A stretch of DNA of 64,000 nt from an archaeon (GTDB taxonomy: Archaea > Micrarchaeota > Micrarchaeia > Anstonellales > Bilamarchaeaceae), in contig JAGVNI010000014.1 in the NCBI GenBank assembly GCA_020053355.1, forward strand, positions 1 through 64,000. The letters run 5' to 3'. Position 1 is the stretch's first letter. The number at the start of each line of letters is the position of its first letter. Position numbers and translations under genes: made by a program. The notes beneath the pieces are model-generated. The model saw only the letters and a program-made list of their open reading frames with translations, was not told the DNA's origin and did not search any database. Below are positions 1-64,000 of this stretch, one piece after another.

Positions 1-1
1 A

Positions 2-145
2 AAGACGGGCTTATGGTTACAGGGATTTGGAGTATTTCAGGCTGAAAATCTTGCACAGTTGTGGGTGGAGGTCATCCTAAAGTTGGAGAAGAGCCAAAAA
101 CATATTGTTCCAAATATAGGTTATAAGTGGAAAATTGTGGTTTGA
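2..145 (+). CDS. Possible 3' end of an unidentified gene (partial)
   Basis: The second frame is open from the left edge to a TGA at 143-145 (47 codons). The residues look protein-like but match no family I recognise. The stretch is AT-richer than the genes that follow and contains the TATA-like box proposed for the aromatic leader, so it may equally be noncoding. The missing upstream sequence would decide. Confidence 0.2.
   Translation, partial: KTGLWLQGFGVFQAENLAQLWVEVILKLEKSQKHIVPNIGYKWKIVV
119..127 (+). promoter_or_regulatory. TATA-like box for the aromatic leader transcript
   Basis: A TTATAA core at 121-126 lies with its centre about 28 nt before ATG 152 and about 22 nt before ATG 146. 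That is the archaeal TATA-to-start distance, so transcription could begin at or next to the leader ATG (leaderless). The same spacing is seen before many genes in this window. Promoter strength and the true start site are inferred. Confidence 0.4.
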
Positions 146-235
146 ATGACGATGGCTAAAGGATGCGACCCGACGTGGGGCTATTCTTTCGGTTTCTTTA
201 GCTTTGGCTATCGCCCTCAGGAGAACCACGAATAA
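146..235 (+). CDS. Aromatic-residue-rich leader peptide of the aromatic amino-acid operon
   Basis: A 29-codon ORF from ATG 146 (or 27 codons from ATG 152) ends at TAA 233-235, 80-90 nt before the DAHP synthase start. Codons 176-211 read W-G-Y-S-F-G-F-F-S-F-G-Y: seven aromatic residues in twelve codons, covering all three end products of the pathway. Nothing else in the peptide suggests a folded protein. A T-rich run (237-248) follows the stop at once, and a long hairpin overlaps the last codons. By analogy with bacterial pheL, trpL and aro leaders it would sense charged aromatic tRNAs by ribosome stalling. That role is inference; the sequence itself is plain. I do not know of a described archaeal counterpart. 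Confidence 0.6.
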   Translation: MTMAKGCDPTWGYSFGFFSFGYRPQENHE

Positions 236-263
236 GCTTTTTTCTCTCGAACTGGTTTTCCTG
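218..263 (+). promoter_or_regulatory. Candidate attenuator hairpin with a T-run in the loop
   Basis: The left arm CAGGAGAACCA (218-228) pairs with TGGTTTTCCTG (253-263) over 11 positions, with one G-T wobble. CGA 229-231 can extend it with TCG 247-249. The loop holds the leader stop codon and the run CTTTTTTCTCTC (237-248). A ribosome at the leader stop would cover the left arm, while one stalled on the aromatic codons would leave it free. The stem could therefore hide the U-rich run, a termination signal in archaea, only when aromatic residues are scarce. The pairing is seen; the switch is inferred. Confidence 0.45.
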
Positions 264-287
264 ATTCGCTTGACATCCAGAGTAATT

Positions 288-315
288 GATATAAAAATCT
301 GAGAATCGACGGAGG
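288..315 (+). promoter_or_regulatory. Second TATA-like box and strong Shine-Dalgarno before aroF
   Basis: ATATAAAA at about 289-296 could be a second, leader-independent promoter. GGAGG at 311-315 is a full Shine-Dalgarno and touches ATG 316, which therefore cannot be the start it serves. GTG 322 and ATG 325 sit 6 and 9 nt downstream, so translation most likely starts there. A transcript from this TATA would begin near 316 and lose the Shine-Dalgarno, which argues that most aroF mRNA comes from upstream. Confidence 0.4.
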
Positions 316-324
316 ATGGTTGTG

Positions 325-1143
325 ATGGTTATGAAAAATCTGAAGCTGGCCGCATTGAACGGCAGCGGAAGGACGATAGTCCGCGTGGGCGACGTCAAGG
401 TAGGGCAGGGATTCGTGGTGATAGCCGGCCCCTGCAGCGTCGAGAGCGAGGAGCAGACGCTCGAGACCGCGCGCGCGGTCAAGGCGGCCGGGGCCGACAT
501 GCTCCGTGGCGGCGCCTTCAAGCCGCGCACCTCGCCATACGCGTTCCAGGGCCTGGGCCTGAAGGGCCTGAAAATCCTCGAGAAGGCCAGGGACGAGACC
601 GGGCTTCCGATAGTCACCGAGGTGCTCGACACACGCGACGTGTCATGGGTGGCCGAATACGCCGACGTGCTCCAGATTGGTGCAAGGAACATGCAGAACT
701 TCTCGCTCCTGAAGGAAGTGGGGAAGTCGAACAAGCCGGTGCTCCTCAAGCGCGGCATGTACTCCACCCTTGAAGAATGGCTAAACTGCGCCGAGTACAT
801 ATTGAACGAGGGGAATCCGGACGTCATACTTTGCGAACGCGGAATCAGGACGTTCGAGACCTACACCAGGAACACCCTTGATTTGAGCGCTGTTCCCTCC
901 GTGAAGGAGCTGACCCACCTGCCGATAATCACCGACCCGACGCACGGCACCGGGAGGATAAGCCTGATAACCCCCATGAGCCTCGCATCCGTCGCATGCG
1001 GCGCGGACGGCATAATCGTCGAGGTGCACAGGAACCCGGCCGAAGCGATGAGCGACAAGGAGCAGGCGATGACGCCGCCCCAGTTCTCGGAGATGCTGAT
1101 GAAGGTTCGCGCACTGCACAAGTGGATGGGGGGGATGAAATGA
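325..1143 (+). CDS. aroF: 3-deoxy-7-phosphoheptulonate (DAHP) synthase
   Basis: Condenses PEP and erythrose 4-phosphate, the first step of the shikimate pathway. The protein is 272 aa, the size of the short type I-beta / KdsA-like DAHP synthases of Bacillus, Thermotoga and Pyrococcus. It shows AGPCSVES at 34-41, the [13 protein letters not shown] segment, QIGARNMQN and the DPTHGTG metal/phosphate motif. There is no N-terminal ACT/FL domain and no fused chorismate mutase, so allosteric feedback is not evident; control may lie in the leader upstream. The start at ATG 325 is chosen from the GGAGG at 311-315. The stop overlaps the aroB start as ATGA. Confidence 0.93.
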
Positions 1144-2177
1144 GAGAGCTCGCACTTTCCGCCCCAAGCGGCTCAAGCAGGATTATGCTGGGCGAGTCCA
1201 TTGACAACCTGAAATCGTACTGCCAGGGCGCAGGCCGGATTGTCGCGATAACGGACAGGAACGTCGCCAGGCTTTATGGGAGCCGCCTGAAGGGCATGGA
1301 TGTCATCGAGATGGAGGCGGGCGAGGCCAACAAGACCACTAGGACAGTGGAAATGATATACCAGAAGCTGCTCGACCTTGAGGCCGACCGCACGAGCGTG
1401 ATAGTCGGGGTGGGGGGAGGAATCGTTTGCGATATCACGGGTTTCGTCGCATCGACCTACATGCGGGGACTGCCATTCGGCTTCGCGCCGACCACGCTGC
1501 TTGCCCAGGTGGATGCGAGCGTGGGGGGGAAGAATGGCGTCAATTTCAAGGGATACAAGAACATCATAGGAGTGATTCGGCAGCCGTCATTCTGCCTGTG
1601 CGATTTCGACACGCTTAAGACGCTCCCGGACGGGGAGATGAGGTGCGGGTTCGCCGAGGCCGTCAAGCATGCCGCCATCGGCGATGCGCAGCTGTTCTCA
1701 TACCTTGAGGGCAATTGGAAAAAAGCGTTCTCGCTCCAGCGGACTGCAATCGAAAAAGTGGTGCACGACTCGCTCCTGGTCAAGATGCGCATCGTCAGCG
1801 CGGATGAAAGCGAAAAGGGCGAGCGGATGATGCTCAATTTCGGCCATACAATCGGCCATGCAATCGAGAAGACGACGGGAATGCCGCATGGCGAGGCGAT
1901 TAGCATCGGGATGATTGCGGCGGCGGAGCTTTCGGTGTCAAAGTGCAATCTTCCGAAAAAAGATGCGGAGAGGCTTGGCGCGCTCTTAAAAGGCATCGGC
2001 CTGCCGACAAGGCTCGATGCCGGAGGGGACAGGGACAGGGTCCTCGATGCGATAAGGAAGGACAAGAAAAGGCACGGGGAGGGGGTTCGCATGGCGCTCC
2101 TTGAAGGAATCGGAAGGGCGAGAATCGCCAGGGTGGAGCTCGGCGAGATGGAGGCGGTTGTCAATGATATGTGTTAG
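1140..2177 (+). CDS. aroB: 3-dehydroquinate synthase
   Basis: Converts DAHP to 3-dehydroquinate using NAD and a divalent metal. The 345-aa protein has the NAD-binding [17 protein letters not shown] segment, the [20 protein letters not shown] block with the substrate lysine, and metal ligands in FAEAVKHA (Glu) and the [11 protein letters not shown] and MPHGEA stretches (His). This is the classical AroB route, not the archaeal ADH-synthase/AroB' bypass of methanogens. The ATG start overlaps the aroF stop by 4 nt, and the end overlaps aroD by 14 nt, indicating translational coupling. Confidence 0.94.
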
Positions 2178-2811
2178 CATAGCGGAGCGCACTGCGGACG
2201 GGTGCGTCAAGGCATTATCAGGCCTGGAACTGGCCGAAATAAGGATGGATGCGATGGAAGCGCATGAATTAAGCGAACCGAACATCCGCAGGATATTCTC
2301 AATGCCCCTCAAACTCATCGCCACATGCAGGCCGGGAATCCTTGATGAGGAGCACCGCAGGAGCGCGCTTGCCTATGCGATAGAATACGGGGCGGCTTAT
2401 GTGGATGTGGAAGTCGAGTCTGACGACGGGCTGAAAAGCGACATAGCGGCCAAGGCCCGGAGCAAGGGATGCAAGGTCATCGTGTCGTACCATGATTATA
2501 AGAAAACACCGCCGTCCGAGGAGCTTCGGCAGATTGTCGAGTGGTGTTTCCAGAGCGGGGCGGACATCGCGAAGATTTCCTGCATGGCGAACTCGGAAAA
2601 GGACAACGCCAGGCTGCTTGGCCTCCTGGATTTGGGAAGGCCGCTGATTGTGATTGGCATGGGAGAGCGGGGGAGGCTTACGCGCGTTGTCGCTCCGCTC
2701 CTGGGCGCGCCATTCACGTATGCATCATCTTCAATGGGAAAGGAGACTGCGCCGGGGCAAATCGACAAGGCCAGGCTTGAGCGGATAATGGAGGACTTGA
2801 AGGGGATATAG
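2164..2811 (+). CDS. aroD: 3-dehydroquinate dehydratase, type I
   Basis: Dehydrates 3-dehydroquinate through a Schiff-base lysine. The 215-aa protein has ELAEIRMDA (substrate carboxylate contacts), VSYHDYKKTP with the catalytic His, IAKISCMA with the Schiff-base Lys, and the C-terminal MGxxGxxTR-type phosphate-like loop (MGERGRLTR). It is slightly shorter than bacterial type I enzymes (about 225-250 aa), typical for archaea. It starts inside the end of aroB and is followed after 1 nt by the aroE-aroK fusion. Confidence 0.92.
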   Translation: MICVSIAERTADGCVKALSGLELAEIRMDAMEAHELSEPNIRRIFSMPLKLIATCRPGILDEEHRRSALAYAIEYGAAYVDVEVESDDGLKSDIAAKARSKGCKVIVSYHDYKKTPPSEELRQIVEWCFQSGADIAKISCMANSEKDNARLLGLLDLGRPLIVIGMGERGRLTRVVAPLLGAPFTYASSSMGKETAPGQIDKARLERIMEDLKGI

Positions 2812-2812
2812 C

Positions 2813-4117
2813 ATGGCGGGAACGGACATCTTCGCAATCATAGGAAAGCCGGTGCTTCACAGCCGGAGCCCACAGATGCACAACGCGGCATTCGAAGAAA
2901 CCGGCCTCGATGCGCATTATGTGAGGATTGCAGCAGACAGCCGGGAAGAGGGTTTGGACCTGGCAGGACGCATGGGCATACGCGGGATGAATGTCACATC
3001 CCCGTTCAAGGACATCATAGACATAGTGGATTCGGTGGACCCGGTTGCTGCCAAAGTCGGGGCAGTGAACACCGTATTGTTCAAGGATGGAAAAACGCAG
3101 GGGCACAACACCGATATGTTCGGCGTCTCCGAATCGTTCCGGGCAAACGGCGTGACAATAACGGGCAAGAAAGCCCTCGTGCTCGGAGCTGGCGGCGCGT
3201 CAAGGGCGGCAGTCGCCGCGATGGTTGAAAACGGCGCGGAAGTGACGATTGCGAACCGGACTGTGGAGAAGGCGAAGGCAATGGCCAGGGAATTCGGCGC
3301 AGGCTCCTGTTCCCTTTCATTAGAGGATTTGAAAACGAACCTTGCCGGCTGCCAGCTGGTTATCGGGTGCCTGAACACCGGCGGGCGCGCAGTGCCTGCC
3401 GGGCTGCTCCGCAAGGATATGGCGATAATGGATGCCTACTATGCGTCACGGAGCGCCCTCACGGAAGACGGCCTTGCAGCCGGATGCATTGTGATTGACG
3501 GCCGCGAGTGGCTCCTGCACCAGGGCGTGAAAGCTTTCGAATTGTTCACTGGGAAAAAAGCTCCGGTTCGCGCGATGAGGAAGGCGGCGTATGCGCAAGA
3601 CGCGAAACACGAGATTGGGAACATCGCCCTCGTGGGCATGATGGGGAGCGGAAAGGACAGCGTGGGGAAGGCGCTTTCGGAAAGAAGCGGCAACCCCGTG
3701 GTTGATACAGATTCGGAAATCGTGCGTATTGGGGGCATGGAGATAAAAGCGATTTTCGCGGATGCCGGAGAAGGCGCATTCCGGAAGATGGAGGAGGAAG
3801 TGATAGCCTCTCTGGATAAGACAACGAATCATATCATCAACTGCGGGGGCGGAGCTGTGGTTAGCGCCAAAAACCGAAAAACCCTCAAGCAAGCCGCCAC
3901 GGTCGTGTGGCTGTGGGCGGACATTGGCACGATAGTCGCGCGGGTGCCGGATGACGGGAGGCGGCCGCTCCTTGGCGGGAATGATCCGGAAAAAAAGCTC
4001 ACGGAACTCCTTGCGAAAAGGATGGGCGCATATGCGGATGCGTCAGACATGGTGCTGGCAACCGACGGGAAGACGCCGCAGATGATAGCGGAGAGGATTC
4101 TTTATGAAACTCATTAA
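2813..4117 (+). CDS. aroEK: Fused shikimate dehydrogenase / shikimate kinase
   Basis: Two consecutive pathway steps in one 434-aa chain. Residues 1 to about 265 are AroE: GKPVLHSRSPQMHN substrate loop, NVTSPFK with the catalytic Lys, VGAVNT, HNTD, and an NADP-type GAGGASRA loop followed by NRT. About 268-434 is a bacterial AroK-type P-loop kinase; archaea more often use an unrelated GHMP kinase. The Walker A reads GMMGSGKDS (275-283): Asp occupies the usual Ser/Thr position after the Lys, with Ser next. The DTDSEI, FRKMEEEV and CGGGAV motifs are intact, so the kinase is probably functional, but the loop is unusual. The end overlaps aroA by 14 nt. Confidence 0.92.
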   Translation: MAGTDIFAIIGKPVLHSRSPQMHNAAFEETGLDAHYVRIAADSREEGLDLAGRMGIRGMNVTSPFKDIIDIVDSVDPVAAKVGAVNTVLFKDGKTQGHNTDMFGVSESFRANGVTITGKKALVLGAGGASRAAVAAMVENGAEVTIANRTVEKAKAMAREFGAGSCSLSLEDLKTNLAGCQLVIGCLNTGGRAVPAGLLRKDMAIMDAYYASRSALTEDGLAAGCIVIDGREWLLHQGVKAFELFTGKKAPVRAMRKAAYAQDAKHEIGNIALVGMMGSGKDSVGKALSERSGNPVVDTDSEIVRIGGMEIKAIFADAGEGAFRKMEEEVIASLDKTTNHIINCGGGAVVSAKNRKTLKQAATVVWLWADIGTIVARVPDDGRRPLLGGNDPEKKLTELLAKRMGAYADASDMVLATDGKTPQMIAERILYETH

Positions 4118-5345
4118 GCCGGGGGCCATTCAGGGGTCGGTGCGGGCGCCGCCATCTAAAAGCATGATGCAGCGCGCCTTGATTCTCGCTTACCTCGCAA
4201 AAGGCGAATCAGTCATCACCAACCCCACCTTCTGTGACGATGCCCATGCCACCATGAACGTGACGCAGATGCTCGGAGCCCAGATTGCTGAGGGGATTGA
4301 AGGCGTGATGGTGCAGGGCGGGGGGATTCCGAGGGGCAGCATGCTGGATTGCGGGGAATCAGGGACATGCATGAGGATGATATCCGCAGTCGCCGCATTA
4401 TCCGGGCGGGAATTCACGATAACCGGGAGGGGCTCGCTGAAAAAAAGGCCCATGGGCATGGTCGAGGAGCCGCTCCGCGCACTCGGCGCGGAGTGCAGAT
4501 GCGCCGGCGGATTCCCCCCGATTAAAATCAAAGGCCCAATCCACGGCGGCAATATCAGGGTGGATGGCTCGGTGAGCTCGCAGTTCCTTAGCGGCCTCCT
4601 TATGGCGTTGCCGCTTTGCAAGGAGGACTCGGAAATTGCTGTAACAGATTTGAGAAGCGGCGCGTATGTCGGCATGACCCGAATGATTATGAAGATGTTC
4701 GGGGCGGAAGTCCAATCTGTTGATGGCGGGGGCCGATTTCTAATCGAGGGCAGCCAGGGGTACCGGGGAATGAGGTATGCTGTCGAGGGGGACTGGTCTG
4801 GCGCCGCTTTCCTGCTGGTCGCCGGCGCGATTGGCGGGAGCGTCCGGGTGGAAAGGCTTGCCAAAGGCATCCAGCCGGACCAGCGGATAATGGATGCGCT
4901 ATTTGTTGCCGGTGCGGACATCGTTTCAGAGGAAGACGCGGTCAAGGTGGATGCCGGGGACCTCCGGGCTTTCGAATTCGATGCAACGGACTGCCCTGAT
5001 TTGTTCCCTCCGCTTGCCGTGCTCGCCTGCAACTGCAGGGGAAAAAGCGTGATAACGGGCGCATCGAGGCTGATACACAAGGAGAGCGACCGGGGCGCGG
5101 TGTTAGCAACGGAACTGGGCCGGCTCGGGGCGGATATTGATGTTATCGGGGATAGGATGGAAATAACAGGCAAGTTGCTCAAGGGCGGACGCATTGACCC
5201 GCACGGAGACCACAGGATTGCGATGGCAGGGGCGGTTGCCGCGCTGAATTCGGAAATAGGGGTCGAAATCAAGGACGAGAAATGCGTATCTAAATCATAT
5301 CCGGGTTTCTTTGCGGACCTGGAATCATTGAGGGTGGAAAAATGA
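4104..5345 (+). CDS. aroA: 3-phosphoshikimate 1-carboxyvinyltransferase (EPSP synthase)
   Basis: Transfers enolpyruvyl from PEP to shikimate 3-phosphate. The 413-aa two-domain inside-out barrel shows PPSKSMMQRAL (Lys and Ser contacts), LDCGESGTCMRM in place of the LGNAGTAMR loop, the KRPMG segment, DGSVSSQFLSG, the TDCPDLFPPLAV catalytic Asp region, and HGDHRIAM. It starts 14 nt inside aroEK and its TGA overlaps the aroC ATG (ATGA). Length and motifs are normal for archaeal AroA. Confidence 0.95.
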   Translation: MKLIKPGAIQGSVRAPPSKSMMQRALILAYLAKGESVITNPTFCDDAHATMNVTQMLGAQIAEGIEGVMVQGGGIPRGSMLDCGESGTCMRMISAVAALSGREFTITGRGSLKKRPMGMVEEPLRALGAECRCAGGFPPIKIKGPIHGGNIRVDGSVSSQFLSGLLMALPLCKEDSEIAVTDLRSGAYVGMTRMIMKMFGAEVQSVDGGGRFLIEGSQGYRGMRYAVEGDWSGAAFLLVAGAIGGSVRVERLAKGIQPDQRIMDALFVAGADIVSEEDAVKVDAGDLRAFEFDATDCPDLFPPLAVLACNCRGKSVITGASRLIHKESDRGAVLATELGRLGADIDVIGDRMEITGKLLKGGRIDPHGDHRIAMAGAVAALNSEIGVEIKDEKCVSKSYPGFFADLESLRVEK

Positions 5346-6376
5346 ACACGTTTGGAAGGATTTTCAGGGTGAGCATGCTCGGTGAATCGCACGGGGAATG
5401 CGTGGGCGCGCTTATTGACGGGGTTCCTGCAGGAATTCCCATTTCTCCAGATAGCCTCCTCCCGGACCTTGCGCGGAGGAAAAGCGGTGCAAAGGGCACG
5501 ACAACAAGGAAGGAGGCGGATGTGCCGCGGATTATGAGCGGGGTGTTCAAGGGCAAAACGACCGGCGCACCAATATTGATGCTGATAGACAACAAGGATA
5601 TCGACTCCGGCAAATACGAGGCGCTTAAAAACACGCCAAGGCCAGGCCACGCGGACATGGCCGTATGGCAGAAATTCAGCGGCTTTGCGGACTACCGGGG
5701 CGGAGGGCATTTCTCAGGAAGGCTGACCGCCGCGCTGGTCTGCGCAGGCAGCGTCGCAAGGCGGATGCTCGCGGAATCCGGTGTGAAGGTCGAGGCGGCA
5801 GTCGTGGAGATAGGAGGAGCAGCGGGCGATAAGGCCATCGGCGAAGCGCTCGATGCGGCTATTCAAGCGGGCGACTCGCTGGGGGGCATAGTCGAATGCC
5901 GCGCCAGCGGCGTGCCTGCGGGACTGGGCGAGCCGTTCTTCGATTCGGCCGAATCCCTGATTGCCCATGCCGCGTTTTCCATACCGGCAATCAAGGGCAT
6001 CGAGTTCGGGGCGGGGTTCGCGGGCGCCAGGATGAGGGGAAGCGAATGCAACGACGCGATACTGGATGAATCAGGCAGGACCGCTACGAACAACGCGGGC
6101 GGAATCAACGGCGGGATTACGAACGGGAACGAGCTCGTGTTCAGGGTGGCGGTGAAACCAACGGCAAGCATAGCGAAAGAGGGCAAAACCGTGGACCTTG
6201 AAACAGGGAAGAGCGTGCCGATAACGGTTTCGGGCAGGCATGACGCCTGCGTCGCGCTCCGGGTGCCCGTGGTGCTTGAAGCGGTCGCCGCAATCGTGCT
6301 CGCCGACCTTATGATAATAGAGCAGAGGATTCCCAGGGTGGAAAAAGCAGCCGTGAAAAAGGATAAGGCAGGGTGA
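5342..6376 (+). CDS. aroC: Chorismate synthase
   Basis: FMN-dependent 1,4-elimination that turns EPSP into chorismate, the branch point for Phe, Tyr and Trp. The 344-aa protein starts FGRIFRVSMLGESHGECVG (the conserved GESHG motif), contains RPGHADMA and the YRGGGHFSGRLTA FMN/phosphate segment, and RTATNNAGGINGG. It is a little shorter than most bacterial enzymes (about 360 aa). It overlaps aroA by 4 nt and is followed after 4 nt by pheA. Confidence 0.95.
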   Translation: MNTFGRIFRVSMLGESHGECVGALIDGVPAGIPISPDSLLPDLARRKSGAKGTTTRKEADVPRIMSGVFKGKTTGAPILMLIDNKDIDSGKYEALKNTPRPGHADMAVWQKFSGFADYRGGGHFSGRLTAALVCAGSVARRMLAESGVKVEAAVVEIGGAAGDKAIGEALDAAIQAGDSLGGIVECRASGVPAGLGEPFFDSAESLIAHAAFSIPAIKGIEFGAGFAGARMRGSECNDAILDESGRTATNNAGGINGGITNGNELVFRVAVKPTASIAKEGKTVDLETGKSVPITVSGRHDACVALRVPVVLEAVAAIVLADLMIIEQRIPRVEKAAVKKDKAG

Positions 6377-6380
6377 AATT

Positions 6381-7439
6381 ATGGAACTCGCTGATTTAAG
6401 GAAAAAAATTGACGGAATCGATTCCGAGATACTGAAATTGCTCGGAAAGAGGATGGAATTCGCATTAAGGACAAGGAAGATGAAGAGCGGCGTGGACGAC
6501 CCGGCCCGGGAGAAGGAGGTGCTGGATGCGGCCGCGAAGCGCTCGAAAGGCCTCGTACGGCCGGAATTCTCGCAGAAGGTCCTCAGGGACATCATCGAGG
6601 AATCGAAATCCTTCCAGCGGAAAAACCCCAAGCTGGCGGGCTTCCAGGGCGAGCATGGCGCTTACAGCGAGGTCGCAGCGAGGGAATTCGACGGAGGGTG
6701 GGTGCCGATACCGTGCCCGGAGTTCATCGACGTTTTCGAAGGCGTGTCCAAGGCTCAATTCGACTACGGAATCGTACCGGTCGAGAATTCGCTTGCGGGG
6801 GCGGTCACGCAGGTGAACGACCTCCTCGTGGAGACCGACCTGAGGATTGTGGGTGAGGTCAAAGTCCCGGTGCACCATTGCCTGCTGGCCCTTCCGGATA
6901 CGGATTATCGCGACATCAAGGTCGTCTATTCGCACCCGATGGCCCTCGCGCAATGCCGCGGCTTCATCAGCCGCAACAAGCTGGAGCCCAGGTCGTATTA
7001 TGATACCGCGGGAGCGGCGATGATGCTGGCGAATGAGAGGCCAAAGGCCGCAGCCGCGATTGCGAGCAGGCTCTGCGCGGAGATATATGACCTCGAAATC
7101 CTCAAGGAGAATATCGAGGACCATGAGTCGAATTACACGCGGTTCGTCATCCTCTCCAAGGAGTTGGGAGGCGCGACGGGGAACAAATGCACGATTATTT
7201 TCTCGACTGCGCACAAGGCCGGCGCGCTGTTTTCCATCCTCAAGCTGTTCTCCGACGCCAAGATGAACCTGACGCGAATCGAATCGCGGCCGGTGCAGAA
7301 AGACCCGGGCAATTTCGCCTTCCTCCTGGATTTCCAGGGCTCTGATGCGGACCCGAAAGTCGCGCAGGTCCTCGGCGAGGTCCAGAAGGAGACGAAATCG
7401 TACAGGTTCCTCGGCTGCTACAAGGAGGCGCAATCATGA
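6381..7439 (+). CDS. pheA: Bifunctional chorismate mutase / prephenate dehydratase with ACT domain
   Basis: Makes phenylpyruvate from chorismate. In the 352-aa protein, residues 1 to about 80 are an AroQ-type mutase (LRKKIDGIDSEILKLLGKRM). About 85-265 is the dehydratase (FQGEHGAYSEVAA, PVENSLAGAV, ESNYTRFVIL with the Thr-Arg-Phe motif). About 270-345 is an ACT domain (KAGALFSILKLFSDAKMNLTRIESRP), whose GAL..ESRP signature binds Phe. Feedback inhibition by phenylalanine is therefore likely. The ATG of tyrA overlaps its end by 4 nt. Confidence 0.94.
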   Translation: MELADLRKKIDGIDSEILKLLGKRMEFALRTRKMKSGVDDPAREKEVLDAAAKRSKGLVRPEFSQKVLRDIIEESKSFQRKNPKLAGFQGEHGAYSEVAAREFDGGWVPIPCPEFIDVFEGVSKAQFDYGIVPVENSLAGAVTQVNDLLVETDLRIVGEVKVPVHHCLLALPDTDYRDIKVVYSHPMALAQCRGFISRNKLEPRSYYDTAGAAMMLANERPKAAAAIASRLCAEIYDLEILKENIEDHESNYTRFVILSKELGGATGNKCTIIFSTAHKAGALFSILKLFSDAKMNLTRIESRPVQKDPGNFAFLLDFQGSDADPKVAQVLGEVQKETKSYRFLGCYKEAQS

Positions 7440-8209
7440 GGATAGCGATAATCGGCGCAGGCAAGATGGGCGCCTGGTTCGCGAAGGTGCTTTCCGCAGA
7501 AAACGAGATTGCGGTTTATGACGAGGATTCTGCCAGGGCACGGAATGCCGAGGGTGCGAAAACGCTTTCCGGCCCCGCCGAGCTCGCCATGTTCCGCCCC
7601 CAGATGCTCTTGAATGCTGTCAGCCTCCAGAACACGGTCGCGGCTTTCGAGTCGGCCGCCCCCCATATAGGCCGGGACTGCATCCTCGCCGACATAGCTT
7701 CAATCAAGGGCGAAATACCGGGGTATTACCGGAAAATCGGGGCAAGGTTCGTGTCCACGCACCCGATGTTCGGCCCGACATTCGGGGACATGTCCGCGCT
7801 GAAGGAGGAGAACGCGGTGATACTTCAGGGCTCGGATGCCGAAGGCGCCGAGGTTTTCCGGAAGCTATATGTCCGGCTCGGTCTCCACGTCTTCGATTAC
7901 ACCTTCGACGAGCACGACCGGATGATGGCGTATTCGCTCACGACGCCGTTCGCCGCATCGCTCGTTTTCGCCGCCTGCATGGAGAGCACGGCCGTGCCGG
8001 GAACGACATTCGCCAGGCACAGGAAAATCGCGAAGGGCCTGCTTTCAGAGGACGACCACCTGCTCTCCGAAATCCTCTTCAACCAGTACTCGCTTCCGCA
8101 GCTGGAAAAGATAACCGCGCGCCTCGAGTTCCTCAAGCATGTGATAAAGGGGAAGGATTACGACGAGGCGAAGAGGTTCTTCGACAAATTGAGGAAGAAT
8201 GTCGGGTGA
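7436..8209 (+). CDS. tyrA: Prephenate dehydrogenase family protein
   Basis: Oxidative decarboxylation of prephenate (or arogenate) on the way to tyrosine. The 257-aa protein begins with a Rossmann loop IIGAGKMGAWFAKVL, has the STHPMFGP motif with the catalytic His, and a helical C-terminal dimerisation half (FDEHDRMMAYSLTTPFAAS). No chorismate mutase or ACT domain is fused; the mutase is supplied by pheA just upstream. NAD versus NADP and prephenate versus arogenate preference cannot be read from the sequence. Confidence 0.88.
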   Translation: MRIAIIGAGKMGAWFAKVLSAENEIAVYDEDSARARNAEGAKTLSGPAELAMFRPQMLLNAVSLQNTVAAFESAAPHIGRDCILADIASIKGEIPGYYRKIGARFVSTHPMFGPTFGDMSALKEENAVILQGSDAEGAEVFRKLYVRLGLHVFDYTFDEHDRMMAYSLTTPFAASLVFAACMESTAVPGTTFARHRKIAKGLLSEDDHLLSEILFNQYSLPQLEKITARLEFLKHVIKGKDYDEAKRFFDKLRKNVG

Positions 8210-8213
8210 ATCA

Positions 8214-9278
8214 ATGGGATTCTACGAACTGGCAGAAAAAGTGCTCGCGCTCGAGCGCTCCGGGAAAAAGGTCGTCAGGCTGAACGTGGGCGATACCAAC
8301 ATCCCAACGCCGGAATGCGCGGTAGAGGCCGCGGTCGCGAGGCTTAGGCGCTCGAAATCTGGCTACGGGCCTTCGGCAGGGCTTCCTGAACTTCGGCAGA
8401 AAATCGCCGAGCGCGAAGGATGCGACGCGAAGAACGTGGTCATCGGACCCGGCTCAAAGCACCTGCTCTACGGAATCATGAGCGTCTTGTGCGGGAGGGG
8501 AGACAAGGTCGCTTTCCCTTCGCCGTACTGGCCGGCGTACAGCCTGGCATGCGGGCAGCTCGGCCTGAAAGCCAATGCAATGGATGCGAACCTCGATGCC
8601 AAGTGGGATTTCAATCCGGCAGACATGGAGAAAGCGAAGGTGCTCCTCATATGCAACCCCCTTAATCCGACAAGCACGGTTTATCCGGAGAAGCTGATAA
8701 GGGGGGCCATAGGGGCTGCCGCTGATAAAGGTGCGCATGTCGTCCTCGATGAGGCGTATAGGGGTTTGGCTTTCAACGAAATCCCGGAATACGGCGGAGA
8801 CAACGTAATCCGGGTGCGCTCGTTCTCCAAGGAGTTCTCGATGGAGGGATGGAGGCTCGGGTACGCCATCGCTCCGGAGGACGTTGCGAAAAAGCTTATC
8901 GCCTTCAACCAGATAACCGCGACCTGCGTGGCCCCGTTCGTCCAGGAAGCCGGGATTGCCTGCCTTGAGAATGAATCGGAGATTCTGGCCGAAAGCAGGA
9001 AAGCATGGCGCCTCCGCACCGATGCGGCCCAGAAGGCCCTTGCCGAATCCGGATTCCGGTTCGCCAGACCGGATGCCGGGATATACGTCTTCGCAACGCA
9101 TCCGGCCATACGGGATTCCGGAGCTTTCGCGATGAGCCTCCTTGAAAAGGAAGGCATCGCCGTCGCGCCTGGCACCGAATTCGGAGGATACAAGACGTTC
9201 ATCCGCATATGCGTGAACCAGCCGGAGGGGACGCTCCGCGATGCGATTGGCCAAATCGGGCGTTTCCTGATGCGCTGA
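8214..9278 (+). CDS. PLP-dependent aminotransferase, class I/II (aromatic)
   Basis: Likely the last step of Phe and Tyr synthesis, from phenylpyruvate and 4-hydroxyphenylpyruvate. Fold-type I features are seen: GDTNIPTP, SGYGPSAGLPELR, CNPLNPTSTVY, VLDEAYRGL, RSFSKEFSMEGWRLGY with the PLP lysine, and RICVNQP near the end. The specificity call rests on its place as last gene of the aromatic operon. GGTGA at 8205-8209 precedes ATG 8214 by 4 nt, the same spacing as several other genes here; ATG 8199 is an alternative that would overlap tyrA. Confidence 0.85.
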   Translation: MGFYELAEKVLALERSGKKVVRLNVGDTNIPTPECAVEAAVARLRRSKSGYGPSAGLPELRQKIAEREGCDAKNVVIGPGSKHLLYGIMSVLCGRGDKVAFPSPYWPAYSLACGQLGLKANAMDANLDAKWDFNPADMEKAKVLLICNPLNPTSTVYPEKLIRGAIGAAADKGAHVVLDEAYRGLAFNEIPEYGGDNVIRVRSFSKEFSMEGWRLGYAIAPEDVAKKLIAFNQITATCVAPFVQEAGIACLENESEILAESRKAWRLRTDAAQKALAESGFRFARPDAGIYVFATHPAIRDSGAFAMSLLEKEGIAVAPGTEFGGYKTFIRICVNQPEGTLRDAIGQIGRFLMR

Positions 9279-9334
9279 ATGTTTTCGCCACTGCCATCAG
9301 TTAGATTAAAAAGCGCGAAGCGAGAGGGGAAACC

Positions 9335-12049
9335 ATGGCGCAGGCATTTGCACAGCAGGGGACGCAGCAGCATTCAATGGCGTCCCAGAAGGTGGCAGCT
9401 TACCTGTCAATGGCACAGAAGAGCGAGTCCCTGTGGAACGGAATCCTCGTCTTCCTCGGGACGCTTATGCTGCTTTCGGCGGTCCCGTTCTATCCGCTTT
9501 ATCTGGTGTTCCTTTTCGCCGCAGTATGCGGGGGAATATCGTTCAAGGCGCCCAATATCGGCACGATGATTGGGGCCATCCTCGCATTGCCCGCGTTTGC
9601 CTACCAGTCCGCGGTCTTCGCCCTATTCTACATATTCATCATGGTCCTGATTTTGATTGAGGCGATGGAGCAGTGGATGCTGATAAGCGTGCTGGAAATC
9701 CTCGTCATGGCGCCATTCGCCTTCGGCGGGCTGCCGCTTGCCGGGTGGATATCCATATTCGGCATGGGCGTGGGCTCATTGCATTTCGGTTCGAAAAAAA
9801 GCACCCTGATATCCGCGGTCTCGGTCGTCCTGATACTCCTCCTCTCATCAACGCTTCTTGTCCAGAACACCGCGTATATGCCGATTAAAATGGACCTGTT
9901 CGGAACGGGAAAACCGGAGTTGCGGTTCACCAAGCCGGTGGTGGACATAATGAGCCTGGCACCCCAGTTAGGCACCTCGATTGGCGCGTTGCTGGATTTC
10001 GGCACATTCGGGAAAGCGTTCGATTCGATGGGCCTGATTGTGGATAACCTTGCGCTGCTCGTTACAGGCGACTCGCTTATTCTCCAGCTGATAGGTTGGT
10101 CAATCGCGCTGTACCTGCTCGGCTACCTCCCCTCGAAAATAAAGCCCAGGGGGCAATTGATGGGGGCCCTTGCGCTCCTCATCCTCCTGCCGACATATTT
10201 CCTCGTTGATATGGTTTACCACTCCGGATTCAAGCTCGAGTTCGCCGGGGGGATAGTCATCGCGATAGCCGCATTGGGGGTCCTCGAGCACTTCGGGTTC
10301 AACATAAGCCGGGAATCCGAAATCGACCGCGCCGACAAGATGAAATCTTACGGCAAGTTCGGCATGACGGACATGTCTGCAGCCGGGGAGGAGAAGTCCA
10401 TGGCGGACGTGGGCGGTTACGAGGACGTGAAAGCCGAGCTCCGAGACGCCATCATCATGCCCCTTGAGAAGAAGGAAATCGCGTACACATACGGAATCAA
10501 GCCTCCGACGGGCATACTGCTCTTCGGCCCGCCCGGTACCGGTAAGACCATGCTCATGAGGTCGCTCGCCAAGGAGCTCAAGTACAATTTCATAGAAGTG
10601 AGATGCTCGCAGATTCTTTCGCAATGGTACGGCGAATCCGAGAAGAACGTCAAGGAGGTATTCGACAATGCGCGCAAGAACGCGCCGACAGTCCTGTTCT
10701 TCGACGAGATTGACGCTGTCGCCAAGAAACGGAGCGGGGAGAGCCTGGACGAGGTCGGCCAGCGCGTGCTATCCGAACTGCTCCAGCAGATTGACGGGGC
10801 GAGCAAATCCAAGGCGACGGTCATGATTGTGGGCGCCACCAACAGGCCGGACGCGCTCGATACTGCGATGCTCCGGCCCGGAAGGCTGGACAAAATCATC
10901 TATATGCACCTTCCGGACCCTGAAGCGAGGAAAGCGATATTGAAGGTCAGCCTTCGCGGGATGCCGCTCGCTCCTGATGTGGATTTCGACCTGATTTCGA
11001 AGAAGACGGACAGGTTCTCGGGCGCGGACGTGAAGAACATCACGACCGAAGCCAAGAGGCTGGCGGCCAAGGAGGCGACGGCAAGAGGAGTCATAGTGCC
11101 GTTATCCATGGCGCATTTCATGCAGGTTATTTCATCCGTGAAGCCGAGCACCGGCCTTGCGCAATTGGACATGTACGAGCAGTTCAGGCTGGACTTCGAG
11201 CGCAGGACAGGCGCGGAGAAGCCGAAAGAGGAGGAGGCCGCGAAGGAAGCGGCGGTGAAATGGGAGGACGTCGCGGGCCTTGACGATGTCAAAACCGCGC
11301 TCCTTGAAGCGATCCAGCTCCCGCTGCTCCATGAGGAGGAGATGAAGGAGTTCAAGGTGAAGCCATCAAAGGGCATACTGCTATTCGGCCCGCCTGGAAC
11401 AGGAAAGACGCTGATAGTTCGGGCCGCAGCGACCGAGCTTAAAGCGTCGTTCCAAACCCTTAGCGCGGCGGAAGTCATGAAGAAAGGGTACACGCAGGCT
11501 GTCACCGTGATAAAAGAATCCTTCAACCGCGCGAGGGAGAACGCGCCGGGAATAATATTCGTGGATGAAATAGAGACGTTCGCGCCTGCCCGCGGCAGCG
11601 GCGGGGGCTCTGAAATCCTCGGCCAGTTCCTGACAGAGATGGACGGCGTGAAGGGGTCGAAAGGTGTGGTTGTAATAGCCGCCACGAACAAGCCTTCGCT
11701 GATGGACCCGGCTATCATGAGGCCGGGCCGGTTCGACAAGATATTCTACATACCGCCGCCTGAAGCGGTCGGAAGGGAAGCGATGTTCAAAATCCACCTG
11801 GGCAAGTTCGCAGGCATGGTGGACCTCAAGGCGCTAGCCCAGCTATCTCCGGGTTTCAGCGGCGCGGACATAGCCGAAGTCTGCCAGAGCGCCAAGATGC
11901 GCGCCCTGCGTGCCAAATTGGCGGGCCAGCCGGAAGCCGTCAGCACCCAGACTGTCGTCGAAATCCTCAAGACGCGGAGGCCTTCGGTCACGGCGCAGAT
12001 ACTCGAGGAGTACAAGCGCTTCCTTGAAGCCTACGGCGAGAGAAGGTAG
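9335..12049 (+). CDS. Membrane-embedded tandem AAA+ ATPase (Cdc48/FtsH-like)
   Basis: A 904-aa protein. Residues about 30-320 are a polytopic membrane region with roughly eight hydrophobic segments. Two AAA+ modules follow: the first starts near 350 with Walker A GPPGTGKT at about 398-405, Walker B LFFDEIDA at about 454 and an AMLRPGRLD arginine-finger region. The second has GPPGTGKT at about 684-691, IIFVDEIET at about 741 and IMRPGRFD. There is no FtsH zinc-protease domain and no Cdc48 N-domain, so it is a membrane-anchored double-ring unfoldase candidate of unknown substrate. GAGGGG before ATG 9335 fits a Shine-Dalgarno. It is in a separate unit from the aromatic operon. Confidence 0.85.
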   Translation: MAQAFAQQGTQQHSMASQKVAAYLSMAQKSESLWNGILVFLGTLMLLSAVPFYPLYLVFLFAAVCGGISFKAPNIGTMIGAILALPAFAYQSAVFALFYIFIMVLILIEAMEQWMLISVLEILVMAPFAFGGLPLAGWISIFGMGVGSLHFGSKKSTLISAVSVVLILLLSSTLLVQNTAYMPIKMDLFGTGKPELRFTKPVVDIMSLAPQLGTSIGALLDFGTFGKAFDSMGLIVDNLALLVTGDSLILQLIGWSIALYLLGYLPSKIKPRGQLMGALALLILLPTYFLVDMVYHSGFKLEFAGGIVIAIAALGVLEHFGFNISRESEIDRADKMKSYGKFGMTDMSAAGEEKSMADVGGYEDVKAELRDAIIMPLEKKEIAYTYGIKPPTGILLFGPPGTGKTMLMRSLAKELKYNFIEVRCSQILSQWYGESEKNVKEVFDNARKNAPTVLFFDEIDAVAKKRSGESLDEVGQRVLSELLQQIDGASKSKATVMIVGATNRPDALDTAMLRPGRLDKIIYMHLPDPEARKAILKVSLRGMPLAPDVDFDLISKKTDRFSGADVKNITTEAKRLAAKEATARGVIVPLSMAHFMQVISSVKPSTGLAQLDMYEQFRLDFERRTGAEKPKEEEAAKEAAVKWEDVAGLDDVKTALLEAIQLPLLHEEEMKEFKVKPSKGILLFGPPGTGKTLIVRAAATELKASFQTLSAAEVMKKGYTQAVTVIKESFNRARENAPGIIFVDEIETFAPARGSGGGSEILGQFLTEMDGVKGSKGVVVIAATNKPSLMDPAIMRPGRFDKIFYIPPPEAVGREAMFKIHLGKFAGMVDLKALAQLSPGFSGADIAEVCQSAKMRALRAKLAGQPEAVSTQTVVEILKTRRPSVTAQILEEYKRFLEAYGERR

Positions 12050-12058
12050 GCCGACGCC

Positions 12059-12817
12059 TTAGGCGGTTTTTTTGCCAAGCTTCCACAGCAGGAGGAAGTA
12101 CTGGAGGTAGCTGTCGGCGACTTCCTTGTTTTTTATCAGGATGCTCAGCTTCTGCCCTCCGGTGACGACCATGATGCCGACATAGTCCCGGAAGATGTGG
12201 ATGAAGGCTGGCGTCCTCACGTTTTTCGGCAGGTAGCGCTGGTCCGCATGCGGCCGCGGCTCCCTTTTCTTGGAGAACCAGGTGTCATAGTCGTAAAGGA
12301 TTTTCGCGCGCAGGCCTTTTTTAGCGATCCGGTCATGGTATTCGCGAAAATAGGCATTGAAAATCTCGCTGGCAAGGAGCGGATAGCCGATGGTGTACAT
12401 CTCCTCGCCGCTTTCCATGAGGCCGAGGGCGATGTCATAGACGGTCTTGATGCCGCGCGTCCCTTCGAGCAGCTCGACCTTATAGTCGCTTTTTTCAGCA
12501 TGGAATTCCTTTTCCAAATAAGGCAGGGCCGATTCCAGCTCTTTTTTCAAGGCGCCAAGCTCGTTTTCCCGGATGTCGAGAAGATGGCGGAGGACGATGG
12601 GCCGGTTCGGCCGGAACTTCTTCATCCCGCCGTGGACCAGATAGCCCACAAGGCCTTTTTCGGTCAGCCCATCAAGGACATGGTAGATTTTTGACGACGG
12701 GATGCCGGTTTTTTTCACAAGCGGACCAGTGGTCGTCTGGCCGGTCTGGAGCAGCGTGAGATAGACTTTGATTTCGTTGCCGCTCAGCCCGAGGTTCCTC
12801 AGAATTTCCAGGTCCAT
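12059..12817 (-). CDS. TrmB-family transcriptional regulator
   Basis: A 252-aa protein with an N-terminal winged helix (residues about 1-75: LGLSGNEIKVYLTLLQ, TGIPSSKIYHVLDGLTEKGLV) and a C-terminal effector region containing the short TrmB-type sensor part (about 105-245). It is shorter than sugar-binding TrmB proteins (about 340 aa), so the ligand is uncertain. It diverges from the HD/PEP-mobile-domain pair at 12875 across a 57-nt gap holding a palindrome, suggesting it controls both itself and that pair. Confidence 0.82.
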   Translation of the reverse strand: MDLEILRNLGLSGNEIKVYLTLLQTGQTTTGPLVKKTGIPSSKIYHVLDGLTEKGLVGYLVHGGMKKFRPNRPIVLRHLLDIRENELGALKKELESALPYLEKEFHAEKSDYKVELLEGTRGIKTVYDIALGLMESGEEMYTIGYPLLASEIFNAYFREYHDRIAKKGLRAKILYDYDTWFSKKREPRPHADQRYLPKNVRTPAFIHIFRDYVGIMVVTGGQKLSILIKNKEVADSYLQYFLLLWKLGKKTA

Positions 12818-12819
12818 GC

Positions 12820-12840
12820 TACTACCTATTGAGAGTAGTA
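12820..12840. promoter_or_regulatory. Palindromic operator between trmB-like gene and the HD gene
   Basis: TACTAC (12820-12825) and GTAGTA (12835-12840) are perfect inverted arms separated by 9 nt. The layout TACT-N9-GAGTA is very close to the TACT-N7/8-GAGTA element known for the haloarchaeal TrmB. The site lies between the shared TATA and the regulator's own start codon (a repressing position for that gene) and upstream of the TATA for the rightward gene (an activating position). The palindrome is seen; its use is inferred. Confidence 0.55.
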
Positions 12841-12841
12841 A

Positions 12842-12852
12842 ATAAATATATG
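12842..12852. promoter_or_regulatory. Shared bidirectional TATA box
   Basis: An AATAAATATAT tract reads as a TATA box on both strands. Its centre is about 27 nt before ATG 12875 rightward and about 30 nt before ATG 12817 leftward, so both transcripts would be nearly leaderless and compete for one TBP site. Confidence 0.45.
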
Positions 12853-12874
12853 CCATGCCTGCGCTCGCTCCCAT

Positions 12875-13453
12875 ATGCCATACCACCACTTCACCGGAGA
12901 CAACCTCAGCCGTTCTGAAAAGGTCCAGCTTTGGGTCGTAAACCGGCTCCTCGCATCGCAGGTGCCGGACGGCAGGAGGGAGAGCTCGGTGCAATGGGAG
13001 CTGAAACACAGTTCCGGAGTGATACAGATAGCAAGGCTGATTGCCCAGAAGCGCGGCGTCGATTTGGAGTTGGCCGAGATTGCGGCGGCGATGCATGATA
13101 TCCATGTAATTATGGAAGGAGGATATACGGAGCACGCAGCGCGCGGAGCAATCATCGCCCGGAGGTTTCTGGAGGAAACGGGGCAATTTGACAAGTCCGA
13201 AATCCGGAAGATAACGGCGGCAATCAAAAATCACAGCAATAAGCACGAGTATAGCAAGGATGGGCTAGTCGAGCTGGTAAAGGATGCGGACTGCCTTGAC
13301 TGCTCCCTTTACGGCGATGGGATATACGAGGACAAGCCGCCGGAGCAGCTGAAGCATTATTACAGGCGTATCGTCAGGGTGCGGGAAGAGCTCGGGCTGC
13401 CACGAAAAAAACAAATCGAAGAGAGGCTCAAGGCACTGGAGGGGACAAGATGA
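12875..13453 (+). CDS. HD-domain metal-dependent phosphohydrolase
   Basis: A 192-aa HD-superfamily protein. The H...HD...D set is visible: His in QWELKHSSG, His-Asp in AAAMHDIHV, a further His pair in IKNHSNKHE, and Asp in VKDADCLD. Such proteins hydrolyse phosphomonoesters or nucleotides; the substrate cannot be told here. It is the first gene of a two-gene unit; its end overlaps the next start by 4 nt (ATGA), so the two proteins probably act together. Confidence 0.8.
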   Translation: MPYHHFTGDNLSRSEKVQLWVVNRLLASQVPDGRRESSVQWELKHSSGVIQIARLIAQKRGVDLELAEIAAAMHDIHVIMEGGYTEHAARGAIIARRFLEETGQFDKSEIRKITAAIKNHSNKHEYSKDGLVELVKDADCLDCSLYGDGIYEDKPPEQLKHYYRRIVRVREELGLPRKKQIEERLKALEGTR

Positions 13454-14883
13454 AGGGGGAATGGTTCCAATGGGAGAGGCAGGCAACCGTGCATCCGATA
13501 CTGATGTGCATGGATGCGTGGATGGAGCCGATGAAAAAGGAGTATGGCCGCCCCTGGCCAACGACCGTCATCATATACAATGCCGATATCGTCGGATGGT
13601 ACAACAAATGGGCCGAACTGCTCGACTATGGGCAGTATCTCATTGACATCTTCATCAGGAAGGATAGGATGGCAGGACTGGAACGCGAGGTTAATGCCCA
13701 GGCGGATGGGCTTGACCAATTGTTCCGGGAATTGGACGATGTGGATTTGCCGGAGACAAGCGATGACGAGCTGGCGGCGGTATACGGGCGCATCCATCAA
13801 AACTGGATAAGGTGGTTTGTGCCGGGAGGCCTGGTGGAGCCGATAGGGCACCGGGGTGAAGAGAATTTGGAGGGACGCCTTCATGGAAAGGAGGGCGCGT
13901 CAAAAATCATATCGCTAATCACCACGACTACGCGGGAATCGTTCAGCAGAAGGGAGATGAAGGAGATGCTCGGCATCCTTGCGGCGAAAAAAGCAGGGGA
14001 GGCTGTAGAATCCAGGTTGACTGAGCACGCCGCAAGATATTACTGGCTTCATAACAGTTATTTCTCGACCGAAGTGCTCGATCATCGGTTTTTCGAGGGC
14101 GAGCTCAAAATCCTAGAAGGAAAATGCCTCGACCCGGAGAGGCAGCTGGATGAGATGAAAAAAGAGCCGGGGGATTTGCGGATAGAAAAGGAGCGTGTGA
14201 TGGGGGAATTGGGATTTGATGAAAAGGAGCGCGCCCTTGTCGAACTCCTCGACCTCTTCGCATGGTACCAGGATTATCGGAAAGAGTACATCATGCGCAT
14301 GCTGCATTATCTGGATTTGATTCTCGGGGAGATTGGCGCGAGAAAGGGGATTTCGCAGAAAGAGATGAAATACTGCCTCCCGTCTGAGATTCCGGCGATA
14401 CTTGCCGGCGGATTCGACAGGAAACTGCTCCAGGAAAGGATGCAACGCTGCCTGTTCTACTGGAACGCGGATGCGGGAAAGGCGGAATTCGGGGCAGGCA
14501 GGTTTTCGATTGAGAAGGAGAGGGAGATATTCCATTCTCTTAAGCACGACGAGGATATAGTGGAAGTCAGCGGGATGGTGGCAAGCAGAGGAATCGTCCG
14601 GGGGCGGGCGCGGATTACCATGAGCGCCAGGGATGCCGCGTCCATCCAAAAGGGGGAAATCCTCATAACCTCGATGACCACGCCCGACTTCGTCACCGCA
14701 ATCAAGAGGGCGGCCGCGATTGTGACGAATGAAGGGGGAATCTTATGCCATGCGGCGGTCATATCGCGCGAATTCGGGATTCCGTGCATAGTCGGCTCCA
14801 GGATAGCGACGAGGGTATTCAAGACAGGCGACCTCATAGAGGTGGACGGGAACCTGGGGATTGCCAGGAAGATACGGGAGTGA
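13450..14883 (+). CDS. Protein with PEP-utiliser phosphohistidine (mobile) domain
   Basis: A 477-aa protein. The last ~95 residues are the swivelling phosphohistidine domain of PEP synthase / PPDK: TSMTTPDFVTAIKRAAAIVT followed by the GGILCHAAVISREFG signature, with candidate phospho-His at residue 434. The first ~380 residues are helical and lack both the ATP-grasp and the PEP-binding barrel of PpsA. It therefore cannot be PEP synthase alone. It is coupled to the HD phosphohydrolase and probably controlled by the adjacent TrmB protein. Possible roles are phosphotransfer or regulation around PEP; this is inference. Confidence 0.78.
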   Translation: MKGEWFQWERQATVHPILMCMDAWMEPMKKEYGRPWPTTVIIYNADIVGWYNKWAELLDYGQYLIDIFIRKDRMAGLEREVNAQADGLDQLFRELDDVDLPETSDDELAAVYGRIHQNWIRWFVPGGLVEPIGHRGEENLEGRLHGKEGASKIISLITTTTRESFSRREMKEMLGILAAKKAGEAVESRLTEHAARYYWLHNSYFSTEVLDHRFFEGELKILEGKCLDPERQLDEMKKEPGDLRIEKERVMGELGFDEKERALVELLDLFAWYQDYRKEYIMRMLHYLDLILGEIGARKGISQKEMKYCLPSEIPAILAGGFDRKLLQERMQRCLFYWNADAGKAEFGAGRFSIEKEREIFHSLKHDEDIVEVSGMVASRGIVRGRARITMSARDAASIQKGEILITSMTTPDFVTAIKRAAAIVTNEGGILCHAAVISREFGIPCIVGSRIATRVFKTGDLIEVDGNLGIARKIRE

Positions 14884-14917
14884 TGAAATTCGAGGGAAGG
14901 TAGGCCGGACCGCAGGC

Positions 14918-14926
14918 AATATAAAC
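14918..14926 (+). promoter_or_regulatory. TATA box of the 14949 methyltransferase gene
   Basis: AATATAAAC centred about 27 nt before ATG 14949, predicting a leaderless transcript. A second TTATAAAC lies immediately before the ATG, too close to serve as its TATA. Confidence 0.5.
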
Positions 14927-14948
14927 ATGTTCATATAGTTATAAACAC

Positions 14949-15734
14949 ATGAATGTTAAATCCCCCAGGCCAGACTATGGAGCGCTCAGCGGCCAGGTCT
15001 ACACAAGCAAGATAAACACGCCTGCAAAGAACCCGGCGTATTTCGAGAGGTTCCATCTTCCGCTGATAGAGGCCGCAAGGACGGATAACCCGAGGCGGAG
15101 GGTTGTAGTCGCCGACATCGCCTGCGGCCACGGGTTTGAACTAGAATTCATGAAGGGATTGCCGGATGTGGACCTTGTCGGAGTGGACATTTCGGCGAAA
15201 GTTCTCCAGACATCCACGCGCGCCCTGCTCCCCGACGCCAGGCTGATTGCCGCGGACGTAAGATGGATAGAAAAAACGGTCGAGGGTGGCATCGCAGACG
15301 TCGGCATCGCGCTGAACGCGGTAGTGTATGAACCGGTTCATATGCTTGGCGCACTTATGCACGTGCTTCGCCCTGGAGGGCGATGCGCCGTGAACTTCCG
15401 TATATTCGGCAACCCCTTCAACGACGCGTTCTACACTTCATATACCAGCCAGGGAGGACGGATTTCAGACGCGGAAGTAGTTTTCGAACGCGGCGCAACC
15501 AAGGAAACGTTCGTCCTCAAGGAACTGGACTACCGGGAGTGCACGGACCCGGATATCCGGAAACTTGACCGCCAGCTGTATTTCGCTTCAAGCGATGGGA
15601 AGACGTTCCAGTCTGCGGATGTGCTTAGGCTAATCGAACTCACAGGATTCCGCATCCTTGGCGAGGATACGTTCCACTTCTCATCCCCGGCGAATCCGGA
15701 CAATGAGATTCTGGTTTACACACTCCAGAAATAG
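14949..15734 (+). CDS. Class I SAM-dependent methyltransferase
   Basis: A 261-aa protein with a Rossmann methyltransferase core: motif I VADIACGHGFELEFM (residues about 54-68), acidic VGVDIS at the end of strand 2, DARLIAADVRW, and a post-core LRPGGRCAVNFR strand. The substrate is unknown; the motif-I layout is of the ubiE/type 11 kind used on small molecules. It is monocistronic, with its own TATA box. Confidence 0.78.
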   Translation: MNVKSPRPDYGALSGQVYTSKINTPAKNPAYFERFHLPLIEAARTDNPRRRVVVADIACGHGFELEFMKGLPDVDLVGVDISAKVLQTSTRALLPDARLIAADVRWIEKTVEGGIADVGIALNAVVYEPVHMLGALMHVLRPGGRCAVNFRIFGNPFNDAFYTSYTSQGGRISDAEVVFERGATKETFVLKELDYRECTDPDIRKLDRQLYFASSDGKTFQSADVLRLIELTGFRILGEDTFHFSSPANPDNEILVYTLQK

Positions 15735-15855
15735 GAGTTTCCCCGGCAAACTATAAATTTTGTTACACTTCTTTATATATCTCAATTCCGCAAGAATTCC
15801 AACACAAAAAGCCGCGAGAGCAGCTTGATTGGGGTGAAAAATATGACAGGGTGTT

Positions 15856-16161
15856 TTGAAATCCAGTAACGGAAAGAATGCATTGGACAAGGCTAATTCT
15901 GAAAAGGGAAATGGAAACGGCAAGGGACATAACGGATTCGGAAGGGCAGAGCCGCTATTCGACAAGGCGCAATGGGGCATGTCATTCTTCGGAGCAGGGG
16001 AGGCGCTGCCCGGGCCGGGGCTTTATGACCGGACCGACCCCAAGGCAAAGAGAGCGCATGAGAAGGAGTCGCCGAGGCCGAAACCCGAAGAGAAGCATCC
16101 CGAATTCGAAGTCCTTTCGGACGGGTTGTTCGGGCCGACGGAGGAGAGGTGCGCATGGTAA
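15856..16161 (+). CDS. Small Gly/Lys/Pro-rich hypothetical protein with disputed start
   Basis: A 101-aa ORF opening at TTG 15856, low in hydrophobics and probably disordered, ending FGPTEERCAW. I recognise no family. A good Shine-Dalgarno-like GGGGTG (about 15832) precedes ATG 15843, which is in another frame and stops after 8 codons (TAA 15867-15869). Removing one T from the TTTT at 15854-15857 would join that ATG to this frame. So the 5' end is either a TTG start, a programmed shift, or a one-base error. TATA-like tracts lie at 15771-15780. Confidence 0.4.
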   Translation: MKSSNGKNALDKANSEKGNGNGKGHNGFGRAEPLFDKAQWGMSFFGAGEALPGPGLYDRTDPKAKRAHEKESPRPKPEEKHPEFEVLSDGLFGPTEERCAW

Positions 16162-16185
16162 GCGGGCCGGCATCAGCCGCCCGGC

Positions 16186-16743
16186 TTATTTTTTCTTCAA
16201 TATCAGGTTGAGGGCCTTCTCGCTTTTTCCATAAATCCTGTCTTCGGATTCCTCTCGCGCCATGATTTCAAAGCCTTCGAAATCCTGATCTATCTGCTGC
16301 TTCGGGAATAGGCCCGGGGGGACGCTCAGAAGCAGGTAGCCGCCGCATTTCAGCACCCTCCGAAGCTCGCCGAGATAGAATGCGCGGCGCTCCGGGTCGG
16401 CCTGCTCGGAGAAGCAGAAGATGTCGAGTGCCAGGTCGAAGAAGCCGTCCTCGAAGAGCCAGTAGTCAGTCACGCTGTGGCAGTGCGGCATCACCCCGTG
16501 GAGGTCAATGTCCTTCAGGACGTCGTCCGAGCGGTCCACGGCATGCACCTCGAAGCCGCTCTGTACGAAAAAAATCGCGTTCCGTCCCGCCCCGCACCCG
16601 AGGTCGATGACCTTGCCGCTGGCGATGCCCTTGGATTTCAGGAATTCGAGGAAAAATACGGCGGCGCGGCTCGGCTTCTCGTCCATGTGCTTCTTGAGTC
16701 GGCCATCATCCCTTTTGGCCCACGGCACGTCCGGGGATTCCAT
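16186..16743 (-). CDS. Class I SAM-dependent methyltransferase (small)
   Basis: A 185-aa methyltransferase resembling the TehB / type 11 group. Motif I is VIDLGCGAGRNAIFFVQSG, then VHAVDRSDDVL, a DIFCFSEQ motif-II region and LRRVLKCGGYLLLSVPP. The start at 16743 is chosen because the upstream in-frame extension is AT-rich and not protein-like. It diverges from the GGDEF gene across about 90 nt. The substrate is unknown. Confidence 0.75.
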   Translation of the reverse strand: MESPDVPWAKRDDGRLKKHMDEKPSRAAVFFLEFLKSKGIASGKVIDLGCGAGRNAIFFVQSGFEVHAVDRSDDVLKDIDLHGVMPHCHSVTDYWLFEDGFFDLALDIFCFSEQADPERRAFYLGELRRVLKCGGYLLLSVPPGLFPKQQIDQDFEGFEIMAREESEDRIYGKSEKALNLILKKK

Positions 16744-16802
16744 AGAAACAGCAGATAAGCAAGGGGAAACAAGGTTTTTGAATTGTGCTGGCGCGGATAG
16801 GG

Positions 16803-16810
16803 TTATAAAC
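16803..16810 (+). promoter_or_regulatory. TATA box of the GGDEF gene
   Basis: TTATAAAC centred 27 nt before ATG 16833, predicting a leaderless mRNA. Confidence 0.5.
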
Positions 16811-16832
16811 ATAATTAGACAATTTGTAAAAC

Positions 16833-17534
16833 ATGAGCGGGAGAAGGAAGCTGTGCAAAGAGCCATGCCCTGACGCCGGTCGTTGCCCCCATGTACGGGA
16901 GCAAAAGGACAGGGTTCTCACGCTGACACGGCAGCTCCACGAATTCCGGAACAAGCTATTGGTAGAGGAAGGCCGGCGGGAGAATGTAGAGCAGATGCTG
17001 CTTACAGACCCCCTGACGGGCGCGTTCAACCGGAATGGGCTCCAAAAGAAGTTCCCGGAGGAGTGCTCCAAGACCGAACGGTTCAAGAGCAAAAAACTGT
17101 TCATGCTTTTTCTGGATATTGACAACTTCAAGAAGTTCAATAGCGATTTTGGCGAGGAGACCGGTGACAAGGTGCTGGTGGAAGTGGTGAAGACCATCGA
17201 GGCCGGCATAAGGGGGTATGACAGCGTCTATCGCCAGGGTGGAGAGGAGTTTATCGTCCTGCTCTCTGAGTTGAAGTCGCTGAAAACAGCCTGCCAGACA
17301 GCAGAAAGGATAAGGAAAAAGATAGAGGGCCTCGCAATCATGCCGCATACCGGTGGCCAGGTCGTCCACGTGACAATCAGCATCGGAATCGCCCGCCTTG
17401 GCTCGGGGGACAGCCTGGATACCCTGATAGACAAAGCGAACCGGGCAGAGCTGGAAGCCAAGAGGAAGGGAAAGAACAGGACATATCTCTATCTGGGTGG
17501 GGAGGTTCTGGCTGTCGAGAACATTATCCGATAA
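16833..17534 (+). CDS. GGDEF-domain protein (diguanylate cyclase-like)
   Basis: A 233-aa protein whose last ~170 residues form a GGDEF domain. DPLTGAFNRNGL, the metal-binding LFLDIDNFKKFN, GDKVLVEV and an intact GGEEF active site (136-140) are all present, so nucleotide cyclisation is plausible. Archaeal GGDEF proteins are uncommon. The N-terminus has Cys8, Cys12, Cys18 and His20, a possible zinc or redox site, then a coiled coil to about residue 55. No transmembrane segment or PAS domain is seen. No EAL or PilZ partner occurs in this window. Confidence 0.85.
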   Translation: MSGRRKLCKEPCPDAGRCPHVREQKDRVLTLTRQLHEFRNKLLVEEGRRENVEQMLLTDPLTGAFNRNGLQKKFPEECSKTERFKSKKLFMLFLDIDNFKKFNSDFGEETGDKVLVEVVKTIEAGIRGYDSVYRQGGEEFIVLLSELKSLKTACQTAERIRKKIEGLAIMPHTGGQVVHVTISIGIARLGSGDSLDTLIDKANRAELEAKRKGKNRTYLYLGGEVLAVENIIR

Positions 17535-17544
17535 TTAAAGAAGA

Positions 17545-17562
17545 TAAAAAAAAATAAAAAAA
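17545..17562 (-). terminator. T-run terminator of hppA
   Basis: On the minus strand the sequence right after the hppA stop is an almost pure T tract broken by single A residues, the archaeal U-rich termination signal. It also separates the converging GGDEF gene. Confidence 0.55.
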
Positions 17563-19557
17563 TCAAAGAAGGCTCATCGAATTCGCCAGGATGAAGGCCG
17601 CGAACACCAGCGATACGGTGTTCACCACCTTTATCAAGGCGTTCAGCGCAGGGCCGGCGGTGTCTTTCAATGGGTCGCCGACCGTGTCGCCGACCACCGC
17701 CGCCTTGTGCGTATCCGAGCCCTTGCCGCCAAGGTTGCCCTGCTCGATGTATTTCTTGGCATTGTCCCAGGCAGCGCCGGCCGTCGTCATCATGAGGGCG
17801 AGCATCAGCCCGCTGGCGATGACTCCCGCAAGGAGGCCGCCCAATGCAGCCGGACCGAAAGCCAGGCCTACAACGAGCGGCGTGAGCACGGCAAGCAATC
17901 CGGGGACAGCAAGCTCGCGGAGCGCGGTCGCGGCCGCGATGTCAACGCATTTCGCGTAATCAGCGCGCCCCTTGCCCTGCATCAGGCCCTTGATTTCCCG
18001 GAACTGCCTGCGGACTTCCTCGACAATCTGGAATGCCGCCCTTCCCACAGCGAGCATGAGCAGGCTGGAGAAGATGAACGGCAGGAGGGCTCCGATGAAC
18101 AGGCCAATAACGACAGGCGTTGACAGCAAATTGACCACCGTGAGGTGCATCGCCTCCGCATAAGCCACGAAAAGCGCGAGCGCGCCGAGCGCCGCTCCGC
18201 CGATTGCATAGCCCTTGGTCGTCGCCTTCGTCGTGTTCCCGACGGCATCGAGCGCGTCCGTCACCTTCCGGACATTTTCAGGAAGGCCGGACATCTCGGC
18301 TATTCCGCCTGCGTTGTCGGTAATCGGGCCGTATGCGTCAATCGCGATTACGATTGCGCTAAGAGAAAGCATCGAAGCGGCTGCCAGGCCGACCCCGTAG
18401 AGGCCTGCGACCTTGAACGACACGATTATCGCCGCGATAATCACGAGCGTAGGAAGGGCCGTGGACTCCATGCCTATGGCGAGGCCGGATATGATGTTCG
18501 TGCCTGCGCCTGTCGATGCGGCTTTCGCCACATCCTGAACAGGCTTGTACTCGGTCGAGGTGTAGTATTCGCTTATGACGAAAAGGAGTATCGTCACCAC
18601 GACGCCCATGATTACGGTCGCGAACAGCGACATGGCCGGCAGCTCGGTAAGCCCCAGGTTGTTCAGGTAGAAGTACGAGAACACAATCATGAGGAGCGAG
18701 CTGGCTAGTATGCCTTTGTAGAAAGCGGGCATGATTTTGTTGTCGCTGCCGATCCGGACGAAAAGCGAGCCGAGGATGCTTGAAACCACGCCCAGAGACG
18801 CGATGCCGAGGGGCACCGTGACCAGCGGGCTTCCGGCTGCGAATGTGAGGCCGATAAGCATCGCGGCGATTACTGTCACCACGAAAGATTCGAAGACGTC
18901 GGCCGCCATGCCTGCGCAGTCGCCGACATTGTCGCCGACGTTGTCAGCTATCACCGCAGGGTTGCGGGGGTCGTCTTCCGGGATGCCCTTTTCCACCTTG
19001 CCCACAAGGTCAGCCCCGACATCTGCGGCTTTCGTGTATATGCCGCCGCCCACACGGGCAAAGAGCGATATCAATGATGCGCCGAAGCCGTACCCTATCA
19101 GGGGGGCCAGGCTGCCGAAGACAGAATAAAGCACCGACACGCCGATTAGGCCAAGGCCTGCAAGGGCCATGCCTGTCACGGCGCCGCCGTTGAATGCGAG
19201 ACCGAGGGCCGGCTTCATGCCTTTCTTTGCGGCCTCAGCCACGCGCACATTGGCACGGACCGAGACCTGCATGCCGATATAGCCTGCAAGCGCGGACGAT
19301 ACCACGCCTGCAAGGAACGAAATCGCGGTCGGGATATTGACCCCGAACCCGATAAGGGCGAGAAGGACGAGCACGATTGGCGCGAGAGTCTTGTACTGCC
19401 TCATTAAGAAGGCGTTCGCGCCCTCTTCGATGGCTTTCGCGATTTCGCGCATCTTTTCGCTTCCGCCCGGCGCCTTGACCACGCGGTATGCGGTGTAACC
19501 CGCATAGAGCAGCGTTAGGACGCCTGCGCCTATTGCTAATGGGATTGCGTCTACCAT
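17563..19557 (-). CDS. hppA: Membrane-bound proton-pumping inorganic pyrophosphatase
   Basis: A 664-aa integral membrane protein with about 16 helices that couples PPi hydrolysis to ion transport. The catalytic loop GGGIYTKAADVGADLVGKVEKG, DDPRNPAVIADNVGDNVGDCAGMAADVFESF and the C-terminal DTVGDPLKDTAGPALN are all present. GNTTKATTKG carries Lys where K-dependent enzymes have Ala, so this is the K-independent, H-pumping type. GGTGA 4 nt before the ATG is a clear Shine-Dalgarno, with a TTTTTAAA box about 45 nt upstream. It suggests PPi-linked energy conservation. Confidence 0.93.
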   Translation of the reverse strand: MVDAIPLAIGAGVLTLLYAGYTAYRVVKAPGGSEKMREIAKAIEEGANAFLMRQYKTLAPIVLVLLALIGFGVNIPTAISFLAGVVSSALAGYIGMQVSVRANVRVAEAAKKGMKPALGLAFNGGAVTGMALAGLGLIGVSVLYSVFGSLAPLIGYGFGASLISLFARVGGGIYTKAADVGADLVGKVEKGIPEDDPRNPAVIADNVGDNVGDCAGMAADVFESFVVTVIAAMLIGLTFAAGSPLVTVPLGIASLGVVSSILGSLFVRIGSDNKIMPAFYKGILASSLLMIVFSYFYLNNLGLTELPAMSLFATVIMGVVVTILLFVISEYYTSTEYKPVQDVAKAASTGAGTNIISGLAIGMESTALPTLVIIAAIIVSFKVAGLYGVGLAAASMLSLSAIVIAIDAYGPITDNAGGIAEMSGLPENVRKVTDALDAVGNTTKATTKGYAIGGAALGALALFVAYAEAMHLTVVNLLSTPVVIGLFIGALLPFIFSSLLMLAVGRAAFQIVEEVRRQFREIKGLMQGKGRADYAKCVDIAAATALRELAVPGLLAVLTPLVVGLAFGPAALGGLLAGVIASGLMLALMMTTAGAAWDNAKKYIEQGNLGGKGSDTHKAAVVGDTVGDPLKDTAGPALNALIKVVNTVSLVFAAFILANSMSLL

Positions 19558-19695
19558 TTGTTCACCTTTTTGATAAAATCAGGAAATTAGATGAGCTTAA
19601 GGTTTAAAAAGAACTCGCACGGCCGAAAAGCTCCTGCTATAATAGAATGCGCTTCCAGGCACGGCCAGCTATTGCGCACTTTTACCCCAAAAGGC

Positions 19696-19715
19696 GCGCT
19701 CCGACGCGCTCCGAC
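19696..19715. repeat. Perfect 10-bp tandem repeat upstream of sepF
   Basis: GCGCTCCGAC occurs twice head to tail, about one DNA turn apart and just upstream of the TTTAAAAA TATA-like box at 19724-19731 that serves sepF. The 231-nt gap between hppA and sepF holds otherwise only the two promoters. Confidence 0.35.
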
Positions 19716-19788
19716 GATGTCAGATTTAAAAACTAATTGCATTAAAGGAAGAATCAGAGAACATTCCATGCAATTAAGTGGTGATAGA

Positions 19789-20169
19789 ATGGGACTTTTC
19801 GACAAGATTTTGGGTAAGAACGAAGAACCAGAAGTGCCTGACCTTGAAGAGCTGATGGGAACCGAGGGAGACGTTGTAAGCCCCCCTGCAGATTTCTATG
19901 TGAAGAGGGTAGACCTCAGGAACGAAGGCGACGGGGAGATGGCGCTCAAGGAGCTCGGCTCGAAGAACATCATCATCCTGAACGTGATTCCGCTCTCGAA
20001 GCAGCCAAACAGGCTCAAGGGCATCATTTCGAAACTGAAGGCGCACACCGGCCGGATAAACGGCGACATCGCGCTCCTTTCGAACGAGATGATCCTCCTC
20101 ACCCCGGCAAACGTGAAAATCGTGAAATCAAAGCCGAAGGCGAAGCCGGGCGCGACAATCATCGAGTGA
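19789..20169 (+). CDS. sepF: Cell division protein SepF
   Basis: A 126-aa protein. Its N-terminal amphipathic MGLFDKILGK is a membrane anchor, then an acidic linker and the SepF core (about 40-115: VKRVDLRNEGD, IIILNVIPLSKQPNRLKGIISKLK, GDIALLSNEMILLTP). In FtsZ-based archaea SepF is the main membrane tether of FtsZ. GGTGA at 19780-19784 precedes ATG 19789 by 4 nt; in-frame upstream ATGs (for example 19768) lack this and would bury the anchor. Confidence 0.9.
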   Translation: MGLFDKILGKNEEPEVPDLEELMGTEGDVVSPPADFYVKRVDLRNEGDGEMALKELGSKNIIILNVIPLSKQPNRLKGIISKLKAHTGRINGDIALLSNEMILLTPANVKIVKSKPKAKPGATIIE

Positions 20170-20206
20170 TTTTTTTATTTTTAATATTTTCATCCTTTTT
20201 CTCAAG
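20170..20206 (+). terminator. T-rich terminator after sepF
   Basis: Several T-runs of four to seven bases follow the sepF stop directly, consistent with archaeal U-tract termination. Confidence 0.5.
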
Positions 20207-20309
20207 AATATAAGCAGCTCTTGGTTTTTCTGTTACACGCAGTCATCATTGTCAGGACCGCGTCCCTGTCGATGGATATGTTCGGGTGGATACTGAGCAC
20301 AAATTTCAT
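20202..20309 (-). pseudogene. Possible gene remnant next to the hairpin array
   Basis: A 35-codon minus-strand ORF from ATG 20309 (inside hairpin 1) to TGA 20202. Its middle uses the GC-ending codons typical of the window and reads SIHPNISIDRDAVLTMM and on. The frame is open further upstream through the hairpins without a start. It may be the 3' scrap of a gene truncated by the hairpin array, or chance. I recognise no family. Confidence 0.2.
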
Positions 20310-20399
20310 AGAAATTTGTGCGTAGCAACCTGCACAAAGGCAGGTTGCGTGTAGCGAACCGAGTTCGCTACGAATCGGAAATCCGGTAGGATTTACGAT
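20297..20399. repeat. Array of four back-to-back hairpins
   Basis: Hairpin 1: GCACAAATTTC (20297-20307) / GAAATTTGTGC (20311-20321), 11 bp perfect, loop ATA. Hairpin 2: GCAACCTGC (20325-20333) / GCAGGTTGC (20340-20348), 9 bp, 6-nt loop. Hairpin 3: GTAGCGAAC (20351-20359) / GTTCGCTAC (20363-20371), 9 bp, loop CGA. Hairpin 4: 20374-20384 with 20389-20399, 11 pairs with one G/A mismatch, loop GGTA. Linkers are only 2-3 nt. The 320-nt gap between sepF and scpA holds nothing else clear. It could be a structured RNA, a REP/MITE-like mobile element end, or a protein-binding site cluster; no coding explanation fits. Confidence 0.75.
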
Positions 20400-20489
20400 A
20401 AGAAGGCGGGATGGGATACTGGAAAGTGCTTGAATTCTACAAGGGCAAGGGAGTAAGGGTGGAGAGTCTCCGCGCTCGTGATGCGGGGT

Positions 20490-21227
20490 TTAAGCCGATT
20501 CAGCCGGTTTTTCGGGCTTCTCCTTCGATAGGTAAATGAATATCTCCCCGAACATCTTGTCCTGCCGCAAATCCAATGAGCCGAGCTGCACGAGGTGCAG
20601 GACGCAAAGAAGCGAATATACCGTATCGCGCATGTCCGAGCCTTCGGTCAGGCGGGAAAAGAGCGACCAGCCCTCGCTGTCGGTGTTTTCCCGGATTCTC
20701 GACATGGTCAGCGCCATGTCGTTCTCGATGTTGCGCTCGCCCAAATCCATGTCGATCGTCTCGAGGATGCCGCCCCGGGGGATGCGGACGCGCTCCACCT
20801 CGTCGTATTTTATTATGCGCTCCATCTCCGAGACCAGCTCATCGAGCGTTATCTGCCGTTTCGGCGGGATGCGCGAGGATAATGTGAGTTCGGGGAGCTC
20901 TTCGGCCTCCGGGAGGCTGATTTCGCCTTCGGATGGGAAATCCGTGATGTCGGTCTGCACGCTGAGAGCTTTCAGGTAGTCGCTCTTGTATTTCAGGAGG
21001 ATGGACGCAGCGAGGATGACATTTGCCTGGACCACGAAGTCCATGCGCTCCATCTCCTTGACTTTCCGGATGAAGCCGTCGGCCAGCACGACGAGGTCGA
21101 TGTTCCAGGGGTCGATGCGGTTTGTCGCGATTAGTTCAAGAAGAATGTCTTTCCAGGTGGGTTTTGAGACCATATTCTCAATGTAGGAGAACTGCTGGAG
21201 CGACTGCAACTGCACCTGGTTCGCCAT
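20490..21227 (-). CDS. scpA: Segregation and condensation protein A (ScpA, kleisin)
   Basis: A 245-aa kleisin that bridges SMC heads. The N-terminal half has WKDILLELIATNRIDPWNIDLVVLADGFIRKV and ILAASILLKYKSDYL, the SMC-neck-binding helices. A Glu/Pro linker follows, and a C-terminal winged helix (about 165-240: DTVYSLLCVLHLVQLGSLDLRQDKMFGEIFIYL) would bind the SMC cap. No scpB or smc lies next to it. It diverges from the CBS gene; the TATA on its strand lies about 30 nt before the ATG. Confidence 0.88.
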   Translation of the reverse strand: MANQVQLQSLQQFSYIENMVSKPTWKDILLELIATNRIDPWNIDLVVLADGFIRKVKEMERMDFVVQANVILAASILLKYKSDYLKALSVQTDITDFPSEGEISLPEAEELPELTLSSRIPPKRQITLDELVSEMERIIKYDEVERVRIPRGGILETIDMDLGERNIENDMALTMSRIRENTDSEGWSLFSRLTEGSDMRDTVYSLLCVLHLVQLGSLDLRQDKMFGEIFIYLSKEKPEKPAESA

Positions 21228-21233
21228 ATATGG

Positions 21234-21263
21234 TTTATATACCTATTTACTTTATATATTTTA
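21234..21263. promoter_or_regulatory. Divergent TATA region between scpA and the CBS gene
   Basis: CTTTATATATTTT (21251-21263) lies 26-30 nt before ATG 21289 on the plus strand and, read on the other strand as AATATATAAAG, about 30 nt before the scpA ATG. GGTTTATATACC (21234-21245) is a near-palindromic second box. Both genes appear leaderless. Confidence 0.45.
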
Positions 21264-21288
21264 ACAACTGCGCGAGGCGTGGCAACTT

Positions 21289-22383
21289 ATGGAAATCGTA
21301 CGGACATTGATTCTGGACAGTTCGGATTCTCTCTCGAAGGCACTCACCAAGCTTGATGAGTCGCCTGCGGTCATCGTGACCAAGAACGGCGAGTATGCCG
21401 GGATAATCGACCACGGGTACGTGAGCCACGGCATACGCGAGCCCCATAAGGTGAAATGCGACAATGTGTTGTCCAAGCCGCCCGTGCTGCTGGAATCCGC
21501 ATCGGTATCCGAGCGCGTCGAGGCGTTCATGCTCGGCCACTTCAAGGCGCTCCCCGTGCTTGATGCGGAGAGGAAGCCGCTGGGCATAACGACGAGGGTG
21601 GAGCTTCTCAAGGACATGGTTGTGGAAAGCATGGTCCCGCAGATGAAGGTGACGGAACTGATGAGCAGCCCGGCCTTCACCATAGACGAGAACGAGACCG
21701 TAGGCGGGGCAAAAAAGGTGCTCAAGGATAATGGCACGCACCGCCTGATTGTCACAAGGAAAGGCAAGTTCATCGGCATCATCTCCACATACGACATAAG
21801 CTGGGGCGGGAAACCGAACCTGACCGGCGGCCACAAGGACATCCATATGTCCGAGCCGATAAACGTCGAGGATATGAAACTGTCGGGATTCCTGAGGCCG
21901 GACGCAACGCTTGTCAAAGAAGACGCAACGCTCGAGGAAGCAGTCAGGAGGATGATTGACAAGCGCGTTTCGAGCGTAATCGTCGTCTCGGAGAGCAAGC
22001 CGCTCGGGGTCGTTTCCGCCCTCGACATCTTCAGGAAGGTCCAGGAGATGGCGTCGGCCAAGGACGGCATCCAGATCCAGGTCTCCGGCCTCGGCCAGGA
22101 CGACGCCGCATATTTCAGCAGGATTTATCAGAAGATTGGCCATGTGCTCGAGAAGTTCGGCCAGTCGTTCAACATAAGGAACAGCAGCGTCCATGTGAAA
22201 AGCAATAAATCCACGTACGTGGTCACGGTGTATTTCGAAACCGACGACGGCCACGTGTCATTGAAAACAGAGAGGGGCACGCTGAAAGAGGGCATTGACG
22301 AGCTCGCGGATGAAGTGAATGAGATTCTCCGCAAGAAAAAAGAGCAGCGCAAGCCCAAGCCCCGGGTCACTCACGCTCGTTGA
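21289..22383 (+). CDS. Four-CBS-domain protein with a basic C-terminal domain
   Basis: A 364-aa protein. Four CBS motifs occupy residues about 1-250 as two Bateman pairs (seen as repeated LDESPAVIVTKNGEYAGII-type units and VSSVIVVSESKPLGVV). CBS pairs bind adenosyl nucleotides. Residues about 255-364 form an alpha/beta domain (IGHVLEKFGQSFNIRNSS, YVVTVYFETDDGHVSLKTERG) ending in a Lys/Arg/Pro tail, suggestive of RNA or ribosome binding. Proteins with CBS units plus a ribosome-binding domain act in archaeal ribosome hibernation; applying that here is inference. Confidence 0.72.
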   Translation: MEIVRTLILDSSDSLSKALTKLDESPAVIVTKNGEYAGIIDHGYVSHGIREPHKVKCDNVLSKPPVLLESASVSERVEAFMLGHFKALPVLDAERKPLGITTRVELLKDMVVESMVPQMKVTELMSSPAFTIDENETVGGAKKVLKDNGTHRLIVTRKGKFIGIISTYDISWGGKPNLTGGHKDIHMSEPINVEDMKLSGFLRPDATLVKEDATLEEAVRRMIDKRVSSVIVVSESKPLGVVSALDIFRKVQEMASAKDGIQIQVSGLGQDDAAYFSRIYQKIGHVLEKFGQSFNIRNSSVHVKSNKSTYVVTVYFETDDGHVSLKTERGTLKEGIDELADEVNEILRKKKEQRKPKPRVTHAR

Positions 22384-22398
22384 GGGAGGGAATATAAC

Positions 22399-22845
22399 AT
22401 GAAAGGACAGGTAAGCACGGAACTCCTGGTCATAGTGGCACTGGTGCTTCTGATATTCATACCGCTCCTGGTGCTCGTGTACCTGAAGACGGCCGAGGCG
22501 AACCAGCAGATTGCATCGTACCAGGCAGAGCTGACGGTGACAAGGCTCGCATCGCTGGCCAATTCAGTAGGAAGCCTGGGAACCAACACTTCGGTAGTGA
22601 CCGACGTTTACATCCCGGCGAACACCGAGTATCTCGCCACGAACCAATCCGGGCGAGGCGGGGAAATCGTCCTGAAGATAAATACGCCCCAGGGGACCCA
22701 GGAGCCAAGCGACATCCTGAAATACCCGGTCAGCAACCCAGGGATAGTGGTTGAAGCGACGGGCACCGGCGGCTGGGTCAAAATCAGGATAACCTCGGTC
22801 TATGAGGGCAACGAGGCGCACGTGAAAATCGAGAAGGTCGCCTGA
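22399..22845 (+). CDS. Secreted protein with class III (type IV pilin-like) signal peptide
   Basis: A 148-aa protein beginning MKGQVSTELLVIVALVLLIF. The short basic n-region, Gly-Gln-x-Ser-x-Glu cleavage site and following hydrophobic stretch are the archaeal prepilin-peptidase (class III) signature. The rest is a beta-rich, Ser/Thr/Gly-rich extracellular domain. It is probably a minor pilin or adhesin subunit. It follows the CBS gene by 15 nt and may be co-transcribed. Confidence 0.75.
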   Translation: MKGQVSTELLVIVALVLLIFIPLLVLVYLKTAEANQQIASYQAELTVTRLASLANSVGSLGTNTSVVTDVYIPANTEYLATNQSGRGGEIVLKINTPQGTQEPSDILKYPVSNPGIVVEATGTGGWVKIRITSVYEGNEAHVKIEKVA

Positions 22846-22850
22846 CCCCG

Positions 22851-22882
22851 TTTTCTTATTATTTTATTTTAATCCTTTTTTT
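22851..22882. terminator. T-rich terminator between converging genes
   Basis: Multiple T-runs follow the pilin-like gene and lie between it and the converging dihydroorotase gene. Confidence 0.45.
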
Positions 22883-22895
22883 CAGCCCGCGGCAG

Positions 22896-24089
22896 TCAGA
22901 CCAGCAGCTGGTATTTCTCGAATAGGATTTCGCCGCCCTTGACAACAGTGTGGACCTTTCCGGTCAGCTCCATCCCATCGAATGGGGTCCATTTGCATTT
23001 GGTCTCGAGTTCCGTGGCGTCCACCTTCCACTTCTTGCGGGGATCCACGATTGTGACATCCCCGATGAATCCCGCCTGGAGCTTCCCTTTTCCGGGTATG
23101 TTGAAAATATCGGCCACACGCTCGGTCATCCTCTGGGCGACCCATATCTTGTCTATCAGGCCGCGCCGGCAGCCGGTCAGCATGAGGCTGAGGCTCGTCT
23201 CGAGGCCGGGGAAGCCTGCCGCCCCGCGCTCCTTGTCCTCAACTGTATGCGGCGCATGGTCGGTGGCTATGCAGTCCACGGTGTCAAGCGCGGCCCAGAG
23301 GCCGATTTGCTTCTGCTCGCTCCGAAGAGGGGGATAGACCTTGGCATAAGGCCCCAAGCGCTCGATATCGAAGGTCGTCAGGAAGAGATGGTGGGGCGCC
23401 ACTTCGATGGTGCAGCGGGCGTACCTGCGCGCAATCTGGATTTCCTTTCCGGTCGAAGCATGCGCAAGATGGACCTTCCTCCCTAATTTCGCAGCGAGGC
23501 CGAGGGCGTTCTCCAGGTTGCTGTAAGTGTTCTTCAGGTTCTCGTCTTCATTCTCGGCGTGGTCGCAGGCATGCAGGACGACGGGCCGGTCTTTTGGGAA
23601 ATTGATGAGGTGCTTCTCCAGGGAGAAGGGCTGCCGCAGCACGAGGCCACCGGTGGTTTGGCCGAGGTACAGTTTCAGGGAGGCAGGGTCTGCTTTCTTC
23701 ACCTCGCTGAAATTGTCGTCAGTTCCCCCGAAATGGAACAGCACGTCGCACACGGCCTTCTTTTTCGCGAGCGCTATTTTCTCGTCAAGCCGCGCCTTGG
23801 TGGTGGTCGGGATGGCGTTGTTCGGCATGTCGATTACGGTGGTGAAGCCGCCGACGATTGCAGCGCGGCTCCCGGTCGCGAAATCCTCCTTGTACGTGTC
23901 CCCGGGCTCGCGCAGGTGGACATGCGGGTCGATTAGGCCGGGCAGGACGAGCATGCCGGCGGCTTTGACGGTTTCATCGCCTTTCAGGGAGTTGCCTACG
24001 CTTACTATCCTGCCGTCTTCTATCAGGATGTCCTTCTGCTCGAACCTGTCGCCTAGGAACGCCTTGCCGCCCCTGATAAGAAGGCTCAT
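22896..24089 (-). CDS. pyrC: Dihydroorotase
   Basis: Cyclises carbamoyl aspartate to dihydroorotate in pyrimidine synthesis. The 397-aa amidohydrolase has DPHVHLREPG (zinc His pair), LKLYLGQTTGG where the Lys is expected to be carboxylated, VVLHACDH and HLAHASTGKE (zinc His residues), and CIATDHAPH (catalytic Asp). It is a type I / PyrC long form as in Gram-positive bacteria and many archaea. A TTTATATTTG box at 24111-24119 (minus strand) is 26 nt before the ATG, so it is leaderless. No other pyr genes are adjacent. Confidence 0.92.
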   Translation of the reverse strand: MSLLIRGGKAFLGDRFEQKDILIEDGRIVSVGNSLKGDETVKAAGMLVLPGLIDPHVHLREPGDTYKEDFATGSRAAIVGGFTTVIDMPNNAIPTTTKARLDEKIALAKKKAVCDVLFHFGGTDDNFSEVKKADPASLKLYLGQTTGGLVLRQPFSLEKHLINFPKDRPVVLHACDHAENEDENLKNTYSNLENALGLAAKLGRKVHLAHASTGKEIQIARRYARCTIEVAPHHLFLTTFDIERLGPYAKVYPPLRSEQKQIGLWAALDTVDCIATDHAPHTVEDKERGAAGFPGLETSLSLMLTGCRRGLIDKIWVAQRMTERVADIFNIPGKGKLQAGFIGDVTIVDPRKKWKVDATELETKCKWTPFDGMELTGKVHTVVKGGEILFEKYQLLV

Positions 24090-24198
24090 AGGTGAGCAAT
24101 CGAATGATTCAAATATAAACCCATTCTTGCCGGATGCCCGTCGGCCCCGGCATCGGCTAAGAGCTCAGAACCCGAATCCCAAAACTCAAAACCCGGAA

Positions 24199-25935
24199 CT
24201 AGGTTATGCGGCCGCCCTCGGTGAAGAAGACGAATATCTTCAGGAAAATCAGCGTAACTTGCTTGACCACTGTGAGGTATATCTTGTAGTGCCACTGGCT
24301 GCGGCCGTTGATTGTGCCAAGAAGGTCCTTGAACGCCTCTTTCTCGCCTGGGCCCATCTTGCTGTCGGTGACCTTCTTGTGCTCCTTGCCGTCGACCATG
24401 GTGATTTCTTCCTGCTTTCCTATCTGCTTCTTGGCCTGCTCGTACCAGGGGGGGAGCGATGAGCGCTTCTTGCCTATGGCGACTACGAAGTCGCCGAGGG
24501 TGACCGACCTCTGGTTCACCTGCTTCTTGGCGAGCTCCTCAGCCTGCTCCTTTGCCATGCCGCCTTTTGTAAGCTCCTCGATTTTCTTCTCGATTCCCAT
24601 GAAGGCCTGCCTCCAGGGAATGGTCGCGGCGTCGTCCACAATCGCCTTGTGGTCGGCTGAAGCGTAGCCTGTCAGCGCGACGCCCAGGATGTTGAACGGG
24701 ATGAACGCGGAGAGCGGCCTCTTCTTCGCATACATCTTCAGCATTGCCACCCGCGAGGTGTAATCAGGCGCCGGGATGTATATCGTCTTGCTGAAACGGC
24801 CGGACCTTCTTAGGGCCGGGTCGACATCCCATGGCGCGTTCGTCGCGGCGATGATGAGCACGTTCGAGTTGTTGGCCTCGACACCGTCCATCTCGTAAAG
24901 CATCTGGTTGACGGCCATCTTCATGTACTGCTGGCCTTCCTGCTGGTCACGGCGGCCTCCTATCGCTTCGACTTCGTCGAAGAACAGCAGGCACGGCGAG
25001 TTCTTGCGCGCCAGCTCGAACACCTTGTGGATGTTCTTTTCCGTGTTGCCCACATACATGTCCAGCAGGTCGGACAATTTGGCGTTGATGAAGCCGGCCT
25101 GGCACTCGCCTGCGGCGGATTTCACTATGAACGTCTTTCCGCATCCGGGCGGCCCGTACATGAGGATGCCTCCGCCTCCCAATTTGCCGTACTTGCGGGC
25201 CAGTTCAGGGTTCCGCATCGGATAGACGACGGCCTCGCGGATTTCCTCCTTCATCTTCGCCATGCCCGCGACATCGTTGAATGTCATGTTGGGCTTCGTG
25301 AGCATTTTGATGTCGGCCGTGCCGCCTTCCCCGCCGCCCTTGCCTTCCTGGTCTTTTTTGGCCTTCGCGCTCTCAAGGTGCGTCTTGGCCTCTGTGAGTT
25401 CGGGGTTCAGTTCCAGCGCCTTCTCATAGTCGGCTGTCGCGCTCTGGAGCGAGCCGGCATACTCGTATGCAAGGCCGCGCAAATGATATGCTTCGGCGAA
25501 ATCTGCTTTGAGCTTGATGACTTTTGAGAAGTCCTCGACCGCCTTCTCGTATTCCTCGATTGAAGCGTATGAAAGGCCGCGGTTGTAGAAGGCTTTAAGG
25601 TAATTGGGATTCAGCTGGATTGCCTTGTCGTAGTCCTTGACTGCGCTCTGGAAGTCCTGCTTGCGGTAGAAGGCGTCGCCCCGGTTATTGTAGATAATCG
25701 GGTTCTGGGGGTCGAGCTCCATGGACTTCGTGTAGTCCGCAATCGACTTGTCGAAGTTCTTGAGCTGGTAGTATGAGAGCGCGCGGTTGAAGTAGGCCTC
25801 TGAGAAGACGGGGTTCAGGAGGATGGCCATGTTGTAGTTCTCTATGGCCTTGTCGTAGTCCCCCTTCTCGTAATAGTCGTTGCCCTGCTGGTAGTAGGTC
25901 TTCGCGTCAGTAGGATTTGGCTTCCTGTCAACCAT
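24199..25935 (-). CDS. TPR-AAA+ ATPase fusion protein
   Basis: A 578-aa protein. About six tetratricopeptide repeats fill residues 5-200 (canonical A-Y-x-N-R-G-x-x-Y pattern). After a Gly/Lys linker comes an AAA+ domain (NDVAGMAKMKEEIREAV start; GPPGCGKT at about 261-268; LLFFDEVEA at about 316; NAPWDVDPALRRSGRF). A C-terminal helix region and a hydrophobic tail follow. The single ring ATPase plus TPR adaptor suggests substrate recruitment by protein-protein contacts. ATG 25935 is preferred (GTGA just upstream); GTG 25944 is an alternative. Confidence 0.82.
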   Translation of the reverse strand: MVDRKPNPTDAKTYYQQGNDYYEKGDYDKAIENYNMAILLNPVFSEAYFNRALSYYQLKNFDKSIADYTKSMELDPQNPIIYNNRGDAFYRKQDFQSAVKDYDKAIQLNPNYLKAFYNRGLSYASIEEYEKAVEDFSKVIKLKADFAEAYHLRGLAYEYAGSLQSATADYEKALELNPELTEAKTHLESAKAKKDQEGKGGGEGGTADIKMLTKPNMTFNDVAGMAKMKEEIREAVVYPMRNPELARKYGKLGGGGILMYGPPGCGKTFIVKSAAGECQAGFINAKLSDLLDMYVGNTEKNIHKVFELARKNSPCLLFFDEVEAIGGRRDQQEGQQYMKMAVNQMLYEMDGVEANNSNVLIIAATNAPWDVDPALRRSGRFSKTIYIPAPDYTSRVAMLKMYAKKRPLSAFIPFNILGVALTGYASADHKAIVDDAATIPWRQAFMGIEKKIEELTKGGMAKEQAEELAKKQVNQRSVTLGDFVVAIGKKRSSLPPWYEQAKKQIGKQEEITMVDGKEHKKVTDSKMGPGEKEAFKDLLGTINGRSQWHYKIYLTVVKQVTLIFLKIFVFFTEGGRIT

Positions 25936-26015
25936 CTGTTTCACTCGTGTCGGGGATTGAATATCGATGTAAGGCTAATTTTTTAAATGCTGGTGAGGGC
26001 AATCGGAATAAAAAT

Positions 26016-26291
26016 ATGCGGCTCCAGATGGAGGGCATGCAGACGCATGCCGGGCAAAGCAGGATTGTGGTCCACAGGGAGCATGCCGGGGGCGGATTGT
26101 TCTGGTTCGCATGCATAGTCATAACCCTGCTCCTGATTCATTTCAGCTGCCAGGCCGGGACCGCGACGGGCTATGTCGGCAGCATCTGCCAGAACGGCCT
26201 TTCACCCGTGGATTTTCTGGGCCTCCTCTGCTGCGCTCCGCTCTATCTATTGGTGATAGTGATTCTCAGCGGCGGCCTCAGGATATGGTAG
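26016..26291 (+). CDS. Small two-helix membrane protein
   Basis: A 91-aa protein with two transmembrane segments (about 37-55 GLFWFACIVITLLLIHFSC and 70-88 LLCCAPLYLLVIVILSGG) and a loop containing Cys residues. I recognise no family. The start at ATG 26016 follows a TTTTTAAAT box at 25979-25987. Its end overlaps the ankyrin gene start by 7 nt, indicating coupled translation. Confidence 0.55.
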   Translation: MRLQMEGMQTHAGQSRIVVHREHAGGGLFWFACIVITLLLIHFSCQAGTATGYVGSICQNGLSPVDFLGLLCCAPLYLLVIVILSGGLRIW

Positions 26292-26965
26292 GCGCATTGC
26301 AGCCGCCTGACGCTGATTCGCCAGTATCACCGTATGCGAGCAGGATGAAGGCATCGGTTGCTCTCCCTGACAGCATCTGCCCGGGGGATATTCTTAATTT
26401 TCTAGCGATAACCACAACGGATATAATACCTTTGAAGCGATATCCTCTCATGGCAATGGCTCTTTTTGACGAAGGCCGCAAGCGAAGATTACGGAACGCG
26501 GTGGCCAACGGAGAGGCGATAGTTTTCCAGAAAAGGGGTGGCGCGGCCGAGGGACCGATGCCGGACATAATCGTAGTGCTCCAGCTAAGCCCTGAAGCAA
26601 AAATCATTCTTGATGGCCAGCTTCTTTCAGCGGTCGAATGCGGGGATTATCACAAGGCCAAAGACGCACTGGACCGGGGCGCAGACCCGAATGCCAGGAA
26701 TGCCGCGGGCACGCCTGCGATAATGGTGGCCGGAAACTCGTATCATGAAAGAAGCAGCTGGGCGGGGATGCATGACCTAAATAATGGCATGAAAATGGTG
26801 GATGACCGCAGGAACCTAGACGGGATAGACAGTACCGCCGCGTTGCTCCTTGAAAGGGGTGCGGACCCGTATGCGAAGGATGCCCGGGGCATGAGCGTCA
26901 TTGATATAAGGCCGGACGGCATGCCTTGCATAGACAAGCTGGTCGGCCGGCCGCATATGATATGA
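26285..26965 (+). CDS. Ankyrin-repeat protein
   Basis: A 226-aa soluble protein. Two ankyrin-type units are visible near the C-terminus: LSAVECGDYHKAKDALDRGADPNARNAAGTPAIMVA-type (about 120-155) and STAALLLERGADPYAKDARG (about 185-210), with a degenerate spacer between. The first ~110 residues have no family I recognise. It overlaps the preceding small membrane protein gene, so the two may form a membrane-tethered pair. Confidence 0.6.
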   Translation: MVGALQPPDADSPVSPYASRMKASVALPDSICPGDILNFLAITTTDIIPLKRYPLMAMALFDEGRKRRLRNAVANGEAIVFQKRGGAAEGPMPDIIVVLQLSPEAKIILDGQLLSAVECGDYHKAKDALDRGADPNARNAAGTPAIMVAGNSYHERSSWAGMHDLNNGMKMVDDRRNLDGIDSTAALLLERGADPYAKDARGMSVIDIRPDGMPCIDKLVGRPHMI

Positions 26966-27008
26966 TGGGAATGAAGGCAATGTTACGGTTGATAGATTCC
27001 GATTCCTG

Positions 27009-27449
27009 TTATGGAAGCGAATAATTTGAACGACTGTTCGGGTTCACAACCGGCTTGATAATAGCCTGGTCAGGCGGCTTGGGCGAAATCATGGGGGCGC
27101 TGACATTTGATTGGGCATCCCCAGGGGCGGCGGATTCGGTTATAGTGACGACGGGCATGGTATTCTTCTGCTGTTCGACTGTCGATTTGGCACAACCGAT
27201 AATAGTGGCAGCCTGCGATACTAAAGCAGTAAGCATCATGACGAAGGACAATATCGCGGCATACTGCTGAGTGGTCAGGCCCTTTTTCTTCGGCACTTTG
27301 CTTTCCCTTTTCGTCTCCTGCTTGACCGCTGGCTTCGGAGTTTCCTTTACTTTGATTATGCCGCCTTCCTCAAGAAGCGGGGCAAGCTTAACCAATGGCT
27401 TGCGGTGCTCGGTCTCGTTGATTGAAATTGGCCGTGTAAGTTTCCTCAT
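27009..27449 (-). CDS. Single-pass membrane protein, hypothetical
   Basis: A 146-aa protein with a Lys/Pro-rich cytoplasmic half (residues 1-65), one membrane helix (about 68-92, AAILSFVMMLTALVSQAATIIG) and a Ser/Pro/Asn-rich outer tail. No family is recognised. A TTATAAA box at 27471-27477 (minus strand) lies about 26 nt before ATG 27449, giving a leaderless transcript. Confidence 0.5.
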   Translation of the reverse strand: MRKLTRPISINETEHRKPLVKLAPLLEEGGIIKVKETPKPAVKQETKRESKVPKKKGLTTQQYAAILSFVMMLTALVSQAATIIGCAKSTVEQQKNTMPVVTITESAAPGDAQSNVSAPMISPKPPDQAIIKPVVNPNSRSNYSLP

Positions 27450-27508
27450 GAGATATACCCGATTACACCGTTTATAACAAAACAATTAAAAAATAGAGCA
27501 ATTTTCAG

Positions 27509-28735
27509 TCAGGCCTGCTCCACCATCATCCTTTCCTCGATACGGAGGAGCTGGTTGTACTTGGCCGTCCTCTCTCCCCTTGCCGGTGCGCCGGTCTTGA
27601 TTTGCCCGGCGTTGATGCCGACCGAGAAATCTGCTATGAAGCAATCCTCAGTCTCGCCGGAGCGGTGGCTGACTATCACGTTCAGTTTGTTCTCCCGGCA
27701 CATGCGCACGGCATCCATCGCCTCGCTTATTGTGCCAATCTGGTTCACTTTGAGGAGGAGGGCGTTGATGGACTGCATATCGATTGCCTGGGCAAGGCGG
27801 GTGACGTTCGTTACGACGAGGTCATCCCCGACCACCTGCTTCTGCGGCAATGCCTTTCGCAACGCAGCGAAGGCCTCGAAGCTTTCCTCGAAGAACGGGT
27901 CCTCGATGCTTATTATCGGGTAAGCCTTGGCGATGTCAGCGTAATAATCCACCATTTCGGCCTCTTTCAGCTCCTTGCCGTCTATGCTGTAGGTTCCGGA
28001 CTTCTCGTCGTAGAATGAGGATGCGGCCGCATCGAGTGCGAGCGTGCATGCGCCCCCGTAACCTGCCTCTTCGATGGCAGATGTTATCTCGTCAAGGGCC
28101 TTGTAGGTGTTGTCAATCTGAGGCGCATAGCCTCCCTCGTCCCCTACGTTCCTCGCTGCCGGCCCGAGCTTCCCGACAAGCTGCTTCCCAAGGACGTGGT
28201 ATATCTCGCTTGCCATGCGCAAGCGCTCCGTGAAAAGGTCGGCCTGCGGGATTATCATGAATTCCTGCACGGCAAGGCCATTGCCGGCATGCTTGCCCCC
28301 ATTCACGATATTGAACATGGGTGAGGGGAGGATATTCCCGCCGAGGTACTCGTGGAGCATCTTTCCTTCAGATGCCGCGGCCGCGCGCAGGACAGCCATC
28401 GATGTCGCGACCATAGCGTTCGCGCCCAATTTGCTTTTGCCCTTCGTGCCATCGAGCTCTTTCATCCGGTGGTCGATGCCGCTCTGGTCCGAGACTTCCA
28501 TGCCGATGATGGCCGGGGCGATGATTTCATTGACGTTCTGCACCGCCTGGAGGACGCCTTTTCCCATGTAGCGCTTGCCGCCGTCGCGGAGTTCGACCGC
28601 CTCATGGGTGCCAGTTGATGCGCCGCTTGGGGCCGCGGCGCTTGCGAGGACGGATTCTGTGGCGATGTCTACCTCTATTGTCGGGTTGCCCCTGGAATCG
28701 AGTATCTCCCGTGACCATACTGATGCGATTTTCAT
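27509..28735 (-). CDS. eno: Enolase
   Basis: Interconverts 2-phosphoglycerate and PEP. The 408-aa protein shows SREILDSRGNPTIEVDI, PSGASTGTHEAVELRD, the magnesium ligands (DAAAS..., SIEDPFFEE, VGDDLVVTN), the catalytic Lys in LLLKVNQIGT and SHRSGETEDCFIADF. It supplies PEP to DAHP synthase, EPSP synthase and PEP carboxylase encoded elsewhere in the window. It appears to stand alone. Confidence 0.96.
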   Translation of the reverse strand: MKIASVWSREILDSRGNPTIEVDIATESVLASAAAPSGASTGTHEAVELRDGGKRYMGKGVLQAVQNVNEIIAPAIIGMEVSDQSGIDHRMKELDGTKGKSKLGANAMVATSMAVLRAAAASEGKMLHEYLGGNILPSPMFNIVNGGKHAGNGLAVQEFMIIPQADLFTERLRMASEIYHVLGKQLVGKLGPAARNVGDEGGYAPQIDNTYKALDEITSAIEEAGYGGACTLALDAAASSFYDEKSGTYSIDGKELKEAEMVDYYADIAKAYPIISIEDPFFEESFEAFAALRKALPQKQVVGDDLVVTNVTRLAQAIDMQSINALLLKVNQIGTISEAMDAVRMCRENKLNVIVSHRSGETEDCFIADFSVGINAGQIKTGAPARGERTAKYNQLLRIEERMMVEQA

Positions 28736-28789
28736 GAGGGGAGATAGCGGGCAAAAAATAAAAAGCAGACGATTAGACGGCCTGGAAAA

Positions 28790-29530
28790 TCAGCCTGGAG
28801 GAATCGTATTTACAAAGCCCAGGACGCACGATTCCAGCGGAGGGGAGACATTGATGCGGCCGAGCTCCGGCTCCACATGCGCGCTCACGTAGTCGACCGT
28901 GCCCTTTTTCGCGGCGAATGCCTTCGAGCCCATGTTCCGGGCTTTCCCGTCGGTATAGAAAGCGATTGTGGTGAAAACCCGCACGGATTCTTTGCCGTTT
29001 GACCCCAATGTAACGCGGATTGGAACGACATTGCCGAACACCTCCGCCGCAACCCGCCGGCGCGCATCCAATGCTCCTGCCGTACGGGCGGTTTCGGGGG
29101 GACAGACGGAGAAGGCGGGAGCCGGCATGTCTTGAGGCGGTGCAACCGGCAGGGAATCTGGCTCGGCCTTTTCTGCGTCGAACGTATTCCTGGGTCGCTC
29201 GTTCTCAATTACCCTGAGAGTAACGGTTTCCGGAGCCCTGGAATGCGTACTGGATGTTTGCCCCCGGATTGGCTCCTGAATAGGGACGAACCGGCCGGCA
29301 GTGAATGCGACGAGTCCTACGGCCACCGCAACCCCGACCAGTTTCATCCGGCCCTCGTGCCTGTCTTCATAGTCATCGTAAGCGGTCCGGTGCGCGCGGG
29401 AAACGAGGCGGTTGAAGGCGTCTTCCTGCGCACGCGCAACAAACTTGTCCACTATCTCCTCGGCCTTCCCCCTGTCCCCGCCGGCCCCGGTGCTGGCGGT
29501 ATTCCTTGCTTTCCCCTTTGAAAAGAACAT
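28790..29530 (-). CDS. Single-pass membrane protein, hypothetical
   Basis: A 246-aa protein: a charged N-terminal region (about 1-62), one transmembrane helix (about 63-82, LVGVAVAVGLVAFTAGRF), a Pro/Thr/Glu linker, and a C-terminal globular part (about 150-246) rich in beta strands, outside the cell. No family is recognised. GGTGG lies about 9 nt before the ATG, and an AT-rich TTAATTAATTAAAA promoter region sits upstream. Confidence 0.5.
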   Translation of the reverse strand: MFFSKGKARNTASTGAGGDRGKAEEIVDKFVARAQEDAFNRLVSRAHRTAYDDYEDRHEGRMKLVGVAVAVGLVAFTAGRFVPIQEPIRGQTSSTHSRAPETVTLRVIENERPRNTFDAEKAEPDSLPVAPPQDMPAPAFSVCPPETARTAGALDARRRVAAEVFGNVVPIRVTLGSNGKESVRVFTTIAFYTDGKARNMGSKAFAAKKGTVDYVSAHVEPELGRINVSPPLESCVLGFVNTIPPG

Positions 29531-29660
29531 ACAAAATCCACCATTATGTTTTAATTAATTAAAAATTATGTAATTGTGTTTATAAAACTTCGCCTTAGAC
29601 GGGGAATATGAACAATTATTTACCCTGCCCGACAATCGTATTGCACAAGGAGTGGACGGA

Positions 29661-29849
29661 ATGGAGCTAATTTTCGACAACAGGAAGAAAAGGATGCGAT
29701 TCGACGGCGATGTCGCATCGCTCCTGAAAAAGCTCGGCGTTATGCGCGAAGAGGTAGTGGTGAAAGTCAACGGCAGGCTCGCGCCCGAGACAAAGCGGCT
29801 TGCGGCGTCTGACAAAGTCGAAGTGATAAAGGTAGTTTTCGGTGGCTGA
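29661..29849 (+). CDS. Ubiquitin-like sulfur carrier protein (ThiS/MoaD/TtuB type)
   Basis: A 62-aa beta-grasp protein ending in Phe-Gly-Gly, the C-terminus that is adenylated and thiocarboxylated in this family. Its last 8 nt overlap the TtuA-like gene, so it is very likely the sulfur donor for that enzyme, like TtuB or archaeal SAMPs. An E1-like activating enzyme is not in this window. Confidence 0.82.
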   Translation: MELIFDNRKKRMRFDGDVASLLKKLGVMREEVVVKVNGRLAPETKRLAASDKVEVIKVVFGG

Positions 29850-30777
29850 CTTGGATTCTTTGGAAAAAGCGCGCTGCCATTGCGGCAAGGAGCCCATCAT
29901 ATTCCTGCATTATGCCCAGAAGCACCTCTGCGAGGAACATTTCATCCGCATGTTCGATAAAAGGTTCCGCAAAACCCTCAGCGTTCACAAGATGCTCCGG
30001 AAGGGAGACCGGGTTGTTGTGGGGCTGTCTGGGGGGAAGGACAGCACGGTATTATTGCATTCGCTCGCCGCTCTTCGGATGGATTTGCCATTCGAGATTG
30101 TCGCGCTGACGATTGACGAGGGCATCAAAGGATACCGGGCGCGGACCCTCGGGATAGCCCGCGCCGAATGCGAGAAGCTCGGCATCGAGCAGACGGTTCT
30201 CAGGTTCGACCGGGAAACAGGGCGGACGCTTGACCGGATGGTTAAGGAAATCGGGGATGATTTGCCCTGCACGCACTGCGGAGTGATAAGGCGATATCTA
30301 CTCAACAAGGGCGCGAGGGAGCTAAAAGCCACAAAGCTGGCACTCGGCCATAATCTCGACGACATGGCGCAGACGGTCCTGATGAATATCATGCGCAATG
30401 AGCCTGCGAGGCTTGCGCGCTTGTATGAGCCGGTATCGAAAAGCCCCAGGTTCGTGCCGAGAATAAGGCCGCTGATGCTCACGCCTGAGAAAGAGAACGC
30501 CATATACGCGATGGCGAAGGGCATAGGCATAGAGCATGTGGAGTGCCCGTATGCGCGCTTCGCTTTCCGGGGCCACGTCAGAAAAATGCTCAACGAAACC
30601 GAGGAACGCTACCCCGGGACGAAGTTCAAGGTTGTGAATGCCTTTTTGGATATGGATGGCGGATTGAAGGCGAGATACGGCAAGGATGCCGCCCTCAAGG
30701 AATGCTCGCGCTGCGGGGAGCCGTGCTCCGGGCCAGTGTGTATGTTCTGCCTGAGGACGGAAAGGAGCCGCGCCTAG
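29842..30777 (+). CDS. ttuA: tRNA 2-thiolation enzyme, TtuA/Ncs6 family
   Basis: Adenylates and thiolates a uridine in tRNA. The 311-aa protein has an N-terminal zinc finger (CHCG...H...C..H), the PP-loop GLSGGKDSTVLL (about 62-73), the central CTHCGVIRR pair that helps hold an Fe-S cluster, LGHNLDDMAQT, and a C-terminal zinc finger CSRCGEPCSGPVCMFC. Those three Cys regions distinguish TtuA/TtcA-like enzymes from TilS. GTG start overlapping the ubiquitin-like gene. The target (position 54 or 34) cannot be decided here. Confidence 0.88.
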   Translation: MADLDSLEKARCHCGKEPIIFLHYAQKHLCEEHFIRMFDKRFRKTLSVHKMLRKGDRVVVGLSGGKDSTVLLHSLAALRMDLPFEIVALTIDEGIKGYRARTLGIARAECEKLGIEQTVLRFDRETGRTLDRMVKEIGDDLPCTHCGVIRRYLLNKGARELKATKLALGHNLDDMAQTVLMNIMRNEPARLARLYEPVSKSPRFVPRIRPLMLTPEKENAIYAMAKGIGIEHVECPYARFAFRGHVRKMLNETEERYPGTKFKVVNAFLDMDGGLKARYGKDAALKECSRCGEPCSGPVCMFCLRTERSRA

Positions 30778-30831
30778 CGTTGTTGTATTTTGTACACAAT
30801 AGATTTTTCCTTTTAGCGATGCGGGGCGTAG

Positions 30832-32031
30832 TCAGGCCGCTTTGGCCTGGGCTTCGCATATCTCCAGATACCTGGAGATAGCCTGCTTCCAGCTAAGATT
30901 CTTCCGGATTCTCTCCCTCACTACATCCGACACCGATTCGTTCGTCCGGATGATTGCGTCTATCCTTTCAGCCACCTGAAGCGAATCGTCGAAAGGGGTT
31001 ATGTAGCCGCTGATGCCAAGCATGCCGAAGACTTCGCTCACCCCCATACCGGGCGAGATAAGGGCCGGTGTGCCTGTGCTCACGGCCTCCAGAGGGACGT
31101 TGCCGTATGTCTCGAACTTGGAGGGGCTTATGACGACGTGGGCAGAGCGGTAGAAATCCGCGAGCCGGCCGGTGTCCATAGGCTCAAGGATGATGACCCC
31201 TGCCTTGCGAAGCTCTCTGAGAAGCCTGTTTTCCGGGTCGATTGAGGTGACCATATGAATCCGATGAGTGCTGCTACTGGAACGCAGGGCGCCTGCGAGC
31301 CTGAGGAGGAACTCGGGATTCTTGACAGATGTGTTCCTGCCCACGAACGCGATGGCGACTTCTTTCTCCCGGCTTTCGCCGAAAGCGAGGAATTCCGGTG
31401 GCACCCCGTTGTACACCACCTCGCTTTTCGGGAGCTCCTTCCCGAAAATCGCCTGGACTGTCTTCCTGGTGAGTTCAGACGGGAAGACGTAGAAAATCTT
31501 GGGGTCGTAGAAATCCTGCTCCATGAGCCTGAGCGTCTCCTGCATCTCATCAGGGAGATGCCTTATCTCCATGCTCAGGATGCCGGCATAACAAAGGACG
31601 ACCGGCTTGCGCTGCAGCCTTGCGGCCTGGAGCAGGCACCAGGGGACGAAATATGTCCCGCCGAGCAGGACCACATCGGCGCTTTTGACTATTCTTGCCA
31701 TCTCGTATATCAGAGGGCCGAACGCATGCCGCAACTCGTCAATAGTTCCCGCTTTCCGGTAGATGTTGTTCGGATTTGTCGTCCCGACGGTCTCCAGAAG
31801 CGGCAGTGTAAATCTCTTGACGTTGCCCTCTCTTGTGCGCTCGCGCAGCTCGGGATGGACTTTTATCAGATGAAGAGAGCGTTTACCGCCTATGTACCGC
31901 TCGAGCTCGTTGCACTGTCTTCCGATGCCGCTGATGAACCTCGAGAGCTCGTTCGTGCGCCTGGCGAATGCCTCGGTCGACGAGCTGGTGTTCGCTGCGA
32001 TACGCAGGTTCCTGAAAACAGGCCTTTCCAT
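30832..32031 (-). CDS. Glycosyltransferase, GT-B fold (family 4-like)
   Basis: A 399-aa protein with two Rossmann-like halves. The C-terminal donor half shows AFVGRNTSVKNPEFLLRLAGAL and SPSKFETYGNVPLEAVSTGTP, the Glu-x7-Glu motif of retaining GT4 enzymes. No membrane span. The acceptor is unknown; glycan or glycolipid synthesis is likely. It is isolated from other glycan genes. Confidence 0.8.
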   Translation of the reverse strand: MERPVFRNLRIAANTSSSTEAFARRTNELSRFISGIGRQCNELERYIGGKRSLHLIKVHPELRERTREGNVKRFTLPLLETVGTTNPNNIYRKAGTIDELRHAFGPLIYEMARIVKSADVVLLGGTYFVPWCLLQAARLQRKPVVLCYAGILSMEIRHLPDEMQETLRLMEQDFYDPKIFYVFPSELTRKTVQAIFGKELPKSEVVYNGVPPEFLAFGESREKEVAIAFVGRNTSVKNPEFLLRLAGALRSSSSTHRIHMVTSIDPENRLLRELRKAGVIILEPMDTGRLADFYRSAHVVISPSKFETYGNVPLEAVSTGTPALISPGMGVSEVFGMLGISGYITPFDDSLQVAERIDAIIRTNESVSDVVRERIRKNLSWKQAISRYLEICEAQAKAA

Positions 32032-32085
32032 ATATTGTCAATCTGCTGAATAACAATTATTAGGCTTTGTAAACGAAGTGTGCTT

Positions 32086-32859
32086 ATGGAGATAGTCTTC
32101 CTGGGAACCGGCGGTGGCAGGATAAACCTGATAAAGCAGGCCAGGGGGACGGGCGGCTTCCGGATTAACTCGCCTTCGGCGAACATCCACGTGGACCCCG
32201 GGCCGGGCGCGCTGATTCACTCGATAAAAAACAGGCAGGACCCAATCACGCTCGATTGCATAATCGTGACGCATGACCATATCGACCATGTCAGCGACGC
32301 CATGGCTCTTATCGAGGGGATGTCGCACTACGGCCTGAAAAAGAAGGGGATTGTGATAGGCAGCAGGCATGCGCTTGCTGGCGACGAGACCGGAGACCGG
32401 GGCATAAGCGGGTACCACCAGTCGAAAGCGGCGCTCGCCCACATCCCGGAGTTCGGCCAGAAAAAGACATTCCAGACCGGCCATGGCGAATTCTTGTTTG
32501 TCGCAATCCCCATGAAGCATGAGGAGCCCACAGCTTTCGGCTTCAAGCTTGCGATGGATGGCAAAACCCTCGGCTACATAAGCGACACCGAATATATGGA
32601 AAGCCTTGGCACGGATTTTGCCGGATGCGACCTGCTTATTGTGAACTGCATCAAGCCCGAAGCCGACAAGTATGGGGGGCACCTCTGGACCGGCGAGGTC
32701 ACGGAAGTGCTGAAAACGGCCCGCCCGAAGCTTTGCGTGATAACGCACATGGGGATGAAGATGATGAAATTGGGCCCGGCCCGCGAAGCCGAGAAAATCG
32801 AGCGGGAAAGCGGCGTGAAGACGATTGCAGCGCGGGACGGGATGAAGCTGAATGTCTGA
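32086..32859 (+). CDS. Metallo-beta-lactamase-fold hydrolase
   Basis: A 257-aa protein with THDHIDH at 62-68 (His63, His65, Asp67, His68), the GYISDTEYM Asp strand and a later ITHMGMKM His. It resembles the RNase Z / PhnP branch (GTGGGR start, SPSANIHVDPGPGAL) but lacks an obvious exosite arm. It may act on a cyclic phosphodiester or RNA; not decided. ATG 32086 preferred over GTG 32080. Confidence 0.75.
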   Translation: MEIVFLGTGGGRINLIKQARGTGGFRINSPSANIHVDPGPGALIHSIKNRQDPITLDCIIVTHDHIDHVSDAMALIEGMSHYGLKKKGIVIGSRHALAGDETGDRGISGYHQSKAALAHIPEFGQKKTFQTGHGEFLFVAIPMKHEEPTAFGFKLAMDGKTLGYISDTEYMESLGTDFAGCDLLIVNCIKPEADKYGGHLWTGEVTEVLKTARPKLCVITHMGMKMMKLGPAREAEKIERESGVKTIAARDGMKLNV

Positions 32860-32956
32860 TTATTGTCCGGGCAGGACGATATTTTCTAAGTATACGCGCT
32901 TTTTATTTGTTATAACTTAACAGGATTTCTCTTTATATTATAAAAAACAAAGTGAA

Positions 32957-32988
32957 TTTTCATACTATTACTAATAATAGTTGGAAAA
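32957..32988. promoter_or_regulatory. Extended dyad in the promoter region of the 33057 gene
   Basis: ACTATTA (32964-32970) and TAATAGT (32975-32981) are perfect arms around CTAA, extended after a 2-nt mismatch by TTTTC (32957-32961) / GAAAA (32984-32988). The dyad lies about 45 nt upstream of the TTTAAATA box (33029-33036) serving ATG 33057. The 197-nt gap 32860-33056 is otherwise AT-rich and without an ORF. Confidence 0.4.
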
Positions 32989-33056
32989 TTTTCATAAAAA
33001 ACCAAAAAATCTAGTGAAAACAGCAAGTTTTAAATACTGTTTGTTATATTAAATAT

Positions 33057-33503
33057 ATGAAAATGGTGTTGAAGATGGCCAGGGACAGCAAACCTAAGAT
33101 ATCGCCCAAGCTGGAACGATTCCTCATGACGATAGCCCGGCGAAGGAACATCGACGCCATCGTGGTCGCACTGGTCGTGATGTTCGACGGCTCGGTAGCC
33201 CTATGCGAGGACAGAACTCTGCCATCGCGTCTGGTGGAATCATCCGGAATAGACGCTGCGGTAAGCGCCCTCATGGACAAGCTTGAGCTTAGAGGCGGGG
33301 CCAGGTATATCGGCTACGTCGACAAGGGCAAGGTGCGCCAGTACAATTTCGCCGTGGAACCGGATGCGCGGCCGAAGCTCGGGATGGGATTCGTGCTCAC
33401 TGATGCCGCCGGTGCTGCGGGAGTGCTCGGACGGAAAGAAGCGAAGCTGATTCTGGGCTCGTTCGGGAGGCCGCCGGTGGTGCGGCAGATGCTCATCTGG
33501 TGA
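33057..33503 (+). CDS. Small alpha/beta protein, hypothetical
   Basis: A 148-aa soluble protein: a basic helical start, then strands IDAIVVALVVMFDGSVALCED and a following helix, which recall a roadblock/longin-like fold, but this is only a resemblance. The TTTAAATA box at 33029-33036 sits about 26 nt before the ATG, so it is leaderless. It is flanked on both sides by AT-rich gaps with palindromes containing GTGA/TCAC. Confidence 0.5.
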   Translation: MKMVLKMARDSKPKISPKLERFLMTIARRRNIDAIVVALVVMFDGSVALCEDRTLPSRLVESSGIDAAVSALMDKLELRGGARYIGYVDKGKVRQYNFAVEPDARPKLGMGFVLTDAAGAAGVLGRKEAKLILGSFGRPPVVRQMLIW

Positions 33504-33510
33504 TTTTCAC
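33500..33510. promoter_or_regulatory. GTGA-N3-TCAC palindrome at the 33057 gene stop
   Basis: GTGATTTTCAC overlaps the stop codon. A related GTGA-N4-TCAC site lies at 33644-33655. They flank the 244-nt AT-rich gap before the lipoprotein pair. Confidence 0.3.
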
Positions 33511-33643
33511 ATTTTTCGAGAGATGTGTGGGGTAAAGCGATGGGCGATGTAAAAATAGTGTTAGTAGTTATAAAAATATGTATAAAATAACCTGCTTTTG
33601 ATGTGAAATGTACAAACAACATTAAAAGGCCCGGAAAAAAATT

Positions 33644-33675
33644 GTGAAAAATCACTAATACGTCAATATACGTAT
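33644..33675. promoter_or_regulatory. Palindromes in the promoter region of the tandem lipoprotein genes
   Basis: GTGAAAAATCAC (33644-33655) is followed directly by ATACGT (33658-33663) / ACGTAT (33670-33675). The second dyad runs into GTATATTTTCAC, a TATA-like box. This gap (33504-33747) holds no ORF; the dyads are probably binding sites for an unknown regulator of the gene at 33748. Confidence 0.4.
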
Positions 33676-33747
33676 ATTTTCACAAAAAAATGTGCGAAAA
33701 GCCAACTTTATTAATAAGTTTTGTAGCTATATATGCGGGTGGGAAAC

Positions 33748-34569
33748 ATGAAAAGGCTAACGTTCGAACAGGAGGGAAGGGAACCCCGCGCGATGGAGAG
33801 GGTGCGCCAGGGTTTCCTGAACCGGATGAAGGACGTCGCGATTGTTGGGGCGGCACTGTTTACGCTCGGCGGTTGCGCCGGAGGAATGGCGAGTTCGGCG
33901 CCTGGAAGCGTACCGAATATGAGGGGCGCCTCTGCTGCCGAGCCTAGGGGCATGTCAATGCCTACGCCGAATTTCTCGGTCGCCTTGACAAAGGATGCGG
34001 TTTCTCCGACAGCTGACAGCGTCGTTATTGGCGGGAGGACGCTGAATGTCGTGCGGCTGGATACTAGCCTTGCCAATTTGGACAGACAGACTGCTAGGTA
34101 CAGGGAGCCTGAGACTATTCCGACTGATACCGGCGGCAGGTATATGAATTCGGTATGGGTGCCGAATGAGGTGAGATTCCTCGTCACAATATTCCCAAAT
34201 GAAGGAACGAGAATGCTAGACGTTCAATTTCCACGCGAGAGAGATCCTAACCCATCGGGAGGAAGAACTCCAGGATTGGGATCGATTAATCTGACCGAGT
34301 TCTCGAACTATGTACGTAGTGTATCCGGACAGGAGATGGTCCGGGTTAATTTTGTCGTTGAAACGGGAACATTCGAAAACAATGGGGTAACGACAAACTT
34401 CACCAACGCGCACATATTTCCCTTGAATGCCCAAGGAGAGCCCATAACGCGCAGAGGAAACGGAGAATATATTATTTACGCAGCTTCGTATTATGCAAAT
34501 CGGGCAGGCGGAAGCGCATCTCTGTTGGTTGAACCCGGTAACCGGGACTCGTTATACGCCCAAAGGTAA
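33748..34569 (+). CDS. Lipoprotein, copy 1 of a tandem duplication
   Basis: A 273-aa secreted protein. After a charged 30-residue n-region comes a signal peptide with lipobox TLGGC, then a Gly/Pro/Ser linker and a beta-rich domain (about 95-273: VVIGGRTLNVVRLDT, NSVWVPNEVRFLVTI, GVTTNFTNA, GNGEYIIYAA). I recognise no family. The start is set by comparison with copy 2: GTGGGAAA precedes ATG in both. The unusually long basic n-region might also be cytoplasmic. Confidence 0.7.
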   Translation: MKRLTFEQEGREPRAMERVRQGFLNRMKDVAIVGAALFTLGGCAGGMASSAPGSVPNMRGASAAEPRGMSMPTPNFSVALTKDAVSPTADSVVIGGRTLNVVRLDTSLANLDRQTARYREPETIPTDTGGRYMNSVWVPNEVRFLVTIFPNEGTRMLDVQFPRERDPNPSGGRTPGLGSINLTEFSNYVRSVSGQEMVRVNFVVETGTFENNGVTTNFTNAHIFPLNAQGEPITRRGNGEYIIYAASYYANRAGGSASLLVEPGNRDSLYAQR

Positions 34570-34585
34570 AGTTCGTGTGGGAAAA

Positions 34586-35359
34586 ATGAGAATACTAACG
34601 AACGAACGGGATAGAAGGGAACCTCGCGCGATGGAGAGGGTGCGCCAGGGCTTCCTGAACCGGATGAAGGACGTCGCGATTGTTGGGGCGGCACTGTTTA
34701 CGCTCGGCGGTTGCGCCGGAGGAATGGCGAATACGCCAAGGGGCGGCCCGGTTCCTTCGCCAAATATTACACCCGAATCTTCCAGGCAGGCGGTGCCCCC
34801 AACAGCCGAAAGCGTCGTGATTGGCGGGAGGACGCTGAACGTGGTGCGGCTGGATACGAGGCTCGCCGATTTGAACACTCAGACTGCTCGCTATAGGGAG
34901 CCTGAAACCATTCCGACTGAAAGCGGCGGCAGGTATGCGAATTCGGTATGGGTGCCGAATGAAGTAAGATTCATAGTTACGATAACACCAAATGATGGAT
35001 TACGAAGGTTGGATATTGTTTTCCCTCGAGAAAGAGATAGGGACCCTTCAGCACCCGATGCCGGAACCAGGGGAGTAAATTTGACTGATTTCTCAGCTTA
35101 CGTCAGGACAGTGACAGGACAGGAAATGTCACGGGTCAACTTTGTTGTTGAATCTGGGACATTCGACAATAACGGAGTGACGACGAACTTTACGAACGCA
35201 TATATCTTCCCTCTGAATTCACAAGGCCAGCCGATTACTAGAAGGGGGAATGGCGAGTATATTATTTATTCCGCCACGTATTATGCGAATAGGGGCGGTG
35301 GAAGCGTGTCCCTGCTAGTTGAACCAGGTAACGTGGATTCGTTATACCCAAGAAGGTAA
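34586..35359 (+). CDS. Lipoprotein, copy 2 of a tandem duplication
   Basis: A 257-aa paralogue of the gene just upstream. About 110 nt over the signal-peptide region (from 34630) are almost identical to copy 1, while the linker has diverged and the beta-rich domain is about 70-75% alike by eye. Both have the TLGGC lipobox. The difference in rate suggests recent duplication with gene conversion at the 5' end. Confidence 0.7.
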   Translation: MRILTNERDRREPRAMERVRQGFLNRMKDVAIVGAALFTLGGCAGGMANTPRGGPVPSPNITPESSRQAVPPTAESVVIGGRTLNVVRLDTRLADLNTQTARYREPETIPTESGGRYANSVWVPNEVRFIVTITPNDGLRRLDIVFPRERDRDPSAPDAGTRGVNLTDFSAYVRTVTGQEMSRVNFVVESGTFDNNGVTTNFTNAYIFPLNSQGQPITRRGNGEYIIYSATYYANRGGGSVSLLVEPGNVDSLYPRR

Positions 35360-35390
35360 TAATAAAAATTCTCTTTATCATCACTTAGTT

Positions 35391-36353
35391 ATGGTAAGAG
35401 GACCGTCGACCCAGACTGACGAACAGAGGGGGATACAGGCTGAAGCAAGGGTTGCAGAACGCACAATCGAGAGAACGTTGCCCATAGTAAAAATAGAACT
35501 ACCTAGGGTTCCAGACGCTGATTTGCAGGCCATGCTCAGGGCGGCACAGGATAACGACAGGCGGGGATTCGACGCGACTCTCCGTGCTGCCGCACCAAGA
35601 GCTGACACGGACCAGACGTATAACCGTTTCCGCGAACTGATCGGGCTGTTCGGGGAAGTGACCACCCACGCAGCGGATTTTGTTACTTTCAGATGGGCAA
35701 GGAACATGCCCGAGGCTGACCGTGAGGGGCAGATGCTTGCCGAACTGGGGAGACGAGGCACCGCAATGGGTATAGTGGGCATGAACGCCATCGTGCTCAC
35801 GGAAATGAGAGAGCAGACCGTGGCAAGGGGCCGCGAGCTGGGCAAGTCGCCTGAGGAGATACGCACCCAGGAGGAAGATTTGGCGCGTGCCGCGATAAGT
35901 TACGGCTTCGGAGTCAGTGACGTCCTGAATGTGTTCGGGGATTTCGCCGCACAGGGGACCAACGCGATGAGCCGCCAGAGAAGCGATACCTTCAGGCAGG
36001 TGCTTGGCGAGGCCGCCAGCAAGCGCACCGAGGAACTCATGAGAAGGATGCGGGAGATGCAGGACGAGATGGGCGGAGCCGAAGGCGTAAGGAGAAGGCA
36101 ACTGCAGGAGGAATACAACATCATGCTATCCGAATACGGGAGGCTCACGGGCCATACCTTAGCCTCCGAAGTGGCGGACAGGTGGGTTCGCGGCGGGGAA
36201 GCCCCCCAGGCGGAGCAGGGCGGCAGGCAGGTTACATTGACCATAGATGACATGAAATCATCCGCCAGGACTGAGACCGAGCATCTTTTCGACCTCCACA
36301 ACCATAATCTGGGCAATGTCGTACCGGTGCCGACGGAAAGGCGCGTCGCTTGA
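35391..36353 (+). CDS. Helical soluble protein, hypothetical
   Basis: A 320-aa protein, mostly charged helices (residues about 90-270, including RTEELMRRMREMQDEMGGAE), with no signal peptide or membrane span. I recognise no family. It follows the lipoprotein pair by about 30 nt and may share their transcript. Confidence 0.5.
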   Translation: MVRGPSTQTDEQRGIQAEARVAERTIERTLPIVKIELPRVPDADLQAMLRAAQDNDRRGFDATLRAAAPRADTDQTYNRFRELIGLFGEVTTHAADFVTFRWARNMPEADREGQMLAELGRRGTAMGIVGMNAIVLTEMREQTVARGRELGKSPEEIRTQEEDLARAAISYGFGVSDVLNVFGDFAAQGTNAMSRQRSDTFRQVLGEAASKRTEELMRRMREMQDEMGGAEGVRRRQLQEEYNIMLSEYGRLTGHTLASEVADRWVRGGEAPQAEQGGRQVTLTIDDMKSSARTETEHLFDLHNHNLGNVVPVPTERRVA

Positions 36354-36424
36354 TGGGCGCACTTTTATCCGGGATAAAACCCTTGTTTTTTAATCATTAG
36401 ACAACAATAGCGCCAGTGATACTT

Positions 36425-38764
36425 ATGCTCCAGCAGAGATACGAAAGGAACATCGAAGAAAGATGGCAGAAGACCTGGGATGAGGAAGGCACGTTCCGTT
36501 TCGACGAAACCGACAGCACGAAACCGGTCTATTCCATAGACACCCCCCCGCCTTTCACGAGCGGCGAACTGCACATGGGCCACGTCCTTTCATACAGCTT
36601 CATCGATTTCATCGCGAGATACAAGCGCATGCAGGGCTTCAACGTCTATTACCCCCAGGGCTGGGATTCCCAGGGGTTCCCGACCGAAGTGAAGGTGGAA
36701 AAGAAGTTCGGACGCCTGCCGCCGGTCCAGTTCAGGGAAAAATGCATCGAATGGACGAGGGAATTCATAGCTAGGATGAGAATCCAGATGCAGCAGATGG
36801 GCTTCAGCCCGGACTGGCGCTTCGAATACCGGACGATGGAGCCGGATTACCACCGCAAGGTCCAGCTCTCGCTCATCAAGATGTATGCCGACAAGCTCGT
36901 TTACATGAGCAAATACCCGGTGTATTGGTGCCCGAAATGCGTTTCCGCGATTGCGAAAGCAGAACTGGATGATGTCGAGAAGGATGGCACGCTGAATTAC
37001 ATCAAATTCAAAGGCCCGGACGGGGCAGACCTCGTCATCGCCACAACAAGGCCGGAGCTTCTCCACGCATGCATTGCGGTCATGTTCAACCCTACGGACG
37101 AGCGGTACAAGAGCCTCGAGGGGGGCATGATTACGACCCCACTCGGCAAGGAAGTCCCGGCAATCGGAGACAAGGACATAGACAAGGAGTTCGGAACCGG
37201 CCTGGTCATGCTATGCACCTTCGGCGACAAGATGGACGTCGTCTGGATGCACAGGTACAAGCTCCGCATGATTGAGGGGATGGACAGGTACGGGAAGCTC
37301 CTGGAAGCCGGCGAATTCACAGGCAAGAAGGCCGATGAGGCAAAGAAGCTAATCCTCGAGAAGCTTGATAAAGAGGGCAAGGTCGTGAAAAAGGAGCCCC
37401 TGAAGCAGAGCGTCAAGGTGCATGACCGCTGCGGCACCGGAATAGAGCTGATAACGTCCCTACAGTGGTTCGCGGACATCCGGACCACGGCGAAGAACAT
37501 CAAGGCCATGGCCGAACGGATAGGGTGGGTTCCTGATTTCGGAATCAGCTACCTCATCGACTGGGTCGAAAGCGCGGAATGGGACTGGGTGATTTCGCGC
37601 CAGCGCGTTTTCGGGACGCCGCTCCCGTTTTATTACTGCGAAAAATGCCTCGCGACGGCTGCTGCCGATTCGGACAACCTGCCATTCTATCCTGAAAAAG
37701 CGAGGCCGAAGACTTGTGAACGATGCGTTACCCCCATGAAGCCGGAGACCAGCACGTGCGACGTCTGGGTGGATTCGAGCATAACGCCCCTCATCATCTC
37801 AGGATGGCCGGATGACGAAAAAAGGATGCAGCGATTGTATCCCGCCTCGCTGCGCCCCCAGGGCGTTGAAATCGTGCGCACATGGGCGTTCTACACCATT
37901 TTCAGGAGCGGAGTCGCCCTGACCGGAGTTCCGCCGTGGAAGCAGATACTGCTCAACGGGAACGTTCTCGCCACGGATGGCAAAAAGATGAGCAAATCTC
38001 TCGGAAACATCGTTTCCCCGTCAGACCTGCTCCGGGACTACCCGGCTGACGCGATAAGGCAGTGGGCGGCCCTATCTGGGGCCATGGCCAAAGACAGGCC
38101 TTTTAGCTATGAGGACATCAAATACGCGAAAAGCTTCCTCGGAAAGGTCTGGAACGCCGCCAGGTTCGTGGAATCCTCGGCGAAGGAGGATATCAGGGAT
38201 GCGCCTGCGCTGCGCATGACTGATAGGTGGATTCTCGGTAGGCTGGCTGTCCTCACGAAGGAATGCACGGAGCACCTGGAAAGGTTCGAGTACCATTATA
38301 CGATGAGCAAGATACAACGCTTCTTCTGGCAGGATGTGTGCGACAATTACCTTGAATACGTTAAATACAGGATTTACGAGGGCGACGACCGGGCTGCCAG
38401 GTACACGCTGCGAAAAGTCATGTATGACTCCATACGATTGATGGCGCCGTTCACCCCGCATATCTCCGAGGAAATATACCACGAGCTGTTCGGGGCGAAT
38501 GAGAGCATCCAGAAAGCCGGGTGGCCGGATGCAGGAAAGGAATACAAGGATGATGCGGCGAGGGTTTCCGTGCTAAACGAGATTGTGAGCCAAATCCGCC
38601 AGCACAAATCAAGGAACAAGCTCCCCCAGAACGCGGAACTCGAATCGGTCAGGCTCAGCCTGCCAGAGGATTTGGATGCTGAGCTGGTATCGGAGCTGAA
38701 GCAGATAAGCAGGGTAAAGAACGTCGTGATTGTCAAGGGCGAATTCTCGGTCAGCGCCGGCTAG
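36425..38764 (+). CDS. valS: Valyl-tRNA synthetase
   Basis: A 779-aa class Ia synthetase. The HIGH motif appears as GELHMGHVLSYS (about 45), an editing domain includes ATTRPELL, and KMSKS is intact (DGKKMSKSLGN). Paired Cys in YWCPKC and elsewhere suggest zinc. The PPPFTSGELHMGH and GWDSQGFPTE signatures and the length fit archaeal ValRS (shorter than bacterial, with only a short C-terminal region). GTG 36416 is a possible earlier start. Confidence 0.92.
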   Translation: MLQQRYERNIEERWQKTWDEEGTFRFDETDSTKPVYSIDTPPPFTSGELHMGHVLSYSFIDFIARYKRMQGFNVYYPQGWDSQGFPTEVKVEKKFGRLPPVQFREKCIEWTREFIARMRIQMQQMGFSPDWRFEYRTMEPDYHRKVQLSLIKMYADKLVYMSKYPVYWCPKCVSAIAKAELDDVEKDGTLNYIKFKGPDGADLVIATTRPELLHACIAVMFNPTDERYKSLEGGMITTPLGKEVPAIGDKDIDKEFGTGLVMLCTFGDKMDVVWMHRYKLRMIEGMDRYGKLLEAGEFTGKKADEAKKLILEKLDKEGKVVKKEPLKQSVKVHDRCGTGIELITSLQWFADIRTTAKNIKAMAERIGWVPDFGISYLIDWVESAEWDWVISRQRVFGTPLPFYYCEKCLATAAADSDNLPFYPEKARPKTCERCVTPMKPETSTCDVWVDSSITPLIISGWPDDEKRMQRLYPASLRPQGVEIVRTWAFYTIFRSGVALTGVPPWKQILLNGNVLATDGKKMSKSLGNIVSPSDLLRDYPADAIRQWAALSGAMAKDRPFSYEDIKYAKSFLGKVWNAARFVESSAKEDIRDAPALRMTDRWILGRLAVLTKECTEHLERFEYHYTMSKIQRFFWQDVCDNYLEYVKYRIYEGDDRAARYTLRKVMYDSIRLMAPFTPHISEEIYHELFGANESIQKAGWPDAGKEYKDDAARVSVLNEIVSQIRQHKSRNKLPQNAELESVRLSLPEDLDAELVSELKQISRVKNVVIVKGEFSVSAG

Positions 38765-38818
38765 GCAGCAACAGAACCCGGAACTGGAAACCGGCGAAAA
38801 ATGCGGCATACGCCAGGG

Positions 38819-39349
38819 TCAATTAGGGATAATCCTTCCCGTGACCCTTCCGCTAGCCAGATGCTCGACATTGCTGCAGGCTTCGCCGAGTTCAGGGGCG
38901 CATGAGACGTATGTGAGGTTGCCCACGAAGCGCTTGATTGCGCCTTCCGCGACAGGCGTGCCGCCGAGGTCCGCTTCGAAAGTCGTGTTCGCGCCGCTTG
39001 AGACATTGACGCCGCCGGCAAAGCCTGTGAACGTCTGGTCGCCATCCTGGGTCCGGAGCTCCACGCCGTTTATCCGAACCTTGTACGGATAGCCGTTGAA
39101 TACGCTCAGGATGATTCTCGTATGCCCGCCCTCGTTGAAGAGGGTGGCGGTGCATTTGAGGGAGTTGCCGAAGTTGCATTCTTCGGAGACCATATAGCCG
39201 GGAGACATGATTCCTGTCGAGAACAATACGCCTATGACGATGACGAGGGCAAGAAGCACCCATCCATAGGTCATCAGGTATTCTATGGCTGCCTGTCCGC
39301 GGCGGGCGGAAATCAGCGGCTTCTCGTTTGCTGCCTGTCCTTTTCGCAT
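38819..39349 (-). CDS. Secreted protein with class III signal peptide
   Basis: A 176-aa protein. A longer basic n-region is followed by RRGQAAIEYLMTYGWVLLALV, the Gln-Ala-Ala-x-Glu class III (prepilin-like) site and hydrophobic stretch found in many DPANN surface proteins. The exported part has four Cys and a beta-rich Gly/Thr/Asn composition. A second GQAA motif near the N-terminus is odd and might be an alternative processing site. Confidence 0.75.
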   Translation of the reverse strand: MRKGQAANEKPLISARRGQAAIEYLMTYGWVLLALVIVIGVLFSTGIMSPGYMVSEECNFGNSLKCTATLFNEGGHTRIILSVFNGYPYKVRINGVELRTQDGDQTFTGFAGGVNVSSGANTTFEADLGGTPVAEGAIKRFVGNLTYVSCAPELGEACSNVEHLASGRVTGRIIPN

Positions 39350-39438
39350 GGAAAGCCATTCACGGAATACCTATTAAATAGCTTTCCCTCTTTATACTCG
39401 ATAGAATTCTCTAGAAATCAACTATAGGAGTGATATTG

Positions 39439-39627
39439 ATGGCCATAGAAACATGCGGAAGATGCGGCAACCAGACTGCAAAGCTCGTGAAATGCGACTA
39501 CTGCAGCCGCGCCCTGTGCTACTCATGCGTGAAGAGCTCCAAAAGGAAGAAAATCGACCACAGATACATCTGCAAGAACTGCTGGAGCAGCATCGCAAAG
39601 AGGAGCATGTTCAAGAGCGCGAACTGA
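39439..39627 (+). CDS. Small zinc-finger protein
   Basis: A 62-aa protein with CGRCG, CDYC, CYSC and CKNC pairs plus a His, enough for two zinc sites in a B-box/FYVE-like cross-brace, and a basic C-terminus. Its partner is unknown. ATG 39439 follows GAGTGAT. Confidence 0.65.
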   Translation: MAIETCGRCGNQTAKLVKCDYCSRALCYSCVKSSKRKKIDHRYICKNCWSSIAKRSMFKSAN

Positions 39628-39656
39628 TTCAGGGTAGCGTCTTTTTTTCCCCAGTT

Positions 39657-42482
39657 TTACACCTTCTTCAGCGCGAGCTTCACCAGCCTGCCGTCAATCG
39701 TGTACTCGTTCATCGTCTTCTCCGGGGCATATTCCACGGATGAGGCATTGACGGCAACTGACAGCGCCTTCTCCTGCTTCTTCAGGATGGCCTCGAACTC
39801 CTTTTCAGTGCTTATATTGAGCCTGATTTTGTCGGATTCGACGAGCCCGGCTTCCTTGCGCATCATCTGGACGCGCCGCTTCACTTCGTTCAGCAGCCCT
39901 TCTTCGTAAAGGGCCTCGTCAATCTTCTTTGCGATGTGGACCGAGCCTTTGGAGAACGCCTGGCTTGCCATCTCGCCATGGGGCGCCTCTTCCGAGGTTT
40001 TCGCCTCCTTGGCATTCACAAGGCTGAGGATGGTCGGGCAGAAGGCTTCGACGGCTTCGGAGACCTCGTGCGACTTGGTCTCGATATGCAGCGTCCGAAT
40101 CGGCCAGCGGACCTTGATTCCGGCCCCCTGCCTGGCTAAGAGCGCGATTGAGACCAGCTCCTTGACGTTTTCCACCTGCTTCTCGTAAAGCGCGTTGATT
40201 GCGCCCTCGGATTCCGTCTCGAGGCGGAGCAGGAAAATGGATTCCGCGCCCTCGTATTTCCTGAAGAACAGCTGGTAGAGGTGCTCGCTAAGCATCGGGG
40301 AGAAGCAGCTGAGCATCTTAAGGGATTCCAGCATGACAGTGTAGATGGCCCACTGCGCGCCTTCCGCATTCTCGCCTGAGGATATGCGTTCTTTGGCGAT
40401 TTTCATGTAGAAGCGGCTGACATCGTCCACGATGAACGACCGGAGCGCCTTAGCCGCCCGGTTCAACTCGTATGAATCGAAAGACGAGCGGAACTCGCGC
40501 TTGGTCGAATTCAGCCTGCTCATCATCCATTCGTCGAGTTTTGTCAGTTCCGGCTTCTCCAGCTTCATCTTTGGGTAGAAGCGCTCGAGGAAGACGATCA
40601 TGTTGAACGCGATGTTCAGTTCGCCGGTCGCCTTCTTCAACTCGTCCCAGCTGAACTTCAGTTCCTCCCAGACGGTGTTGCTGACCCCCCAGAGGCGGAA
40701 GCTGTCCGCGCCGTACTTGTCGAGGATTTCCTCAAGCGGGACGAAGTTGCCGAGAGACTTGCTCATCTTCTCGCCCTTCTCATCCACGAAGAACCCGTGC
40801 ATGAGGATGCGCTTGTACGGGCAGGCGCCGTACCGCACGACGCCGGAGCCGAGAAGCGAGTAGAACCACCCGCGAATCTGGTCCTGGCCTTCGATAATCA
40901 GGTCCGCGCGCTCGCTGTACCTCTTGGCCTCTTCCGGGGCCAAGGAGGCCCAGATTGCGTTTCCGGAATCGAACCATACGTCCATGACGTCCTGTATGCG
41001 CTGCATCTTTTTTCCGCATTCGCAGCTCAGCTCGATTTCGTCAATGTAAGGGCGGTGGAGCTCCTTTACGGGGGGGATTTCGGATTTGGAGCCGACCACC
41101 TTGATTTTGCCGCAAACGCATTTCCAAATCGGGAGAGGGATGCCCCAGTAGCGCTGGCGCGAGATGCACCAGTCGGGAGCGTTCGACACGAACTCCCGGA
41201 AGCGGTCCTTCGCGAATTCCGGGTGCCACTCCGTCTTGTCTATTTCTGCAAGCATCTGGTCCTTCATCTTGGAAATCGTGATGAACCACTGCTTGGTCGT
41301 GAGGAAGATGAGGGGCGTCTTGCAGCGCCAGCAGTGCGGGTAGCGGTGCCGGATGCGCGCCTCGTAGACAAGGGCGCCGGAGTCTTTCAGTATCTGCGTC
41401 ACCAGCGGGTTCGCCTCGCGCACGTTCTTGCCGGCCAGTTCTCCCGCGTCCTCGGTATAGTTGCCCTTCCCGTCGACGGGGCTGAACGCCTCGATGCCGT
41501 AGCGCTTGCCGATTATGAAGTCGGCAGGGCCGTGGCCGGGGGCGGTGTGCACAAGGCCGCTTCCGTCTTCAAGCGTGACATATTCGTCGCTGAGGACCAC
41601 CTTCCGGTCGTAGAACTTGTGGATCTTCTCCTGGAACGGGTGGAGGTATTCGAGGTCCTTCAGTTTCCGCCCGGGCAGCTCCTCGATGACGGTGGCGCTC
41701 TGCTCAATCAGTCCCATCACATGGTCAAGGCGCTCTTTCGCGATTATCCATACTTCGTCCCCGACCTTGGCGCGCACATACGCGAAAGTCGGGTGTACCA
41801 TGACCGCCATATTGGCAGCCAAAGTCCAGGGCGTGGTTGTCCAGACAATCAGGTATTCGTTCTCCTTGCCTTTCAGCTTGAATTTCACGTAGATGCTCGG
41901 GTCGGTCTCGTCGTCGTACTCAAGCTCGTAGTTCGCCATGGTCGTCTCGCAGCGGTAGCAATAGGGAAGCACGTAGATGCCCTCGTGGAGGAGGCCGTGC
42001 TCGTTCGCCATCTGGAGCGTCTTCCAGGACGAATTGATGTAACTGTCATGGTAGGTGATATAGGGGGTGTCGAAATCCATCCATACGCCGAGCGACTTGA
42101 ACTGCTCGCCCATTATGCCGACGTATTTCGTCGCGAACGACTTGCATTTCTCGGTGAACTTGCCGATGCCGTATTTCTCGATGTCGTTCTTGTTGGTGAA
42201 TTTCAATTCCTGCTCGACCTTGACCTCGATTGGGAGGCCGTGGGTGTCGTAGCCGGCCTGGACGCGGACGTCCTTGCCCGAGATGCGCTGATAGCGGCAG
42301 ACCGCGTCCTTGATTGTCTTGTTCCAGCCAGTCCCGGGGTGTATCTGCCCCGTGGCATAAGGCGGCCCGTCGCAGAAATAGAACGTCTCGCGCCCGGAAT
42401 TCTTTTCCTTGGCCTTGCGGTATATGTCGTTCTTTGCCCAAAATTCCAATATTTCCTTCTCTACCTTCCTGTGGTCATACAT
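39657..42482 (-). CDS. ileS: Isoleucyl-tRNA synthetase
   Basis: A 941-aa class Ia synthetase. HIGH variant in GPPYATGQIHPGTGWNK, AGYDTHGLPIEVKVE, a CP1 editing domain (VWTTTPWTLAANM, DGSGLVHTAPGHG), KMSKS in GEKMSKSLGNF, and zinc-type Cys pairs (WRCKTP, CVCGKI, CECGKK). The C-terminal anticodon and tail regions are complete. It converges with the zinc-finger gene and lies about 900 nt from valS, its closest relative in the window. Confidence 0.95.
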   Translation of the reverse strand: MYDHRKVEKEILEFWAKNDIYRKAKEKNSGRETFYFCDGPPYATGQIHPGTGWNKTIKDAVCRYQRISGKDVRVQAGYDTHGLPIEVKVEQELKFTNKNDIEKYGIGKFTEKCKSFATKYVGIMGEQFKSLGVWMDFDTPYITYHDSYINSSWKTLQMANEHGLLHEGIYVLPYCYRCETTMANYELEYDDETDPSIYVKFKLKGKENEYLIVWTTTPWTLAANMAVMVHPTFAYVRAKVGDEVWIIAKERLDHVMGLIEQSATVIEELPGRKLKDLEYLHPFQEKIHKFYDRKVVLSDEYVTLEDGSGLVHTAPGHGPADFIIGKRYGIEAFSPVDGKGNYTEDAGELAGKNVREANPLVTQILKDSGALVYEARIRHRYPHCWRCKTPLIFLTTKQWFITISKMKDQMLAEIDKTEWHPEFAKDRFREFVSNAPDWCISRQRYWGIPLPIWKCVCGKIKVVGSKSEIPPVKELHRPYIDEIELSCECGKKMQRIQDVMDVWFDSGNAIWASLAPEEAKRYSERADLIIEGQDQIRGWFYSLLGSGVVRYGACPYKRILMHGFFVDEKGEKMSKSLGNFVPLEEILDKYGADSFRLWGVSNTVWEELKFSWDELKKATGELNIAFNMIVFLERFYPKMKLEKPELTKLDEWMMSRLNSTKREFRSSFDSYELNRAAKALRSFIVDDVSRFYMKIAKERISSGENAEGAQWAIYTVMLESLKMLSCFSPMLSEHLYQLFFRKYEGAESIFLLRLETESEGAINALYEKQVENVKELVSIALLARQGAGIKVRWPIRTLHIETKSHEVSEAVEAFCPTILSLVNAKEAKTSEEAPHGEMASQAFSKGSVHIAKKIDEALYEEGLLNEVKRRVQMMRKEAGLVESDKIRLNISTEKEFEAILKKQEKALSVAVNASSVEYAPEKTMNEYTIDGRLVKLALKKV

Positions 42483-42541
42483 CGGATTAGCACCTAAAGA
42501 GCCCGCAGGTTTTATCTTCGCCGGCGGTTAGTAGTCCCTAT

Positions 42542-43081
42542 ATGTTTAGAAAAGATATAAAAACGGCGTCCCAGAATACGAAGGCTATGGCAAAGCTGGA
42601 AAAACTCAATCCTGATGCTGAAACAGGCTGCTGCAAAAGGTTCAATCCCGCGCCGTGGGACGGAAAAGAGATAGTCTGGAAGGACAAGCTGTTTTTGAGG
42701 GACCATGTGGCGAGCTTTTTCCACATCCCGCTGAATATGGACAAAATCATGGTAAAGTGCATGGAGAAGATATCGAAAGCCGGCGCTCTCGATACGGACC
42801 AAATCATGCTTTCAGACGAGAAATCCATGTGGGGCTCGGATATCTTCATCGCAGTGAGCAAAGAAGTCCCTGGCGCCCGGATGGAGAGGATTTCCGGCAC
42901 GTTCCTGACAAAAGCCTTCGAAGGACCGTACCAGGACATGGGCAAATGGATCAAGGAGATGGAAAAATACGTCGAATCCAAAGGCAGGAAGCAGAAAAAA
43001 ATGTACTTCTATTACACCACCTGCCCAGGCTGCGCGAAGGTTTACGGGAAGAATTACACCGTTCTGGTTGTCCAGGTATAG
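42542..43081 (+). CDS. Conserved hypothetical protein with C-terminal CxxC
   Basis: A 179-aa protein with GCCKRFNPAPWDGKEIVWKD near the start and TTCPGCAKVYGKNYTVLVVQ at the end. The pattern recalls a widespread small-protein family often labelled hydrolase without biochemical proof, so I give no function. It diverges from ileS. Confidence 0.6.
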   Translation: MFRKDIKTASQNTKAMAKLEKLNPDAETGCCKRFNPAPWDGKEIVWKDKLFLRDHVASFFHIPLNMDKIMVKCMEKISKAGALDTDQIMLSDEKSMWGSDIFIAVSKEVPGARMERISGTFLTKAFEGPYQDMGKWIKEMEKYVESKGRKQKKMYFYYTTCPGCAKVYGKNYTVLVVQV

Positions 43082-43129
43082 GGGTAATTCTGGGGAGGAA
43101 GGAAAAAACGGATGGAAGACGGGCCAGCT

Positions 43130-43816
43130 TCAGAAGACTTTCTCGCCCACGTAGACCTTGATGCCGCTCGGCGTTACCTTGAATGGCACGAGGTCGCGGC
43201 TGTGGTCGGTGCCTCGCATCTTGAAGATTTCGAGGGCCCGCACGCGCCGGTCCTCGCGGTCCAGGTTGTAGAGGTTGATGATGCCGTCCATGACGAAGTG
43301 CTCGATGTCGAACCTCATCTCCTCGCGCCTCGCGCTCGTCGCTTCCACCGTCGTAATCGTGGTGACGTCCAGGTTGCGGAGCAATGATAAGAACTCGAAG
43401 AGCGTCTGGCGGTATTCGACATCGCTCTTGAATGCGAGGCGTATCATCGTCGCGGAGTCTATGACCGCACGCTTGATTCCGTTCGTAGTGATGCGGTCTT
43501 CAAGGAGGTTCGCAACCTCTTCCAAATCGAGCTTCTCCGGCTTGATCAGTTCCACCTTCTTTTCTTCGATGAGCTGGGCCGTGTCGGTAAGGAGGGGAAA
43601 CGTGTTCTTCATGTTCTCCACGATGTCCTCTGCCGTCTCCTCGAGGCTCACGTAGAGGCCGTTCTCGCCCATCTTCGCGCCTTGGTATATATATTCGAAA
43701 CAGAATGAAGTTTTACCGGCGCCTGGGCCTCCATAGAGGGCCACGTGCCTGCCGGCGGGTATGCCGCCGTTTAGCATTTCGTCCAATCCTGCGATCCCTG
43801 TCTTCACCCTGTCCAT
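43130..43816 (-). CDS. KaiC/RadA-like single-domain ATPase
   Basis: A 228-aa RecA-fold ATPase. KTGIAGLDEMLNGGIPAGRH and Walker A GGPGAGKTS (about 29-37), EE catalytic pair in YVSLEETAEDI, and Walker B-like RAVIDSATMI. Archaeal KaiC-like proteins act in signalling, often with archaella or HTH partners; none is adjacent. It diverges from rfcS with a shared AT-rich promoter. Confidence 0.82.
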   Translation of the reverse strand: MDRVKTGIAGLDEMLNGGIPAGRHVALYGGPGAGKTSFCFEYIYQGAKMGENGLYVSLEETAEDIVENMKNTFPLLTDTAQLIEEKKVELIKPEKLDLEEVANLLEDRITTNGIKRAVIDSATMIRLAFKSDVEYRQTLFEFLSLLRNLDVTTITTVEATSARREEMRFDIEHFVMDGIINLYNLDREDRRVRALEIFKMRGTDHSRDLVPFKVTPSGIKVYVGEKVF

Positions 43817-43848
43817 GATACCACGTTGCGGTTCTCTATCCGGGAAAA

Positions 43849-43860
43849 TTTATATATATT
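43849..43860 (+). promoter_or_regulatory. TATA box of rfcS
   Basis: TTTATATATATT is centred about 25 nt before ATG 43879, favouring the second of two consecutive ATGs as the leaderless start. Confidence 0.45.
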
Positions 43861-43875
43861 GACACCGGAAACGGT

Positions 43876-44835
43876 ATGATGGAAGCTGACATTCTCCCTT
43901 GGACAGAGAAATACAGGCCAAGGAAGCTTGACGAGGTCATGGGGCAGGAAGAGACGGTGAAAAGCCTCAAGGCGTTCGTCAAGAGGAAGAACATGCCGAA
44001 CATGCTTTTCGCCGGACCGCCAGGGGTGGGCAAGACTACATGCGCCCTCGCCCTTGCGCACGAGCTTTTCGGCGACTCCATCCATGGCAACTTCCTGGAA
44101 CTGAACGCCAGCGACGACCGCGGCATAGACATCGTCCGCGGTAGAATCAAGGATTTCGCGCGCTCGGTCTCCATGGGCGATGCTCCCTTCAAGCTCATTT
44201 TCCTCGATGAGGGCGATGCGCTGACATCGGATGCCCAGCAGGCATTGCGCAGGACCATGGAAGCGAACTCTTCCGTCACGCGGTTCATCATCTCCGCCAA
44301 CTACTCCTCGAGGATAATCGAGCCAATCCAGAGCAGGTGCGCCGTTTTCCGGTTCATGCCATTGAACAATAAGGAGATGCACAAGGCGCTCGAGCATGTC
44401 GCAAAAAGCGAGAAGCTGAAATTGGATGATGCGGCTTCGGAGGCGGTTTTCTACGTTTCCGAAGGCGATATGAGGCGCGCCCTCAACACCCTGCAGGGCT
44501 GCGCGATGCACTCCGAGCACATAACCCTGGAGCTCGTCCACAAGACGAGCAGCCGGGCGACCCCGAAAGAGGTCAAGGACATGGTCGCCATGGCGATTGC
44601 AGGCAAGTTCGTGGAAGCTCGGGAGAACCTCGACAAGCTGATTATCACCTACGGCCTGAGCGGGGAGGACATATTATACCAGGTCTACCGGGAGATACCC
44701 AAACTGGAGCTTCCTGAGAAGCAGAGGATGAAGCTAATCGAGATTGTGGGCGAATACAATTTCAGGCTGGTGCAAGGCGCCAACGAGCGCATCCAGATTG
44801 AAGCCCTGCTTGCGCAGTTCGCCGTCGCGAAGTGA
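43876..44835 (+). CDS. rfcS: Replication factor C small subunit
   Basis: A 319-aa clamp-loader subunit that loads PCNA. WTEKYRPRKLDEVMGQE start, Walker A GPPGVGKTT (about 47-55), Walker B LIFLDEGDAL (Gly in place of the usual Ala of DEAD), and IIEPIQSRC with the trans-acting arginine finger. The C-terminal collar helices are complete. The stop is followed after 4 nt by a secreted-protein gene, perhaps co-transcribed. Confidence 0.93.
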   Translation: MMEADILPWTEKYRPRKLDEVMGQEETVKSLKAFVKRKNMPNMLFAGPPGVGKTTCALALAHELFGDSIHGNFLELNASDDRGIDIVRGRIKDFARSVSMGDAPFKLIFLDEGDALTSDAQQALRRTMEANSSVTRFIISANYSSRIIEPIQSRCAVFRFMPLNNKEMHKALEHVAKSEKLKLDDAASEAVFYVSEGDMRRALNTLQGCAMHSEHITLELVHKTSSRATPKEVKDMVAMAIAGKFVEARENLDKLIITYGLSGEDILYQVYREIPKLELPEKQRMKLIEIVGEYNFRLVQGANERIQIEALLAQFAVAK

Positions 44836-44839
44836 AGTG

Positions 44840-45502
44840 ATGGCGAAATACGCGGCAATCCTTCTTGTTCTTCTCTCCTTATGCGGAACCATGTTCGCGC
44901 TGGCAGTCGGGCCGAGGATTTACGAGCAGAAGGATTTGGGCAACATCGACCTTGCACAATTCACCTATTCCCTTAGCACCGAGTGCAACGAGTCCACGAT
45001 AAGCGCGTACGTGATGAACGAGTCCAACAAGCCAATCCAGGAAGCGAACATCTACCTGAAATACGTGGATTTCAGCACGCCCCTCATGTCCAGCTCGAAG
45101 ACGGACAAGGACGGGTTCACATTAATCCGCCTGCCGGGGAACATCAGGTTGATGCGGGGCCTGTTCATCATGGTGATTGAGAAAAAGGGGTATCGGAACA
45201 AGGAAATCCATTTCGACCTCTCGCCATGCTTCGGGGGAAGCACGCTGCCGCCCCCGCCGACAAATCCATCCAACCAGACGACGAATACGACGAACCAGAC
45301 CGGTCCGCCCTACCCCCCGGCGAACAACTCCACCACAAACCCGCCGCCCGGAAACAATACGCTCCCCGCAAATAATGCGACCAACCAGACGAACCAGAGC
45401 GGGGCGGGGGATGGGAACGGCGTGCCGGGTCCGGCGCCGCTATGCCCGGCGGCTGCCGGCTTGCTGCTCATCGTTCTCGCCTTATGCCCCGCTGCGCGCT
45501 GA
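44840..45502 (+). CDS. Surface protein with C-terminal CPAAA-transmembrane anchor
   Basis: A 220-aa protein: signal peptide (1-21), a beta-sandwich domain (about 40-130, ESTISAYVMNESNKPIQEANIYLKY) of the carboxypeptidase-regulatory/CNA-B kind, a Pro/Asn/Thr linker (about 135-190) likely glycosylated, and a C-terminus of Cys-Pro-Ala-Ala-Ala, a hydrophobic helix and a final Arg. The last part resembles an archaeosortase-type sorting signal and recurs in the gene at 58599. The architecture suggests cell-surface anchoring. Confidence 0.7.
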   Translation: MAKYAAILLVLLSLCGTMFALAVGPRIYEQKDLGNIDLAQFTYSLSTECNESTISAYVMNESNKPIQEANIYLKYVDFSTPLMSSSKTDKDGFTLIRLPGNIRLMRGLFIMVIEKKGYRNKEIHFDLSPCFGGSTLPPPPTNPSNQTTNTTNQTGPPYPPANNSTTNPPPGNNTLPANNATNQTNQSGAGDGNGVPGPAPLCPAAAGLLLIVLALCPAAR

Positions 45503-45582
45503 TTCAGGAAGGATACATCATCTTTTTATTACTTTCCGGCCATACTCCATCCCGCTAATTGCTACTGCTAAAGGTGATGTTA

Positions 45583-46098
45583 ATGGGTATCAGACCAGGA
45601 AGAGCCATCAGGGATGCTGACAAAGTGGCCTGGACACGTTTCTCCAGGAGCAAGCCGAGGAAGTCCTTCATCAAGGCGATGCCGCATGCCGACCTCCACC
45701 AGTTTCGGATGGGATTTATGAAGCCGGATTACGACCTCACCCTCAGCCTGAAAAGCGAGGGCCCGGTCATCATCCGGGACAATGCCATCGAAAGCGCAAG
45801 GCAGAGCATGAACAAGCACCTTGAAAAGATGGCCCCGGGAGCGTTCTATTTCATGGTCCGGGTCTACCCCCACCACGTCATCAGGGAGAACAAGATGATT
45901 GCGGGTGCGGGCGCTGACCGTCTGCAAAAAGGCATGAGGCAGGCGTTCGGCAGGCCGACCGACCGCGCGGCGCGGCTCAAGGCGGGCACGATGCTCTTCA
46001 CAATCCAGTCGTACAAGGCGAACGAGCCGCACATGAAGGTGGCTTTCGCCCGCGCCATGCGCAAGCTTTCCGGCAAATTCCGGATTGTAGTGGAATAA
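45583..46098 (+). CDS. rpl10e: 50S ribosomal protein L10e (L16 family)
   Basis: A 171-aa protein of the archaeal/eukaryotic uL16 family: MGIRPGRAIRDADKVAWTRF start, PHADLHQFRMG, RVYPHHVIRENKMIAGAGADR. It sits at the ribosomal A site and helps tRNA placement. GGTGAT (45573-45578) precedes ATG 45583 by 4 nt. No other ribosomal genes are adjacent. Confidence 0.95.
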   Translation: MGIRPGRAIRDADKVAWTRFSRSKPRKSFIKAMPHADLHQFRMGFMKPDYDLTLSLKSEGPVIIRDNAIESARQSMNKHLEKMAPGAFYFMVRVYPHHVIRENKMIAGAGADRLQKGMRQAFGRPTDRAARLKAGTMLFTIQSYKANEPHMKVAFARAMRKLSGKFRIVVE

Positions 46099-46249
46099 TA
46101 ACCGCGCCCGGGCGCTATTTTTTAGGTTTTTTACCCCATCCCGACGCCAGGGCAGGTTTCGGGCCATGTATTTTCGCTCTTTGTGTTTGGTTGTGGTTAT
46201 ATCTTTATAAACTTATCCGTGCATAATACCTACGGGAGAGGTGAGGGTC

Positions 46250-48268
46250 TTGGCTCACGATAAAATCAGGGTAGATGAACCGCTTATAAGCACGGATGTG
46301 GACAGCCTAATTCGGACGATAGCAGAGAGGAAGAGGGTCCCCTTGAACGATCTCCGGCAGCTTTGCCGCATCGACAAGAAGACCATGGACAAGTGGATTG
46401 CCGTCCTCGAGGACGAGGGCTACATCACTGTCGAATACGGCCTCCGGGGCACGAACGTGCTCTGGCGCGACATAGAAGACGTCCAGGCCGGAGAGAATAC
46501 TTACCGCTCGGCTAGAGGGGGCCAGAGCCAGATACAGGAGGCCGAATCCGCGCCAGCGGAACCTGAACGCCAGGAACCCGAACCCGCGCCGGAAGCGCCG
46601 TCTCCGCAGATTGCTTCGGAAGAGGAGACCTTAATCACTTCTGAAGAAAACACCGATTCCAAGCCTGCCGAGCCAGAGGCTACGGAGGTCAACTCGGAGT
46701 TCACCGAAGAGGCGCCCCTTGAAGAGGAGCCCGACCCGGAGGAGCTTCTCAGCGAATACCTCGCCAGGAAGAGGAGCGGCTCGAAGGAAGACGCAGATGA
46801 CATAAAGGTCAGCATACTAACCAGCCTCAAAGAAGGCGATGAAGAGAGACGCGCAGACGACGGGCCGAAACAGGCAGAGGACGCGCCGGATGAGCCGGCG
46901 GACGAGCCAAGTGAAATCGAGTCGACCTTGGCCTCAATCGTAGAGGATGTCGAAAAGGACGAAACGCCGGAGGATTCAGAAGAGGATTCCGATGAACCCC
47001 CCGTGACCGACGCCCCGCAAGACGCGGACGAGGAGCCCAGGGTGCAGGCCCAAGCCAAGCCGGTCTATTCGAAGGAGACAATCCGCCCGAGCCAGAAAGA
47101 GCGCGCGGTGGACGTGCGCGAACTCATGAGTTCGTACCTCGATGAGATAAACCGGGAGAAGACCCGCATCGAGACGCTCAAAAAAGAGCGCGAGACGCTT
47201 TACCGGGACAAGTTCGCCACGATGGAAGGCAAGATGCAGGCGGACATAGTGGTTCTCACCGAGAAGATAATCGAGAAGGAAAGCAAGATTGCAGAGCTGA
47301 AGGAACGCGTCCTTGAACTCCCGGACAAGGTGGAGGAGCTGGGACGGCTTCAGCAGCAGATGGACACGCTCAAGAAAGAAGGCAGGGACGCCCTCTCGAG
47401 GACGCGGGCGAAGGCCGATGAGTTCATTTCGACGGTCGGCCAGTCCAAGTCGGATGTCGAGGGGCGGATTGCCGAAATCGAGGCAGTTCTCGATGCCCAG
47501 ACCGGAAAGGTCCGGGAGCTTGAGAAACTGAGCGCATCGCTGGAATCACGCTCCGGGAAGCTGAAGGGGGCGCTTGAGGATGCGAAAGCCCAGATTGACG
47601 AGATAAACTCGGCTATGACTTCCCTGGTTAGCGATTTGCAGACGGTCGAGGGGATGAAGGCCGAGGCCGTAACCCTCACCGAAGCGATAAAGGGCGATGT
47701 GGCAACGCGGGGCGAGGAGCTCCAATCCCTCGAAGAGGAGATTTCCGGCATCGAGCGCATGGAGCACTGGGTGCAGGAGTACATACGCGATTACGAGGGG
47801 AAGATTGATGACATCGAGCGCTACGTCTCGAAGAGCGACGACGAGCTGTCCGAACTCAAGGAAGCGGCCGAAGGGCTATATATGAAGAAGTACCTTGGGG
47901 AGCTGGAGAACATGACCGACGCTTACCAGAGCGAACTCCATGATGCGGTTTCGCGCGAGAAGGGAATCGAGATGAAACTGTCCGAATCCCGCGCAAGGAT
48001 AACCGACCTCGTATCAGAGAGCCAGGAGATGATTAAGAAGCTGAGATCCGACGCTCCGGAAGCGACGGAAAAGGACTTCGGCGTTTTGGTTGCGAAAGTG
48101 AAGGCGCGCACCACGAGGGCCAAAAACGTCGTCGAGGAGAAGCAGAAGGAGCGCGCGAAGCTCGCTGACGACTCCCGGAAGACGAGGAAGACCGTGAAGC
48201 CTGTTTCGAGGGGGAAGGCCCCGGCGAAGAAGGCTCCGGCCAAAACTATGGCCAAGAAGCGCAAGTGA
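46250..48268 (+). CDS. Winged-helix plus long coiled-coil protein
   Basis: A 672-aa protein in three parts: an N-terminal winged helix (about 10-75: VDSLIRTIAERKRVPLNDL, KTMDKWIAVLEDEGYITVEYG), an acidic Glu/Pro/Asp-rich disordered stretch (about 80-265), and a coiled coil of about 370 residues (270-640), ending in a Lys/Ala/Pro tail. TTG 46250 is chosen: GAGGTGA at 46238-46244 lies 5 nt before it, while GTG 46241 overlaps that Shine-Dalgarno. I recognise no named family; DNA tethering or chromosome organisation is conceivable. Confidence 0.65.
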   Translation: MAHDKIRVDEPLISTDVDSLIRTIAERKRVPLNDLRQLCRIDKKTMDKWIAVLEDEGYITVEYGLRGTNVLWRDIEDVQAGENTYRSARGGQSQIQEAESAPAEPERQEPEPAPEAPSPQIASEEETLITSEENTDSKPAEPEATEVNSEFTEEAPLEEEPDPEELLSEYLARKRSGSKEDADDIKVSILTSLKEGDEERRADDGPKQAEDAPDEPADEPSEIESTLASIVEDVEKDETPEDSEEDSDEPPVTDAPQDADEEPRVQAQAKPVYSKETIRPSQKERAVDVRELMSSYLDEINREKTRIETLKKERETLYRDKFATMEGKMQADIVVLTEKIIEKESKIAELKERVLELPDKVEELGRLQQQMDTLKKEGRDALSRTRAKADEFISTVGQSKSDVEGRIAEIEAVLDAQTGKVRELEKLSASLESRSGKLKGALEDAKAQIDEINSAMTSLVSDLQTVEGMKAEAVTLTEAIKGDVATRGEELQSLEEEISGIERMEHWVQEYIRDYEGKIDDIERYVSKSDDELSELKEAAEGLYMKKYLGELENMTDAYQSELHDAVSREKGIEMKLSESRARITDLVSESQEMIKKLRSDAPEATEKDFGVLVAKVKARTTRAKNVVEEKQKERAKLADDSRKTRKTVKPVSRGKAPAKKAPAKTMAKKRK

Positions 48269-48299
48269 TTCTTTTTTTATATCAATTTTTCATTTTATT
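48269..48299 (+). terminator. T-rich terminator after the coiled-coil gene
   Basis: T-runs of seven, five and four bases follow the stop at 48266-48268. Confidence 0.5.
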
Positions 48300-48320
48300 C
48301 ATCTAGGGTGGGGGTATTGG

Positions 48321-48974
48321 ATGAAACTGAGAACTATTGAGGAGAAAACTGCTACTGCTCGGAAAGGGGGTTTCGCAAGCATCGCACTGCTTGTAGGGGG
48401 AATGGCACTATTGCCAAATTGCGCATCGGGTATTTCGCCTCGCCCAACCGAACCCGCTTCGCAGCCGGCAACTGTTTCTGCTGTTGAGTTGAACGTCCGC
48501 GCGTCCGGTCAGGGTTCCACCTCAGACAGGGCCGCAGGCGATGTTGAGGCACAGCGGGACCTCAGCAGAAGGATGCTTGAGGCTGGCCGTGAGGCGGGCC
48601 TTGAGCCGTCCATAATGGAGAGCATCGCCAATGTCCAATTTGAGACGACCAGGCAGACTGTCAGGGTCGGGGATGCCGTCCGTTACGGCCACGATTTTGA
48701 AAGCAATCCGGCTTTCATGCATGTTTCCGGGATTGACGCGAACGGCGTCGATTTCGGCGAATTCGGAAGGGTCGATTTCAACAATCCCCGTTACATCGGC
48801 GAATTTGTCATCACGATGCGGATAGGCGCCGAGCCAGGTCCTGACGGAACAGCAACCCTCGTGACCACCTATCCGATTTTCGAAATAAAGCGGACGCATG
48901 CCGAAAGGATATCTCCTCCGGAATCTGCCGCTCCTGCGACTGAATACCAGAACAGCGGCCCGGTCCAGAAATAG
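48321..48974 (+). CDS. Putative lipoprotein, hypothetical
   Basis: A 217-aa protein with a basic n-region, hydrophobic core (about 18-33) and a lipobox-like LLPNC, then a Ser/Pro/Ala linker and a beta-rich domain (about 95-195: VRVGDAVRYGHDFESNPAF, GEFVITMRIGAEPG). No family recognised. GGGTGGGGG lies a few nt upstream of the ATG. Followed after 9 nt by another lipoprotein-like gene. Confidence 0.6.
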   Translation: MKLRTIEEKTATARKGGFASIALLVGGMALLPNCASGISPRPTEPASQPATVSAVELNVRASGQGSTSDRAAGDVEAQRDLSRRMLEAGREAGLEPSIMESIANVQFETTRQTVRVGDAVRYGHDFESNPAFMHVSGIDANGVDFGEFGRVDFNNPRYIGEFVITMRIGAEPGPDGTATLVTTYPIFEIKRTHAERISPPESAAPATEYQNSGPVQK

Positions 48975-48983
48975 GCGGGTCCC

Positions 48984-49442
48984 ATGCTAGATGGCGAGTG
49001 CGGGCAAAAAAAACTGATTCATCGCGCAGCCAGGAAGCTCGCACCCCTTATTCTTGCAGGAGCCTTGTCCTCCTGCCTGCCGCTTTTCGAGCCGGCATAC
49101 GGCACGAGCATATCCTATGCGACGAGTTGCCGCGGCTACATATGCCGCTATGACTCCCTCATGCGGACGACACGGCCGGTGCACGAAGGCGATACTGTTG
49201 AAAGCGTCCGGGCCTGGTCCAGCGTATCATACCAAGGCTGGATAATCAGCGGCATCGGCGAGGACGGGGTGGAGCTAAGGCCAGCTGCAAAATCAGGCGA
49301 AAGCGTATTCATTCCTTACGGATACACCAACAGCGTCGAAAGCAACCAACCATACCCGTATTATTTCGGCTCAAGCCTCGTTTTCGAGAAGGGCTCTGCA
49401 CCAGGGACAGCAGTCATGACGATAGTCGAGAGGCCGTATTAG
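48984..49442 (+). CDS. Putative lipoprotein, hypothetical
   Basis: A 152-aa protein with a basic n-region, a hydrophobic stretch LAPLILAGALSSC giving a lipobox Leu-Ser-Ser-Cys, and a Tyr/Ser-rich beta domain (DTVESVRAWSSVSYQGWIISG). No family is recognised. It is probably co-transcribed with the preceding lipoprotein. Confidence 0.55.
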   Translation: MLDGECGQKKLIHRAARKLAPLILAGALSSCLPLFEPAYGTSISYATSCRGYICRYDSLMRTTRPVHEGDTVESVRAWSSVSYQGWIISGIGEDGVELRPAAKSGESVFIPYGYTNSVESNQPYPYYFGSSLVFEKGSAPGTAVMTIVERPY

Positions 49443-49473
49443 GGTGCAGCGCATCTGCGGCGCCTTGCGATAA

Positions 49474-50076
49474 TCAGAGCCGCATCTGGTCCTTCTTCTC
49501 CTTCCTGCTTCTGGCATCATCCACGACGGCCAGCCACGAGTCCCCGATTTTCATGAAGTAGTTGCCGAACGTCTTCGACAAGGATATGCGCATGGGGCGG
49601 AACTTCCTCTTGCTTTCGATTGCGACAATCGTGTCGCGCTCGACCTTTATCATCCCGACTCGCTTCATGCGGGGCAGGACACGGTTGTAGAATGTCGCTT
49701 TCGAGATGCTGTTGTTCTTCACGAAAGCGGCGATATCTTCCCCTGTGATTTCCGTCCTCTCGGTCAGGAGCTTCAGGAAGCCGGTCGCTATCTCGAAATA
49801 TTTCGGCTGGTATTTCTTTGAGAAGATGAAGTTGGTCAGCTCTTCCACGTTCCAGATGCTCCGGGTTATGGTTTCGTTCTTGTCCTGGAACGAGCGCAAT
49901 TCAGGCGAGTCGTAGCGGGGGAGGTAGATGGATTCGCTTGACGGCACGCCGCGGGAGGCTATCTGGCGGCCGGCCCCATCTGGTTTCGGGTTTTCCGTTT
50001 CGGGTTCTGTCGCGGTTCCGGCTTCCGCCGTCTCATCCCCCTTGGTTTCAAGTTCCCCTTCAACGCTCGCGCTCAT
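49474..50076 (-). CDS. Winged-helix DNA-binding protein
   Basis: A 200-aa protein. Residues 1-45 are a Glu/Thr/Pro-rich tail; about 75-165 is a helical winged-helix unit (FLKLLTERTEITGEDIAAFVKNNSISKATFYNRVLPRMKRVGMI). The C-terminus is basic. It is probably a transcription regulator; targets unknown. ATG 50076 is chosen since the longer frame begins with a hydrophobic AT-rich stretch with no support. Confidence 0.6.
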   Translation of the reverse strand: MSASVEGELETKGDETAEAGTATEPETENPKPDGAGRQIASRGVPSSESIYLPRYDSPELRSFQDKNETITRSIWNVEELTNFIFSKKYQPKYFEIATGFLKLLTERTEITGEDIAAFVKNNSISKATFYNRVLPRMKRVGMIKVERDTIVAIESKRKFRPMRISLSKTFGNYFMKIGDSWLAVVDDARSRKEKKDQMRL

Positions 50077-50143
50077 GAAGGGGAAAGCGCAGAAAAAGAA
50101 TATAAGGTTTACCGTAACGGTATTCAAATCTCGGCCAGCAGTA

Positions 50144-50455
50144 TCAACCGAAGATGCTCCCGAGGCCGCCTTCCGCGTCCTCCTCTTCCTTCTGGATTTT
50201 CTCGATTATGCGCTTCTCAACAGCCGCTTCGGCGGGCTTGGCCACGTCTTTCAGAAGCTCGTCCGCCTTCTTCACAAAGTCATCGGACGCCTTGATGTAC
50301 ACGTACATCTTGGCCTTGTCCTCGCCGAGGATTCCGCCGTCCTTGACCTTGTAGCCTATGCGGGCGAAGCTGTTCTCGGAATACGGGTCAGCTTCCAGAA
50401 TCTTCATGATTTCCGCCTTCTTGGCGCCAACGCACTCATAAACACGGGTTTTCAT
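50144..50455 (-). CDS. Small conserved hypothetical protein
   Basis: A 103-aa alpha/beta protein (MKTRVYECVGAKKAEIMKILEA, KMYVYIKASDDFVKKADELLKDV) with an acidic C-terminus ending GLGSIFG. The stop of the upstream membrane gene overlaps its ATG (TGATG), so the two are coupled. The C-terminal hydrophobic tip could be a docking peptide. Size suggests EF-1 beta but the signature residues are missing. Confidence 0.55.
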   Translation of the reverse strand: MKTRVYECVGAKKAEIMKILEADPYSENSFARIGYKVKDGGILGEDKAKMYVYIKASDDFVKKADELLKDVAKPAEAAVEKRIIEKIQKEEEDAEGGLGSIFG

Positions 50456-51210
50456 CAATCATCGTCCTCCTTTTCCACTGCCTTCTCCGCCTTAAGCGTA
50501 TCCTCGAACATCACTATCATGGCCGAGTACAGCACCGGATATGCGAAGAAGATGGTGATGAACTGAACGAAAGGAATGAAATTGAGGAACCACACGACCG
50601 CGAAAAGCGAATACATCGTGATGAAGAAGATGTGCCTTTTCCTCATGAACTCGAAAGCGTGCTTCATCGAGCTGTAGAGTCCGGTATCGAGGGCGCCTGC
50701 CGAAAGCAGCGCCGGCGTGAACATCAGGTGCAGCGTGAATGTCACCGTCAGCACGTACATCCCAGTCAGGACGTCCATGAAATCGATGCCTTTTAGGAAA
50801 TACAGGTAACCGCCGATGCCGGGCCCTGCAAGCAGCAGCCACAGCAGGTCGCGGAGAAGCATGATGCCGAAGGTCTCGGGCGCCTTGTCGAGCGCATACG
50901 CATAGAACTTCGTCAGGCTCGTCTTCTCCTTCCAGACGGCCCCACGGAACGCCCTTGCAAGCGACGCGTTCAGCCCGCCGCTGAAAAACACGAACGTGAG
51001 CGCAATCACCCCGAATATGGCCAGGCTCGGCAATGATTGCGGGTCGAAATCCTTCCCGAAGACCGACAGCGCTATGAAATACGCCAGTATGAGCCCGAGC
51101 CCTGCCAATAAGAATGCTATCAGCAGGACCATGTACATCAGCGAGCCCCATACGAACAGGAACGGATTTTTCGAATAAGCATTGAAGGCTTTGGTGATGC
51201 TCGCTATCAT
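50455..51210 (-). CDS. Polytopic membrane protein, hypothetical
   Basis: A 251-aa protein with about six transmembrane helices and an acidic C-terminal tail. The pattern resembles archaeal DUF7847/glycerophosphoryl-diesterase-type membrane domains without enzymatic motifs. Function unknown. Its TGA overlaps the next ATG by 1 nt. Confidence 0.6.
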   Translation of the reverse strand: MIASITKAFNAYSKNPFLFVWGSLMYMVLLIAFLLAGLGLILAYFIALSVFGKDFDPQSLPSLAIFGVIALTFVFFSGGLNASLARAFRGAVWKEKTSLTKFYAYALDKAPETFGIMLLRDLLWLLLAGPGIGGYLYFLKGIDFMDVLTGMYVLTVTFTLHLMFTPALLSAGALDTGLYSSMKHAFEFMRKRHIFFITMYSLFAVVWFLNFIPFVQFITIFFAYPVLYSAMIVMFEDTLKAEKAVEKEDDD

Positions 51211-51290
51211 ACTCCACCTCTGGACTAAGATAGGTCTAGCGAAGCAAATTATATAAATGACGCCCCCCTTCTCCCTATGGGCCGATAAGC

Positions 51291-52760
51291 ATGGTTGATG
51301 TACCGCGCTGCATGAGCACGCAGCATCCTGACAATGTGGCGACGCCGTTCTTCTCAGATTCAGACATCCTTGCCGGCGAAGCCGAAGTGAAGGAGGCGTT
51401 CTTCGTCTTCTCCCAGCTTGGATGCCGCGAGCAGATGTGGGATTCGGAGGGCAAGGAGGCCGACAACCAGGTCGTCGAGAAGCTCCTATCGCGCTACCTG
51501 GATTTCTTCACGAAGAACCGGCTGGGGAGGGATTTCTTCCTCACTTACCGGGTCCCGAATCCGTCTGTGGAAAAGGCCCAGGGGAAAATCCTGCTTGAGA
51601 CACTGCACAGCATCCCGCGCGCGTTCGACGTGGCCCGGACAGCCGGACTTGACACTGCGCCGATTTTCGAAGTCATCCTGCCCATGACGACGTCGCACCT
51701 TGAACTGGAGCGCGTGCGCAACTATTACGAGCGCGTCATCATCGGGCAGAAAGAGACACGGTTGGGCAGCGAGAAGATATCGGTCAAGGAGTGGGTTGGG
51801 GATTTCCAGCCCGAATCCATCAACATCATCCCGCTTGTGGAGAACCTCGAGGCCATAAGCGGATGCGACGCAATCGTATCAAAATACCTTGAAGGCAAAA
51901 AAGACCTCGAATACCAGCGCGTATTCCTCGCAAGGAGCGACCCGGCCCTCAATTACGGCTCCACGAGCGCGGTCCTTCTTTCGAAAATCGCCCTCCAGAG
52001 GCTTGCGGTCGTGGAAGAGCGGACGTCGGTCCCGATTCTCCCTATTATCGGCGTCGGCGGGGCGCCGTTCCGGGGAAATTTCACCCCCCTGAATGTCAGC
52101 AACTGCGGCGAGGAATACCCGAGCGTCCAGACCTACACCATACAATCGTCGTTCAAGTACGACCACCCCTTCCGCGATGTCGCGAACGCCACGGATATGA
52201 TAAACCACCTGCACCGCAGGCCCCCGCTATTGGTTGACGAGAAAATGGCGATGGGGTATGTGAAGAAGATTGTGAAGGCATACGAAGTCCAGCTGAAAGA
52301 GATGGCCGATATGATTAACGGCATTTCAGTCTTCGTCCCGGGAAGGCGGGCGAGGAAGCTGCACGTCGGCCTTTTCGGCTACTCGCGCTCCATGAAAGGA
52401 ATGAAGCTCCCCCGCGCAATCAAGTTCTGCGCTTCATTCTATTCCATAGGGCTTCCCCCGGAATTGCTCGGGCTTTCCGCCCTCAATGAGAAAGAGTTCG
52501 ACGCCCTCCACGGGCTCTACACGAAACTGGATGACGACCTTAACGATTCCCTGAAGTTCCTGAACATGGCGAACCTTGGGCGCATGCCGCCGCAGGTCCG
52601 CAAGGGCGTCACCAAGGTGCTTGAATGGCTGGATTACGAGCCGGACGAGGATTATTCCGAAATCACTACGCGCATCTACGACAATTTCTTGGCCGGGAAG
52701 CACACGCATATTGGAGAGGACATCAAGGCGGCGGCGTGGAAACGTAAGTTCCTGGGCTGA
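51291..52760 (+). CDS. ppcA: Phosphoenolpyruvate carboxylase, archaeal type
   Basis: Carboxylates PEP to oxaloacetate. The 489-aa protein is half the size of bacterial PEPC, as in the archaeal PpcA family, and begins CMSTQHPDNV. It has LTYRVPNPSVEKAQGK, EVILPMTTS, GVGGAPFRGNF (catalytic loop) and PGRRARKLHVGLFGYSR. With enolase, malic enzyme and aspartase in the window it forms an anaplerotic C4 node. Confidence 0.94.
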   Translation: MVDVPRCMSTQHPDNVATPFFSDSDILAGEAEVKEAFFVFSQLGCREQMWDSEGKEADNQVVEKLLSRYLDFFTKNRLGRDFFLTYRVPNPSVEKAQGKILLETLHSIPRAFDVARTAGLDTAPIFEVILPMTTSHLELERVRNYYERVIIGQKETRLGSEKISVKEWVGDFQPESINIIPLVENLEAISGCDAIVSKYLEGKKDLEYQRVFLARSDPALNYGSTSAVLLSKIALQRLAVVEERTSVPILPIIGVGGAPFRGNFTPLNVSNCGEEYPSVQTYTIQSSFKYDHPFRDVANATDMINHLHRRPPLLVDEKMAMGYVKKIVKAYEVQLKEMADMINGISVFVPGRRARKLHVGLFGYSRSMKGMKLPRAIKFCASFYSIGLPPELLGLSALNEKEFDALHGLYTKLDDDLNDSLKFLNMANLGRMPPQVRKGVTKVLEWLDYEPDEDYSEITTRIYDNFLAGKHTHIGEDIKAAAWKRKFLG

Positions 52761-52907
52761 GCGGCCCGTACTAATCGCGATTTTTTCTCAGCTCCCAGAA
52801 CCATTTTTGCCCAAAACGGTAAACAATTAAAACCGTTCCACCCATCCTTATTGTCAGGCAACAGGGATGCCCGTATAGGGCGAGCGGGCGTCCGGCGGGA
52901 GAAAAAC

Positions 52908-54335
52908 ATGCCATCCGGCAAACATAGGACTGTGACCAAGCGCAACGGGGACGTGGTCCCATTCGACAAGGCCAGGATACAGCATGTCATCAAGAAGGCA
53001 ATCCTCGCCGTGGAAAAGAGCCCGAAGATGGACCCCGAAAGGGAAGCCGCGCATTATGCCGATGAAGTGGTGTCCGAATTGCACAGGACCTGCCCGAGCG
53101 CTGAGACATTGCATGTGGAGCAGGTGCAGGATGCGATTGTCCAGGTGCTGCACCGCGACCTCGCCCGGGGCGAGAATTCCTATTCCTCGAAGCCCGAAAG
53201 CCTCTGGATGGCCTACCTGCTTTACCGGGAAGGCCACTGCCTTGTCAGGAACGGCAGGTTGAAGCCCGAGCATTTCAGCCCGGATACCCGCCCCAAGGAG
53301 CGCCTGGAGGAAAGGAGGACGTGGAACCAGGAGCATGATTGCGATACGACAAGAGGGCTGAACCGCTGGTACAAGGGCGGCAGCCTAATCGATCTCATCC
53401 GCGCGGCCGAGGAAAGAAGCTCGGCGCAGCTTATTGAGGTTGCAAACAGGGTGGGGGACATGTTAAGCGAGGGCAGGCTCCGCGCCATGATGATAACCGG
53501 GCCGACATCGAGCGGCAAGACGTCGACGAGCCGGAAGGCGCTCCGCTACCTTTCCGAAGCCCACCCGAGCGTCAGGTTCAGGGCGCTGGAAGTCGATATG
53601 TATTTCCGGGACAATAAATACACCGAGAAGCTGCAATACCGTGTTGACGGGAAGATGATTACCGACGTCAATTTCGAACTCCCCGAAACTTATGATATCG
53701 CGCTCCTGAACGAGCACCTTGCGGCCTTGATGCAGGGGCGGACGGTCATGGTGCCGCATTATGATTTTCGGGGGGGCATCCGGACGGGGGAGACGACGCC
53801 GTTCCGCCTTGAGCCGGACGAGGTGCTCCTCCTTGACTGCATGCATGCCCTGTCCCCCCAACTGACCGAGGCGATACCTGTCGAAAACAAGTTCAAGCTG
53901 TACATCGAGCCCCTGACAGTGCTCTCGGACCATAACGGCTCTCCGGTATATTTTACTGACGTCCGCCTGCTCCGCCGCATGATACGGGACGTCCGCACGC
54001 GCGGCTACCCGACAGCCAACACGCTGTGGCACTGGCACCTTGTGCGCAAAGGCGAGAGGTTCATCCTGCCGTATGTCCACAGCGCGGACATGGTCGTCGA
54101 CACCGGCCTGCCTTACGAGCTTCCGATTTTGAAAGCGCATGTCCGCGATGAATTAACGCGGCTTCTGCCGATGTTCGAACGCAACGAAGACCTTTTCGAC
54201 GGCCATGCAAGGCTTCAGCGCATACTCAGGCTGTTCCGCCAGATACGGAACGCGACACCTGGGCAGGAGGCCCTGGTGCCACCCGACTCCATTCTCCGCG
54301 AGTTCATAGGCGGGAGCGTTTTCTTCGAAAAATGA
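52908..54335 (+). CDS. ATP-cone plus uridine-kinase-like P-loop protein
   Basis: A 475-aa protein. Residues about 5-95 are an ATP-cone (TKRNGDVVPFDKARIQHVIKKAI, HVEQVQDAIVQVL), the nucleotide-sensing module usually found on ribonucleotide reductases and NrdR. About 195-420 is a uridine kinase / phosphoribulokinase-type domain (ITGPTSSGKTSTSRKAL Walker A, VDMYFRDN, VPHYDF, LLDCMHAL). Similar fused nucleoside-kinase-like proteins exist in bacteria, but the substrate is unproven. ATG 52908 has GGCGGGAGA upstream; the longer in-frame start lacks one. Confidence 0.8.
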   Translation: MPSGKHRTVTKRNGDVVPFDKARIQHVIKKAILAVEKSPKMDPEREAAHYADEVVSELHRTCPSAETLHVEQVQDAIVQVLHRDLARGENSYSSKPESLWMAYLLYREGHCLVRNGRLKPEHFSPDTRPKERLEERRTWNQEHDCDTTRGLNRWYKGGSLIDLIRAAEERSSAQLIEVANRVGDMLSEGRLRAMMITGPTSSGKTSTSRKALRYLSEAHPSVRFRALEVDMYFRDNKYTEKLQYRVDGKMITDVNFELPETYDIALLNEHLAALMQGRTVMVPHYDFRGGIRTGETTPFRLEPDEVLLLDCMHALSPQLTEAIPVENKFKLYIEPLTVLSDHNGSPVYFTDVRLLRRMIRDVRTRGYPTANTLWHWHLVRKGERFILPYVHSADMVVDTGLPYELPILKAHVRDELTRLLPMFERNEDLFDGHARLQRILRLFRQIRNATPGQEALVPPDSILREFIGGSVFFEK

Positions 54336-54380
54336 GTGCGCGCCAAACCGGCATGTGGCGTTTATGCGGCCTCTGGCACG

Positions 54381-54390
54381 TATTTTAATT
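54381..54390 (+). promoter_or_regulatory. TATA box of the malic enzyme gene
   Basis: TATTTTAATT is centred about 26 nt before ATG 54411, predicting a leaderless transcript and supporting that start over upstream in-frame codons. Confidence 0.45.
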
Positions 54391-54410
54391 TTTCCAGGCC
54401 TAGTCTTACC

Positions 54411-55559
54411 ATGACTTCTGCCATCGACCCCTCATCAGTCCACAGGAAGCTTAGGGGCAAGATATCCATCTGCGGCAAGGCGCCGATTAGGACAATATCC
54501 GACCTCGCAACGCTCTATACCCCAGGAGTGGCGAAACCATGCCTAGAAATCGCAAAAGACAGCAAGCTTGCCTATGATATGACAATGAAGGGCAATACGG
54601 TCGCCATCGTTACCGACGGGACGCGCGTCCTCGGCCTTGGCGATATAGGCCCCGAGGCAGCCCTCCCTGTGATGGAAGGCAAGGCCCTCATAATGCAGCA
54701 GTTTGCCGGAATCGACGCGTTCCCGATATGCCTCAGGGAGAAGGACCCTGACCGGATTGTGGAGATTGTCAAGGCAATCTCGCCGGGATTCGGCGCAATC
54801 AACCTTGAGGACATCTCCACGCCCAAGGTCTTTTACATCGAAAAGCGCCTGACGGAGGAGCTGGACATCCCGGTGTTCCATGATGACCAGCACGGCACGG
54901 CAATCGTCTCCCTTGCAGGCCTGTATAACGCCCTCGGGGTGGCCGGGAAGGAAATCGGGAAAGTGAAGGTCGGCATCGTCGGGGCCGGAAGCGCGGGCTA
55001 TGCGATAGCAAAGCTCCTGCATGCGGCGGGCTTTCCGGATATCGTGGTCTTCGACAGCAAAGGCGCCCTGTCAGCATCGAGAAGGGATATCGATGAGCAC
55101 AAGATGCTGCTTGCCGGCTTCAACAAATCCGGCTATTCCGGCCCGCTCGCCGGGTTCGCTGGCGCGGATATCATCATCTCGGCATCGCGTCCCGGTGCGC
55201 TCCCGCACGAGGCAATCCGCGCGATGAACAAACCGAACATCGTTTTCGCATTGGCGAACCCGATTCCGGAACTCTCACTCGAGGAGGCGAAATCCCTCAA
55301 AATCGACATCTTCGGGACCGGGAGGAGCGATTACCCGAACCAGATTAACAATTCGCTCTGCTTCCCCGGATTCCTCCGCGCGCTCCTGGATTTGAGGGTT
55401 AGGAAAATCACGGATGGGATGAAAATCGCGGCCGCAAGGGGCATATCCGGGGCAGTTTCGCACCCGGCAAAAGACAGGATTGTGCCGGACGTCTTCGATA
55501 AGTCGGTCGTTGAACGCATCCTGCGCGAAGTCAAGAAGGCGGTTGCGGAAAATGAATAG
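54411..55559 (+). CDS. NAD(P)-dependent malic enzyme
   Basis: Decarboxylates malate to pyruvate. The 382-aa protein is a small-type malic enzyme: DLATLYTPGVAKPC, VTDGTRVLGLGDIGPEAALPVMEGKA, NLEDISTPK, FHDDQHGTAIV (metal ligands), Rossmann GAGSAGYAIAKLL and NSLCFPGFLR. Cofactor preference is not decided; the Asp in VVFDSKG suggests NAD. No phosphotransacetylase domain is fused. Confidence 0.93.
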   Translation: MTSAIDPSSVHRKLRGKISICGKAPIRTISDLATLYTPGVAKPCLEIAKDSKLAYDMTMKGNTVAIVTDGTRVLGLGDIGPEAALPVMEGKALIMQQFAGIDAFPICLREKDPDRIVEIVKAISPGFGAINLEDISTPKVFYIEKRLTEELDIPVFHDDQHGTAIVSLAGLYNALGVAGKEIGKVKVGIVGAGSAGYAIAKLLHAAGFPDIVVFDSKGALSASRRDIDEHKMLLAGFNKSGYSGPLAGFAGADIIISASRPGALPHEAIRAMNKPNIVFALANPIPELSLEEAKSLKIDIFGTGRSDYPNQINNSLCFPGFLRALLDLRVRKITDGMKIAAARGISGAVSHPAKDRIVPDVFDKSVVERILREVKKAVAENE

Positions 55560-55603
55560 GAAAATCAAGCCATTAAAAAAAGCGATAAAAAAAGAAAGAA
55601 ACA

Positions 55604-56362
55604 TCAGTTGGCCGGCACCAGCAGGGGCGCCGAAGACTGTGCCGCAAACATGCTCATCATGAAAGCGAACATGGCCGCATACATCAGCACGAAGAGCAGC
55701 ACGAAAACTACCACCATCAGGATTACCGGAAGGATGACCACGCCCGCAGCCCGAATCGGGCTCAGTTTGTGAACCTCCTTGAAACCGACATACTTGAGGT
55801 AGTAGCTGTAGAGGCTGAGCACGACTGCGCATATGGACAGCGGAATCTGGATGCAGGATGCGCACAGCCCTATCACCGGCACCATGCCCAGCCAGACGAA
55901 AGGCACCATGAGGATTGTCAGGGGTAGCTGGACCACGAACAATGACAGCATCGGGAGCGCCGATGCGTTGAAGTTCGCCTGCATGTCCCCGGCCCCTCCA
56001 AGCGCCTTGGCCACAAGGAGTTCCAGCAGCGAGTATATGAACATGAAGACGGGTGAGAGGATTAGCATCACGGCTATTACCGCAAGCAGGATGCCCACGG
56101 TCATAAGGCCGATGCCCCCGCTGAATATCGACATGATGAGGAGCATCGGGATGTACATCAACCCGACAAGCACGTAATCAATCGCGGTCATCACGTATAA
56201 ATCCTTGAACCGCTGCCCAAGCCCCACGTTGTCCTTCTGGATGACCGAAACCGGGTTCAGGAAGAATTCCCTCCAGATTTTCGCCCGCGCATAGGGAATC
56301 ATCGCGACTCCCCTGTCCACGAATTCGAGATATTTACCTACCCAATCATCGACATCGCTCAT
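55604..56362 (-). CDS. Yip1-like membrane protein
   Basis: A 252-aa protein with a soluble N-terminal 60 residues (WREFFLNPVSVIQKDNVGLGQRFKDL) and about five transmembrane helices, the Yip1/YIF1 layout common in archaeal genomes. Function unknown. GGTGA 4 nt before the ATG is a strong Shine-Dalgarno. It lies 9 nt downstream of a paralogous-looking gene. Confidence 0.65.
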   Translation of the reverse strand: MSDVDDWVGKYLEFVDRGVAMIPYARAKIWREFFLNPVSVIQKDNVGLGQRFKDLYVMTAIDYVLVGLMYIPMLLIMSIFSGGIGLMTVGILLAVIAVMLILSPVFMFIYSLLELLVAKALGGAGDMQANFNASALPMLSLFVVQLPLTILMVPFVWLGMVPVIGLCASCIQIPLSICAVVLSLYSYYLKYVGFKEVHKLSPIRAAGVVILPVILMVVVFVLLFVLMYAAMFAFMMSMFAAQSSAPLLVPAN

Positions 56363-56371
56363 TTGTTCACC

Positions 56372-57109
56372 TCAAGAATATGACATGCTAAGCAGCATCA
56401 TTGCCAGGTAGGATGCGAAATAAATCGTCATATACGCCCCGATTTCGAGGACCAGGGCGACAATCGTGGCAATTGCCGCATACTTGGGCTCCATCCCATG
56501 CACGTGCTTCATCCCGCGATATTGCAGGTATAACGCGTATATGGTTATCACGTAGGCCAGCGGGCCGAGGATGAATCCCACGATAACCGCATATGCGGCG
56601 AAAATCGGGATCATGAGCGCAAGGTGCGCGGCCGTTGAAAGGACCATCACGCGCAACGTGTCGGAATAGCTCCCCTTCCCTCCGAAAAGCTTCATCACGA
56701 TGTGATAAAACGCCGCACGCGCGAGGTTGACGGCCCCGGGCCAGACCAGGATGCAGATTATCAGCGCGGCGAAAACCGCAATCGTCCAGAGCGGGCTTGC
56801 CAGGATGCCGACGAAGCCGAGAATCCCGAGAAGAAACAGCATAATGGCCCCGAAGAAGAGCCACATATACCAGAAGCCGATTAAGGAAGCGATTATCCCA
56901 AGGGCAGTAAGCGCGTATGCGTCTTTTATGCTTTCAGCGATTCCGCGCTTCTCCTTAAGCGCTTCTTCCACCCTGCCGTCTGAGAACGCAATCCATGCAG
57001 GAACCTGGCTATAAGGCACTTTGGCCAGCACGTCGAATGAGAATTTCTTGTATTTCAGGAACAGCTCATGCAAGCCGGAATAAGCTTCGCTGTCTTTGAT
57101 TTCGCCCAT
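56372..57109 (-). CDS. Yip1-like membrane protein
   Basis: A 245-aa protein with a soluble N-terminal ~75 residues (LKYKKFSFDVLAKVPYSQVPAWIAF) and about five helices including a GxxGG-rich turn (KLFGGKGSYSDTLRVM, a typical Yip1 feature). It pairs with the neighbour at 55604; the two may form a hetero-oligomer. Confidence 0.65.
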   Translation of the reverse strand: MGEIKDSEAYSGLHELFLKYKKFSFDVLAKVPYSQVPAWIAFSDGRVEEALKEKRGIAESIKDAYALTALGIIASLIGFWYMWLFFGAIMLFLLGILGFVGILASPLWTIAVFAALIICILVWPGAVNLARAAFYHIVMKLFGGKGSYSDTLRVMVLSTAAHLALMIPIFAAYAVIVGFILGPLAYVITIYALYLQYRGMKHVHGMEPKYAAIATIVALVLEIGAYMTIYFASYLAMMLLSMSYS

Positions 57110-57179
57110 ATCGTTGATTATTCTTGGGCCAATGATTTTTTATTCCATTGGGAAAAAACCGCAGCGCATGGCGCCAAAT

Positions 57180-58595
57180 CTAGCCGCGCATCCTTACCCT
57201 CTTCAAGATTCCCTTGTCGGTTTCGGCCGGCCCGGTGGCGCTAGAAATCACCAGTTCAAGGTCCTCCTTGCCCATGATGCCTTCCTGCAAAATCAGCTCT
57301 TTCAGGCTGATGCCTTTTTTGTAAGCCTCCTTGACGAGAAGCGAAACCTCCTTGTAGCCGAGATAGGGGTTCAGGGCGGTGGCGTAGCCGAACGAACGCT
57401 CGAAGTTCTCTTTCGTCCGGGTTTCGTCCACGGCAAGTCCGTCTATGCAGTGCTCCCTCAGCATCAGCGATGCCTGCCCGAGCATCTCGGCGCTCTGGAA
57501 AAGGCTGTTCGCGATTAGGGGCGTGGCGAAGTTGAGTTCGAGCTGGCCTGAATGCACCGCAAGCATCAGCGCCTGGTCGTTCGCCATCGCCTGGAAGCAC
57601 ACCATGTTCACGGCTTCGGGAATCGATGGGTTGATTTTCCCAGGCATTATGGACGAGCCGGGCTCCACTTCAGGCAGGATGATTTCAGCAATCCCGGCTT
57701 TGGGACCGGATGCAAGAAGCCGCAGGTCGTTCGATATCCTGCCGAGGGTGATGGCATACCTCCGGAGTGCCCCCGAAACCGGGAGGAAATCGTTCATGTC
57801 CTGGGTTATCTCGATGCCGTCCTTTGCGGCAACGACGTCGACTTTCCCTTCCTTCCGTATCCTCTCTGTGACCGTCTGCCTGAACTTAGGATGCGCCAGG
57901 ATTCCGCTTCCTATCGCGGTCCCCCCAACGCCGATTTCCTTCATGCCGGCAGCCGCCCGCCCGATTTCCTCGATGTCTTTTTCTATCGCCCGGGAATACG
58001 CCGCAAACACCTGACCATATGTCATGGGGACGGCGTCCTGGAGGTGCGTCCGGCCTATCTTCATGACGCCCCTGTACCTCGTGGCTTTCTTGCCGAACGC
58101 TTCCTGCAGCCGCTTCGCTTCGGCCATCGTTTTAACACATAACCGCATCGCGGCGATCTTGATTGCCGAGGGCACGACATTGTTCGAGCTCTGCGACATG
58201 TTCACATGGTTGTTGGGGTGGACGAATTTGTACTGCCCCTTCTTCCCGCCCAGGAGTTCCTCGGCGCGGTTCGCAATCACTTCGTTGACATTCATATGCA
58301 GGGGCGTGCCGGCCCCGGCCTGGAACGCGTCCAGGATGAACTCGGAATCCAGCTTCCCGGCAATGACCTCGTCTGCGGCCTTCACTATTGCACCCGCAGT
58401 TTTAGGGTCCAGCATGCCGAGTTCCGCATTCGCCTGCGCCGCGCATTTCTTTATCAGCGCCACGGAGCGGATGAGCTCGATATGCACCTTCGTCCCGCTC
58501 AGCCTGAAATTAAGGGCCGCACGGGATGTGAATGAACCGTAATATGCCGAATCGGGGACGCTGACCTTCCCGATGAAGTCCTCTTCGATTCTCAT
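57180..58595 (-). CDS. aspA: Aspartate ammonia-lyase
   Basis: Deaminates aspartate to fumarate. The 471-aa protein starts RIEEDFIGKVSVPDSAYYG, and has HPNNHVNMSQSSNN, MKIGRTHLQDAVPMTYGQ, the flexible GSSIMPGKINPSIPEAVN loop and SGQLELNFATPLIAN. The IPE after the loop and the N-terminus fit aspartase; fumarase class II is the alternative. The start lies 3 nt after the stop of a surface-protein gene on the same strand, an odd operon partner. Confidence 0.85.
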   Translation of the reverse strand: MRIEEDFIGKVSVPDSAYYGSFTSRAALNFRLSGTKVHIELIRSVALIKKCAAQANAELGMLDPKTAGAIVKAADEVIAGKLDSEFILDAFQAGAGTPLHMNVNEVIANRAEELLGGKKGQYKFVHPNNHVNMSQSSNNVVPSAIKIAAMRLCVKTMAEAKRLQEAFGKKATRYRGVMKIGRTHLQDAVPMTYGQVFAAYSRAIEKDIEEIGRAAAGMKEIGVGGTAIGSGILAHPKFRQTVTERIRKEGKVDVVAAKDGIEITQDMNDFLPVSGALRRYAITLGRISNDLRLLASGPKAGIAEIILPEVEPGSSIMPGKINPSIPEAVNMVCFQAMANDQALMLAVHSGQLELNFATPLIANSLFQSAEMLGQASLMLREHCIDGLAVDETRTKENFERSFGYATALNPYLGYKEVSLLVKEAYKKGISLKELILQEGIMGKEDLELVISSATGPAETDKGILKRVRMRG

Positions 58596-58598
58596 GTG

Positions 58599-59279
58599 TC
58601 ATCCCTTTGCCTTGATGATAAGCAGCGAAAGCATCGCAAGCATTGCCGCAGCGGGACAGGCTGACGCCCCGGACCCGTGCCCATCAGGCTGCGGAACCCC
58701 GGAATCGTTGCTGTCATCTTGCACCGGCGGAGTTGGAGGCGTGGCATTCGCTGGAGGCGTGATGTTTGACGGCGGGGTCGTGTTCGCCGGCGGCGTCGTG
58801 TTGGAGGGCGGCGTCTGGTTCGAACTGCCGCCGGTATTATTCGCCGGGGGTGTTGGCGGAACGGGGGGCGCCTCGAAGCATTTCGCATACGTGAATTCTA
58901 TCTCCCTGCTTTGGAAGCCCTGCTTGTCCACGCGCAGCGTGAACATCGCGCTCAGGAAGCGGAGCGTGCCGGGGACGGGTATCGTAGTTTTTCCCTGCGA
59001 ATCGGTCTTGCCCGGGTTCGGAAGCGCCTGGTACGTGTAATCGGTGTAGAACAGGTACGCCATCGCGCCTTCGACGGCATCGCCGGTATCGTTCGAATCG
59101 ACGCTGACCTGCAGCTGCTTCGTGTCGCAGTCGACTGTTATCCCGACATCCAGTGCGGGAAGGCTTTCGCTCCCCGTGTCCTGGGTGTCGATGAACGCGG
59201 GCTTCACCGTGAATGCCATGCCGATTCCGCTTGATAGCAGCAGTGCCGCCAATACCAATGTCAGTAGTTTCATGCCCAT
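58599..59279 (-). CDS. Surface protein with C-terminal CPAAA-transmembrane anchor
   Basis: A 226-aa paralogue of the protein at 44840: signal peptide (about 1-22), a beta-sandwich (about 40-145: GITVDCDTKQLQVSVDSNDT, EGAMAYLFYTDYTY, TIPVPGTLRF), a Pro/Asn/Thr linker of repeated P-P-x-N-T units, and Cys-Pro-Ala-Ala-Ala, a hydrophobic helix and Lys-Ala-Lys-Gly at the end. The ATG overlaps the stop of the upstream lipoprotein gene (TGATG). Confidence 0.7.
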   Translation of the reverse strand: MGMKLLTLVLAALLLSSGIGMAFTVKPAFIDTQDTGSESLPALDVGITVDCDTKQLQVSVDSNDTGDAVEGAMAYLFYTDYTYQALPNPGKTDSQGKTTIPVPGTLRFLSAMFTLRVDKQGFQSREIEFTYAKCFEAPPVPPTPPANNTGGSSNQTPPSNTTPPANTTPPSNITPPANATPPTPPVQDDSNDSGVPQPDGHGSGASACPAAAMLAMLSLLIIKAKG

Positions 59280-60310
59280 CAACCCTCGCACCTGCCGCCA
59301 TCGCATACCGACCCCGTCGGGCAGGTGAATGTGGCGTTCATGATGTTGTTATCGTCGCAGTAGTATTCGATGCCGCCGTCGTTCCCGGTGCACTCGTCGC
59401 GCTTCAGTTCGTCCCCCTTGTTCGTCCCGCCCTGCCGGAATATCTCGTATCCCCCGTCCGAATCAGTGCAAATGACCTGCTTGCAGGACGCCTGGAGGCA
59501 TCGGTAGCCTTGCGGGCATTTGACCGTCTCGGCGACATAGTTTCCAAGCGTGCAATAGTATTCCCTGACATAGTCCCCTTCCAGGCACTTGTCAAGGTAT
59601 TCCGCGACCACCAGGCCGCTTTTTACTACGACCTTCCCTTCGATGTATATGTCATCCCCCGAATCCGTGTCGGTGCAGTTGCCGTACATCTTCACGCACC
59701 TGCCGCCCGTGCATTCATAGCCTGACGCGCAGTCGGTCTCGGAGCTCCTTGCGCCCTGGTCGCAGTAGTATTCCTTGACTTTCTTCATGTCGACGCACGA
59801 GTCTTCGAAAACGTTGCCGGATGCGTTGATGGAGCCTTTCGTATACACATCCTTGCCGTCGCTGTCCGAGCAGTCCGGTTCTGGGATTGGCGGCAATGCC
59901 ACAACGCATGTCCCGTCGTGGCACTCATAATCCTCCGGGCATGGCATCGTCTCCTTTCCGGCTATTTCGCCTTCGCAATAATACTCCTCGACCGATTCGA
60001 ATACGACGCAATAGTCGGTGTAGTTGCCGCTGTCTGATGTGACGGTGCCCTTCACCGTCGAGTTCTTCCCACCGTCGGTATCCTTGCATGCGTCGCAAGC
60101 TCCGGCGAACTTCGTCTTTGCGCCGTAGCAGCGGGCGCTGCAGGCATTCGGATAAGTCAGGCCGTCTTCCGCGCACACCTGCTTCAGGTCCTGGGTGCAG
60201 TTGGCCAGGCAGCTGGCGGTCGCATTCTGCGGCTCCGGGGCCGTCCCGGCGCAGCCCATGCCCAGAGCGATTATCACCACGATACAAACGACAATAAGAG
60301 TGCCTCTCAT
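59279..60310 (-). CDS. Cys-rich lipoprotein: Kazal-like domain plus DSDGG repeats
   Basis: A 343-aa protein. Signal peptide with lipobox Leu-Gly-Met-Gly-Cys, then a Kazal-type module (about 33-70: QVCAEDGLTYPNACSARCYG), then about four modules of 60-70 residues, each with an acidic Asp-Gly loop (for example DSDGG or DTDSGDD), a Gly-rich turn, Cys, E-Y-Y-C, and C-x-x-G-Y-x-C-x-x-x-x-C. Acidic loops suggest calcium binding and the Cys pairs disulfides. It heads a run with the CPAAA protein and aspA. Confidence 0.75.
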   Translation of the reverse strand: MRGTLIVVCIVVIIALGMGCAGTAPEPQNATASCLANCTQDLKQVCAEDGLTYPNACSARCYGAKTKFAGACDACKDTDGGKNSTVKGTVTSDSGNYTDYCVVFESVEEYYCEGEIAGKETMPCPEDYECHDGTCVVALPPIPEPDCSDSDGKDVYTKGSINASGNVFEDSCVDMKKVKEYYCDQGARSSETDCASGYECTGGRCVKMYGNCTDTDSGDDIYIEGKVVVKSGLVVAEYLDKCLEGDYVREYYCTLGNYVAETVKCPQGYRCLQASCKQVICTDSDGGYEIFRQGGTNKGDELKRDECTGNDGGIEYYCDDNNIMNATFTCPTGSVCDGGRCEG

Positions 60311-60406
60311 GGGCAAATACTATCTTTAAGGATTTAAAAAAAGAGGTGAGGAGCCCGAAATGGCCGGAAAAATGAAAAGGCCGGGTTAGGCAGGCTGGCT
60401 GGCCCC

Positions 60407-61663
60407 TCAGGATATGCAGACGCCGGTGTCGCAGGAGCCGGGGCACTCGTTCTCGACCCATGCTATATTATCGGATGCGTCACAGTAGAACTCCGTCTGC
60501 CAGACGGGATTGATGCAGTAGTCGCTGTTGAACGAGCCGCCCTTGCTCGTCGTTCCGAATACGTTCGAATCCATGCCGCCGTCACTGTCGGCGCACCCCG
60601 CGGCTGGCGGTGACGGGACGCATTCCCCCCCGCTGCATATCTCGCCGCTTGCGCAGGAGAGCGTCGTGCTCTGGACCACGTTCCCCACGCAGAAATACTC
60701 GTTCACCGCAGTGCCGGAGGCGCAGGTATCCGTGTAATCTCCGGATTCGCCCGATGCAGTCCCCCGCTCGTCCCGGTCCTGCCCGCCGTCGCTGTCCTCG
60801 CACTCGAACTGCCTGCAGGCGCCCGTGCGGCATTCATAGCCGCTTTGGCATGCCACTGTGCGGCTCGACTCCTCATTGCCAACGCAGTAATACTCGCGAA
60901 GCGTGCTTGAATCCTCGCATGCGTCGGTTTGCGCGCTGGATGCAAGAATCGTTCCCCAAGTCACCGAACCCTTGTGGTATATGTCGTCTCCGGAATCGGT
61001 TTCGGTACAGAACCTGTCTGCAATTATGCACCTCCCGTCCATGCACCGCTCGCCGCTGTCGCACATGTGGATTGCGTTTGAAACGTCTCCGTCCTGGCAG
61101 AAATATTCCTTGACAAGCTGGAGGTCGGTGCAGACGTCGATGTATGAAATCCCGTTTTTCTTCACGACGCCTGAGGTGTCGTACGCTTCCCCGCCGTCGC
61201 TGTCCGTGCATGCGCTCTGGACGGGCGCTGCGGGCTTTGCAACGCAGGCGCCTTCCTTGCATTCGTAATCCTGCGGGCATGCAATCGTCTGGTTGGACAT
61301 CGCCCCCGTGTCGCAGTAGTATTCCATGACCGAGCCATTGCCCGAGCAGTAGTCGATATATGCATACGAACTCGTTCCAGCAACGACATTGCCCTTGACC
61401 ATGACGTCCTTTCCGCCATCCGAATCATCGCAAGCGCCGGCCGCGGCGCATTCGCCCGCATGGGCAATGCTTGATTTGGCGCACGCCGCCACGCACGCAT
61501 TGCCGTATGTCTTGTTGTCAGTTCCGCAAACCGGGTCGTACTGCATGGTGCAGACGCAACCGGTCTGGTTGGTTTGGTTGGACGTGTTGTTCTGGGTCGT
61601 CCCCGGGCCGATGCACCCGGCAAATAATACGAATATCGCCACTGCTGCAAGGTATGCCTTCAT
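60407..61663 (-). CDS. Cys-rich lipoprotein: Kazal-like domain plus DSDGG repeats
   Basis: A 418-aa paralogue of the protein at 59279. Lipobox Phe-Ala-Gly-Cys, an Asn/Thr-rich spacer, a Kazal-type module (QYDPVCGTDNKTYGNACVA) and five or six of the same repeats with DSDGG, EYYC/EYFC and C-x2-G-x2-C spacing. Each module has an even number of Cys, consistent with disulfides outside the cell. A TATATAATG-like box lies about 30 nt upstream (61688-61697). Confidence 0.75.
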   Translation of the reverse strand: MKAYLAAVAIFVLFAGCIGPGTTQNNTSNQTNQTGCVCTMQYDPVCGTDNKTYGNACVAACAKSSIAHAGECAAAGACDDSDGGKDVMVKGNVVAGTSSYAYIDYCSGNGSVMEYYCDTGAMSNQTIACPQDYECKEGACVAKPAAPVQSACTDSDGGEAYDTSGVVKKNGISYIDVCTDLQLVKEYFCQDGDVSNAIHMCDSGERCMDGRCIIADRFCTETDSGDDIYHKGSVTWGTILASSAQTDACEDSSTLREYYCVGNEESSRTVACQSGYECRTGACRQFECEDSDGGQDRDERGTASGESGDYTDTCASGTAVNEYFCVGNVVQSTTLSCASGEICSGGECVPSPPAAGCADSDGGMDSNVFGTTSKGGSFNSDYCINPVWQTEFYCDASDNIAWVENECPGSCDTGVCIS

Positions 61664-61737
61664 GGATTATTCATTTCCGCAAATCATTATATGCGCTGCC
61701 ATAGGCACCCCCACTGTCCCATGCCTCAGAAGAAGAA

Positions 61738-62331
61738 CTAGGGCGGGGATGTAACCTGGAGATTCCTTAGGAAATTCTCGTGGAAAATGGTCGTCGAAAG
61801 CTCGGGGTGGAAACAGGTGGCAAGGAAGAAGCGGCTGCCCGCACGCTGCTCGCATGCGACGATATCATCGCCCCGCTTCGCAAGCGTCTTGACGCCCGGG
61901 CCGACTGATTTTATCTTTGGGGCGCGTATGAAAACCGCCTTGGCCCGGCCGAGCCAGGTGTCTATCTCTTCCTCGAACGATGCGGATTGCGTCCCGTAGG
62001 CGTTGCGGTCGATTTCCATGTCCATCAGGGCGAGCGTCTTCTGCCCAGCCTCTTCTTTGTGTATCCGCTTGGCAAGCATGATTGCCCCGGCGCACGTCCC
62101 GAAAACCGCGGGCACGCAGCGCATGGCATCCAGCATGCCTTCGCGCTCGCAGAGCTTGTACATCGTGGTGCTTTCGCCGCCAGGGATAATCAGGCCTTGC
62201 AGGCCATGAAGGTCGTCCACAAGCCGGACTTCAGCGACGTGGCAGTCGATACCGAGCCTGCGGGCCGCGTCTTTCGTGGCAGAGATGTGCTCGGTTACAG
62301 AACCCTGGAATGCCAGAACGCCTATTTCCAT
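61738..62331 (-). CDS. pdxT: Pyridoxal 5'-phosphate synthase, glutaminase subunit
   Basis: Releases ammonia from glutamine for PdxS. The 197-aa class I glutaminase has GVLAFQGSVTEH, LIIPGGESTTMYKL (oxyanion strand), GTCAGAIML with the nucleophile Cys, and FHPELS with the His/Glu pair. ATG 62331 begins the MEIGVLAFQG family start; further ATGs upstream are in frame but not needed. It overlaps the 62322 gene by 10 nt. Confidence 0.93.
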   Translation of the reverse strand: MEIGVLAFQGSVTEHISATKDAARRLGIDCHVAEVRLVDDLHGLQGLIIPGGESTTMYKLCEREGMLDAMRCVPAVFGTCAGAIMLAKRIHKEEAGQKTLALMDMEIDRNAYGTQSASFEEEIDTWLGRAKAVFIRAPKIKSVGPGVKTLAKRGDDIVACEQRAGSRFFLATCFHPELSTTIFHENFLRNLQVTSPP

Positions 62332-62654
62332 GCGCATCCGCACCTTTTCCGTTTGAGTATGAGCAGCTGGTCATCCGGATGGTCTATGTATACCGACTGC
62401 ACCCCTTTTCCCGTCGCTTGCGCCTTGTCCAGGGGGCTGCGATGAGTATAGCCGCGCTTCCCGAATTCGGCGACGAGTTCCGCATGGCGCAGGTAAAGCG
62501 CCTTCAGCCTCCCTTTCCACCTGAGCGTCTCAGGGTGGCGGGAATACCCTTTCTTGCCTTTTGTAAGGATTGACCAGATGGCATGGAGCTCACGGTGCTC
62601 GCCGAGAAGATGGTTCCGGCAAAGCCGGGCAGGCGGGATGTCCCATACTCTCAC
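62322..62654 (-). CDS. Pyrimidine-dimer DNA glycosylase (T4 endonuclease V-like)
   Basis: A 110-aa protein starting MRVWDIPPARLCRNHLLGEH. His15, Arg21 and Glu22 line up with His16, Arg22 and Glu23 of T4 endonuclease V, where Glu23 is essential, and LVAEFGKRGYTHRSPL matches its helix. It would excise UV photodimers through the N-terminal amine. It sits between pdxS (8 nt away) and pdxT (10-nt overlap), so it is in the PLP operon. Function as a repair enzyme is inferred from family likeness; the N-terminal residue differs from T4 (Arg rather than Thr). Confidence 0.75.
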   Translation of the reverse strand: MRVWDIPPARLCRNHLLGEHRELHAIWSILTKGKKGYSRHPETLRWKGRLKALYLRHAELVAEFGKRGYTHRSPLDKAQATGKGVQSVYIDHPDDQLLILKRKRCGCAWK

Positions 62655-62662
62655 AAAAGCAC

Positions 62663-63541
62663 CTACACGCCGCGCTCACTCATCTTCGTCGCGAGCGCGG
62701 AGGCATCAAGGCCGCGCATCGGCTCCCCGAGGCCCTCGCTCGCCTGCGCGATTCTTTTTGCGTCATTGAAATGCGCGACCGCATCGACAATGGCCTTCGC
62801 CCGCTTGGCCGGGTCCGAACTCTTGAATATGCCTGAGCCCACGAATACGCCGTCCACGCCGAGCTGCATGCACAAAGCGGCATCGGCAGGAGTCGCAATG
62901 CCGCCGGCTGCGAAATTCACGACGGTTAAACGCCCGAGTTTTGCAGTCTCCAAGACCAGGTCCTGCGGCACGCGGCACTCGGCCGCCACGCGGGCAATGG
63001 TCGCGGCCTTTGCGCCTGATAGCGCCTTGATTTCGGAGTCGATTGCCCGGATGTGCCGAATAGCCTCCACGATGTCTCCGGTGCCGGCTTCCCCTTTCGA
63101 GCGTATCATCGCGGCGCCCTCGTCTATCCTGCGTAGCGCCTCACCCAGGTTGCGCGCGCCGCAGACGAAGGGCACCTTGAATCGCTTCTTGTCAACATGG
63201 AACTGCGAATCGGCGGGAGTCAGCACCTCGCTCTCATCGATGAAATCCACGCCGAGCGCTTCCAGCACCTGCGCCTCCACGAAGTGGCCTATCCTGCATT
63301 TTGCCATGACGGGGACTGTCACTGCCTGCCGGATTTCCTTGATTTTCAGGGGGTCGGACATCCGGGCGACCCCGCCTTCGGCCCGGATGTCGGCAGGGAC
63401 GCGCTCGAGGGCCATGACGGCCACTGCGCCGGCTTTTTCAGCTATGCGCGCCTGCTCGGCGTTCGTGACGTCCATTATCACGCCGCCCTTCAGCATCTGG
63501 GCGAGCCCGGACTTTAATTGGAAAGAGCCTATTTGCGGCAT
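62663..63541 (-). CDS. pdxS: Pyridoxal 5'-phosphate synthase, lyase subunit
   Basis: Makes PLP from ribose 5-phosphate, glyceraldehyde 3-phosphate and ammonia. The 292-aa barrel shows [47 protein letters not shown] with the first Schiff-base Lys, [15 protein letters not shown] with the second, and [19 protein letters not shown] made here would feed the aminotransferase of the aromatic operon among others. First gene of the pdxS / glycosylase / pdxT unit. Confidence 0.96.
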
Positions 63542-63580
63542 AGGAATCAGGTTATTATCGCTCGGAAAGAACTTTAATTT

Positions 63581-64000
63581 ATGCTGAGAAGCCAGGGTAT
63601 GGAGCCTTCGACGAAGATGCTTGCGAAGGATTTGGGCAAAGGCATGGTGCAGTGCCTGGCATGCAGGCATTATTGCAAGATTGCAGAGGGGAGGGCGGGA
63701 TTCTGCGGAGTGCGGGCGAACGAATCGGGCAAACTGAGGCTGATGGTCTACGGAAAGCCGTGCGCGGTCCATATCGACCCCATCGAGAAGAAGCCGCTTT
63801 TCCATTTCCTCCCGGGGACCAGGAGCTTCTCGATAGGCACATTCGGGTGCAATTTCGCGTGCTCATTCTGCCAGAACTGGGACATCAGCCAGGCGCCGCA
63901 GGAGGCGAGGCAGAAAGACCCGCAAAGGTGGAAGGACTATTTTCAGCGCCTGATGGAGAACTGCGAGGAATGGCCGCCCGAGCGCGTAGTCGATGAGGCA
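63581..64000 (+). CDS. amrS: AmmeMemoRadiSam-type radical SAM enzyme (5' part)
   Basis: The first 140 codons of a gene that runs off the right edge. N-terminal Cys cluster [21 protein letters not shown], then [19 protein letters not shown], the CxxxCxxC radical SAM cluster. This order is typical of AmrS, which occurs with AmmeMemo partners and is related to pyruvate formate-lyase activases. ATG 63581 is used; ATG 63599 is an alternative. It diverges from pdxS across 39 nt. Confidence 0.85.

Follow-up and report, generated by a model that had tools for sequence, protein, structure and literature searches.

The window analysed here, the first 64 kb of contig C2 in the 1.59 Mb genome of a Micrarchaeota archaeon, carries near its start an operon for the synthesis of aromatic amino acids. 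By profile annotation the operon comprises nine genes, extending from 316 to ~9278, which encode DAHP synthase, aroB, aroD, an aroE-aroK fusion, aroA, aroC, CM-prephenate dehydratase, prephenate dehydrogenase and an aminotransferase. Translation of the first gene, aroF, probably starts at ATG 331, as it does in relatives, and the 275 aa product matches DAHP synthase models only. Since the enzyme seems to be without an added regulatory domain, control at the level of expression makes sense.

Upstream of aroF lies a 29-codon ORF, the window translation of which is MTMAKGCDPTWGYSFGFFSFGYRPQENHE. Its codons at 176-211 read W G Y S F G F F S F G Y, such that seven of twelve are aromatic, and its TAA stop codon (233-235) is followed by a run of six U at 238-243. 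The last codons of the ORF enter a hairpin, here termed P2, in which CAGGAGAACCA (218-228) pairs with TGGTTTTCCTG (253-263); the pairing is extendable to 217/264 and encloses a 24-nt loop containing the U-run. The aromatic ORF, the U-run after its stop, the hairpin over its last codons and the position of all three ahead of DAHP synthase had been recognised in the initial annotation, and each was recovered in our analysis. Taken on a single sequence the odds against chance are only moderate: an ORF with at least 7 of 12 aromatic codons arose in 18 of 5000 dinucleotide shuffles of 1-315 (~0.4%), and among the 577 short ORFs of the whole window two, the leader and one other, reach 7 aromatic codons of 12. 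Alone, the case is only suggestive; the decisive evidence comes from comparison with relatives.

The initial annotation had suggested aligning the region 1-325 with that of relatives. Of this region, 1-95 is not native leader but the end of an ISL3-like insertion sequence (IS): the same sequence also starts contigs C3, C15 and C18, its Pfam match to DDE_Tnp_ISL3 is weak (E 0.0057, short of the cut-off), and the inverted repeat TGGCTCTTCTCC stands at the end of contig C13, directly after trpA. The element thus sits between trpA and the leader, and C13, which carries the trp operon, was formerly joined to C2. The sequence before insertion, reconstructed as TTTAAAAACAT, is the TATA-like box of the leader promoter, now split by the IS; in relatives TTTATAAA or TTTAAAAA is found about 42-57 nt before the leader ATG. 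Because the box is split, the aro operon of this particular strain may be driven by an altered promoter; in the relatives L006 and L010 the promoter is intact. The IS in the promoter had been missed by the initial annotation, as had the pairing P1 and the possible pairing of GTGGTTT considered below.

Table 1. Coordinates of the features at the aro leader locus (positions within the window)
Feature	Position	Strand	Remark
Right end of ISL3-like insertion sequence: transposase 3' end and terminal repeat GGAGAAGAGCC	1..95	+	Outside the attenuator; interrupts its promoter
8-bp target duplication AAAAACAT	96..103	+	Also found ahead of the IS end where contig C13 terminates
GTGGTTT immediately preceding the leader start (region 0)	137..143	+	Resembles an SD sequence and/or may pair alternatively with the P2 5' arm
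Aromatic leader peptide ORF	146..235	+	Start at 146 or 152
P1 5' arm (region 1) GATGGCTAAAG	151..161	+	Pairs with 202-212
P1 3' arm (region 2) CTTTGGCTATC, conserved codons SFGY	202..212	+	
P2 5' arm (region 3)	217..228	+	Overlaps the last leader codons
Leader stop codon	233..235	+	A ribosome here would cover the P2 5' arm (footprint geometry)
U6 tract in the loop of P2, a candidate signal for archaeal termination	238..243	+	T-runs enriched between stop and P2 3' arm, 32 loci
P2 3' arm (region 4) TGGTTTTCCTGA	253..264	+	Itself U-rich
DAHP synthase (aroF, core domain only), first operon gene	316..1143	+	TIGR01361, 405 bits

Conservation of the leader in the Micrarchaeota

Across the phylum, an aroF-like gene is present in 52 of 301 Micrarchaeota genomes, and in 33 of these 52, belonging to ten families, it is preceded by an aromatic-rich ORF; 18 genomes carry the gene without a leader. 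One of the 33 (G069) contributes only the tail of a leader at a contig edge, so that full ORFs number 32. A further locus (G048/L025) was excluded from the counts, being probably a contaminant contig, with a leader and terminator of bacterial type and an AroF that groups with Bacillota. The leaders are not tied to one enzyme, but precede several divergent DAHP synthase types. Among the 18 close loci, the window included, 17 have an ORF upstream of aroF that ends in an aromatic block, examples being FFAFFSFSYRYQENHE, NFFYYFSFSYRYQENHK, NWNYFFGFYSFSFDY, WNYFFGFFSFSYAY and VFYFFSFSFWY.

That the signal resides at the level of translation, and is not a by-product of T-richness, follows from the reading frame: over the last 15 codons of the 32 full ORFs the mean number of aromatic codons is 7.3 in frame as against 0.8 and 1.7 in the other two frames. 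Insertions and deletions between close relatives preserve the frame, aromatic residues interchange with one another (Y/F, W/F), the codons themselves vary (TTT/TTC), and an S-F-S/G-Y core is nearly invariant across the leaders. With the same ORF criterion and threshold, 13 of 16 regions upstream of aroF score positive and, as a control, 2 of 25 upstream of trpE. Three loci among the most distant (L024, L125 and L127) have a clear ORF but no clear hairpins.

Some individual loci depart from this arrangement. In G019 (L036/L144) the leader stands farther upstream, and the ~420 nt between P2 and aroF hold an inserted array of short inverted repeats. In the leaderless L012 (G030) and L137 (G191) the sequences GTGGTTTGAAAAATG and GTGGTTGAAATG, respectively, lie directly at aroF, as if the leader had been lost and what remained of its 5' end joined to aroF. 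The core motif recurs at other sites in relatives, but these copies are background matches unaccompanied by aromatic leaders.

RNA pairings around the leader

The local fold of P2 in the window has an energy of -18.9 kcal/mol (z -3.24, equalled by 1 of 200 shuffles), whereas that of the longer stretch 146-315 is unexceptional (z -1.27); over the loci the mean z is -2.37 at P2 as compared with -0.50 in a control segment. In nearly all loci the hairpin spans the stop codon of the leader or follows it directly. When P2 was aligned over 19 loci, 86.5% of the cells were paired, a value that falls to 47-62% on sliding the partner by one to three columns, and changes on both sides were found in 8 of 12 pairs against 3.2 in shuffles, none of 500 being as high. 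In fixed windows, selected without regard to fit, the hairpin's own arms pair better than swapped arms (p<1e-4), a result which holds after correction for composition, this corrected swap test covering 6 of the 10 pairings. The permutation tests ignore kinship, which is partly accounted for by the slid-partner control and by swaps limited to other families. On this comparative evidence we conclude that P2 is maintained by compensatory changes. Conservation of the aromatic block and of the stem, on which the initial annotation had beforehand staked its proposal, is accordingly found for both elements, the former in 33 of 52 genomes and the latter in the 8 of 12 pairs with changes on both sides. 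No Rfam leader or riboswitch scores above the gathering threshold in the window.

A second pairing, P1, connects the beginning of the ORF with the conserved SF(S/G)Y codons, and here too matched arms exceed swapped ones (p<1e-4). The core of its 3' arm, AGCTTTRGCTWT, occurs once in the genome, at 202-212. A possible third pairing (0:3) would involve the GTGGTTT element just ahead of the leader and AACCAC (224-229) in the 5' arm of P2. GTGGTT is present in 13 of 32 leaders as against none of the 125 regions upstream of long ORFs in the window, and a role for GTGGTTT as a general Shine-Dalgarno sequence was rejected, since it is absent before other genes of the window. Counted jointly, P1 and 0:3 have 21 cells with changes on both sides compared with 7.8 in shuffles (0 of 500), and in many loci the two together make one long hairpin that closes the leader start. 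The matched-versus-swapped test for 0:3 gives p 0.0001-0.002; since an unplanned control (1:5) scored p 0.0003, we regard 0:3 as a third pairing, exclusive of P2, as plausible only.

The 1:5 signal, between the start of the ORF and the stretch after P2, was unexpected over the 32 loci. A pairing of the aromatic region with that same stretch (2:5), suggested by several single folds, is unsupported (p 0.63). In close relatives (L006-L022) a conserved A-rich element, roughly TTAGWGTWATTRATAWAAA, occupies the place that corresponds to 275-296 in the window, and the pairing test gives no explanation for it; repeats of TAGTGTAA/AGATGTA, similar to this element, stand before the leader start. Folding of the single strand favours P2-type structures over the alternative in 22 of 24 loci, and since the P2 type is already favoured to this extent, kinetics must matter for any switch between the two.

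Ribosome position and the fate of the transcript

How, then, could the position of a ribosome on the leader be linked to the expression of the operon? From bacterial toeprints the ribosome extends over 18 nt before and ~12 nt after the first base of the A site, a footprint that for archaea is inferred. With this footprint assumed, a ribosome that has reached the stop would hide 85% of the P2 5' arm on average, and at least half of it in 22 of 24 loci, whereas one at the first or middle aromatic codons would hide 0% (n=24). The coverage from the stop is retained even though the stop has shifted by ~20 nt relative to P2 in the course of evolution. We hold it very probable that the ORF is a cis-acting leader, which by virtue of its aromatic codons controls the aro operon through ribosome position.

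The comparison also brings out an enrichment of T-runs. Over 32 loci the longest run averages 5.2 nt between the stop and the end of P2, compared with 3.0 in a stretch of the same length beyond it and 3.7 ahead of the ATG, although the place and length of the tract vary and it is weak in some loci (e.g. L017, L020 and L129). Archaeal terminators usually consist of 4-7 consecutive U and do not require a hairpin (PMC8716108), a length that both the U6 of the window and the mean of the 32 loci fit. The termination factor FttA binds RNA rich in U and cleaves it upstream of the polymerase (PMC11616081), and termination at U-tracts with FttA is known both at 3' ends and inside operons (PMC10450193). 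FttA/aCPSF1 is encoded in the same genome (816 bits). A scan of 1-600 for the bacterial arrangement of a hairpin and subsequent U-tract found none, the T-runs lying inside P2 and not after it.

We propose that translation of the W/Y/F-rich leader by a ribosome goes on while RNA polymerase advances ahead of it. With aromatic aminoacyl-tRNA plentiful, the ribosome would reach the stop and cover the 5' arm of P2, which would be blocked, and the U-runs of its loop and 3' arm would then stay single-stranded and allow termination, either intrinsic or via FttA/aCPSF1. With aromatic aminoacyl-tRNA in short supply, the ribosome would wait at the aromatic codons 30-60 nt upstream, where it would break P1 and free the P2 5' arm; P2 would form, the U-rich stretch would be tied up and transcription would read through into aroF, P2 being in effect an antiterminator. 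Without a ribosome, P1 and the pairing of the P2 5' arm with GTGGTTT would separate the arms of P2 and close off the start of the leader. We consider it fairly likely, judging from the sequences compared, that the system is a ribosome-mediated transcriptional attenuator of this kind, with archaeal U-tract termination and P2 as antiterminator. The initial annotation had likewise supposed that stalling lets P2 mask the U-tract. Comparison bears out its structural premises, namely the in-frame aromatic leader, P2, the placement of the stop and the enrichment of U-runs, and adds P1 to them, whereas we infer that stalling is the sensor, that transcription terminates at the U-tract and that P2 acts as antiterminator, and likewise the role of the third pairing and the sign of the output (termination or read-through). 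The antiterminator sign is preferred because it is the only one that yields sensible feedback given the position of the stop.

The switch might alternatively act not on transcription but on translation, by governing the access of ribosomes to aroF or their reinitiation after the leader. Consistent with this, an SD-like sequence directly adjoins the P2 3' arm at L027, a single distant locus, and a tiny ORF intervenes between P2 and aroF in some loci. Such small downstream ORFs are, however, unconserved, the 2:5 pairing fails its test, as noted above, and the P2 3' arm usually lies ~25-80 nt before aroF, clear of the ribosome-binding site, so that we judge translational attenuation unlikely. Somewhat more doubtful is the opposite logic, by which P2, with its A-run, short G-C core and U-run in the 3' arm, would itself be terminator-like and be prevented by the region 0 pairing or by a ribosome. 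The U4-U6 run of the 3' arm does complement the A-run in a manner that recalls bacterial terminators with A/U flanks; but 1-600 contains no terminator-like site, the T-runs after P2 are short, archaeal terminators can dispense with a hairpin (PMC8716108), and, with amino acids abundant, P2 would be prevented by the ribosome standing at the stop, so that read-through would fall in the wrong condition.

The near-invariance of the S-F-S/G-Y core raises the question of an arrest peptide, a nascent aromatic chain that would stall the ribosome in response to a free aromatic amino acid instead of codon starvation. Against this, the core lies anywhere from 0 to ~10 codons or more from the stop and has variable neighbouring residues, in contrast to arrest peptides, and the P1 pairing explains the conservation of the core at the nucleotide level; we hold this to be highly improbable. 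Least probable of all is that ORF and hairpins are incidental and that a promoter downstream of P2 or a DNA-binding regulator is in control, as might be read into the ATATAAAAAT about 25-45 nt before aroF in the window, the conserved A-rich element after P2 in close relatives, and the TrpY-family gene and palindrome at the trp operon of these genomes, since a function is needed to account for the conservation and covariation that leader, P1 and P2 show across families, the trpE-upstream control lags at 2/25 against 13/16 for aroF at the same threshold, and many leader ATGs have a TATA-like box 42-57 nt upstream.

Relation to known control systems

The attenuator favoured here resembles the trpL, pheL and hisL type of E. 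coli in having a short ORF rich in codons for the product, with putative alternative pairings set relative to its stop, upstream of a biosynthetic operon. It differs in its archaeal host and in the lack of a hairpin followed by a U-tract, one of the defining features of the bacterial kind, the would-be termination signal being a single-stranded U-tract; moreover, the distal hairpin has the stop within or next to its 5' arm and would hence be an antiterminator. A search of the genome for hisG, with a view to a corresponding His leader, did not find the gene.

Closer counterparts precede bacterial aroF genes near to this one, in Spirochaetia UBA5550 (L039) and at Monoglobus and Lachnospiraceae loci. 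In L039, the DAHP synthase of which is 74% identical to that of the window, the leader SFSFGYFYFYF is closely similar to micrarchaeal leaders such as FSFGYFYW, and by eye a small P1-like pairing extends over the same codons. The spirochaetal leader is followed by a strong rho-independent terminator (AAAGACCC..GGGTCTTTTTTTTTT), whereas none follows in 1-600 of the window. Aromatic leader ORFs accompany many bacterial genes for type I-beta DAHP synthases (L039, L044, L074, L082, L086-L090, L098 and L099), and rho-independent terminators follow those inspected (e.g. L039, L044 and L099). The micrarchaeal AroF clade (f1, f5 and f11) includes one Syntrophus and one Thermoplasmata sequence and groups near Spirochaetota. 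It is possible that a bacterial aroF was captured together with its attenuator and that the terminator was then replaced; convergence is possible also, since leaders precede other micrarchaeal DAHP synthase types as well.

With the known U-tract/FttA termination of archaea the locus shares the runs of 4-7 U and the encoded factor, the difference being the proposed gating by a ribosome. An archaeal precedent for the control of aromatic amino-acid synthesis, that of trp operons by TrpY, relies on a repressor acting at the DNA level on a palindrome and has no leader peptide. The trp operon of the genome studied here has no aromatic leader and instead a divergent TrpY-family gene adjoining trpE. 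Upstream of trpE in L145-L164 such a divergent gene is accompanied by a TGTAYATTTTTRTACA palindrome beside the TATA box; in L155 the regulator, at 906-1499 on the minus strand, scores 166.8 bits, just under the cut-off of 180. The two branches thus seem to differ, trp being under control at the DNA level and aro under that of an RNA leader.

The initial annotation had remarked that ribosome-mediated attenuation is scarcely documented in archaea, and this agrees with the literature: full-text searches of open-licence papers returned no report of archaeal attenuation, and a paper of 2021 states that neither attenuation nor antitermination is known in archaea (PMC8448881). With slightly less assurance than for the attenuator as such, we incline to the view that the aro leader may be the first archaeal ribosome-mediated transcription attenuator, in which P2 would mask a U-tract from RNA polymerase or FttA. 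It would be widespread in the Micrarchaeota, and may descend from an attenuator of a bacterial aroF in which the hairpin terminator gave way to the archaeal signal. The locus is a compact DNA template and directly testable. If the proposal is true, the coupling of transcription and translation serves gene control in archaea, termination by FttA at U-tracts can be regulated, and the aro leader shows how a logic of bacterial style can be rebuilt with an archaeal terminator.
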